A DNA stretch of 37,810 nucleotides, taken from the NCBI GenBank assembly GCA_021792655.1, contig JAJYUG010000007.1, positions 1-37,810 of the forward strand, written 5' to 3'. The position numbers and the translations under genes were made by a program. Under the pieces are notes generated by a model. The model was given only the letters and a program-made list of their open reading frames with translations. It was not told where the DNA came from and ran no database searches. Below are positions 1-37,810 of the stretch, one piece after another. This DNA comes from Thermoplasmata archaeon (GTDB taxonomy: Archaea > Thermoplasmatota > Thermoplasmata > Thermoplasmatales > Thermoplasmataceae). Within the stretch, counting starts at the first letter, position 1. Every line of letters starts with the position of its first letter.

Positions 1-72
1 ATTGTCATTTCTTGAATCAAATCATCTCTCGGAATTTGATAAAAAACAATTTATAGCAAAAAACTATGGTAA

Positions 73-897
73 ATGGCATTGAAAAACTGGGAATATCCCG
101 ATATTATATCCGGGCTTGTGAGGAAGGGGCAGCCATTTGTCGTCGCTACTGTGGTCAGGGTATCAGGGTCATCCATAGGTAAACCCGGCTTCAGGACCGT
201 GATCTCATCTGACGGAAAGATTCTATATGGAACACTGGGGGGAGCGTGCCCGGACTCTGCAATAATAGAGAAAGCTAAGCAGGTACTCGAGAGCGGGGAA
301 GCAAGGACAATCAAGGTTTTCCTTGAGAGCACAAAGGAAGCGCTTGAAGGGCTTGCAATAAACAGGGACGATGAGATACACGTCGAAACTTTCTGTGGCG
401 GGGTCATGGACATCTTCATGGAACCATTCATGCCATCGGATAGGCTTGTCATAATCGGCCAGGGTGGGAAAGACGACATAGAGAATGCACTGGTGAAACT
501 CGGAAAGATGGTTGATATGGAGGTCGTGGTGATTGATCCAAATCCCGTTCTGGACTCCAAGCCGGATGTTCTCGTGAATTCCATGAACAATCCCGTGGGT
601 GAGTTCAGGTTTTCCGCTGATGATTATATTGTGATCCTCACCAAGGGGGCAAGCGATATAGATGCTCTCGAGGCTTCATCGAAGTCAGGTGCCAGGTACA
701 TCGGAATGCTGGCCAGCAGGAAGAGAATCAAGGCGGACTTTGAAATAATCGAAGCAAAAGGGGTCTCGAGGCAGTTCATGGAGTCAATCCATGCGCCAAT
801 CGGTGTGGATATCGGTTCAGTCACGCCAGAGGAGATCGCCCTGAGCATAATTGCGCAGATAATTTCAGTCAGGCGCGCCCACCAACCAGCCAGCTGA
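73..897 (+). CDS. XdhC/CoxI family protein
   Basis: ORF 274 aa; N-terminal VATVVRVSGSSIGKPGFRTVISSDGKILYGTLGGAC and C-terminal Rossmann-like segment (LVIIGQGG...VVVIDPNP) and YIGMLASRKRIK match the XdhC/CoxI pattern. Confidence 0.88.
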   Translation: MALKNWEYPDIISGLVRKGQPFVVATVVRVSGSSIGKPGFRTVISSDGKILYGTLGGACPDSAIIEKAKQVLESGEARTIKVFLESTKEALEGLAINRDDEIHVETFCGGVMDIFMEPFMPSDRLVIIGQGGKDDIENALVKLGKMVDMEVVVIDPNPVLDSKPDVLVNSMNNPVGEFRFSADDYIVILTKGASDIDALEASSKSGARYIGMLASRKRIKADFEIIEAKGVSRQFMESIHAPIGVDIGSVTPEEIALSIIAQIISVRRAHQPAS

Positions 898-971
898 ATT
901 TATAGATGTAAAGGCCGACCGGATGCGTGGGATAAATATTCAGTTTAAGATTCCAGTAATATAAGGGATTA

Positions 972-1226
972 TCACTGGGAGTCTTTGCCCTTCAACCCCT
1001 TCTTTATTAATTTCATTTCTTTCTTCTTCTGCTTCATCTCTCCATTGTAGATTTTTTTCTGAAGCTTCTCCCTTTCTTTCAGCACTCTGCCCTCAAAGTA
1101 TTCCTTTCCACCAGCAACGGACCAGAAAACTCCTTCTATATCCTGTCCAGTCTTCTTTCCCATCTCTTCCATAACGTCAAGCACGCTTTTGTTTATTTTA
1201 ACCTGTATTTCAACGTCTTCAGCCAT
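972..1226 (-). CDS. hypothetical protein, small Lys-rich
   Basis: 84 aa ORF with ATG start in intergenic space; no recognised domain. Confidence 0.6.
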   Translation of the reverse strand: MAEDVEIQVKINKSVLDVMEEMGKKTGQDIEGVFWSVAGGKEYFEGRVLKEREKLQKKIYNGEMKQKKKEMKLIKKGLKGKDSQ

Positions 1227-1367
1227 ACAAATCTCCAGTTAAACATTAATTATCAGCTTATAATATTTTGCTGGCTATTTTTAGACAGACTTAATATTCT
1301 TTTCTGCTCGTTTCATTTTATTAGATCACCGGTGAAAGGTTTAACAACATCCTAAAAATCGGCCAGG

Positions 1368-1871
1368 GTGAGAACAGAGGACATTGAAAAGTCACAGGAA
1401 TACTTCACCTCAACGGTTGCCTTGGTTACCGCTAAGAGCAGAGAGGTAGCAAATGTAATGTCAGCTGAGTGGTCGCTCAGGGTGTCTCTTGATCCCTTCC
1501 TTATGGCAGTATTTGTCGGATACGAGAGAGGTACATACGACCTTATCAAAGAGTCTGGAGAGTATGGTCTGAGCTATTGCTCTGATCAGCAGGGAAATCT
1601 TGCACACGTAGCTGGAAATAATTCCGTCAGGGACGGGAGCAAATTTAAACTTGCGGATTTCAGGACATTCAAACCGAAACGCATCAATGCTCCGTTGATT
1701 GACGGGGCGATATCCAATTTCGAATGCAGAGTGATCGATGAATTCAAGGTTGGGGATCACGCTGCGTTCATTGGAGAGGTACTCACTGCCTACTATGATG
1801 ATTCAAAGAATCCCCTTGTATTCCACGGAGGTAAGTTTTTCCATCTAGGAAGGCAGATATCAAAATCATGA
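1368..1871 (+). CDS. flavin reductase-like domain protein (FMN-binding)
   Basis: 167 aa, GTG start; pattern VALVTAKSREVANVMSAEWSLRVSLDPFLMAVFVG...SGEYGLSYCSDQQGNLAHVAG...DHAAFIGEVL typical of flavoredoxin/flavin reductase-like proteins. Confidence 0.85.
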   Translation: MRTEDIEKSQEYFTSTVALVTAKSREVANVMSAEWSLRVSLDPFLMAVFVGYERGTYDLIKESGEYGLSYCSDQQGNLAHVAGNNSVRDGSKFKLADFRTFKPKRINAPLIDGAISNFECRVIDEFKVGDHAAFIGEVLTAYYDDSKNPLVFHGGKFFHLGRQISKS

Positions 1872-1949
1872 AAAATTTTTCTGATTACAGGTAAAATGCA
1901 TCCATCATCAGAGTCTTTTCCTGGAAAAGCTAAAGATGGCTGTAAGAGT

Positions 1950-2033
1950 GCGAGGGGAGGGATTTGAACCCACGAACCCCTAAGGGACAGAATCTTAAGT
2001 CCTGCACTTTTAGCCAAGCTTAGCTACCCTCGC
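1950..2033 (-). tRNA. tRNA-Leu(UAA)
   Basis: Reverse complement GCGAGGGTAGCTAAGCTTGGCTAAAAGTGCAGGACTTAAGATTCTGTCCCTTAGGGGTTCGTGGGTTCAAATCCCTCCCCTCGC: 7-bp acceptor stem GCGAGGG/CCCTCGC, anticodon loop CTTAAGA, class II variable arm, T-arm GGGTTCAAATCCC; no CCA encoded, no intron. Confidence 0.97.
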
Positions 2034-2853
2034 AGTGTATCGGTTTATAGTTCAGGAATATATTAAAAGTGCTGAAACTCGATGATTGATACGAAAGTGT
2101 CCTGTCTGGAGAATTGAATGTGGGAGAATAACTGATTAACTGGTAATGTAAATTTTTCCTGTAATACGCGTATATAGATTTATTATAAATCAAGTTAGGA
2201 ATTCTCAATGGGACTTTTTAATATTTTTTCCATACTTTGTAAATGAAGCCGATCAGATTGCCTTACTGATGAACAATATAAAAAATGATACTACCAGACT
2301 TCCAATTAGGACTATTAAAAATTCCTTAAGACTGACATGAGGGCCCTTCATTTCAATAAAATCATGCTTTGCAAGATAAGAATTTTTCCCCGGGAAAACG
2401 GCGAATTTTTAGCAGAACCACAGAGAAATTATTGAATATCAGCAGAGTCTGCAAAATTTTAACCCGTGCTAAGTTATGATGAGCCCATTCCTTGGTCAAA
2501 TCGTCGCAGGAAATCTTGACCTTTTTATTGAAAGAAATGGAATTAGGCAAATGTGACCTCCTCTCACAGCTTTCGCAGGTAGCCTCCCACTTCAAAGGTT
2601 GCTGGCGGAATCTCCATGGGCTCGAATTCCCCTCGGCCCGAAGGTACTCTGTCCCTCATGCTAAGCCATCTGACTACACGGATGCAGGAACGCATGAAGA
2701 AATATGCTATCTGACCTGTTTCACTTCTGTCTGCCAGCGGACAATGCCATGTGCTGAGAGAAATAATAAAGTCTCGCTCGCTTTCATCCACTCTCTTGCG
2801 ACAGGGGAATTCCTGCTCGCAAATGTTAAATTAAAAGTCTGCATAAAGAGGAT

Positions 2854-3129
2854 ATGGCTATTCCGGGAAATTTTCCAGATCAGGGTGAGCTGGTTGAGTT
2901 TGAGACTGATGACGAACCGAAGTGGGTAACTGTCAAGCTGAAAGATGGATCCGTTATACAGATAAAAATGGAAATTGTTGCCATAATGCGGAATGGCAAT
3001 GACGTCAACACGGGACTTCCGCTGTACATGGTCCAGGCCACAAACATTATTCGGGTACTAAAAGTTCCCAAGGAACTGATATCAAAGAAGAAGCAGGAAG
3101 AGAGCAAGGGCCAATCGCTATACAGGTAG
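2854..3129 (+). CDS. conserved-looking hypothetical protein
   Basis: 91 aa ORF with compact beta-rich composition (VTVKLKDGSVIQIKMEIVAIM...) in coding-like context. Confidence 0.6.
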   Translation: MAIPGNFPDQGELVEFETDDEPKWVTVKLKDGSVIQIKMEIVAIMRNGNDVNTGLPLYMVQATNIIRVLKVPKELISKKKQEESKGQSLYR

Positions 3130-3202
3130 TGATCCTGCAACCGGATAGCGCAACTCACTATTGATCAGAAATGATTTTTAATCACTTCGCCTTACTTTAA
3201 CT

Positions 3203-3595
3203 GTGGATTCAAGAGACCGGCAAATTCTCGAGATCCTGAGGCAGAACTCAAGATACACCAACACCGAGATAGGCAATATGATCGGTGTGTCAGAAGGGAC
3301 CGTAAGGAAAAGGATCGCTAGGATGATCTTCTCCCACACAATCAAGAAATTCACCGTTGAGACGTCAAATGACGGAGTAGACGGCATCGTGCTTGTCAGG
3401 GTAGACCTGAAGAAAGCACAGCATGTCATATCCGAGATCAAGAAAAAATATTCGGAGATCTACGAATTTTCAGGAAAGATAGATATTGCTGTGGGAATAC
3501 ATAGCACCAGCCTTTCTGAACTTAACAGCGCGGTTGACGCTATTCGAACGCTGGATGGAGTAAAGAGCACTGACACCCTCATACGCTTGACCTAG
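3203..3595 (+). CDS. Lrp/AsnC family transcriptional regulator
   Basis: 130 aa, GTG start; N-terminal HTH (DRQILEILRQNSRYTNTEIGNMIGVSEGTVRKRIARM) plus RAM-like C-terminal domain. Confidence 0.9.
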   Translation: MDSRDRQILEILRQNSRYTNTEIGNMIGVSEGTVRKRIARMIFSHTIKKFTVETSNDGVDGIVLVRVDLKKAQHVISEIKKKYSEIYEFSGKIDIAVGIHSTSLSELNSAVDAIRTLDGVKSTDTLIRLT

Positions 3596-3714
3596 ATAAT
3601 TTAAGGCTTCCCCAGGTTATTCTCTGGATCAAACTTCTCAAAAAGAGGCTCGTGCAAGTTACCCCGTGCGTTAATGTTAAATATGAAATCAATCTAATCA
3701 TTTGAGGGACTACA

Positions 3715-3990
3715 ATGGCTGAAGAAAACATAATATTCGTTGGGAAAAAACCAACAATGAACTACGTTCTGGCAGTTGTCACACAGTTCAACAGCAATAA
3801 CCTTGACAAAATCACGATCAAGGCCAGGGGAAAGGCAATAAGCAAGGCTGTTGATATAGCAGAGATAACCAGGCACAAATTTATCCAGACTGCTAAGTAC
3901 GACAAAATAAACCTCGAAACCGAAGTCCTGCAGGGTGAGCACGGAGAATCCAACGTCTCTTCAATCGAAATTACCCTCAAAAGACAGTAA
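3715..3990 (+). CDS. alba: DNA/RNA-binding protein Alba
   Basis: 91 aa; IFVGKKPTMNYVLAVVTQFNSNNLDKITIKARGKAISKAVDIAEITRHKF is the Alba core motif. Confidence 0.95.
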   Translation: MAEENIIFVGKKPTMNYVLAVVTQFNSNNLDKITIKARGKAISKAVDIAEITRHKFIQTAKYDKINLETEVLQGEHGESNVSSIEITLKRQ

Positions 3991-4080
3991 TAATATACTA
4001 TTTCTCCTATTTTGGTCCTTAGTATCTCTTTCTGCAAAGTGTTATATTTATTTTTGCCATATCCAAAGACTCTGGTTTAA

Positions 4081-5067
4081 ATGAAGGATTTCTATGAATG
4101 GCAGACCGGTCTGAGCGGGAAGATTGAGGAGGTGAACGAAACCCTCCTGAAGAACATCTATACAGAACAGGATGAACTTTATGAAATGTCAAGGTACACC
4201 ATTGACGCCGGCGGAAAGCGTTTCAGGCCCCTGCTTACAATCCTTTCTTTTGAAATCAGCTCAAGGGAGCCATACCAGAAAATCTTGGAACTATCAGCTG
4301 GCTATGAACTCATACACACTGCAAGCCTGATTCACGACGATATCATAGACGGGTCTTCACTGAGAAGAGGAAGGCCGACTGTAAATGCAAAATACGGGAT
4401 CAACGATGCAATTGTTGTCGGTGACTACCTTTTTGCAAAAGCCTATGAACTGGGGTCAAGATATGGTCCAGCCGTATCTAAGATAATGGCTGATGCAGCA
4501 AGCTTGCTGGCAGAAGGGCAGATACTAGAGGCTGTGAACCTTGCAAACCTCTCAATGAGCGAAGATACTTACTACGAGATTATCAAAAAGAAGACCGCCA
4601 TGTTTTTTTCTGCTTGTGCTCTTGGCGCTACCCAGGTGGCAGGGGCTGACCCGATGACAAGGAAAAACCTGACGGATTTCGCTTACAATCTGGGAATGGC
4701 ATTCCAGATTACCGATGACATAATAGACATCGTCGGGAACGAGCAGAAGATGGGCAAGCCGTCCTTTGTTGATCTCGAGCATAATGCGATCACACTTCCG
4801 GTCATAGTGGCACTGAAACAGGGGACTGCATCTGACAGTGCAAAATTACGCCAGATACTCACGGAAGGTTCAGTAAACGAGGACGATAAAGACATCATGA
4901 AGGATATACTCGTCAGGTCTGAGTCCATAGACTACTCCTTTTCCATAGCCAAGAAATATACTGAAAATGCGCTTAAATCCCTGCAGATGACCGACAGGTC
5001 AGCCGATCTGGATCTTCTTGTAGACCTTGCAACTATCGTTATAGACAGAATCAGCCAGCTGGAATAA
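4081..5067 (+). CDS. polyprenyl synthetase family protein (short-chain isoprenyl diphosphate / GGPP synthase-like)
   Basis: First Asp-rich motif LIHDDIIDGSSLRRGRPT and second FQITDDIIDIVG. Confidence 0.94.
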   Translation: MKDFYEWQTGLSGKIEEVNETLLKNIYTEQDELYEMSRYTIDAGGKRFRPLLTILSFEISSREPYQKILELSAGYELIHTASLIHDDIIDGSSLRRGRPTVNAKYGINDAIVVGDYLFAKAYELGSRYGPAVSKIMADAASLLAEGQILEAVNLANLSMSEDTYYEIIKKKTAMFFSACALGATQVAGADPMTRKNLTDFAYNLGMAFQITDDIIDIVGNEQKMGKPSFVDLEHNAITLPVIVALKQGTASDSAKLRQILTEGSVNEDDKDIMKDILVRSESIDYSFSIAKKYTENALKSLQMTDRSADLDLLVDLATIVIDRISQLE

Positions 5068-5157
5068 GTCGATGCTGACGGGCAAAATCAGGCCAATTCT
5101 ATCACCTGTTAAGCATCCAATAGTAAAGTAGAATTACGCAGGAACGATTACAAAGCT

Positions 5158-6705
5158 ATGTCAAATAGTGATAATTTCAGGAAAGCAGTTTTAAAAAAAC
5201 TCGGCCTTGCGGAGGAAAACTCCGGGGTATTTTCTGACCACTGGCACGAGTATAATGAAAAAGATGCAGTTGAGTCATACAGCCCAATAGACGGGAAACT
5301 CATAGCAGCCGCTTCATCAGCTTCCCCTGAAGACTATGAACAGGTTCTGAAACACTCCATAAAGGCATACCACGAATGGCTGAATATTCCAGCCCCAAAG
5401 CGCGGCGAGATAATAAGGGAAATCGGCAATGAACTGAGGAGACGCAAAGCCGACCTCGGAAACCTTGTAACGCTTGAGGTCGGAAAGACTGAGAGCGAGG
5501 GGCAGGGAGAGATACAGGAAATGATCGACGTAGCTGATTTCTCGGTGGGTCTATCCAGGCAGCTTTACGGGCTTACAATGACAAGTGAAAGGCCAAAACA
5601 CAGGCTTTATGAGCAGTGGGTTCCCATCGGCCCCATTGCCGTGGTCAGTTCCTTCAACTTTCCCTCGTCTGTGTGGTCATGGAACGCCTTTGTTGCTGCA
5701 GTAACCGGGGATACAGTGATATGGAAACCCTCATCAAAGGCGCCGCTTACTGCGATAGCGGTCATAAAGGTAATTTCCGGAGTGCTCGATCGACTCAAGG
5801 CTCCGCAGATCTTCTCTCTTTTAATTGGCGGCGGCTCCGTAATCGGTGACAGGATCGCCACCGATACACGCGTTTCTCTAGTTTCCTTTACAGGATCTAT
5901 TCCCGTTGGAAAGACCATAGCCGTGAAGGTCGCCGGCAGGTTTGGGAGGACAATCCTTGAGCTTGGCGGTAACAATGCAGCGATCGTATCGGACAAGTCA
6001 GATATGGATATGGCGCTCAAAGGTGTTGTATTCGGCTCCCTTGCAACGGCAGGACAGAGATGCACAAGCACCCGGAGAGTCATAGTGCAGGATAGCATAT
6101 ACGATGAATTTACGTCTCGTCTCAAAAAAGCTTACTCAACGGTCAAGATAGGGCCGCCGGATATGAAGGGAGTACTTGTCGGGCCGCTTATTGACAGCTC
6201 AGCTGTAGATACCTTCCTCTCAGCCATAGAAGAGGCAAAATCTGAAGGCGGTAGGCTGATCTACGGCGGAAATGTCAGGAAGATCGAAGGTTATGAGGGA
6301 GGGTTTTACGTTGATCCGGCTATAATAGAGGCAACTGAGCAGATGGATATTGTGAAGAAGGAAACCTTTGCCCCGATACTTTATGTCTTCAGGTACAAGG
6401 CAATGTCAGACGCCATAAGGATTCACAACTCTGTGCCCCAGGGTCTTTCATCTGCCATATTCACATATGATCTCAGGGAGGAGGAAATGTTCCTCGCTGC
6501 GACCGGATCGGACTGCGGGCTTGCCAATGTCAACACCAGTACAGCCGGAGCCGAAATCGGCGGGGCATTCGGTGGAGAAAAACAGACTGGTGGAGGACGG
6601 GAGAGTGGAAGTGATTCCTGGAAATCATATATGAGACGACAAACCGTGACGAAGAACTGGGGGAACGACATACCGCTTGCGCAGGACGTCAAATTTGATA
6701 TATGA
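5158..6705 (+). CDS. aldehyde dehydrogenase, ALDH7 (alpha-aminoadipic semialdehyde dehydrogenase)-like
   Basis: 515 aa; FTGSIPVGKTIAVKVAGRFGRTILELGGNNAAIVSD and catalytic Cys region TAGQRCTSTRR; C-terminal GGAFGGEKQTGGGRESGSDSWKSYMRRQT as in ALDH7 members. Confidence 0.9.
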   Translation: MSNSDNFRKAVLKKLGLAEENSGVFSDHWHEYNEKDAVESYSPIDGKLIAAASSASPEDYEQVLKHSIKAYHEWLNIPAPKRGEIIREIGNELRRRKADLGNLVTLEVGKTESEGQGEIQEMIDVADFSVGLSRQLYGLTMTSERPKHRLYEQWVPIGPIAVVSSFNFPSSVWSWNAFVAAVTGDTVIWKPSSKAPLTAIAVIKVISGVLDRLKAPQIFSLLIGGGSVIGDRIATDTRVSLVSFTGSIPVGKTIAVKVAGRFGRTILELGGNNAAIVSDKSDMDMALKGVVFGSLATAGQRCTSTRRVIVQDSIYDEFTSRLKKAYSTVKIGPPDMKGVLVGPLIDSSAVDTFLSAIEEAKSEGGRLIYGGNVRKIEGYEGGFYVDPAIIEATEQMDIVKKETFAPILYVFRYKAMSDAIRIHNSVPQGLSSAIFTYDLREEEMFLAATGSDCGLANVNTSTAGAEIGGAFGGEKQTGGGRESGSDSWKSYMRRQTVTKNWGNDIPLAQDVKFDI

Positions 6706-6764
6706 TTACTGGTAATACTTTTATCAATAATACTCTTTAATGTTTTCATAATACATTTTATAAC

Positions 6765-7586
6765 TTGGCGGCCAGGAACATTACAGAGATCAATTTCATC
6801 AAGTCATTCGAGCTTGTACCGAAGAAATCTTATGGATATCCGGAAGCAACGGATGCTCTCGACATGATGGAAGGAATATCAAATGTTATTACTGCACCGG
6901 AAAATCCCATGGGCATGCCCGGGATCGATCCGCTGATGGTTCTTTATGCTGCTACACACGGCAGGAACATAATACCGGTGCCCCACATTACACCACGCGA
7001 CAAGAACAAGCTCCACATTCATTCTCAGGTGCTCACTGGCATGAAATTCGGCATAAACCATTTCTTTGCCATCGGCGGAGATCCAATTCACAAGACGATG
7101 GAGTCGAGGGAAGTCAGGGAGCTCGATGTGGTTGGCCTCATCAGGGCAATCAAGGATAGCAAGGGGTACTCCAGGGACTTTTCCTCAAGCAGCGATGTTA
7201 TGGTAGGGTCATCATTCAATCCGTTCAGGGGTGCAGAGGAGGATATAGTCAACGCCAAGATTGGCGGTGGATCCGGGTTCTTCATAACACAGGCATTCTA
7301 CGATTCCTCACTCCTCAAGAGGGATTGGATCAGGAAAAGGAATTTCAAACTCATCGCCGGCTTCATGCCCATACAGAGGGAAAGCCAGATAGAATTCATG
7401 AAAAAGCTGGGGGCAAAGATACCGGAAGAGACAGAGAAGAGAATTCTTGGGGCACAGGATATGGTACAGGAATCATCAAGAATCATAAAGGAAATAGCTG
7501 ACGATCTTGAGGGTTACATAGACGGTATCCACATCATGCCCCTCGGAAAGAATAAGATAGCAAAGGACATTCTGGAGAGTTTTTAA
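6765..7586 (+). CDS. methylenetetrahydrofolate reductase-like protein
   Basis: 273 aa, TTG start; FELVPKK, ITAPENPMGMPGIDP, HITPRDKNK, NHFFAIGGDPIH, GFFITQAFYD, LIAGFMPI match the MTHFR TIM-barrel pattern. Confidence 0.85.
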   Translation: MAARNITEINFIKSFELVPKKSYGYPEATDALDMMEGISNVITAPENPMGMPGIDPLMVLYAATHGRNIIPVPHITPRDKNKLHIHSQVLTGMKFGINHFFAIGGDPIHKTMESREVRELDVVGLIRAIKDSKGYSRDFSSSSDVMVGSSFNPFRGAEEDIVNAKIGGGSGFFITQAFYDSSLLKRDWIRKRNFKLIAGFMPIQRESQIEFMKKLGAKIPEETEKRILGAQDMVQESSRIIKEIADDLEGYIDGIHIMPLGKNKIAKDILESF

Positions 7587-7587
7587 T

Positions 7588-8505
7588 ATGAAGATAGAGA
7601 CGCTTATTTATGGTATATATCCTAAGAGTGAAGAGCTTAGACGAAGCATCAGCAAGTATGAACGGGAGAAGATCGGGACACCTGAAATCGTAAAGGAGTT
7701 CGAAAAGGAGAAGAATGAACTCATAGAAAGGTTCAGTTCATCCGGAATCTCATATTTTTCAGATCCTGTATTGAACTGGTACGACATCTTCAGGCCATTC
7801 TCATTGATGTTCACCGGATTCGAGCTTGGACAGCTTACAAGATACAAGGAGACCAACACATTCTATCGTCTCCCGGTTGTACACGATGTGGGTGACAACA
7901 CAATCCTGTATGACAGGATCCTTGAAGGAAAGGAAAATCCGCCGGCTGACCTGTTTTCTTCATCAACAGCTAGTGGGCACCTGGCATTTTTCCCCGGCGC
8001 CCATAGCTTTTATGCAATGTCAGATATACGGAGAAATATTTCAGAAGAGGAGTTTTCAGCATTTGTTATAAAGAATTACATGCAGATAATGAAGAGATAC
8101 GGAATGAGAGGCGCAGTCATTTTTGACCCGGTGGAATACGGCGATGCTTCGCTGTCACCGCTGAATCCGTTGATAGAGAAATATCCCATTTACTTGGTCA
8201 CCACGGGAAAGCTATCAAAAAAGAACTTTGCAGGACTTAATGGAGATCTGGCCTCGATCATTTCAGACCAGATGCCTGGAAATATTAAGGTTGCCAGTGA
8301 AAACAGCAGGGTCCCCGGAATAAAGGCAATAGATGCCAGAAACACACTGATGGAATCAGCTGAAGAACTGAGACACCTGGTCTCCAGGATCGGTGAGGAT
8401 GCCCGCGTTGATAGGATCATAGTTGCAAATAGCGAGAGCTTTGATTTCCTGCCAAGGCAGATTGCAGACAGGAAGACAGAAGTAATGGCGGAACTGGGTG
8501 AGTGA
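7588..8505 (+). CDS. methionine synthase (MetE) N-terminal-domain-like protein
   Basis: 305 aa; YGIYPKSEELRR..., FDPVEYGD, C-terminal ESFDFLPRQIADRKTEVMAELGE typical of split archaeal MetE-like proteins; immediately upstream of a MetE C-terminal-like ORF. Confidence 0.75.
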   Translation: MKIETLIYGIYPKSEELRRSISKYEREKIGTPEIVKEFEKEKNELIERFSSSGISYFSDPVLNWYDIFRPFSLMFTGFELGQLTRYKETNTFYRLPVVHDVGDNTILYDRILEGKENPPADLFSSSTASGHLAFFPGAHSFYAMSDIRRNISEEEFSAFVIKNYMQIMKRYGMRGAVIFDPVEYGDASLSPLNPLIEKYPIYLVTTGKLSKKNFAGLNGDLASIISDQMPGNIKVASENSRVPGIKAIDARNTLMESAEELRHLVSRIGEDARVDRIIVANSESFDFLPRQIADRKTEVMAELGE

Positions 8506-9532
8506 TATGGCCGGAAAGAAACTTGAAACACAGGAAATAGGAAGCTTCAGGAAACCTGAATACCTCAGCAGGAAATTCCACACAGGCAGTGAGGGTGAGG
8601 TTGAGCCGCTCAAGGAAAGGGCAACTATTGAAACGCTTCAGCTCTTCAACAGAGCTGGCCTTGAGAATATAGGAGTTGGTGGAGAGATGTTCAGGTGGGA
8701 GATGTATGAGCATTTCGCCCAGTACATAACGGGCCTGAAGTTCTACGGTATGGTAAGATCCTTTGACAACAGGTATTACAAGAAGGGCAGCATTGTTTCT
8801 GAACTGCGCAGAACTTCAAGTCTTCACGGAGATGAGCTGGATTTCCTCCTGAGGAATTCGAAAGGAGAGATAAAGCTCCCCATAACCGGTCCTTACACAA
8901 TGATGGACTGGTCGTTCAATGAACACTATAAGGACAGGGACGAAGTGGCTGTGGCCTTCGGCAGAATACTGAACGAGGAGATACGGGACCTCAAGAAAAG
9001 ATGGGATATTGCCAGGCCAGGTGAAAAATTCCAGGTGCAGATCGATGAGCCTGCTACCACTACCCATCCTGCGGAAATGGATACAGTCGTTGAATCCATA
9101 AACAGGTCAGTGGAGGGGATAGGAGGGGCAGAATTTTCTCTGCACGTATGCTACAGCAAGGATTACCGTGTTCTATATGATCGCGTGCCTGAAATGAAGC
9201 TTCAGGGGCTGAACCTAGAATACGCTAACCGGGACAAGATTGTCACCGGGACAGGCGACTCCGATCGGCCCGGTTATAATGACATAAGATACTTCGCGGA
9301 GATCGAGGACAGAAAATTTCTCGGAGTCGGGGTAACGGATGTGCACATTGACGAGATCGAGCCAGTGGAAGTCATAGAGGACAGGATAAAATACGTTCTG
9401 GGCATAATCGATGATCCAGAAAGGATCAAGATTAATCCGGATTGCGGACTTAGGACAAGAAGCAGGGAGATCGGGTACGAGAAGCTCAGGAACATGGTAA
9501 TCGCCAGAGACCGTGTGGTGGAAAAACTCTAG
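8498..9532 (+). CDS. cobalamin-independent-type methionine synthase, catalytic (C-terminal) domain protein
   Basis: 344 aa; putative Zn ligands in SLHVCYSKDY (H-x-C), LNLEYANRD (E) and INPDCGLRTR (C); VGVTDVHIDEIEPVE; 8-nt overlap with the upstream gene. Confidence 0.9.
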   Translation: MSDMAGKKLETQEIGSFRKPEYLSRKFHTGSEGEVEPLKERATIETLQLFNRAGLENIGVGGEMFRWEMYEHFAQYITGLKFYGMVRSFDNRYYKKGSIVSELRRTSSLHGDELDFLLRNSKGEIKLPITGPYTMMDWSFNEHYKDRDEVAVAFGRILNEEIRDLKKRWDIARPGEKFQVQIDEPATTTHPAEMDTVVESINRSVEGIGGAEFSLHVCYSKDYRVLYDRVPEMKLQGLNLEYANRDKIVTGTGDSDRPGYNDIRYFAEIEDRKFLGVGVTDVHIDEIEPVEVIEDRIKYVLGIIDDPERIKINPDCGLRTRSREIGYEKLRNMVIARDRVVEKL

Positions 9533-12500
9533 AACTTCCACCTGTCCTTCTTACCGGCCACTGTCCAAAGCAGCACGGCTAATATGAACGCTGTACCACC
9601 AATTATAACCAGGTTTGCAATGAGGAAAACAGGATTGCTGTAGGATACTGTAACATAATTTGTCGAATATCCTGACCCGTCGTTGAGATGTATGGACAGG
9701 GCAACATAATATGTATTACCAGGGTAAATACCCGTGAAGAACATTGAATTCTGGCCCTGATTGTAAACAATTACGTTGTTTACGGTCCCGGGTCTGAAGG
9801 ACGTAGTGCTTGAGACGCTGACCTCATAGTAGGAGAAGTCTGTGCCGGAATATGGGCTCCACTGGAGATATAGGGTGAAAAACAGCAGGGGAAAATACTT
9901 CTCTATATTGAGGTTGAAATGGAAGACCTCAACGTGAACTGGACTCAACCTCTCAGGTATGGTTGCGTTCGTAGAGACGATCAAGGTTACGTTTGCTGAC
10001 ATATACAGGTCCCTTCTGTAATTCAGCGTATGGTTGCCGACTGGCGACTGGACTGAATATACCCCTGACGAATTGGTGAAGGAAAAGAATGTTGTATTGG
10101 ACACGGACACGTTTACACCCTGCAATCCGAAGCCAAAGTTGTAATCGCTCACTGTACCAGATATGATCGGGTTTTTGCCGGATTCTGTCAGATCGATCTG
10201 TATGGACTGGTTTTCTGCCGGAAGGAGTGACAGATTAAGGTAATATGGGATATAGCCGGTGCTGCTGACAGAAATATTCGCCTTACCAGGAGCCAGTGTC
10301 ACGGTATAAATTCCATTGTTCCCGCGTAAGTGGTTGCCGTTGGCCTCAACCGTTGAGTTTCCCTGGAACACGAAGATGGAAAGGTTGGCATATACCGGCT
10401 GCATGGTTATGGTGGCGTTCTGTCCGGCGGTGAATCGAATGGTATTGCTGTAAAAGCCGTTCCCGGAAAGTTCAAGCTGGTTGGTACCATAGATGGCACT
10501 GACAGTTGTTTTGTCCGGCCCCACTGGTACGGTGCCGTAAAAATTGTCCAGGATACCGGAAAACACAGGACGGTATGTTGCAGTGTAATATCCCTTAATT
10601 GTTATGTTAGTACTGAACATGGAAGGTATGTAGATAGTTCTGTACACGTAGATTGGATTGATAGTTGCGGTTATATTATAATATCCTCCTGTGGTAAAAG
10701 GATAGGAGTTTCCGCTAATCGGTCGGCCGTTTACCTCCCAAGATGGGCTTCCGCCGCTGTTCAGTGCAAAAGTTCCAGTAATCCCACCATTATAAGCCAG
10801 GCTGTATAATATGGAAGTATCCGAAATCGCGGTCCCTTTTATGAAGTGGTTGTACCCATTTACTGTGTATGAAACGTTATACTGTGACCCATAACGCGAC
10901 AGCTGGATGGAGCTGTAATTCTGCTCGGAGGGAATCTGGCTGTACCTTTCCATATAAACGCTGGAAACTGGATCGGTGTTTGACCCGTTTGCGACAGTTA
11001 CGTTGGAAAAGTATGCGCCTGCGAGGTTTGTAAGGTTGTACTCGGAACCAGTGATCTCTGCGCCGAACGCCGCATGATAGTCCCCGGCAAACGAGAGCAG
11101 GTAATTCAGGCTGAATGATTGATCACCAGCACTGGCGGTGATGTTTGTCCCCCTCATAACCAGGGATAGCGATACAGTTTTTCCGGACATGTTTGGCAGA
11201 GGATCTGACCCGGAAACCAGGACACCGTTCTGTTCTATCCTGTATTCTGCGCTGTACGTGCCGTTAAGGTCGCTTACCCCGGCCTTAACAAAATTTTCGC
11301 TTGATGAGTACTCAGAAACATAGTAAAACGAAGAGCCACTGGAACTGTTTTGATTGGAGCCGTTTCCGAGCGTGATGTTAGCGGTTACAGAAGTGGAGTT
11401 ATAACCGGAACTGTTAATGACTGCCACTGTGCCATAGGTACCCATTATCTCCATTGAGTCGTTGATAAGGGCACCTACGACCGGAGTTCCGAGTCCCGTT
11501 ACGGGATTCCAACCTGGAGCTGCATAGTAATAACCATTATTGCCACTGACAACCTGGGTCAGCGCTGATTTATACAGTTCTGTTCTTGATATCTGGTAAA
11601 GCATTGGGTTTATTGACCCCATGCTTTTTCCGTTAGCCTGGTCGAGCAGAGCGCCTATTGCTGCCCACATCGGGGTTCCAACGCTGGTACCGCCAACCTC
11701 CTTTGTGGACCCGCCCTGTATAATCTCCACACCAGTATCGACGCTCGCAACCATGGAAACATCCGGGACGCCCCTGTTATGAACCGTGGAGTTTATTCCA
11801 GGGCCGGCCTGCCAGTATGGTATAGCAAGTTTGCTGAACCCCCCTCCACTGCCATAGGAGTTACCACTAGCCATCCCGCCCCACGCTGACTGAGTCCAAC
11901 CCTTAGTCTTAGTGGGTTGATAAAGAGATGTGCCTCCTACAGCAGTTACATATGGATCCGACGATGGAAAGTTTACGGTAAGCTGGGAGGTTCCATCATA
12001 GGCCCCAAGATCTCCTGATGCTGCGAACACGGTAATGTTGGCATTCTGGGCCTGCTGGAAAACCGCTGATGAAGTTAGTATTGCCTGCGTTCCAAGTTCT
12101 GTCTCAGGCGTCCCCCAGCTCAGTGAGATTATATTCCCAAGCTTGTTGCTAATGGCATAACTAACCGCATTCAGGAGACCACTACTTGCGTCAGACGCAA
12201 TTATTAGGTTTATGTGGGCACCTGGAGCCATAGCGTGAGCCCATTCAACGTCGGTGGCAGTCTCAAGCGCCCAGCTGGCATTTGCCTGCTGAATTTCGCC
12301 GGATCCGGGTGGATATATTATGGAAAGGTTAATTGGCGGGAGATTCATGATTTGGTCAAAAGCCATTACATCGTACCTGATGGTCGGGTCACCGAACGCG
12401 TCCACTATGGCAATAGTCTCTCCCTTTCCGTTCAGCCCGCTAGAGTAGGCAGCATTATAGCCGTAGGCAAGAGCTATGTCTGATGGGATATAGGCAAATG

Positions 12501-12885
12501 GGACCACCATCTGCGCAGGTGATGAAAAAGGCTGGAACAGCATGTTTTTGCTGTCCTGAAAATAGCTTATGTTGAAATTTTTCTTCAGTATCCCCATGGA
12601 TTCCGTGAAACTGTTGATGATCTTCACTGGCACACTTGCCTGGATCAACGACCCGTAAGAAACGGTCCCAATCCGGCTTTCATTGAGATAATTCATCATC
12701 ATTGACCGATAAAATGTCCCCTGAGGTGAATAAATTGTGTAATTTATGTACCCAGATCCAGCTGCTGACTGATAAGTTATTACCGGGGTATTTGCACCGC
12801 TTGAAAGCCCTGAATCAATCCCGGCAAGGCCGGAGAATAAGAGCGCAGTGACCATGGCCAGCACAATGAGGGGTATTATTCTCAT
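9529..12885 (-). CDS. S53 (sedolisin/kumamolisin-like) serine-carboxyl peptidase, secreted, with long C-terminal region and terminal TM anchor
   Basis: 1118 aa; N-terminal signal; catalytic ALETATDVEWAHAMAPGA (E-x3-D), FAASGDLGAYD, VGGTSVGTPMWAA (Ser); C-terminal beta-rich repeats and TM LVIIGGTAFILAVLLWTVAGKKDRWKF. Confidence 0.92.
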   Translation of the reverse strand: MRIIPLIVLAMVTALLFSGLAGIDSGLSSGANTPVITYQSAAGSGYINYTIYSPQGTFYRSMMMNYLNESRIGTVSYGSLIQASVPVKIINSFTESMGILKKNFNISYFQDSKNMLFQPFSSPAQMVVPFAYIPSDIALAYGYNAAYSSGLNGKGETIAIVDAFGDPTIRYDVMAFDQIMNLPPINLSIIYPPGSGEIQQANASWALETATDVEWAHAMAPGAHINLIIASDASSGLLNAVSYAISNKLGNIISLSWGTPETELGTQAILTSSAVFQQAQNANITVFAASGDLGAYDGTSQLTVNFPSSDPYVTAVGGTSLYQPTKTKGWTQSAWGGMASGNSYGSGGGFSKLAIPYWQAGPGINSTVHNRGVPDVSMVASVDTGVEIIQGGSTKEVGGTSVGTPMWAAIGALLDQANGKSMGSINPMLYQISRTELYKSALTQVVSGNNGYYYAAPGWNPVTGLGTPVVGALINDSMEIMGTYGTVAVINSSGYNSTSVTANITLGNGSNQNSSSGSSFYYVSEYSSSENFVKAGVSDLNGTYSAEYRIEQNGVLVSGSDPLPNMSGKTVSLSLVMRGTNITASAGDQSFSLNYLLSFAGDYHAAFGAEITGSEYNLTNLAGAYFSNVTVANGSNTDPVSSVYMERYSQIPSEQNYSSIQLSRYGSQYNVSYTVNGYNHFIKGTAISDTSILYSLAYNGGITGTFALNSGGSPSWEVNGRPISGNSYPFTTGGYYNITATINPIYVYRTIYIPSMFSTNITIKGYYTATYRPVFSGILDNFYGTVPVGPDKTTVSAIYGTNQLELSGNGFYSNTIRFTAGQNATITMQPVYANLSIFVFQGNSTVEANGNHLRGNNGIYTVTLAPGKANISVSSTGYIPYYLNLSLLPAENQSIQIDLTESGKNPIISGTVSDYNFGFGLQGVNVSVSNTTFFSFTNSSGVYSVQSPVGNHTLNYRRDLYMSANVTLIVSTNATIPERLSPVHVEVFHFNLNIEKYFPLLFFTLYLQWSPYSGTDFSYYEVSVSSTTSFRPGTVNNVIVYNQGQNSMFFTGIYPGNTYYVALSIHLNDGSGYSTNYVTVSYSNPVFLIANLVIIGGTAFILAVLLWTVAGKKDRWKF

Positions 12886-12938
12886 GTGGCTTGCGTATTA
12901 CAAATCTAATTAATATAATATTTTATCACGTAATAGAA

Positions 12939-14108
12939 ATGATCGATGCAGCAGAGTCAGACCAGAAATTGAAGAACCTGTTCCACAGGTATTATGTGGA
13001 AGAGGATCTGGACCCTCCAGACCTGCTGCCATCCAGAGAGATAGGATACATACCGTTCAACGGATCAATGTCCAGGCATAGGAGGATACAGTCGGCAAGA
13101 GACCTGAAATATTTTGTATCAAACGCAGTCCCGCGCCACCTGTATTATTCAACCTCATATTACAGGAGGCCGGACGAGAAGAAAATGCAGGACAAGGAAT
13201 GGCTCGGGGCAGAACTGATTTTTGACCTTGATGCGGATCACATTAAGGGCGCAGACACCATGACCTACGTTCAGATACTTGCCGAGGTCAAGAAACACAC
13301 AATCAGGCTGATTGATGATTTTCTGATGGGTGATCTGGGGATACAGGAATCAGAGATGAAGCTTTTTTTCTCCGGCGGGAGGGGTTACCATGTCCACGTT
13401 ATCAGCGACAAGGTTTACGACCTGAATTCTGATTCAAGAAGGGAAATCACGGATTTTATCCGTGGAGAAAACCTGACTTCTCAGGGCATGATCTCATCCA
13501 TAAACCGAACGCAGCTCCTGGGAGGATGGCCCAAGCGTATTGACTCTTTCGTTTCGGATTTCTTTCGTGTACTTCCTAGGGAAAGAACCGAGGCCATGGA
13601 ACAGCTGAAGAGAGTATTTCCCAGCGCAAACACGGCCAGAAGCTTCTTTGATCATATAATGAAGCCCTCAAGGATAGGATCGAAAACAATGAACAGGATC
13701 GATATTCTTTCACTGAACGGAATTGAGAAATACAGGATTTTGAGCGAGGATGAACGGGGAATCGCCATGCTGGGATGGCTGATAGAACGGGCTAGAGAGA
13801 ACATGAGCGCAGAGATAGACGATCCTGTTACCACTGATGTGCACAGGCTCATAAGATTTCCTGGAAGTCTTCACGGGAAGACTGGACTCAAGGTCCTCGG
13901 CTTAAAAATATCTGACCTCCCGTCCTTTGATCCCCTCGTATCTGCAATACCTGAAACGTTCAGGAACGGTAACGCAAAAATATACGCTGAAAAGGAGGGG
14001 ACGATCGACATCAATGGACAGACAATAAGGGTAGCTGAAGGGGAACAGGAAGTGCCGTTATATGCTGCAATTTTCCTTTCCGCGTCGAGACAGGCATATC
14101 TTATATAG
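12939..14108 (+). CDS. priS: DNA primase small subunit PriS
   Basis: REIGYIPF, LGAELIFDLDADH, LFFSGGRGYHVHV, RLIRFPGSLHGKTGLKV motifs; ORF track opens at 12891 but ATG at 12939 is a more plausible start. Confidence 0.94.
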   Translation: MIDAAESDQKLKNLFHRYYVEEDLDPPDLLPSREIGYIPFNGSMSRHRRIQSARDLKYFVSNAVPRHLYYSTSYYRRPDEKKMQDKEWLGAELIFDLDADHIKGADTMTYVQILAEVKKHTIRLIDDFLMGDLGIQESEMKLFFSGGRGYHVHVISDKVYDLNSDSRREITDFIRGENLTSQGMISSINRTQLLGGWPKRIDSFVSDFFRVLPRERTEAMEQLKRVFPSANTARSFFDHIMKPSRIGSKTMNRIDILSLNGIEKYRILSEDERGIAMLGWLIERARENMSAEIDDPVTTDVHRLIRFPGSLHGKTGLKVLGLKISDLPSFDPLVSAIPETFRNGNAKIYAEKEGTIDINGQTIRVAEGEQEVPLYAAIFLSASRQAYLI

Positions 14109-14177
14109 AATATTGGTTAGTAATTACTATAAACAAAAAACATTTATACTTTCATTAGATTCTCAACCGGTGTTTTT

Positions 14178-14597
14178 ATGGATTTTAAAAAGAGCAAGAC
14201 ATTAGAGAACCTGAAAGCCGGATTCGCAGGTGAGAGCCAGGCAAACAGGAGATACCTTTACTTTGCACAGAAAGCTGACGAAGAGGGAAACCAGGAGATC
14301 GCGCAGATTTTCAGATCAACAGCAGACGGAGAAACAGCCCATGCATTCGGGCACATGAATTACCTCAAGGCAGTCGGCGACCCAGTTACAGGCGAGCCCA
14401 TAGGTACCACGGAACAGAACCTTAAATCTGCAATAGCTGGGGAGACATATGAGTACAGCCAGATGTATCCGGGTTTTGCGAAGGTTGCCAGGGAAGAGGG
14501 CTTTGAAGAAATAGCACACTGGTTCGAGATACTCACAAAGGCTGAGAAATCCCACGCGAAAAAGTACGAAGATACTCTCGCCAAACTGAAGCAGTAA
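14178..14597 (+). CDS. rubrerythrin family protein
   Basis: 139 aa; LKAGFAGESQANRRYLYFAQKADEEGNQEIAQIFRSTADGETAHAFGH...AIAGETYEYSQMYP diiron-binding helices; no obvious C-terminal rubredoxin-type CxxC domain. Confidence 0.94.
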   Translation: MDFKKSKTLENLKAGFAGESQANRRYLYFAQKADEEGNQEIAQIFRSTADGETAHAFGHMNYLKAVGDPVTGEPIGTTEQNLKSAIAGETYEYSQMYPGFAKVAREEGFEEIAHWFEILTKAEKSHAKKYEDTLAKLKQ

Positions 14598-14599
14598 AC

Positions 14600-15181
14600 A
14601 TGACTGGAAAGATAACGGCTGGCGAGATTATCCCGCCATCTGAATATGGCAGACAGAGAGACACGACAAACCACAGGATCATAGAAATGGAGAAGAAGAG
14701 GAGATTATCCACAAGGACATTCAGCTACCTTTTCGAGCACAGGGACATAATACTAAATCAGATAAACGAGATGGTTTTTCTTGAAAATGTAAGGGATAGC
14801 GAAGAAATAGAACACCTCATAGATACTTACAGTGACCTTATGCCATCAAACGGCATCCTCAGTGTCTCCATGTTCATAGAAATTTCAGATCAGGATCAAC
14901 TTCTCAGGGAGATGCCCAGACTTTCCGGTATAGAACAAAGTGTCTATCTTGTATTTGACGACTCAGAACTTAGGGCAACGCCTGAGGAGGGTCGATCAAC
15001 CGAAGTGCTGGAATCAACGCTCCAGTACTTGAAATTCATATTCAACCGGGACCAGCTCTCCAAATTTCTGAAATCGAGGAATGCGTTCATAGAAACCAGG
15101 AAGGCTTACTACCGGGAAACGGCCAGAATACCTGAAGACTTGCTGGAAACATTGAAGAAAGAACTGATCTCCGAAAACTGA
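14600..15181 (+). CDS. DUF3501 family protein
   Basis: 193 aa; IIPPSEY...R..TNHRIIEMEKKRRLSTRTFSYLFEHRDIILNQINEMVFLENV...LMPSNGILSVSMFIEI resembles the DUF3501 pattern; directly downstream of rubrerythrin. Confidence 0.85.
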   Translation: MTGKITAGEIIPPSEYGRQRDTTNHRIIEMEKKRRLSTRTFSYLFEHRDIILNQINEMVFLENVRDSEEIEHLIDTYSDLMPSNGILSVSMFIEISDQDQLLREMPRLSGIEQSVYLVFDDSELRATPEEGRSTEVLESTLQYLKFIFNRDQLSKFLKSRNAFIETRKAYYRETARIPEDLLETLKKELISEN

Positions 15182-15242
15182 TCCTATTTTCATTTTTTTA
15201 CTTCTTGAAAACCTGATTTTCAACTACTAGAAACAATAATAT

Positions 15243-16409
15243 GTGAAATTCCCATGGGCAACCATGGTTGATTCGTTTCTCACCGGCCAGGAAAAGGAAG
15301 TTTTTGATTACGTAGCCAAGTTTGCCAGGGAAGAAGTTAGGCCGCTGGCCAGGCAAATTGACGAGAAGATGGAAGTACCTAAGATTCTCATTGACCGCAT
15401 GAAGGAACTGGGGCTCTTCGCAACGTATATACCTGAGAAGTACGGGGGTGCCGGACTCAGTTTCCGTTTCCTGATAAGATCAATCGAGGAGATATCCAAG
15501 GCCTGCCCAAGCACTGCCCTGGTTCTTGACGGTGCACTGACTCTTTTTGCTGAACCAGTGATCATGTTCGGGAGCGAGGACCTCAAGAGCAGGTACCTGA
15601 ACAAAGTTGCAAAGGGGTCCATCGGTGGACTTGCACTCACTGAACCAGGATCTGGCAGTGATGCAGCTTCCATAAAGACCCAGGCCGTCAAAAAAGGGAA
15701 AAACTACGTGATAAATGGAAGCAAGATATTCATATCAAACGGCAGACTGGCTGAGTTCTATGTGGTGGATGTAGTGACAGATCCATCCAAAGGTTACAGG
15801 GGGATTTCCACATTCGTGGTGGACTCGGATACACCCGGGCTTGAGATCAGCAGGGATATACACAAAATGGGAATAAGAGGTTCAAGTACTGTAGAACTCG
15901 TATTCAACAACGTTGAGGTACCGGAAGAAAACATTGTCGGGCACCTGAATGGCGGCTTCAGGGTCGTGATGGAAACCCTTGATGCCGGAAGAATAGGGAT
16001 AGCTTCCCAGGCATTGGGTATAGCAGAGGGTGCATTCGAGGAAGCCATAGCCTACATAAAGGAAAGAAAGCAGTTCGGACAGACTATTTCTAGCTTTCAG
16101 GGAATAGAGTTTATGATTGCAGATATGGGCACAAAGATAGAGGCATCAAGGCAACTGATCTATGCAGCTACCGAGGCTTGGGAGAAACATGGTGATTCCG
16201 TGAGACTTTCCTCCATGGCCAAACTTTTCGCTTCCGACATGGCAATGAGCGTGACAACCGACTGCCTTCAGCTTTTCGGCGGATACGGGTATACAACCGA
16301 TTTCGATGCGGAAAGGCATATGCGAGACGCAAAGATAACACAGATCTACGAGGGTACGAACCAGATACAAAGGGTAATAATCTCGAGGGAGATATTGAGA
16401 AATCAGTGA
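15243..16409 (+). CDS. acyl-CoA dehydrogenase
   Basis: 388 aa, GTG start; GLALTEPGSGSDAAS, KMGIRGSSTVELVFNNVEVPEENIVG, YIKERKQFGQTI, QIYEGTNQIQRVIISREIL. Confidence 0.95.
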   Translation: MKFPWATMVDSFLTGQEKEVFDYVAKFAREEVRPLARQIDEKMEVPKILIDRMKELGLFATYIPEKYGGAGLSFRFLIRSIEEISKACPSTALVLDGALTLFAEPVIMFGSEDLKSRYLNKVAKGSIGGLALTEPGSGSDAASIKTQAVKKGKNYVINGSKIFISNGRLAEFYVVDVVTDPSKGYRGISTFVVDSDTPGLEISRDIHKMGIRGSSTVELVFNNVEVPEENIVGHLNGGFRVVMETLDAGRIGIASQALGIAEGAFEEAIAYIKERKQFGQTISSFQGIEFMIADMGTKIEASRQLIYAATEAWEKHGDSVRLSSMAKLFASDMAMSVTTDCLQLFGGYGYTTDFDAERHMRDAKITQIYEGTNQIQRVIISREILRNQ

Positions 16410-16413
16410 AAAT

Positions 16414-17223
16414 ATGATTTGGCTGGGCTGCTCCGGGTGGAGTTACAAGGAATGGTCTGGCGCTTTTTATCCATCATTTGTCCGAGATCAACTTAAATAT
16501 TATTCCCAGAAGTTCAATTCCGTTGAGATAAACAGCACCTTCTATGGTGAACCGGACAGAAACATTGTAAGGTCCTGGTGCAGCAAGATAGGCGACCGCG
16601 GAGATTTCAGGTTCTCAATAAAGATGCCTGGCAGCATAACCCATGATCTCTTCTTCAGGGACCTTCCTGCTACCATCAGCAGAAGCCTCGATTTTGAAAA
16701 GCTGATACTCGGGGAGATTGACAAGTATGGAAAATTAGGGGCATGCCTCATCCAGATGCCGCCCTGGCTTTCTGGCAAGCAGTGGGACAATTTCATGGAA
16801 ATGATCTCCTATCTCGATACTACCAGGTACAGGTATTTTGTAGAAACCCGTAACCCTGACATATCCCCGGCAGCAGCGAGAGAGTCTCTGGGAAAATTCA
16901 ATGTAGGGTTGGCTCTCGTTGACACGCCGCTGATTCATCTTGGCACAATTGATGCAGGTACAAACTACATAAGACTCCACGGCAGGAATGCTGAACAGTG
17001 GAATCAAGTGGATGACAAGATGTCGAAATATCACTATCTATATGGATCTGAAGAGATTTCCGGGATAGCGTCAGTTATAAAACCGCACTTATCTTCACAG
17101 GATGACATATTCGTATATTTCAACAATCACCATGAGGGATTTGCTCCGAAGAATGCAATTGAACTGGGAAATGCTCTTGGAATTCTCCCCGCTGGATTTC
17201 CAGATCAGAAGAAACTGTTCTGA
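16414..17223 (+). CDS. DUF72 domain-containing protein
   Basis: IWLGCSGWSYKEWSGAFYP...YSQKFNSVEINSTFYGEP...FRFSIKMP...YVYFNNHHEGFAPKNAIEL. Confidence 0.92.
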   Translation: MIWLGCSGWSYKEWSGAFYPSFVRDQLKYYSQKFNSVEINSTFYGEPDRNIVRSWCSKIGDRGDFRFSIKMPGSITHDLFFRDLPATISRSLDFEKLILGEIDKYGKLGACLIQMPPWLSGKQWDNFMEMISYLDTTRYRYFVETRNPDISPAAARESLGKFNVGLALVDTPLIHLGTIDAGTNYIRLHGRNAEQWNQVDDKMSKYHYLYGSEEISGIASVIKPHLSSQDDIFVYFNNHHEGFAPKNAIELGNALGILPAGFPDQKKLF

Positions 17224-17456
17224 AAGTTCGGCACAGTCAGCCTTACAAAAATTGAGATTTCAGGCTTAATGTTAAATTGTCATTATATTTCCAGCAATAG
17301 GGCAATATCTTACAAGGTTCTCCATTCATCTTGGGCATGTACGACAGCTGATGACCGTGAACAAGGATCGGTAAATTTGCTGATTGTTCTTGATTTTTAC
17401 AGAACCGTGACAAATTTATAAATTGATTTCGCATAAGGCAGCATGGGATTGATCTA

Positions 17457-18722
17457 ATGGTCGACTGGACTGACGTTGTTTTCGGATCTGCCATCAAGTT
17501 CTCCTATTCCGGAATGGAATACGAGGGGATTTTCATTCATTGCGACAATGACATGGTCACGGTCAAGCTCTCAAATGGCTACAACTTAGCTCTGCAGAAA
17601 GACCAGGTCAAGCTTGTGAAGATAATAAGGAAGGGCTCGGAAAATGGGGAATCTGCTGCCCAGCAGAAGTCGGCAAAAAACAGGGTAGGAAGCGTGGGAA
17701 AGAAGCATGTTTCCCTCCTTGCAACAGGAGGAACCATAGCCAGCAAGGTTGACTATAAGACCGGGGCCGTCAGCCCTTCGGAGGATATAGGTTTCATTTC
17801 TGATAGGGTGAAGGATGTCGAGGTTAGCTCAGAGACAATAGACAACATACTCAGCGAGAACATCACTCCTGAGAAATGGATATACATGGCTGGGAAAATC
17901 AGGGACAGCCTAAACAGGAGTGATGGCTGTGTCGTCTTTCACGGCACGGATACGATGAGTTATTCAGCATCTGCAATCAGCTTCATGTTCTCTGATCAGA
18001 CAGGTCCCATAGTTTTTGTGGGATCACAGAGAAGTTCTGACAGGCCGAGCAGTGATGCCTTCATGAACGCGGAGGGGGCGATCCACATGGCAACAACGGA
18101 TTTCGGGGAAGTGGGTATCGCGATGCACGGGAATCTTTCCGATGAATCCATATCAATGCATCGCGCGGTGAGGTCTAGAAAGATGCACACAAGCCGCCGT
18201 GATGCATTCAGGAGCATCGGTGAAAGCGAGGTTGGAACGTATTCACAGGGTTCTGTAAGACTGACGCTTCCCTATCGAAGGACGGGTGTAAAGAATGATA
18301 TTAAACCAAAGCTTGATCCTTCAGTTTCTATGATCTATTTCTATCCCTCCCTCTCTGTCGAGGATTTTGAGGGAATGATTGCCAAGAAAAAGGCCGTAAT
18401 CATTATGGGTACCGGACTTGGGCACGTTTCACACAGCCTTATACCATCAATAACCCGGGCGACGAAGGAGGGTACGAAGATCCTGATGACATCTCAGTGC
18501 CTTTACGGCTCAGTAAACCTCAATGTCTATTCCACGGGGCGCGACCTCGTCAGGGCGGGTATCATACCATTGCGTAACATGCTGCCTGAAGTGGCGCTTG
18601 TGAAGGCAATGTACGTGCTCGGCAATTATGCGGAAGAGCAATTTGAGGAAATGATGAAGGAGAACCTCAGGGGAGAGATCATAGAGAGAGAACAGGCTCT
18701 GGTATTCGGCGGAGCTGATTAG
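17457..18722 (+). CDS. gatD: Glu-tRNA(Gln) amidotransferase subunit D
   Basis: L-asparaginase-like motifs LLATGGTIASKVDY, VFHGTDTMSYSASAISF with N-terminal beta domain; overlaps gatE start. Confidence 0.95.
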   Translation: MVDWTDVVFGSAIKFSYSGMEYEGIFIHCDNDMVTVKLSNGYNLALQKDQVKLVKIIRKGSENGESAAQQKSAKNRVGSVGKKHVSLLATGGTIASKVDYKTGAVSPSEDIGFISDRVKDVEVSSETIDNILSENITPEKWIYMAGKIRDSLNRSDGCVVFHGTDTMSYSASAISFMFSDQTGPIVFVGSQRSSDRPSSDAFMNAEGAIHMATTDFGEVGIAMHGNLSDESISMHRAVRSRKMHTSRRDAFRSIGESEVGTYSQGSVRLTLPYRRTGVKNDIKPKLDPSVSMIYFYPSLSVEDFEGMIAKKKAVIIMGTGLGHVSHSLIPSITRATKEGTKILMTSQCLYGSVNLNVYSTGRDLVRAGIIPLRNMLPEVALVKAMYVLGNYAEEQFEEMMKENLRGEIIEREQALVFGGAD

Positions 18723-20566
18723 TGTTGGAAGGAACGGATAAGGGGCTGAGATCTCGTATAAAAATTGGCCTGGAAATACATTTCCAGGTGTCAGATGGCA
18801 AACTCTTCTGCAGGTGTCCTACGGAAACTACTTCTACTGAGCTTTTCAGATTTGAAAGGCGGATGATTGCAACGGCCAGTGAAATGGGTTCCATGGACAG
18901 GGCTGCAAAATACGAAATGGAACGGAACCTGCTTTCTGAGTACGTTGCCGGTGAAAACTCCTGCCTCGTAGAATATGATGAAGAGCCACCGCACGAAGTT
19001 GACGGGAAAGCACTGAAAGCTGCACTGATAGCTTCCCTTGCGCTCAACTGCAAGGTGCTGGACAACATATTCTTTATGAGGAAGGTCGTTGTGGACGGAT
19101 CAAACACATCCGGTTTCCAGCGCACCGCCATAATTGCCCTAAATGGGTGGGTTGCGACTTCAAGGGGAAAAGTTCGGATTTCAAGTGTCTCGCTGGAGGA
19201 AGATTCGGCAAGGCTTCTGGAAAATGGGGATGGAAGGAGCATATATTCTCTGGATCGCCTTGGCATTCCACTCATAGAGATTGCGACCGAGCCTGACATC
19301 ATTGATGAGCATCACGCAGTCGAGACAGCGAAGGCAATTGGGTATTTCGTGCAGGCAAGCGGTTTCTCGAGAATGACAGTCGATGCAATCAGGCAGGACG
19401 TTAATGTCTCGTTTGGATATGGCCGGGTAGAGATAAAGGGAGTGCAGAAACTTTCACTCATACCTGAAGTGATTTCATACGAACTTTCCAGGCAGGAGTC
19501 ACTTCGTGACATATCTGAGAAATCATCGCAATACTTAGACTTCTACAGGGAGGAACCGCAAGTTCACGATGTAACAGATATGTTCAGGGATACAGGATCA
19601 AAAGTTCTGCTTTCCAATATGGGGGTCGGCAATAGGATTTACTCAACCATTCTCAGGGGAATGGGCGGGCTTATGAAAAGCGGTAAGTACAGGATGGGGA
19701 AGGAACTTGCCGATCTCGTAAGAAGATATGGTGTCAAGGGACTATTCCATTCGGATGAATTGCCTGGCTACGGCATAACAAAGGAAGAGATTGATAGGCT
19801 CTGGTCGAAAACGAAGAAAGCGGATGAGGACGCAGTCCTGCTTATTGCCTGCCCACCTTCACTCTCAGAAGTGCTTTTCATGGAAATATTTTCAAGAATG
19901 GCAAAGTTACTTCAGATGGATCTGACTGAAACCAGATTTGCTGCTGATGACGGTTCGACTTTCTTTCTGAGGCCAATGCCTGGAAGGGAGAGGATGTATC
20001 CGGAAACGGACGTGCCGATCTTACGCATAAGTGACGTAACAATCCATGCAATGAGGAATGATGTCCCCTTGCCAATGGAGGAGACAATTTCCATGATATC
20101 CAGGGATTACGGATTATCAGCTCAGGATGCATACGTGATAGTTTCAACTTTCAGGAAGGTGCAGCTGGATAAACTGAGCTCGCTATACAAACATCCGAAG
20201 ATCGTTGCCAGGTTTATTATGCAGACATTGCCTGAACTGGAAAAGAAATATGGCAGAAAACTTGAACAACCCAAACTGACAAGACTCTTCGCTATAGCAG
20301 GGGAGAAGAACTGGATAAGGGAGGTGCTTGAAAAAGCTGCTGATTTAATGCTTTCAGGCGGACTGGACCCAGATGCTGTCGCGGGTGAGGAAGAATTATC
20401 CCAGCTCAGTGAAGATGAACTGAGGGAAATTATTGTGAAACTTCTCGCATCTTCAGAAAGTGAAACCAATGAGAGAAATATCATAGCCCGGGTCAAGAAA
20501 GAGACGGGAAGGCCATTCGACGCAGCCCAGGCAATGAAGGTGTACAAATCCGTGTCTAAAATATAG
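18722..20566 (+). CDS. gatE: Glu-tRNA(Gln) amidotransferase subunit E
   Basis: 614 aa, GTG start; KIGLEIHFQVSDGKLFCRCPTE, VVDGSNTSGFQRTAIIA, EEDSARL, DRLGIPLIEIATEPD, RQDVNVSF. Confidence 0.96.
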   Translation: MLEGTDKGLRSRIKIGLEIHFQVSDGKLFCRCPTETTSTELFRFERRMIATASEMGSMDRAAKYEMERNLLSEYVAGENSCLVEYDEEPPHEVDGKALKAALIASLALNCKVLDNIFFMRKVVVDGSNTSGFQRTAIIALNGWVATSRGKVRISSVSLEEDSARLLENGDGRSIYSLDRLGIPLIEIATEPDIIDEHHAVETAKAIGYFVQASGFSRMTVDAIRQDVNVSFGYGRVEIKGVQKLSLIPEVISYELSRQESLRDISEKSSQYLDFYREEPQVHDVTDMFRDTGSKVLLSNMGVGNRIYSTILRGMGGLMKSGKYRMGKELADLVRRYGVKGLFHSDELPGYGITKEEIDRLWSKTKKADEDAVLLIACPPSLSEVLFMEIFSRMAKLLQMDLTETRFAADDGSTFFLRPMPGRERMYPETDVPILRISDVTIHAMRNDVPLPMEETISMISRDYGLSAQDAYVIVSTFRKVQLDKLSSLYKHPKIVARFIMQTLPELEKKYGRKLEQPKLTRLFAIAGEKNWIREVLEKAADLMLSGGLDPDAVAGEEELSQLSEDELREIIVKLLASSESETNERNIIARVKKETGRPFDAAQAMKVYKSVSKI

Positions 20567-20638
20567 GATTTCCTGGTTTGTCGTTAACGAAAACTTCAGC
20601 ATATTTTCTAGAATATATTTGGTGCAGGTTTGAAAAGT

Positions 20639-20656
20639 GTTTTTTTGTTTTCTCTA
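20639..20656 (+). terminator. T-rich putative archaeal transcription terminator of gatDE
   Basis: tgtttttttgttttctct about 75 nt downstream of the gatE stop. Confidence 0.4.
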
Positions 20657-20741
20657 TCTAATCTGCAACCACCTCTTTTGGTGATTTTTTATTGCTCCCC
20701 TTTGCTCTCACATTGATAAAGGTAGAAAAAGAGTTTATCCC

Positions 20742-20940
20742 TTAACTCCTCAATTTTTTACATGATATGTCCAGGTCTATCCCAAGTTTTTTCGCGAGCT
20801 CCCTGAACTTTTCGGGATCTCGCTCATAATCCTTTAATTAATGCCTTGGAACAGCCATCAATTCAGATACAAGTACAAATATTATTAATTCACAAGTCTT
20901 AAAGGGGACCAAACGTCTCCATGATCTTGTCGCCATCCAT
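20742..20940 (-). pseudogene. decayed ORF fragment(s)
   Basis: Minus-strand reading gives MDGDKIMETFGPL(stop) and, after a further in-frame stop, LKDYERDPEKFRELAKKLGIDLDISCKKLRS(stop); protein-like composition but interrupted. Confidence 0.3.
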
Positions 20941-21035
20941 GTGAATTCAGATTATTTTTTTTTACATCCATTGATCTATGCTTGTTCGGAATATTCTAGT
21001 TACCTAAAGGATTTTAGAAGTAAAAATTAAGCTAA

Positions 21036-21053
21036 CGAAATACTTATATATAA
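21036..21053 (+). promoter_or_regulatory. BRE + TATA box of the accessory cassette
   Basis: cgaaat (BRE-like) followed by acttatatataa; followed by SD ggaggtg (21074-21080), 5 nt before the TTG start at 21086. Confidence 0.6.
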
Positions 21054-21085
21054 TTAACTCGTATAATAAATTTGGAGGTGAAAAC

Positions 21086-21619
21086 TTGGAGGCATATAAA
21101 ATAGAAAGACAGTTCTCTAGTGAATTTGTGAACTTGAATTCAAACCTTAGACTCTCTATTCCTGAAGAAAATAAAAGCAAAGTCAACATGGATAAATACA
21201 AACAGTGGGGGAAAAGTATAGTCGTTGTAGCGATAATCCTTCTAGCAGCTGGCGTACCCCTTTATGTGCTGGGTGAAATAGGCATGTCTCAGGTAGCTCC
21301 CATTGCAATCTCCGGCAATAATGCTCAAGTCGGGACCCCAAGTGCTGATTTCATTGCATTTGAAATATGGCACTTTGGTCAGTGGCCCACAATAACACAA
21401 CTCGCCCAAATGTTGACTGGTCCATTGATAGAGATTGGTCTTGGATTCCTCGCGCCTTATGTTGTGGCCATAGCATCGTTCATCATGGCAGCAATCTCTG
21501 CGTACGGTCTTAGTGCATCTAGTATAATATTTGGACTTCAATACTGGGCTGCTACAGCTTCTTTGGCACTTAATCCTTATGTCCTTGCAGGGTTTGGATT
21601 AGCAGTACTATCTGCTTGA
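21086..21619 (+). CDS. hydrophobic precursor-like membrane/secreted protein (candidate archaeocin precursor)
   Basis: 177 aa, TTG start with strong SD; charged N-terminal ~43 aa, one TM/signal-like helix (SIVVVAIILLAAGVPLYVL), then ~110 aa of hydrophobic Gly/Ala-rich helical segments with no Lys or Arg. Confidence 0.7.
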   Translation: MEAYKIERQFSSEFVNLNSNLRLSIPEENKSKVNMDKYKQWGKSIVVVAIILLAAGVPLYVLGEIGMSQVAPIAISGNNAQVGTPSADFIAFEIWHFGQWPTITQLAQMLTGPLIEIGLGFLAPYVVAIASFIMAAISAYGLSASSIIFGLQYWAATASLALNPYVLAGFGLAVLSA

Positions 21620-21651
21620 CGATTTGAACTAAACCTAGGTTATACCTAAAC

Positions 21652-22530
21652 ATGAAAATAGACATCAAGGGTTTGGAACTGTTGCTCTACTGTGCTTTCA
21701 TGGGCTTTATTGGGGAAGTAATTTTGCTAAAATCCCTAATTTTTCTATATTTGATGCTACTGAGTTGGATTGTTCCGTTTTCCATAGGAACACTTTTCAT
21801 ATTCTATGGTAAGAGACGACTTGATTCAATACTCAATCCATATACTATGAACCCTCTTTACGTTTCGTTAATAACTTCAGGTCTTGCTACTGTAGTCTCC
21901 TTTGGTCTATCGATATATTTCATTGCTTTCATAAATATTACACTCTTTGCTTGTTTTCTTTTGTTTTTTGAGTACAGAACCACAAAAAAATTGAAACTTT
22001 ACTCAGAATCTCAAGAAATGACTGAAAGGCTAGTCAAATTGCTCGGAGATCATTCAAAACAAAATCTGAAAATAGGAACAGAAATAAATTATATGGGAGG
22101 GGTAGCTTATGTTGGAAAATTATTGAGAAGGCAGGGGATTATCATATTCGACGAAGCTCTTTACAAGTCTCTAACGGAAAAAGAATTCGAATGCCTTCTA
22201 ATGCATGAATATTCACATTATATAAACATGGACCTCACGAAGATGGCCCTATCCTTTATGTTTATCCTGCTTCTATATTTGAATGCCTTTCTTATTGCAT
22301 TCAAGTTTCTTTTTTTGTCTAACAATATTTTCTTTATAATTGTGGCTTCTATCTTAGCACTGTTGGAAATATTTTCCTTACCACTCTTTCTCCCAAAAGC
22401 CCTCAATGTTATCGATCAACATCTGGAAAACAAGGCAGACAGGTTCTCAGCTATGGAAGTCAAGGAAGGATGCATGAAAGAATTCAGGGAAACACATGAA
22501 ATTTCGTTCCAGAGAAAGATTCTCTTTTAA
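21652..22530 (+). CDS. integral-membrane M48-type zinc metalloprotease
   Basis: 292 aa; HEYSH (HExxH, residues 185-189) and ENKAD (ExxAD, residues 259-263), with multiple TM helices. Confidence 0.85.
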   Translation: MKIDIKGLELLLYCAFMGFIGEVILLKSLIFLYLMLLSWIVPFSIGTLFIFYGKRRLDSILNPYTMNPLYVSLITSGLATVVSFGLSIYFIAFINITLFACFLLFFEYRTTKKLKLYSESQEMTERLVKLLGDHSKQNLKIGTEINYMGGVAYVGKLLRRQGIIIFDEALYKSLTEKEFECLLMHEYSHYINMDLTKMALSFMFILLLYLNAFLIAFKFLFLSNNIFFIIVASILALLEIFSLPLFLPKALNVIDQHLENKADRFSAMEVKEGCMKEFRETHEISFQRKILF

Positions 22531-22591
22531 CTTTTTAAGATGTAGGTAGGTGTCTTTTGCATCAAGTTTATGATGGAGTACAGGTGATTAC

Positions 22592-23686
22592 ATGAAAATA
22601 AAAATCTCAAGTTCGCAAGACAAAGTTTCGGGTTTGGCACAATCATACATCTTATCAAGTGTCTCTGAGCGATTCATAGTGTATCTCGTTGAAATTGTTT
22701 TTGTATTATCCCTCTCCGAGATCTTTGCTTCATTAGTAGGAATCAAACCATACCTGTTTAATGCCATGGTAAGTTACAGACTCGGGGAACTATCCTTTAG
22801 CTATTTGTTGTCAAGAGGGTTTATAATTAACACGGTCATATTTATCACGATAGTTTTTATCTACTTTCTGATCGAAGAAGTCTCCGGGTACGGGGTTGGG
22901 CGTATTCTTGCTAACAAGTATATAATAAATAGATACGTTCAGTCTAAAGATAGCAGGATTGTTGCACACGTTATACGGGCAGCGCTGAAATCTTTTCCAC
23001 TATTTGTCTTCGTAGATAGTATCTTAATCTTTAGGAGGAACAATAGAAAATTTCTGCAAAGAGCATCGGACGCTGCTCTAGGGTTTCTTGTCGTTAAGAA
23101 GAAAATTAGCGCTTCGAAGAAGTATGAAAATTTAATGGACTATTTGAAGTTATATGTTTTGGGAGCTTCTATAATGTATTATTCGTTGTTTATTTCGACA
23201 TTTATTATATCTTGGATGATTGTGCCAATGGTAACGTCAACCAGTGGAACGGGACAGTCCAGAGTGAATTTTTTAAATGAATTTGTATCTATACTGTCTC
23301 AGAATATACCGTTTGATTTCTATCTTGTTACAGGTGGAATGACGCTGTCTTTCGGTTCGTTGCTTTTTTTAGTTGAATCGTTGGACTCTGAGAATGCAAT
23401 TCTAGTGAGCATACTAAAGTCACCTTCTTCAGTCAATTTCATTAATGGAGTACTTCCTCAATTCATTCCGGAATCCCTAGGTTATGTTTTTGGGCTATCT
23501 GCGGCATTTTCGATAGCTAGCCTCATTATAAATTTCGTGCAATCAATGATTAATAAACAGGCTTCATTGTCATTCGCGAATGCTTCAGCACGTAATTTAA
23601 AGTATGCTTTAGCCTCAGTAAGCATATCCCTCGTCCTTTTGGTTTTCGCAGCATGTATCGAAGCGTCCCTCTTCCTATTAGGCTGA
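22592..23686 (+). CDS. polytopic membrane protein; RDD-like N-terminal half and SpoIIM/DUF95-like C-terminal half
   Basis: 364 aa; GVGRILANKYIINRYVQ...AALKSFPLFVFVDSILIF...QRASDAALGFLVVKK resembles RDD; INGVLPQFIPESLGYVFGLSAAFSIASLI resembles the SpoIIM/DUF95 signature region; SD aggtga upstream of ATG. Confidence 0.6.
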   Translation: MKIKISSSQDKVSGLAQSYILSSVSERFIVYLVEIVFVLSLSEIFASLVGIKPYLFNAMVSYRLGELSFSYLLSRGFIINTVIFITIVFIYFLIEEVSGYGVGRILANKYIINRYVQSKDSRIVAHVIRAALKSFPLFVFVDSILIFRRNNRKFLQRASDAALGFLVVKKKISASKKYENLMDYLKLYVLGASIMYYSLFISTFIISWMIVPMVTSTSGTGQSRVNFLNEFVSILSQNIPFDFYLVTGGMTLSFGSLLFLVESLDSENAILVSILKSPSSVNFINGVLPQFIPESLGYVFGLSAAFSIASLIINFVQSMINKQASLSFANASARNLKYALASVSISLVLLVFAACIEASLFLLG

Positions 23687-23813
23687 TGATTTCGAATAAG
23701 ACCTTGGATCTGCACTGGTCTTTCCCGATCGCAAAAATATCGCGAGAAATGTTGCAATATTCCTTAAAGACTGCCATCATTCTCTGATTTTTCTTGTTTA
23801 TTTCGGGAAAAAT

Positions 23814-24780
23814 CTATGGTTTACGGTATCCCTGTAGGATTTTTCGAGCATGAACAATGTATCCAAAGCATGCAAACATGAACTTCACCCTCACCCTTCT
23901 TTGTACAAGGGTGACTATTACATGTGAAAAATGAAACAGCCTCTTCATAACAGCATACGGGTATTCTAGCATGGACCGTTTCCTGGATATCCTTCGGTTT
24001 CTTCTGAGGGATTGAATGGACAGTTTATGATTCTTCACTGCCTTTTCCCTTGTATCATCAATGCCCATTGGATGGGATCCGAAGTATCTCTTGTCCCGGT
24101 ATACCGTTGTTCCACCCTTTGAAAGATCGATTCTTGTGTCATGATCCTTTTCTGTGGTGACAACGTAAGATCGGATCACAGGGGAAGGATTGTTGTCATC
24201 AACGAGGCTTTGACCCTTGTACCCGAAGAATGTCCCATTGTTCTTTCTGGTGAACGGACCATCCTTCGATCTCCTTGTTTTACCTTCAGACCCGGGTTCT
24301 TCATGCTTTTGATGCCCAGGAGCGGAAGTGATGAAAAGACATCCTGAGCTGGTCTCTCCTTGACTCAGATGACTTTCGCCCCATTTGATGCTGAAGCTCA
24401 TTCCATATTATAAGATCCCTGCCTGTTTTCAACAACCGTTCCCTGAAGTATCATATGGTCTTTGCATCCGGCAACAGATCGGGATAATCCAGGAGGCCCA
24501 TGAATGATATCCTATCGCGTATGTGTGTTTCTGCCTGTTCATCAACTATGTTGAATATGCTCTGTAGAAAGAGGACTTTGACTACGGTAACAATTGGAAT
24601 GTTTGGTTCTCCTCCTTTGTCTGTATGATAGTGGTACAGATCATTCAGGACTCGAGGAAAGGCAGTCCAGTCTATTACAGCCTTCGCGAATGCAAAGGGA
24701 TTTTTGATTGCATTTGTCCTGTACTTCTCATTTATTGCCTCGTCAAGAAGACTGCTCATGCAGTAACATGGCTGTTTCAT
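23814..24780 (-). pseudogene. IS5-family (DUF772 / DDE) transposase, disrupted
   Basis: N-terminal piece (24451-24780) MSSLLDEAINEKYRTNAIKNPFAFAKAVIDW...DLLPDAKTI; stop TGA at 24453-24451 then readable YFRERLLKTGRDLIIWNELQHQMGRK in the same frame; C-terminal piece (23814-24401) FITSAPGHQKHE...KTRRSKDGPFTRKNNGTFFGYKGQSLVDD...RISRKRSMLEYPYAVMKR in another frame. Confidence 0.88.
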
Positions 24781-24925
24781 GAATAAATATTATTGTTACC
24801 TGATCTGATCATGAAGCGGAGTTTTTGGAAATCCTCATCAGGAATTTCGAGATTCAGAAGTGATTAAATTGTATGGGTTACGCGATCTTATGTACAGCCT
24901 GAAAAGAGCGAAATATTCGAGGAAA

Positions 24926-24936
24926 TATACTTATAT
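24926..24936 (+). promoter_or_regulatory. TATA box for nuo operon
   Basis: ggaaat-atacttatatc about 20-30 nt upstream of the nuoA ATG (24957). Confidence 0.5.
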
Positions 24937-24948
24937 CGTATAACGATA
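24934..24948. promoter_or_regulatory. perfect inverted repeat TATCGT-ATA-ACGATA overlapping the nuo promoter/TSS region (putative operator)
   Basis: 6-bp arms, 3-nt spacer, directly between TATA box and nuoA start. Confidence 0.4.
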
Positions 24949-24956
24949 CTTGACCC

Positions 24957-25394
24957 ATGCTGTATGGGTATATTCCTCTGCTCATAATCCTGATTCTACT
25001 CATAATTGCACTTGGAGGTCTTTTCGCTATCCTCCCTTCACTAAGCCAAAACAGGTTTGGCAGCGGAAAACACATCAGTTTCAAGGTAAAGGACATTATT
25101 TCCAACATGGTAAATATCAATAGTCCACCGGTCAGGGATACAACTTATCTTGAAACGTACGAGACTGGCGAGGTTTCAAAGGGAGATATAGGTAAGTTCG
25201 TTAATATCCAGTATTACATAATAGTGCTATTATTCGTTGTGTTTGACGTGGACATGGTTCTTCTGCTCCCATGGGCATTTGATTTTAAGAATCTCGGGGC
25301 CATTCCATTCCTTGAGACGCTTGTATTTCTTGCAATGCCTCTCTTCGCCGTGTATTATGCATTCAAGGAAGGTTATATGGAGTGGTTGAAGTGA
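24957..25394 (+). CDS. nuoA: complex I-like subunit A
   Basis: 145 aa; [40 protein letters not shown]. Confidence 0.93.
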
Positions 25395-25855
25395 AAACTG
25401 GAGACGGCGGAGTAATAACCACAAAACTCGAGGAGGCAATGGAATGGGGAAGAAGCAATTCGCTCTGGCCCCTTACATTTGGGCTGGCGTGTTGTGCAAT
25501 AGAAATGATGGCCACTCAGGCTTCAAATCTTGATATCTCCAGGTTCGGAAGTGAAATATTCAGGAATTCCCCCCGGCAATCGGATCTTATGATCGTGGCC
25601 GGGACAGTTACAAAAAAAATGGCTCCCAGAGTGAGGAGAATATATGATGAGATGCCATATCCTAAGTACGTTATAGCCATGGGAGCTTGCGTTGTGCAGG
25701 GCGGCCCCTACGTAGAAGGTTATTCAGTCGTGCTGGGTGTTGACAGGGTCGTGCCAGTTGATGTATATGTGCCGGGATGCCCCCCTACCCCTGAGGCCCT
25801 TACCTACGGTATCATAACCCTCCAGAAGAAAATAAGGGGAGAGACTGAGAGGTGA
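25382..25855 (+). CDS. nuoB: complex I-like subunit B (N2 Fe-S)
   Basis: [33 protein letters not shown] with four conserved Cys. Confidence 0.96.
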
Positions 25856-26319
25856 ATTATACGGTTCAGGTTATTGGTGAGTCTGTCGGAAAGGACGGAA
25901 GAAAGATCATCAAGGTTACAAAGGAGAATTTTCTTGATCTCATGAAAGATCTCAAGAATCAGGGATTCGATCATCTTTCCCTTATTACTGGAGTAGATCG
26001 GAAGGATTTCATGGAAGTTGTATATCATCTTCATTCCATGAAAACCAACGAGTATGTTGTTGTAAAGGTGGAGACGAGGGACTACAAGGTTCCAAGTGTG
26101 GCTGGACTCTGGAATAGTGCTAACTGGGACGAAAGGGAGCAATACGATCTGCTTGGCATAATTTTTGAGGGGCATCCGAACCTCAAGCGTTTATTCCTAC
26201 CGGAAAATTGGGTGGGGCATCCCTTGAGGAAGAACTATGACATGAAGAAGACGCAATACATTAACATGGACGAGGAGGGAAATGATTATGCCACTTTCGA
26301 TGAGAGGGGAGGATGGTAA
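25852..26319 (+). CDS. nuoC: complex I-like subunit C
   Basis: 155 aa; [67 protein letters not shown]. Confidence 0.95.
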
Positions 26320-27428
26320 TGCCCTCATCAGAATGGGTTGAATTGAATTTTGGTCCGCAGCATCCATCGATGCATGGTGTTCTCCGGCTGAAGGCAAAGC
26401 TGGATGGAGAAATAGTCAAGGAGATTGAGCCGGTCATTGGCTATCTGCACAGGAACGCTGAGAAGATATGCGAAATGACATACTTCAATGACAACCTGAT
26501 CTATTTTGACCGGATGGATTACGTTGGAGCCATGAACATGGAAGTCGGTTATCTTGAAGCTGCCGAGAAACTTCTTGACATTAGCATATCTGAAAGGGTA
26601 AAGTGGATTCGGGTTATAATGGCTGAACTCAGCAGGATTGCTGCCCACCTAGTATGGGCAGGCGCCTATGGACTGGATCTTGGCATGCTTACTCCCTTCT
26701 TCCACTGCTTCATTGAAAGGGAAAAGCTTCTCACAATTTTTACGGAAGTATCCGGGTCAAGACAGGAAGTCAACTACATGTGCGTGGGTGGCGTTTACCA
26801 GGATATCACTGAAAAGGCTATCGCCGAAATTGAGGATTTCGTCAGGGAGTTTCCAAAGAGGCTTAAGGACATTTTCAATATGCTCATGAAGAATGACATT
26901 TTCCTGTCCAGAACCAAGGGAATAGGAATTCTTGACAAAGAAACAGCTATCAGTTATGGCGTAACTGGACCGATGCTTAGAGCGTCTGGTGTAGAATACG
27001 ATGTCAGGAAAGCCGAGCCATACCTTGTGTACGACCAGGTTAATTTTGACATACCCGTTTCGTATAAGGGAGACAACCTCGCCAGAGTTCTCGTAAGGTT
27101 TGAGGAAATGAGGCAGTCGCTTAAAATTGTGGAGCAGGCTATAAAGAAGATTCCGGATGGGCCGTACTTCAACCCTAAGGCGAAAAAATCATTAATGATA
27201 AGGATGCGGGGAGAAGGGGATGTGTATGCGAGGACGGAATCTTCAAAGGGCGAGTTCGGAGTTTACATCGTTGGTGACGGGGGTGTCAAGCCATACAGGG
27301 TTCGGGTCAGGAGCCCAACTCTGAGAAATCTGTCTGTTTTGCCTGAACTGGCCAAGGATGTAATGATAGCCGACATGATAGCCATATCCGGTACACTGGA
27401 TCTTGTATTTGGGGAGATAGACAGATGA
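26313..27428 (+). CDS. nuoD: complex I-like subunit D
   Basis: 371 aa; FGPQHPSMHGVLRLKAKLDGE, IGYLHRNAEKI, RGEGDVYAR, DLVFGEIDR. Confidence 0.97.
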   Translation: MVMPSSEWVELNFGPQHPSMHGVLRLKAKLDGEIVKEIEPVIGYLHRNAEKICEMTYFNDNLIYFDRMDYVGAMNMEVGYLEAAEKLLDISISERVKWIRVIMAELSRIAAHLVWAGAYGLDLGMLTPFFHCFIEREKLLTIFTEVSGSRQEVNYMCVGGVYQDITEKAIAEIEDFVREFPKRLKDIFNMLMKNDIFLSRTKGIGILDKETAISYGVTGPMLRASGVEYDVRKAEPYLVYDQVNFDIPVSYKGDNLARVLVRFEEMRQSLKIVEQAIKKIPDGPYFNPKAKKSLMIRMRGEGDVYARTESSKGEFGVYIVGDGGVKPYRVRVRSPTLRNLSVLPELAKDVMIADMIAISGTLDLVFGEIDR

Positions 27429-28465
27429 ATATATTATTAAGACTTCAGGAATTATTCTCGCCTCTCGGCCATCTTGCATCATATATACTGGCTTACATAT
27501 TCGAGAGCCTGTTTCTGGTCATATTCGTGACGATCAGCCTTATTGTAATGATCTACGTTTTCAGAAAATACATGGCAAGGATCCAGCAGCGTATAGGACC
27601 AAACAGGGTAGGTAAGTTCGGTTTGCTTCAACTCATAGCTGACGCCCTGAAATTAGTCGGAAAGGAAAATATCCTTCCGAAGAACAGGGACGATCTTCCG
27701 TACAAACTGGCTCCGGCTATTGTATTTGTTTCACTGGTGCTTGCCTTTACCATACTCCCGTATGGGGATTTTTTCTACCTCGGATCATTCACAGTTACAC
27801 ATTCCGAAGTGACTATCGTCCTTCTGTTCGGGATTATTGCAATTATGCCTATTGGCGAAGTCCTTGCAGGTGTAAGTTCGGCAAACAAGTACGCCCTTCT
27901 TGGTGCGCTCAGGGCAGTTGCAAAGGACGTTTCGTTTGAAATACCCATGATGCTTTCAGTCCTCGCAATAGTAATGATGGCATCTGCCAGAACTCCAAGT
28001 TCATTGAGCTTGGAATCCATACTTTCCAGTGAATTCCTTCCGTATGGCATACTGGAACCAATCGGCCTCTTTGTGTTCTTCATCTCCATGGTTGCAAGGG
28101 CATCATACACACCTTTCGATCTTGGAGAGAGTGACAGTGAACTTGTTTCCGGTCACAGCACGGAATATTCAGGAATGAGGTTCGGTATGTTCTACATGGG
28201 AATGTTTGGCAGCATATTCCTTGGATCACTCATAGTTTCTATTCTTTACCTTGGAGGGCCAAGTGGTCCTGTTGAATCCAGCCTGGGATTCATCTGGCTC
28301 ATCATCAAGGCTGCAATACTCGTTCTCATATCGTTTACCGTCTGGCTCTCGATGCCGAGGATCCGTATTGATAAATTCATCAACTTTGGCTGGAAATACC
28401 TGATCCCCATAGCCATGATCAACCTGATCCTGGCCGGGATCATTACTCTGGGGTGGGGACTGTGA
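27425..28465 (+). CDS. nuoH: complex I-like subunit H
   Basis: 346 aa; RIQQRIGPNRVGKFGLLQLIADALKLVGKE, ARASYTPFDLGESDSELVSGHSTEYSGMRF. Confidence 0.97.
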   Translation: MNILLRLQELFSPLGHLASYILAYIFESLFLVIFVTISLIVMIYVFRKYMARIQQRIGPNRVGKFGLLQLIADALKLVGKENILPKNRDDLPYKLAPAIVFVSLVLAFTILPYGDFFYLGSFTVTHSEVTIVLLFGIIAIMPIGEVLAGVSSANKYALLGALRAVAKDVSFEIPMMLSVLAIVMMASARTPSSLSLESILSSEFLPYGILEPIGLFVFFISMVARASYTPFDLGESDSELVSGHSTEYSGMRFGMFYMGMFGSIFLGSLIVSILYLGGPSGPVESSLGFIWLIIKAAILVLISFTVWLSMPRIRIDKFINFGWKYLIPIAMINLILAGIITLGWGL

Positions 28466-28896
28466 TTGAGGTAAAAGAACCAAAGAAAAAGATTCCAATA
28501 GTTGGATTGATAAGCGGAATGCTGACTGTTTCAAAGTACATGTTCAAGAAGCCTGTTACTGTCCAATATCCCGAACAGAAACCGGAGTTGCCTGACCGAT
28601 TCAGGTTCAGGATATTCCTGAAGCTGGACGACTGCGTTGGATGTACGCTCTGTGAACAGGTATGCCCAAATCATAGCATAAACATGCAGAAGGTCGATCG
28701 GGAAAACCCTAGGAACAAGAGAAAGATCTACCCTGACGTTAACTTCGGAACTTGCACTGTCTGCAGGAATTGCCAGGAAATATGCCCGACAGAGGCCATA
28801 TACCTTGACAAGGAATTCGAAACAGCCAGGACAAGAAACAGCTTCACATACTCTCCCGAGGAGCTGGCGCTGAAGGAAAATGAGGTCATAAAATGA
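28453..28896 (+). CDS. nuoI: complex I-like subunit I (2x [4Fe-4S])
   Basis: CVGCTLCEQVCP and CTVCRNCQEICP. Confidence 0.95.
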   Translation: MGTVIEVKEPKKKIPIVGLISGMLTVSKYMFKKPVTVQYPEQKPELPDRFRFRIFLKLDDCVGCTLCEQVCPNHSINMQKVDRENPRNKRKIYPDVNFGTCTVCRNCQEICPTEAIYLDKEFETARTRNSFTYSPEELALKENEVIK

Positions 28897-29141
28897 TAGA
28901 CACCATAATCATCGTTATTTTCGGGATCATAATGATAGTCTTCGCGGCCCTTGCGGTTAATTCAAAGAAAATAGTCCATTCCGCTGTCTGGCTGATGATG
29001 TTCCTTTTTACAATAGCGGCTTCCTTCATCTTTCTAGGTGCGAGCCTTGTTGGTGCAATCGAGCTTCTTGTGTTTGTTGGTGCAATCGTAACTCTGCTAG
29101 TGTTCACGCTGATGCTTACTGGAGGTAAAGAGGTTGAATAA
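28893..29141 (+). CDS. nuoJ: complex I-like subunit J, N-terminal part
   Basis: 82 aa; NSKKIVHSAVWLMMFLFTIAASFIFLGASLVGAIELLVFVGAIVTLLVFTLML = NuoJ TM1-3. Confidence 0.9.
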   Translation: MIDTIIIVIFGIIMIVFAALAVNSKKIVHSAVWLMMFLFTIAASFIFLGASLVGAIELLVFVGAIVTLLVFTLMLTGGKEVE

Positions 29142-29361
29142 AAAGGCCGCATTTTCAGTTACCCTGATATTTATAATCGTTTTTCTGTATGAAGTTGTCC
29201 AGATAACTGGATCTGAATATGTATTCGCTCCGCAGTCCCAGGTAATTTCCCAGATAAGCACGGGCCTGTTCAATTCGTACCTGTTGCCATTTGAACTGAT
29301 CTCCATGATTCTTGTCGGCAGTATAATAGGAGTTCTCTATATCGCGGGGAGGAATGACTGA
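29134..29361 (+). CDS. complex I-like subunit J, C-terminal part (split gene)
   Basis: 75 aa, two TM helices ending ELISMILVGSIIGVLYIAGRND, overlaps preceding ORF by 8 nt. Confidence 0.75.
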   Translation: MNKKAAFSVTLIFIIVFLYEVVQITGSEYVFAPQSQVISQISTGLFNSYLLPFELISMILVGSIIGVLYIAGRND

Positions 29362-29660
29362 TGGATCTTTTCATCGTTACCTCAATCTCGATGATCCTTT
29401 TCGCCATAGGTCTTTACGGCATAATGACCTCAAATATTGGGATCAAGATGCTCATCTCCATAGAGATACTGATCAACGCCGCAATGCTAAACCTTGTTGC
29501 AGTTGCTATTAATTTTTCGTCGGTTGATCCTCTTATTCTCGCCCTCTTTGTAATAGCCATCGCGGCAGCTGAATCAGTTATCGGCATCAGCCTGCTGACC
29601 GCAATATACAGGAAGTATGGCAAGGTCTCGCTTTCCCTCCTCCGGGAGATCAGGTGGTAA
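29361..29660 (+). CDS. nuoK: complex I-like subunit K
   Basis: 99 aa; MLISIEILINAAMLNLVAVA, FVIAIAAAESVIGISLLTAIYRKYG. Confidence 0.95.
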   Translation: MDLFIVTSISMILFAIGLYGIMTSNIGIKMLISIEILINAAMLNLVAVAINFSSVDPLILALFVIAIAAAESVIGISLLTAIYRKYGKVSLSLLREIRW

Positions 29661-31600
29661 TAATGTACATATTTGCATGGCTCATATTTATCCTTCCATT
29701 GATATCGTTCCCCCTTGCGCTTTTCATAGGAAAGTACAGAAGGAATCTTGCTGGCATCATAGCATCATCATTGATCGGGCTTTCCCTGGTCTTTTCAGTC
29801 CTGACCTATTTCGACGTACAGAATAACGGCATAATCTATGAGAGCTTCCACTGGTTTTCCAACATAAATTTCGGAATTTACGTGGATAACCTTACGCTGA
29901 TAATGCTACTGATGGTATCATTTGTGTCCCTGATGATCCAGCTGTTTTCCATATATTACATGAAGGATGATCCCAACAGGCACGTTTATTTCGCTGAAAC
30001 ATCCCTTTTCACTGCCGGCATGCTCGGCTTGGTGGAGTCGTCTAACCTAGTTTTCTTTTTCCTGTTCTGGGAACTGGTAGGACTCTGTTCATACCTGCTC
30101 ATCGGCTTCTGGTTCTTCAAGCCGAATGCTGCATCTGCAGCGAAGAAAGCGTTCATTGTGACGCGTGTAGGCGACCTCCTATTTCTAATAGGAATGTCGG
30201 TTCTATACACCTCGCTCTCAGGTTCATCACTGCTTTCCCCGGGACAGAGCCCCCTGAGCATACCAACAATAATCAACCTGATATCATCTAATTCTGCTCG
30301 GTTTGTCTCGGTTGTTGGATCGACCAATCTTGGCATCATTACGCTTCTATTTCTTGGAGGAGTGGCAGGCAAATCATCCCAGTTCCCCCTGCATGTCTGG
30401 ATACCGGATGCGATGGAAGGTCCTGCGACAGTATCCGCTTTGATACATGCAGCTACCATGGTAACTGCTGGAATATACCTGGTCGCACGTGTTTTTCCCC
30501 TTTATGAGGTTGCTCCGTCATATTCACTTATCACTGTTGCGATTCTTGGGGCGTTCACTGCACTATTTGCCGGAATCCTTGGCATAGTGATGAACGACAT
30601 AAAGAGGATACTGGCATATTCCACCATCAGTCAGCTGGGTTACATGCTTGCGGCCATAGGGTTGTCCGGGATAATAGGGTCCATTGGAGTATCACTGGGG
30701 ATGTATCATCTCATAGTGCACGCCATGTTCAAGGCCCTTCTCTTCATGTCTGCTGGGGCCATAATGATAGCGCTAATGGACCTCAGGAACGTCAAGGAGA
30801 TGGGAGGGCTGTGGCGCAAGATGCCCGTTACTGTTTCATTAATGTTCATAGGAGCTATCACGCTCGCTGCCCTGCCTCCCACTGCAGCATTCTTCTCAAA
30901 GGATGCAATCATAGCCGGGGCGTGGGAATACTTCTCCCTGTCCAACGGCAGCATCATATACCTGCTACCATGGATATTCCTGACAATTGGCGCTTTTCTC
31001 ACCGCTATCTACACATTCAGGATGTTCTTCCTGGTGGCTCTTGGGAAACCGAGGTCTCATCTGGCTGAGCACGCAAAGGACGCTCCACTGATAGCCCTAA
31101 TCCCTCTGTTCTTTCTTGCAGCGTTATCCCTGGTACTCGGTCTGTTTCAGGGAGGATTCTATAACTTCATCTACCCGGTATACAGGGGGATAGACCCGAG
31201 CAGCGTCATAACATACAGTGCACCAGGGATCATTCAGTACATCCCTCTGATACTTGCGCTGTTCGGCATTCTGATAACTTATGTAATCTACGGAACGGAG
31301 AGGTGGAAGCACATAGATGCATCGAAGAGTTGGTTCTACAGGGTCACAAAGGAGAAGTTTTACCTTGATTACCTCTTCACAAGGCTCATCGCGGAACGAA
31401 CCATCATTCCGGTCTCAGGTTCCATAGCAGATGTCGAGTATTCATACAACGCAGGAATAGAAAAGTTCGGGAGCAAGTCCCTTGGCTTTGGGAGTTTCCT
31501 GAGAAAAATGCAGACTGGACTTGTTGAAAACTACTTTCTTGTGATAGTTCTGGGAATGACGCTTGTATTCATTGTTCTCATAATAGGAGGCGCTTTCTGA
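29654..31600 (+). CDS. nuoL: complex I-like subunit L
   Basis: 648 aa; FFLFWELVGLCSYLLIGFWF, KSSQFPLHVWIPDAMEGPATVSALIHAATMVTAGIYLVAR; ATG at 29663 also possible as start. Confidence 0.96.
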   Translation: MVIMYIFAWLIFILPLISFPLALFIGKYRRNLAGIIASSLIGLSLVFSVLTYFDVQNNGIIYESFHWFSNINFGIYVDNLTLIMLLMVSFVSLMIQLFSIYYMKDDPNRHVYFAETSLFTAGMLGLVESSNLVFFFLFWELVGLCSYLLIGFWFFKPNAASAAKKAFIVTRVGDLLFLIGMSVLYTSLSGSSLLSPGQSPLSIPTIINLISSNSARFVSVVGSTNLGIITLLFLGGVAGKSSQFPLHVWIPDAMEGPATVSALIHAATMVTAGIYLVARVFPLYEVAPSYSLITVAILGAFTALFAGILGIVMNDIKRILAYSTISQLGYMLAAIGLSGIIGSIGVSLGMYHLIVHAMFKALLFMSAGAIMIALMDLRNVKEMGGLWRKMPVTVSLMFIGAITLAALPPTAAFFSKDAIIAGAWEYFSLSNGSIIYLLPWIFLTIGAFLTAIYTFRMFFLVALGKPRSHLAEHAKDAPLIALIPLFFLAALSLVLGLFQGGFYNFIYPVYRGIDPSSVITYSAPGIIQYIPLILALFGILITYVIYGTERWKHIDASKSWFYRVTKEKFYLDYLFTRLIAERTIIPVSGSIADVEYSYNAGIEKFGSKSLGFGSFLRKMQTGLVENYFLVIVLGMTLVFIVLIIGGAF

Positions 31601-33087
31601 TGTTCATGCTTGCAATTTTTATCGTGCTGATTCTCCTATCCTTCGCCACTTTTTTCATGGGAACACGGGCCGGAGTTTTTGCAAAGAGTTCGGCAGCCCT
31701 GATACTCATGTTAACAGTGGTTTACGCGTTCCTTAACTTTTCCGGAACAGGGGCAGGCGGCTTCACTTCAGAAAGCACATACGCCTTTGCATCTGGAATT
31801 GGAATTTATTTCTCAATAGGCGTCGATGGACTCACTGTTTCACTTCTTATTCTCTCTGCTGTAATATCTCTGATTGCCCTGCTCATAGCAAACAGGAAGG
31901 AATACACCGCATCCTTCTACGGCCTCATGCTGCTGACTGAAACCGGGCTGTTCGGCATTCTCCTATCCAGAGATTTCCTCTTCTTCTACATATTCTGGGA
32001 AATTGTACTGGTGCCCATGTACTTCATAATTGGGAGATATGGTGGTGAGAGGAAGGATACAGTTTCCCTAAAGTTTTTCGTGTACACTCACATAGGTTCG
32101 GTGTTCATCCTCTTATCCATCCTCACACTGTTCAGCTATTACTACAGCTATTCCGGTGTATTCACCCTTCAGATGAGCACCTTACTCAATTCAGCTTTCA
32201 TAAACAATTCCGGTTATCTCCCCCTATTCTGGAAAGATTTCATGCTCTTTGGTTTCCTTTTGGGCTTTCTTGTCAAGCTGCCATCATTCCCGCTTCATTC
32301 ATGGCTGCCGGATTCATACACTACCGCTCCCTATCCAGCCACTGTTATGCTTGCCGGTGGCCTCTCCCTCATGGGTGGATATGGTCTCTTTGGGATCCTT
32401 CTGCCAATCTATTCCACAATTAACATCACCGTGCTGTGGGTCCTGATTGCCCTGGGAATTATCAGCCTGCTTTACTTCGCCTTCACCGCGATGTTCCAGA
32501 TGAACATGAAGAGGATGATGGCATATGCTAGTGCGTCTGCCATGGGTTTCGTGACAATCTCATTTGCTGCGGGCATACTTGACAGCACCCTTTCCATAAG
32601 GAGCATCGAGCTATCAGGTGGCATCTTCCAGATAGTGGCGCACGGGATAATAATGGCGCTCATCTTCTCAGTCCTGTATTTCATAACTGAAAATACAGGC
32701 AAGGAGAACATCTACCAAATGGGAGGAGTCCACAGGGAAATGCCCTGGCTCTCCTCATTCCTTCTTGCCGGTTTCCTAGCATCACTGGGATTGCCGGGAC
32801 TTGCGGGTTTCATCGGTGAATTTTCCATTGTGGTAGGAATGTTCCAGACAGTGGGGTGGCTGATATTCTTTGTTATACTTGCAATGATAGTAACGGCGTC
32901 ATATCATATATGGACCGCCCAGCGATCCCTTTATGGTGCTTACAATGAGAATCTTGGAAAAATCAAGGATGCTTCTAGGAGTGAAATTGCCATACTTGCA
33001 TCAGTAACACTGGTAATCTTTGTTCTTGGGGTCTATCCAAACCTGATATTTGGAATAATTAGCGCTTACGTTGGAGGAATCATATGA
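31600..33087 (+). CDS. nuoM: complex I-like subunit M
   Basis: 495 aa; FFYIFWEIVLVPMYFIIGRYG, FLVKLPSFPLHSWLPDSYTTAPYPATVMLAGGL. Confidence 0.95.
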   Translation: MFMLAIFIVLILLSFATFFMGTRAGVFAKSSAALILMLTVVYAFLNFSGTGAGGFTSESTYAFASGIGIYFSIGVDGLTVSLLILSAVISLIALLIANRKEYTASFYGLMLLTETGLFGILLSRDFLFFYIFWEIVLVPMYFIIGRYGGERKDTVSLKFFVYTHIGSVFILLSILTLFSYYYSYSGVFTLQMSTLLNSAFINNSGYLPLFWKDFMLFGFLLGFLVKLPSFPLHSWLPDSYTTAPYPATVMLAGGLSLMGGYGLFGILLPIYSTINITVLWVLIALGIISLLYFAFTAMFQMNMKRMMAYASASAMGFVTISFAAGILDSTLSIRSIELSGGIFQIVAHGIIMALIFSVLYFITENTGKENIYQMGGVHREMPWLSSFLLAGFLASLGLPGLAGFIGEFSIVVGMFQTVGWLIFFVILAMIVTASYHIWTAQRSLYGAYNENLGKIKDASRSEIAILASVTLVIFVLGVYPNLIFGIISAYVGGII

Positions 33088-34550
33088 ACATATTTTCAAG
33101 CATAACATATACGCTGCACGCTGCAACACAGGCATCGATCTACTATTATCCACTGATTTTCCTTGGCATCGTCGCATTTGTCATGCTGGCGCTCGGTATA
33201 AGGAACATAGACAGGAAAGTTTTTGCAGGGATCACATTCGCAGCCGTCCTGATCTCAATGATAATGATCCTTCTGGACCCATACGATGAAGTCGTTGTTG
33301 GGAACAATGCTCTCCTTTTCAATAGATTCACGATGTTCTTTGCAGTCATACTAATAATTTCGGTGCTTTACATAATTTTCCCTGCAATCAGGGGGCTGAA
33401 GTCCAAGCCTGAGATATTCTATGCCACACTTCTGTTTGTCCTGATAGGTATGCTCGTATCGGCTTTCAGCTATAACCTGATTATAATATTCGTATCCTTT
33501 GAGGCAGTGAGTCTGGGGACATACGTGCTTGCAGGGTATGGAAAGCAGAAGAGACACCTGGAGGCATCTGCCAAGTATTTCTTCACGGGAACCATTGGAA
33601 CTGCCTTCACTGTTTTCGGGCTCTCATTTTTTTACACAGCTACCGGGACCTTCAGCCTGACCAGCGAAGTCATATCATCTTCACCAGCCATGCTCATTGC
33701 CCTGATCTTCCTTCTCATCGGTTTTGGATTCAAGCTTGCGATCTTCCCCATGCACCAGTGGGCAATTGATGCCTACGACGGTACCGAGAACAGTGTTTCC
33801 GCATTCCTGTCAACCGGCACCAAGATCCTTGCATTCATGATTCTGATCAAGATATTCCTAGTTGGATTTGCAGGCGATTATCATGACATCTTCCTACTAT
33901 TTGTCATCCTTTCAGTGTTCTCCATGACATACGCCAACCTTGCAGCGCTCTCACAGAACAATCTAAAGCGTCTCCTTGCTTACTCAAGCGTGGCCCAGGC
34001 AGGTTACCTGATTCTTGTCATAGCACTAGTAGGCTATACTGGCATCGGTAATGTTGCCTACGTAGCAATCGCAGCCGGGATGTTCTATTCCCTGGTTTAT
34101 ATCTTTATGAAGGGGGGCTCGTTCCTTGCCATGAACCTGGTTAACAGGGAAAGTGTGTCTGTAAGCGACGTAGCCGGACTTGCAAGGAAGTCTCCCGTTA
34201 CGGCACTGAGCTTCGCAATACTTCTGATGGGGCTTGCAGGCATACCATTCACGGGCGGCTTTACGGCTAAATATTATCTTTTCCTCTCGCTGATAGAGGG
34301 TAACCTCTGGTGGCTTGCGGTAATAGCGATACTCAACAGCGCAATATCAGTATTCTATTATTTCAGGGTGATAATGTTCATGTTCTGGAAAGAGCCGACA
34401 AGCGAGGATCATTTCAACCTGACTGCATACTCAAAAGCTCCAGTAATAGCGTCAGCCGTAATAATGGTAGCTCTGTTCTTCTTCTTTTACCTGCTTCCGA
34501 CACTGAATGGCATGGCTCCTGGGCTCTTTGCAACAATGGGAGGGATTTGA
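33084..34550 (+). CDS. nuoN: complex I-like subunit N
   Basis: 488 aa; FKLAIFPMHQWAIDAYDGTENSVSAFLSTGTK, NLKRLLAYSSVAQAGYLIL. Confidence 0.95.
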   Translation: MNIFSSITYTLHAATQASIYYYPLIFLGIVAFVMLALGIRNIDRKVFAGITFAAVLISMIMILLDPYDEVVVGNNALLFNRFTMFFAVILIISVLYIIFPAIRGLKSKPEIFYATLLFVLIGMLVSAFSYNLIIIFVSFEAVSLGTYVLAGYGKQKRHLEASAKYFFTGTIGTAFTVFGLSFFYTATGTFSLTSEVISSSPAMLIALIFLLIGFGFKLAIFPMHQWAIDAYDGTENSVSAFLSTGTKILAFMILIKIFLVGFAGDYHDIFLLFVILSVFSMTYANLAALSQNNLKRLLAYSSVAQAGYLILVIALVGYTGIGNVAYVAIAAGMFYSLVYIFMKGGSFLAMNLVNRESVSVSDVAGLARKSPVTALSFAILLMGLAGIPFTGGFTAKYYLFLSLIEGNLWWLAVIAILNSAISVFYYFRVIMFMFWKEPTSEDHFNLTAYSKAPVIASAVIMVALFFFFYLLPTLNGMAPGLFATMGGI

Positions 34551-34551
34551 G

Positions 34552-34914
34552 GTGAATGGCGAGACTGACTACGGAATAATAATGAGTTCTCTGGCTATGG
34601 GGGACCTCAGGGATACCCAGTCGCGGATAAGGAAGAGAATACTCAGGCTGAAGGCAGAAAGCCGGGTAGATCCAGCAAGGAATTCTGACGCATATATTAG
34701 GATGCTCGAGGGTCTTGAATCCGTCCTTTCTGGAAAGGAGAACGTTGAGGACTTCCGGAAGGACATGAATTCTGCGGCAGTATCAAAAAACTTCAGGTTC
34801 GTCGACCACTGGGATGACTTTGTCAACACAATGGTATACTACCTGTACTATTTCATTGACAGGTATAACATACACCTGCCTGCGTTTAACTCGAAGAGGA
34901 GTGATGACAGGTGA
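34552..34914 (+). CDS. hypothetical protein in nuo operon
   Basis: ORF track opens at 34507 inside nuoN; GTG at 34552 immediately after the nuoN stop is the likelier start; soluble helical protein, no recognised domain. Confidence 0.7.
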   Translation: MNGETDYGIIMSSLAMGDLRDTQSRIRKRILRLKAESRVDPARNSDAYIRMLEGLESVLSGKENVEDFRKDMNSAAVSKNFRFVDHWDDFVNTMVYYLYYFIDRYNIHLPAFNSKRSDDR

Positions 34915-35159
34915 GTTCTGCATTCATGAAATGCTTTGAACACGCAAAGGACGAGGAATCAGCAGCGGAATGCATTCATTGCCTCAGAAGATACGGAGAA
35001 CAGGTCATGTTCGATGATGGCAAGGGAAGGTTGGCTCTTGGAAGGGAATTATACGAGGATCACACGGCAGAGATGACAAAAATCACAGAACTTCTCGGCA
35101 TCAAGAACAGATCCGACTATGAAATCGCTGATAAAAAATACAACCTGACAATGTACTGA
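34911..35159 (+). CDS. small Cys-containing hypothetical protein in nuo operon
   Basis: 82 aa, GTG start overlapping previous stop; MKCFEHAKDEESAAECIHCLRRYG contains CxxC plus an upstream Cys. Confidence 0.7.
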   Translation: MSSAFMKCFEHAKDEESAAECIHCLRRYGEQVMFDDGKGRLALGRELYEDHTAEMTKITELLGIKNRSDYEIADKKYNLTMY

Positions 35160-35161
35160 TC

Positions 35162-35902
35162 ATGCCCACTGACATTACTGGAAAGGGAAAGGTATTTCTT
35201 GACCACATGGGCAAGACCATGGTTTTGACCCTTTCCAACACTCCGAAGAATATACTGGATGTTGAATCCCTGCAGGCAATTATAGGTGCCCTCTCTTCAG
35301 TCGGGGACGAGGTTGATTCAATCGTGATTGCCGGTGCCGGGAATGTAGCCTTCTCATACGGCTACGACGGATCATGCAAGAGGATACGGGAGCGCGATCA
35401 TGTCAGGAATGTGTACGATATGGGATTCACCATATCGAGAATGATATCTTCCATGGACCTACCTGTGTTCTCAGTGGTAAACGGCTACGCTCTTGGCATG
35501 GGTCTCGAGATTGCACTTTCTTGCGACATGATACTGGCTACAGAAAGGAGCAGATTCGGGATTCCGGATATAAACTATGGATTGCCTTCCATGACCGGCG
35601 TTATTTCCACGGTGCAGGAAAACTACGGGAAAGGTGTATACAACAGGCTGATGACCGGGGAGATCTTTGATGCAGAAACTGCCTTGGGCATTGGAATGCT
35701 TGCGGGTATCATAGAGGGAGAAAACTGGCTGAGTTCCGGCGTCGAATATGTAAGAAAAATGAATCTTGGCATCCTGTCATACTACAAGCGAGAAAACATG
35801 AAATTTTCCCAGGGAACAAACATGGATCGTCTTTTCCTCGATTTCTACGATCTTGAGAAAATAAAGCTCAAGGAATTAGAGGCCTTCAGAGACACCCTCT
35901 GA
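35162..35902 (+). CDS. enoyl-CoA hydratase/isomerase (crotonase) family protein
   Basis: 246 aa; SIVIAGAGNVAFSYGYDG, LPVFSVVNGYALGMGLEIALSCDMILATERSRFGIPDINYGL. Confidence 0.92.
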   Translation: MPTDITGKGKVFLDHMGKTMVLTLSNTPKNILDVESLQAIIGALSSVGDEVDSIVIAGAGNVAFSYGYDGSCKRIRERDHVRNVYDMGFTISRMISSMDLPVFSVVNGYALGMGLEIALSCDMILATERSRFGIPDINYGLPSMTGVISTVQENYGKGVYNRLMTGEIFDAETALGIGMLAGIIEGENWLSSGVEYVRKMNLGILSYYKRENMKFSQGTNMDRLFLDFYDLEKIKLKELEAFRDTL

Positions 35903-36703
35903 CTGGTCCACAAAGTTCTTTCTTTCGGTTCTCCTGGCAAAGTACATCCCGCCAAAGTACAGTATTATCATTGGAACCGCAATTACAACCATGGTGAAAC
36001 CCGTTACCCCGGGAGAGAAGATCATGCCGAAAATCAGCGATCCTATGATTGCGTATCTCCAGTTCTTTCTCCAAACTTCGTACTTGACAACTCCTATTCT
36101 CGTGAGACCCACCATGAAAACTGGAATTTCAAAGGAAATTCCGAAAGCCGCGACGTATATCAGAAGGAATGAGATGAAATTCAGTATGCTTGTGGTAGGC
36201 TGAGCTCCCAGGCCAACGTCAAACAGGAAAAAAATCCTGAACAGCACAGGCGCTATGAACCAGATTCCAACTACCGCCCCAGTTATAAAGAGGAGTGTGG
36301 CTGGAATCAGAGTAACACGTATGAGTGCTTTCTCGCTTGACTTGAGGGCCGGTCCAATGAAGGCTGCAACCTCGTAAACAAGTACTGGCATGGTGAATAT
36401 GAGAGCGAGGAACATGCAGACATAGAAATCCGCAACAACCGCATCCGTTGGCTTTACGATTATAAGCTGGGTGGAGGCGGGCAGCACATGTGCTTCCAGT
36501 ACCTGTGTGAACTGTGCCCCTATGTTGTGGTACGGATCTATTGTGACAAAAGGTATGGTGGTGCCGAATAAGTGCAAAAAATCAATGCGCAGTCCAACAA
36601 AAAACACAAAAAAGATTCCAAATGGAATAAGGACACGAATAAGCCTTGCCCTCAGTTCCTCTATGTGCTTTAAACTGTTGGAAATGAACGTCTCATCGCT
36701 CAT
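35876..36703 (-). CDS. tatC: Sec-independent protein translocase TatC
   Basis: 275 aa; HIEELRARLIRVLIPFG, six TM helices, FGISFEIPVFMVGLTRIGVV, FSPGVTGFTMVVIAVPMIILYFGGMYFARR. Confidence 0.95.
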   Translation of the reverse strand: MSDETFISNSLKHIEELRARLIRVLIPFGIFFVFFVGLRIDFLHLFGTTIPFVTIDPYHNIGAQFTQVLEAHVLPASTQLIIVKPTDAVVADFYVCMFLALIFTMPVLVYEVAAFIGPALKSSEKALIRVTLIPATLLFITGAVVGIWFIAPVLFRIFFLFDVGLGAQPTTSILNFISFLLIYVAAFGISFEIPVFMVGLTRIGVVKYEVWRKNWRYAIIGSLIFGMIFSPGVTGFTMVVIAVPMIILYFGGMYFARRTERKNFVDQSEGVSEGL

Positions 36704-37002
36704 TGTCCACTTTTAAGCTTGTCTGCTATTTCGTCTTTTACCTGCTTTTCGTTCTTGTTCTGGGTATCTATGCCGAGAGACTTGGCCACCTGGAAATAGT
36801 CAACTCCAGCCGAAGCTGTTGGAGTAGCAGCAGGTGCGTTCATAGCGTTCTTTATTTCCTTCTCGATCTCCATCTGTCCCCGCTTGAATTCCCCTGAGGC
36901 TTTCCCTATATTCCTGGCAAGGTCAGGTATCTTTTTTGTGCTCCCGAACAAAACAAGGATCACGACAACTATGATAAGCCAGTCTATTGGTGAGTCAAAC
37001 AT
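36700..37002 (-). CDS. tatA: TatA-type translocase subunit
   Basis: MFDSPIDWLIIVVVILVLFGSTKKIPDLARNIGKASGEFKRG; ORF track opens at 37023 (GTG) but the ATG at 37002 fits TatA better. Confidence 0.88.
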   Translation of the reverse strand: MFDSPIDWLIIVVVILVLFGSTKKIPDLARNIGKASGEFKRGQMEIEKEIKNAMNAPAATPTASAGVDYFQVAKSLGIDTQNKNEKQVKDEIADKLKSGQ

Positions 37003-37055
37003 TAAAAATAGTATACCCGTCACTTATTTAACATTTGTGAGCGTGAATTCCAAGA

Positions 37056-37073
37056 CTCCTCCGGTGGGAGGAG
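37056..37073 (-). other. perfect GC-rich hairpin CTCCTCC-ggtg-GGAGGAG in the intergenic region upstream of tatA
   Basis: 7-bp perfect stem, 4-nt loop. Confidence 0.5.
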
Positions 37074-37101
37074 ACCAGAATTTCCCAGATGGTCTGAGCT
37101 T

Positions 37102-37440
37102 TCACTCAATGTCTATTTCAACGTTTATCCCGGAGTTCCTGTATCCGTTCAATATCTCAGTTATTGCCTTTCGTGTGTCTTCAGGTATTCTCGTGGCTGA
37201 AATTGATATCACATTGCTTTTCCTGTTCACTATCACGAAGCCAACTGTCTTGTCATCCGGCATTATCTCGGTGGTCCTGGCAAATTTTTCAATAAAATCT
37301 GTGACGGTTTCTTCAGGGTACTCACTCAAAAGGAGTTCCGAAACTTCCCGCAGAGAGGGCTGAAGGTTTGAAAGCTCTACGCAAATTGTTGATGGGTGGA
37401 ACCCATCCAGACTGATGTTGTACATCACGCATTCGGTCAA
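37102..37440 (-). CDS. hypothetical protein
   Basis: 112 aa ORF between peroxiredoxin and tatA on the same strand; coding-like composition. Confidence 0.65.
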   Translation of the reverse strand: MTECVMYNISLDGFHPSTICVELSNLQPSLREVSELLLSEYPEETVTDFIEKFARTTEIMPDDKTVGFVIVNRKSNVISISATRIPEDTRKAITEILNGYRNSGINVEIDIE

Positions 37441-37450
37441 GAGAATCTAC

Positions 37451-37810
37451 CTATGCGTTGACTCTCTTGAGATACCATCTCTCCGATCCATCTTTGTCAC
37501 GCTTGAAGCTATCATCAAGTGTAGAAGGTGCACCAGCTATTCCGGGCTGACCCGGCTCCCAGTTAACAGGCGTAGCAAGCTTGTTCTTCCAGTTAAACTG
37601 GAATGCCTTAACAACACGCAGAATCTCAGAGATGTTCCTTCCGACCTCGGCGGGATAATAGATCATCCACCTGACTTTCTGGTCCGGGTCAATTATGAAA
37701 ACACCCCTTACTGTTGTGCCGGTTTTCTCGTCTATCATGTTGTAGGCCCTTGCTACCTCCTTGTCCAGGTCAGCTATGAGTGGAAAGGGTACCTCAATGC
37801 CATAATGCTC
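37451..37810 (-). CDS. peroxiredoxin (partial, C-terminal part, 5' end outside window)
   Basis: EHYGIEVPFPLIADLDKEVARAYNMIDEKTGTTVRGVFIIDPDQKVRWMIYYPAEVGRNISEILRVVKAFQ...NWEPGQP. Confidence 0.95.
   Translation of the reverse strand, partial: EHYGIEVPFPLIADLDKEVARAYNMIDEKTGTTVRGVFIIDPDQKVRWMIYYPAEVGRNISEILRVVKAFQFNWKNKLATPVNWEPGQPGIAGAPSTLDDSFKRDKDGSERWYLKRVNA

Follow-up and report, generated by a model that had tools for sequence, protein, structure and literature searches.

A candidate bacteriocin-like cassette of precursor peptide, membrane M48 protease and RDD-SpoIIM protein in Thermoplasmatales

The closest described systems are the circular bacteriocins, whose clusters near-universally encode SpoIIM proteins (PMC7132975) and, in two group-1 clusters, an M48 peptidase (PMC8659200). 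Membrane metalloproteases of bacteriocin loci have been described both as immunity and as processing factors (PMC9298176, and Kjos 2010 as far as it is cited therein). Ribosomal antimicrobial proteins of archaea are represented by the halocins and sulfolobicins (PMC12893001). The locus described here lies in a 37,810-nt stretch of DNA from a Thermoplasmata archaeon (the whole stretch is referred to as the window), and a first-pass annotation had likened it to a cassette for an archaeal peptide weapon, a proposal which is supported by the recurrence, the variable core and the co-variation reported below. Thermoplasmatales are acid-loving archaea without an S-layer that are common in acid mines. 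To our knowledge, archaeal peptide weapons are poorly known, none has been described for this order, and no producer of the known archaeocins belongs to it.

An inserted cassette of three genes

The cassette consists of a precursor (P), a membrane M48 protease (M) and an RDD+SpoIIM membrane protein (T), encoded by three + strand ORFs that are separated by 32 and 61 nt. As the first-pass annotation had it, these close, co-directional genes form an AT-rich island between gatDE and nuo (GC of the cassette region 0.37–0.38 vs ∼0.46 in the surroundings). They are part of an inserted segment of ∼4.28 kb (20567..24848) between gatE and nuoA, flanked upstream by gatD/gatE and downstream by nuo genes. 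The segment is missing from the closest relative (G045; GatE 93% identical), where gatE and nuoA are adjacent and constitute the empty site; blastn matches between the window and this genome end at 20566 and restart at 24849. The start given earlier was 20570, but the cassette itself begins at 21086, and no gene is evident in the window sequence between 20567 and 21085. A putative archaeal TATA-box-like element (CTTATATATA; 21043..21052, + strand) 34 nt 5′ of the P start and a GGAGGTG ribosome-binding site (21074..21080, + strand) 5 nt before the TTG at 21086 were read from the sequence. A scan for sigma-70 promoters, using a model not intended for archaea, scored no higher than shuffles. On the − strand downstream of T lie two transposase remnants, one matching DDE_Tnp_1 (23814..24401; Pfam E 1.1e-4, slightly below the curated cut-off) and one matching the N-terminal part of DUF772 (24451..24780; Pfam E 1.4e-9).

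P (177 aa; 21086..21619, + strand) is read from a TTG that places its N-terminus in line with the ME.Y..N start conserved among relatives. Its leader (residues 1–72; 21086..21301) comprises a charged N-terminus and one hydrophobic helix and ends at the invariant Pro72. The core (residues 88–177; 21347..21616) begins at a conserved DFIAFEIWHFGQWP motif, is hydrophobic and free of Lys and Arg, and has five predicted helices; across cassettes, core length after Pro72 is about 80–113 aa. The charged leader, the helix and the Lys/Arg-free body noticed earlier are borne out: the last 134 residues contain neither Lys nor Arg, whereas in 342 other ORFs (≥140 aa) the longest stretch lacking both measures 34.5 residues at the median and 75 at the 95th percentile. 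K+R content was 1.2% for the P core vs 8.2% for T. The structure model of P reached a pLDDT of ∼85 over most of the core and of 66 overall, which is low confidence, and Foldseek found no match to it in the PDB at E ≤ 0.001. P belongs to no family in Pfam or NCBIfam, and its profile search against the PDB returned nothing relevant.

M (292 aa; 21652..22530, + strand) matches PF01435 at E 1.1e-7 (32.3 bits; cut-off 20.3), and the metalloprotease site called before is complete, with HExxH as HEYSH (residues 185–189; 22204–22218, + strand) and ExxAD as ENKAD (residues 259–263; 22426–22440, + strand). Among its relatives, 27 of 30 match the M48 profile at E ≤ 0.01. Identity between the window M and other cassette M proteins is only 13–21%, and the N-terminal membrane region is very variable. 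The HExxH residues are present in 35/38 M proteins; since they are missing in the other 3/38, and the third zinc ligand is Gln in 8/38, proteolysis may not be universal.

The N-terminal half of T (364 aa; 22592..23686, + strand) is RDD-like and its C-terminal half SpoIIM/DUF95-like, an assignment which, judged from sequence, applies at the family level only: the earlier RDD + SpoIIM call holds for relatives, 7/18 of which match RDD (best 3e-12) and 11/18 SpoIIM (PF01944; best 2.9e-9), but not for the window copy alone, which has no Pfam match at E ≤ 0.1. Eight residues of T are invariant (N238, G249, P289, F291, E294, Y298, A354 and E357). The T model gave no Foldseek match in the PDB at E ≤ 0.001, no relatives were found in viral contigs, and full-length T was not found outside Thermoplasmatales cassette genomes in the collections scanned.

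Recurrence, modular co-variation and decay

The survey for recurrence which had been suggested found the complete trio together, each time with a differing precursor, in ∼14 Thermoplasmatales genomes, including that of Ferroplasma acidarmanus Fer1; P was found in 21/117 genomes of the order. This recurrence is far above chance. The order P-M-T is constant across loci, the strand mostly the same, and only P, M and T are common to all loci compared. In tandem arrays, multiple P-M pairs accompany a single intact T; one array (G064) has four pairs alongside one intact T and a remnant of T. Variant B cassettes encode, in place of M48, a signal-peptidase-like protein and a membrane protein of 71–74 aa. 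The databases searched yielded no such cassette family, and no PADLOC anti-phage defence model was matched. All cassette parts are under purifying selection where measurable (omega 0.07–0.5); for the core, omega in near-allelic comparisons was up to 0.5, with no sign of positive selection.

Paralogues of P within one genome share 83–100% identity in the leader and 26–51% in the core, and those of M share 23–63%. Leader distances correlated with those of T (Mantel r = 0.91), which is partly due to shared ancestry, and core distances with those of M (r = 0.74). With the leader held constant, the partial correlation between core and M was 0.72 (1 in 1000 permutations); that between leader and M, with the core held constant, was 0.12. 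The leader follows T rather than the genome: two cassettes of one genome (G060) share only 32% of the leader and only 29% of T, and leaders from different genera with similar T are 61–73% alike. Window positions 21360–21750, i.e., core and start of M, have 79.5% DNA identity to another genome (G087), and this match begins within the core motif and leaves the leader outside. Because core and M are adjacent, block recombination alone could produce their co-variation. A constant leader, a variable core and a core-specific partner, which are traits of a bacteriocin-like conflict system, were all observed.

Every complete locus with P has an adjoining M. P is broken or lost while M is intact in ∼10 places, and the opposite occurs once. 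Some of these counts derive from draft assemblies, in which a frameshift may be an error, and the cases are not all independent (M appears almost the same in G000:C72 and G111:C120, and both G043:C23 instances share one frameshift). M is also intact where T decays.

A proposed peptide weapon and its alternatives

Computation established the gene order, the family identities, the modular co-variation, the asymmetry of decay and the insertion. We consider P-M-T to be a bacteriocin-like (archaeocin) cassette with a probability of roughly 0.6, in which T would handle the leader and export, M would confer core-matched self-protection, and the core would be active in acid. Its evolutionary behaviour is that of bacteriocin systems (modular co-variation, arrays and decay asymmetry), and such evolutionary evidence gives the strongest support for a weapon. 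The steps we infer are export, killing, acid insertion, immunity and leader cleavage. P would be synthesised as a leader and an antimicrobial core; T would recognise the leader (charged tail plus one membrane helix) and then release or export the core, a hydrophobic helical bundle with hardly any Lys or Arg. At the very low pH outside these organisms, Asp and Glu of the core would be protonated, and the near-uncharged core could enter the competitor's membrane. M, matched to each core, would protect the producer by clearing the cell's own core from the membrane or sequestering it, and might also cleave the leader off. New specificities may arise by swapping core+M blocks against a constant leader+T, by tandem P-M duplication and by horizontal insertion.

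The first-pass annotation had M48 maturing or circularising the product and T exporting it and/or conferring immunity. That T tracks the leader fits recognition and export, so the export side of T can stand, whereas self-protection is moved to M: co-variation with the core and survival of P and T decay fit a self-protection factor better than an enzyme confined to maturation. M is thus most likely a core-specific partner for self-protection, and possibly a maturation enzyme as well. That M only matures the same weapon, cutting at the leader/core motif and perhaps joining the ends, with T serving export and immunity, is possible if somewhat unlikely. The catalytic HExxH residues are kept in 35/38 M proteins, the motif at the leader/core junction is conserved, and variant B, which lacks M48, has a signal-peptidase-like protein, from which the main role of M could be maturation; moreover, a small number of circular-bacteriocin clusters contain M48 and M50 peptidases, and no cyclase is known (PMC8659200). 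However, M varies with the core and not with the leader, it persists after loss of P and T, and each P of an array has its own M despite the conserved junction motif.

A more specific, and rather doubtful, proposal is that the peptides form a separate archaeal lineage of helical products cyclised head to tail. Here the cognate M48 membrane protease would cut the leader and join the ends, RDD-SpoIIM would be a leader-specific exporter independent of ATPase, and the Lys/Arg-free core would insert when triggered by acid. If true, M48 would be the maturation enzyme still missing for bacterial circular bacteriocins.

Orphan M genes, tight P-M pairing and mobility would also suit an internal toxin-antitoxin or selfish maintenance module, with P toxic to the cell's own membrane and M neutralising it. 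This is improbable, as the conserved leader with its membrane helix and the SpoIIM/RDD partner imply that P is handled at the membrane or across it, and the very strong diversification of the core is atypical of such pairs. Similarly, peptide signalling systems can combine a variable core with a cognate partner, and purifying selection on all parts would suit a quorum- or pheromone-type signalling or developmental peptide with M as membrane protease receptor or processor and no killing. The cassette has no kinase or regulator, though, the core is a hydrophobic helical bundle of ∼90 aa, far larger than usual signals, and patchy distribution, insertion and decay better fit conflict genes, which makes signalling quite improbable. 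A conserved operon with a routine role is rejected as extremely improbable: M48/HtpX proteases do perform membrane quality control, and RDD and SpoIIM domains also occur in unrelated operons, but the patchy distribution of P (21/117 genomes) and its multiple copies, the hypervariable core, the frequent pseudogenes and an insertion missing from the closest relative speak against it and against the housekeeping P which the first-pass annotation had named as its refutation.

For the preferred reading, in which the core is a weapon and M the protection against it, the split into leader+T and core+M lends itself to testing by exchange of parts among cassettes, and the cultured, sequenced F. acidarmanus Fer1 carries a cassette, which opens the predictions to experiment.

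Comparison with known systems

Circular bacteriocins (AS-48/uberolysin/carnocyclin and gassericin/acidocin B types) and P both have a leader and a hydrophobic helical core, a SpoIIM/DUF95 membrane protein adjoins the precursor in both systems, and some clusters contain multi-copy precursors, as do P-M-T arrays. P differs in its larger core, nearly without Lys and Arg, and in a conserved leader that includes a membrane helix; in addition, SpoIIM is fused to RDD. A small cationic hydrophobic immunity protein was absent from P-M-T cassettes, the membrane protein of 71–74 aa being present in variant B only. The TIGR03651 circular-bacteriocin model had no match above cut-off in the 117 genomes. Resemblance of cores to AS-48 (shuffle Z ∼5 in four related short cores; median Z 0.1–0.9 overall) is suggestive only, since it was spotted by eye before testing and mainly concerns these four; hhalign probability between AS-48 and the core was 12%, with no Foldseek match. 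Circular-bacteriocin clusters have an ABC ATPase, whereas P-M-T does not; since no known bacteriocin domain was found in the cassette either, it is not classed among the circular bacteriocins. Thus, of the proposed relation to the Firmicutes cluster, the leader/core precursor and the SpoIIM-type T stand, but with no ATPase gene P-M-T is not an archaeal copy of it. The cassette also has no ATPase to power export, an observation which speaks against the proposed model. The cassette nonetheless bears on the role of SpoIIM/DUF95 proteins in bacteriocin export, and on which enzyme matures circular bacteriocins.

P matched no halocin or sulfolobicin family in Pfam or NCBIfam. Abi/CPBP (CAAX-type) proteases are, like M, multi-spanning membrane metalloproteases, encoded beside a bacteriocin as M would be, but M is an M48 enzyme (HExxH...ExxAD) whose fold and motif differ. 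With HtpX/Ste24-type M48 proteases M shares both membrane embedding and the HExxH and ExxAD motifs; unlike these, it has a very variable N-terminal membrane region and is tied to a peptide gene.

The cassette, its proteins and its insertion site

In the window (contig C46 from an archaeal draft assembly of 1.36 Mb and 89% completeness, placed in the order Thermoplasmatales by its named relatives), the cassette read from open reading frames spans 21086-23686 (+) and encodes a precursor (P, 177 aa), a membrane M48 protease (M, 292 aa) and an RDD+SpoIIM membrane protein (T, 364 aa). As described in the first-pass annotation, the three genes are co-directional, separated by 32 and 61 nt, and located in an AT-rich island (GC down to 0.37-0.38 at the cassette). 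The start of P, a TTG at 21086 (+) preceded by GGAGGTG, agrees with the conserved start of its relatives (ME.Y..N); a TATA-like CTTATATATA is located 34 nt upstream. The window also contains a tRNA-Leu (TAA; 1948-2033, −).

The cassette lies within inserted DNA. gatE adjoins the nuo genes in G045, the closest relative (GatE 93% identical), and two genomes of the same genus (G044 and G046) likewise have a short gatE-nuo gap. The blastn match between the window and G045 stops at 20566 and restarts at 24849; thus, 4.28 kb in the window replaces about 130 bp. Two transposase remnants (23814-24401 and 24451-24780, both −) directly follow the cassette and lie at the insertion's downstream end; no clear direct repeats were found at the ends of the insertion.

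The window M belongs to peptidase family M48 (E 1.1e-7; 32.3 bits vs. a cut-off of 20.3) and carries HEYSH and ENKAD, the HExxH...ExxAD site that had been proposed. Across 38 M proteins, the HExxH residues are present in 35 and the third zinc ligand is Glu (28), Gln (8) or another residue (2); thus, the active site is usually, not always, that of standard M48. Two M-like membrane proteins without HExxH (L109:897-1871 and L120:1292-2284) are possibly inactive partners. The window T by itself gave no match at E≤0.1, but SpoIIM was matched by 11 (best 2.9e-9) and RDD by seven (best 3e-12) of the 18 full-length family members, so the earlier RDD+SpoIIM assignment is correct at the family level. 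The SpoIIM-like half contains most of the positions that are invariant in T (N238, G249, P289, F291, E294, Y298, A354 and E357).

P matched no family in Pfam or NCBIfam. Its conserved N-terminal part (leader, residues 1-72) consists of a charged tail and one hydrophobic helix and extends to near the invariant Pro72. Close to the start of the core is a conserved (D/N)IVxYExxHWGxxP-type motif; the position of the core's end is constant, and the last residues are usually small or aromatic. After Pro72, Lys and Arg account for 40 of 3412 residues (1.2%), compared with 8.2% in T; the window core lacks both over 134 residues, in line with the Lys/Arg-free hydrophobic body first noticed. An AlphaFold model predicts five core helices (pLDDT about 85) and a low-confidence leader. 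Just upstream of another P gene, a 304-aa ORF (L089:3360-4274) contains a Lys/Arg-free run of 137 residues.

Recurrence, copy number and decay

The order was searched in 117 genomes, and 41 loci were mapped for ORFs with iterative profiles; counting fragments, this gave 35 reading frames for P, 41 for M and 36 for T. The expected recurrence with a variable precursor was borne out: about 14 genomes, including Ferroplasma acidarmanus Fer1 (NC_021592.1), E-plasma and several metagenome bins of Thermoplasmata, carry complete trios, and P copies within one genome have cores 26-51% identical vs. leaders 83-100%. The P profile matched in 21 of the 117 genomes. P and M-T are divergently oriented in two genomes (L094 and L095). 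Scans of 300 genomes from the class and 393 from the phylum revealed no full-length T beyond the order, and weaker matches there mainly covered the RDD half; one T-derived pattern over genome contigs retrieved Thermoplasmata and one DHVE2-group fragment.

G064 carries four P-M pairs with one intact T and one T remnant, and tandem pairs also occur in G042:C46, G065 and G043. In complete loci, every P has an M next to it. About ten places have an intact M but a broken or missing P (G060:C1:1352k, with a P remnant of four stops; G111:C120; G000:C13; G000:C72; one unit of G064:C59; G042:C22; G048:C38; G048:C50; two units of G043:C23), and one has the opposite (G063:C31), although some frameshifts may be assembly errors and the cases are not all independent. 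Since M is the longer gene, equal decay would hit it more often than P. One G043:C23 unit has an M without HExxH (L086:4364) beside a second, intact M. Omega was 0.07-0.5 where measurable; thus, the coding is real.

The window's own genome holds two further cassettes, L113 (G000:C13) and L002 (G000:C72), decayed apart from M (272 and about 276 aa). By eye, M of L002 is nearly identical to that of L010 (G111:C120), a bin of a different genus, through recent transfer or bin contamination. The L086 array also holds transposase remnants inside. P genes of G043 are broken near homopolymers (an A-rich stretch, L086:700-4300; seven G, L108:2720), by assembly error, decay or possibly phase variation.

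A second type without M48 is found at L108:168-2863 (G043:C4), comprising a P-like gene split by the seven-G run, a two-helix 71-aa membrane protein, T and a protein of 325 aa that weakly resembles Peptidase_S24. Decayed copies are L186 (G061:C60) and L188 (G044:C1:961k); L107 and L187 (G058) are arranged similarly with a different 74-aa protein. Overall, this type has a 71-74 aa membrane protein and a signal-peptidase-like (S24/S26) protein of 325-327 aa; most copies are decayed, several with parts missing. Because M48 is replaced here, it may have a role in maturation.

Covariation of the parts and a possible mechanism

Mantel correlations over 27 P-M pairs were 0.91 for leader and T, 0.74 for core and M, 0.30 for leader and core, 0.30 for leader and M and 0.27 for M and T. 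With the leader held constant, core and M still correlated at 0.72 (1 in 1000 permutations); with the core held constant, leader and M dropped to 0.12. Some cassettes that look orthologous differ in the core+M block alone: G065 and G063 are 94% (leader) and 84% (T) vs. 36% (core) and 25% (M) identical, G064 and G069 73 and 89% vs. 34 and 24%. The window shares with G087 the core, from inside its motif, and the start of M (79.5% DNA identity), but not the leader. Core and M being neighbours, their coupling could come from linkage alone. For the leader, shared ancestry is not the only source of the matching, because leaders differ where T copies of one genome differ (two G060 cassettes: T 29%, leader 32% identity).

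A bacteriocin-type conflict system is the most economical interpretation, with export, killing, immunity and cleavage all inferred. T, which tracks the leader and is shared within arrays, is therefore the likely protein to recognise the leader and move or release the product. M tracks the core, comes singly with each P and persists where P has been lost, which is how immunity genes behave; Abi/CPBP proteins, a different family of membrane metalloproteases, are reported to serve as bacteriocin immunity and processing factors (PMC9298176). At an outside pH of 1-2, carboxylates would be protonated and the core nearly uncharged, which would make sense of the loss of Lys/Arg but not of Asp/Glu.

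Comparison with known systems

PADLOC gave no match to the cassette, and the searchable literature held no earlier description; outside that search lay Makarova et al. 2019, reportedly a survey of archaeal antimicrobial candidates. Short cores show a likeness to AS-48 (Z about 5; hhalign probability 12%) that comes from four related sequences and was noticed before it was tested. Filing as a circular bacteriocin was rejected, since the ABC ATPase and precursor family of those clusters are absent, the likeness comes from related sequences and circularity of the product is unproven. Both systems nevertheless have a leader-core precursor and SpoIIM (PMC7132975, PMC6131525, PMC8659200), and two circular bacteriocin clusters include an M48 peptidase, although no cyclase is known for them (PMC8659200). 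P-M-T is a genuine cassette of Thermoplasmatales that recurs, is mobile and has a modular build; it is probably a bacteriocin-like weapon that comes with a partner protease of its own.

Follow-up and report, generated by a model that had tools for sequence, protein, structure and literature searches.

A three-gene cassette with a constant leader and an exchangeable core and protease: a candidate bacteriocin-like antagonism system of acidophilic Thermoplasmata

What is the function of an archaeal protein whose positive charges all lie at one end? The window, by which we mean the whole 37,810-nt stretch of DNA analysed (contig JAJYUG010000007.1 of a Thermoplasmata archaeon, from a draft genome that is 89% complete in 84 contigs), encodes such a protein, here called P. 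A sequence-only reading had described it as a prepro-peptide with a charged leader, one helix and a hydrophobic remainder, resembling a membrane-active secreted peptide, and had named circular bacteriocins among the systems for comparison. P begins at a TTG codon, a start supported by a Shine-Dalgarno sequence, a TATA-like box and the N-termini of relatives, which begin at the same alignment column with an invariant M1. The elements of the gene are:

21043..21053, + strand: TATA-like promoter element CTTATATATAA, read off the sequence, by consensus only
21074..21080, + strand: Shine-Dalgarno sequence GGAGGTG, 5 nt ahead of the TTG start of P
21086..21619, + strand: P, putative precursor, open frame of 177 aa, with relatives in 20 of 77 family genomes
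21086..21214, + strand: residues 1–43, charged leader with all 8 Lys/Arg
21215..21271, + strand: residues 44–62, hydrophobic helix with a conserved GVP motif, predicted by the positive-inside rule to be an N-in signal anchor
21272..21346, + strand: residues 63–87, variable disordered linker reaching the leader/core boundary (from AlphaFold and the divergence of array pairs)
21347..21616, + strand: residues 88–177, core without Lys/Arg, five predicted helices

The claim that all Lys/Arg residues fall within the first ~43 aa holds: the last is K43, followed by 134 residues without any. Among 15 window genes tested this is the longest such run, the next being 94 in a secreted peptidase (9529-12885), and the Nuo membrane subunits reach 77. 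Depletion is a trait of the P family, with rare exceptions: beyond the helix, 22 members together have 16 Lys/Arg in 2,581 residues. In the loci examined, mechanical calling gave 579 ORFs of 150 aa or more, among which the P family has most of the longest Lys/Arg-free runs. Low Lys/Arg content is also seen in other proteins that this lineage secretes, one in the same set having a free run of 208, so depletion marks exposure outside the cell and not, by itself, membrane activity. The Lys/Arg-free stretch is thus real, but the polarity thought unusual is partly general to secreted proteins of this lineage. The peptidase-like protein at 9529-12885, whose identity was judged by eye, has 1118 aa and 3.8% Lys/Arg, and its gene faces a primase-like gene at 12891.

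Charge and helix topology support a location of P outside the cytoplasm; the core is predicted to sit on the outer side of the membrane because the positive residues precede the helix that ends the leader. AlphaFold places the helices of P, with modest confidence (pLDDT 65), at residues 88–95, 103–116, 120–140, 144–157 and 164–176, after a disordered linker in which pLDDT falls below 50 at residues 70–87, near where array pairs start to diverge. The shorter core of locus L053 was modelled as five short helices (pLDDT 82, pTM 0.72) and had no PDB match in Foldseek; the cores of circular bacteriocins are compact saposin-like or helical bundles of four or five helices. Conserved at the start of the core is the motif FEIWHFGQWP (residues 92–101), of which the family form is YExxHWGxxP, and family cores have short hydrophobic C-terminal ends such as AIAAF, AIVAY and VIAW.

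Two partner genes, which the sequence-only reading had not included, carry most of the functional evidence. Together with P they form a three-gene cassette on one strand, in the order P, M48 metalloprotease, and a membrane protein, R, that combines RDD-like and SpoIIM (DUF95)-like halves:

21652..22530, + strand: M48-family membrane metalloprotease, 292 aa (Pfam PF01435, E 1.1e-7)
22592..23686, + strand: R, multi-pass membrane protein, 364 aa, N-terminal half RDD-like, C-terminal half SpoIIM/DUF95-like

The window M48 has the zinc motifs HEYSH and ENKAD. PF01435 was matched by 15/15 of its relatives, and HExxH is found in 27 of 28 cassette M48 copies, the remaining one being a paralogue in L049 (7364-8368) that lies between P and a second M48 and is a possible pseudoprotease partner. 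Domain assignment of R comes mainly from relatives, 8/14 of which match PF01944 (best E 2.9e-9) and 6/14 PF06271. Window R alone gave no Pfam match at the first scan, and its match to PF01944 is weak (23186-23665, E 1.4e-4, 21.5 bits, under the curated cut-off of 26.9). Several genomes also carry solo M48 genes (L157:3895-4878, L158:3827-4810, L160:3312-4340, L161:3309-4325), a subfamily in which a gene for a 222-aa protein comes next; it is probably a housekeeping relative of the cassette M48.

Leader and core behave as separate modules. In 22 cassettes, several sharing a genome, leader identity was barely correlated with core identity (r 0.18), whereas M48 identity followed core identity (r 0.65; partial r 0.64 with the leader removed; permutation p 1e-4). 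R identity, compared in 14 cassettes, followed the leader (r 0.90) more than the core (r 0.30). Within one array, a pair of copies is 97% identical in the leader and 31% in the core; for L107 and L108 the figures are 91% and 23%, and in the converse case, L147 versus L107, leaders are 51% and cores 75% identical. The boundaries are sharp in DNA: L106a and L106b are 90–100% identical over the leader, ~50% over core and M48, and 98–100% over the first ~180 nt of R, with a similar profile for L111 and for L107/L108. The conservation analysis that could have gone against the prepro-peptide anatomy therefore supports it strongly, as a division is found in both protein and DNA; conservation breaks at about residues 84–88, however, and not at the helix. 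Homologous recombination in the two flanks would exchange core and M48 as one module.

The association of M48 with the core is not exclusive: with the core removed, a correlation of 0.41 between M48 and leader is left. Physical linkage alone may account for part of the association. Among all pairs compared, M48 identity above 40% was never seen without core identity above ~45%; some similar cores (65–75%) are paired with dissimilar M48s (27–32%). A genome of another genus, G032, carries a core 78% identical to that of the window module and an M48 whose first 41 residues are 73% identical, in a copy that may be decayed and whose contig ends inside M48; the sequence preceding this core is unlike the window leader. 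Peptide signalling, with the variable core as a strain-specific pheromone that M48 releases or degrades, would also fit the leader/core architecture, the dedicated protease and the high diversity. It seems improbable all the same, as 75–90 hydrophobic helical residues are large for a pheromone and the conserved gene set holds no receptor or regulator gene.

In the window the cassette lies in an inserted segment between a GatE-like gene and the nuo operon:

20567..24836, no strand: inserted segment of ~4.3 kb, cassette plus IS remnant
23814..24780, - strand: broken IS remnant (DUF772/DDE transposase in two frames), adjoining the cassette at the end of the insertion

The gap between GatE and NuoA is 139–239 nt in three congeners (G001, G002 and G003) and ~4.4 kb in the window genome; alignment to G001 stops at 20566 and restarts at 24837. 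GC content is 37% in the segment versus ~46% in its surroundings. P, M48, R and the IS remnant, which is not part of cassette function, make up the whole island. We take the insertion to be recent. Two further cassette remnants with an open M48 frame occur in the same genome.

Profile searches of the window genome's GTDB family found P in the stated 20 genomes, from 10 of 19 genera, and R likewise in 20/77 genomes. When 390 genomes sampled from the phylum beyond this family were searched, R had one weak match; searches of cores and R against plasmids returned nothing meaningful, and R was absent from viral contigs. So far the cassette is known from acid-loving archaea of its own GTDB family alone. 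The gene order is fixed in nearly all complete copies, with P divergent at two loci (L051 and L059). Ferroplasma acidarmanus Fer1 has a complete cassette (L053) and a solitary R interrupted by two stops (L054), and E-plasma scaffold KI542675 carries two cassettes. Cassettes are often multi-copy or in tandem arrays, although some copies sit at contig ends; the arrays at L106, L111 and L146 consist of P-M48 pairs and truncated R copies, with one complete unit adjoining. Where P or R is broken, M48 frames can remain open, as at L063 and L153 in the same genome as the window copy (G000:C13, G000:C72), in the second copy of L056 and at L166, a count of orphan M48s that is partly confounded by the solo housekeeping-like subfamily in the same genomes.

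Genes that are gained, lost and left to decay in this way are typically those of biological conflict. Two other readings do without a secreted weapon. P could be an ordinary membrane protein that yields no peptide, its partners being HtpX-like quality-control proteins: HtpX-like M48 proteins are widespread in these genomes, and other secreted proteins have Lys/Arg-poor stretches too. Sharp DNA module boundaries, a hypervariable core, arrays and absence from three congeners are not how housekeeping genes behave, and we give this reading very little credence. A selfish, toxin-antitoxin-like addiction module, with P a never-exported membrane toxin and M48 its protease antidote, would account for a cassette that is compact, patchy, inserted and multi-copy with decaying copies; as it leaves the conserved SpoIIM-domain R and the combination of conserved leader and hypervariable core unexplained, we consider it very improbable.

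The cassette is, we think, probably a chromosomal bacteriocin-like antagonism system of acidophilic Thermoplasmata, with an exchangeable core and M48, a constant R, and M48 acting in immunity or maturation. In the scheme that we infer, P would be a ribosomally made precursor brought to the membrane by its charged leader and signal-anchor helix; the core (~75–90 residues, variable, Lys/Arg-free, multi-helix) would be secreted and cleaved free, and would be toxic to related archaea by acting on their membranes. R would be the constant export or maturation protein paired with the leader, a role assigned because SpoIIM proteins are needed for the production or export of circular bacteriocins. The core-specific M48 would move with the core as one exchangeable module and confer self-immunity by destroying its cognate core. 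A conserved front whose back half is exchanged along with a protease gene is, at the level of sequence, what an arsenal evolving to target close relatives would look like.

The most likely role for M48 is self-immunity; the chief rival is maturation specific to the core. We favour immunity because M48 changes with the core while leader and junction motif stay constant, because cassettes with a broken P or R can keep their M48 frames open, and because a small cationic membrane protein takes the M48 slot in sister cassettes. That replacement was seen at L172, L173, L182, L183, L113 and L175. The active site of an M48 protease usually lies on the cytoplasmic side, which, with the core predicted outside, counts against immunity and antagonism. 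Counting against antagonism as well, no sequence or fold homology to a known toxin or bacteriocin was detected.

If M48 instead belonged to the same antagonism system as its maturation enzyme, cutting off the leader and perhaps joining the ends of the core, the cassette would be an archaeal pathway like that of circular bacteriocins with its own protease. M48 lies directly 3′ of P in nearly every complete copy, the core C-termini are short and hydrophobic, and the circular-bacteriocin protease and cyclase are unknown, with M48 genes noted in two bacterial clusters (PMC8659200). M48 varies with the core, however, whereas leader and junction motif do not; sister cassettes have a similar precursor without M48, and M48 persists where P is broken. 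We judge this version unlikely.

The sister cassettes (L172:644-4039, L173:1704-3941, L182:4041-5063, L183:2627-4353) encode another Lys/Arg-free precursor and no M48. After the precursor comes a small cationic two-helix membrane protein, present twice in L183; L172, L173 and L183 also have a gene of RDD-SpoIIM type, or a fragment of one. L113 has a small cationic protein (2531-2776) and a further P-like protein (7814-8344) ~5 kb from R. Beside R genes, L060 (168-1145) and L113 (2976-3959) encode membrane proteins weakly similar to S24/S26 (signal-peptidase-like), possibly the leader peptidase of that branch.

Few archaeal antimicrobial peptides are known. We found none from Thermoplasmatales in the literature, where an earlier listing among candidate archaeocins (Makarova et al. 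2019) is possible, and a published antiSMASH and BACTIBASE search of an 'E-plasma' genome returned nothing (PMC10354927). It is quite possible, though we put it forward tentatively, that the cassette founds a new class of archaeal bacteriocins: recombination would swap core and protease together, the leader and the RDD-SpoIIM exporter would stay constant, and the protease would be either warhead-specific immunity or the missing maturation enzyme of circular bacteriocins. It offers a defined three-gene unit, complete in a named strain (L053 of Fer1), for work on SpoIIM-linked peptide maturation and immunity, and a putative leader-constant, warhead-variable arsenal in archaea with evidence of module exchange at the DNA level.

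How does the cassette compare with known systems? Its M48 resembles HtpX/Ste24 peptidases in HExxH, the downstream zinc motif and membrane helices, and differs in evolving fast, in its fixed P neighbour and in changing between copies with the core. Like the putative product of the cassette, sulfolobicins (SulA/SulB/SulC) are antimicrobial proteins from thermoacidophilic archaea (PMC10117752, PMC3718332); the parts of these descriptions available to us, on which the comparison rests, mention no M48 or SpoIIM partner.

A close architectural parallel is that of circular bacteriocins, which are cyclised head to tail through an N-to-C peptide bond (enterocin AS-48, circularin A, acidocin B) and also have a leader, a hydrophobic multi-helix core with short helices and hydrophobic C-terminal ends, and an adjacent SpoIIM/DUF95 membrane protein; their group ii is also weakly charged. 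SpoIIM is the class-defining partner (PMC13289728; PMC8659200), required for production or export (PMC7132975, PMC6131525), and the domain is present here at the family level, with window R itself below the curated cut-off. Unlike circular bacteriocins, the cassette has a core nearly free of Lys/Arg, a longer leader (~85 residues) with a membrane helix of its own, a SpoIIM domain joined to an RDD-like one, and an archaeal host. The M48-type cassette also lacks an ABC transporter, none being dedicated to it in the window island or part of the conserved gene set of relatives, and a small cationic immunity protein, the form described for circular bacteriocins (PMC6131525); a similar protein occurs in sister cassettes only. 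Searched against Pfam and NCBIfam, 25 cores gave no match, BacteriocIIc_cy and TIGR03651 included. Since cores, transporter and immunity protein all depart from the class, we do not file the cassette as a circular bacteriocin.

P and core profiles gave only chance hits to PDB sequences, Foldseek with the full P model and the L053 core found nothing below E 1, and the relationship to circular bacteriocins suggested earlier was not borne out by Pfam, NCBIfam, PDB sequences or fold, leaving that interpretation as a whole partly supported. Resemblances to AS-48 and acidocin B seen by eye were rejected as evidence of homology: against shuffles AS-48 was only marginal (5/1000), and acidocin B and plantacyclin did not stand out; the sequences used had been confirmed against PDB.

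Polymorphic toxins differ in carrying an enzymatic domain where the cassette has a small hydrophobic core, and in their trafficking domains, of which no known one is present here; the cassette also has an M48 neighbour, and P and its cores matched no known toxin domain family in Pfam or NCBIfam. What the cassette shares with them is a conserved delivery N-terminus, an exchangeable C-terminal module together with its cognate neighbour, and truncated tandem copies.
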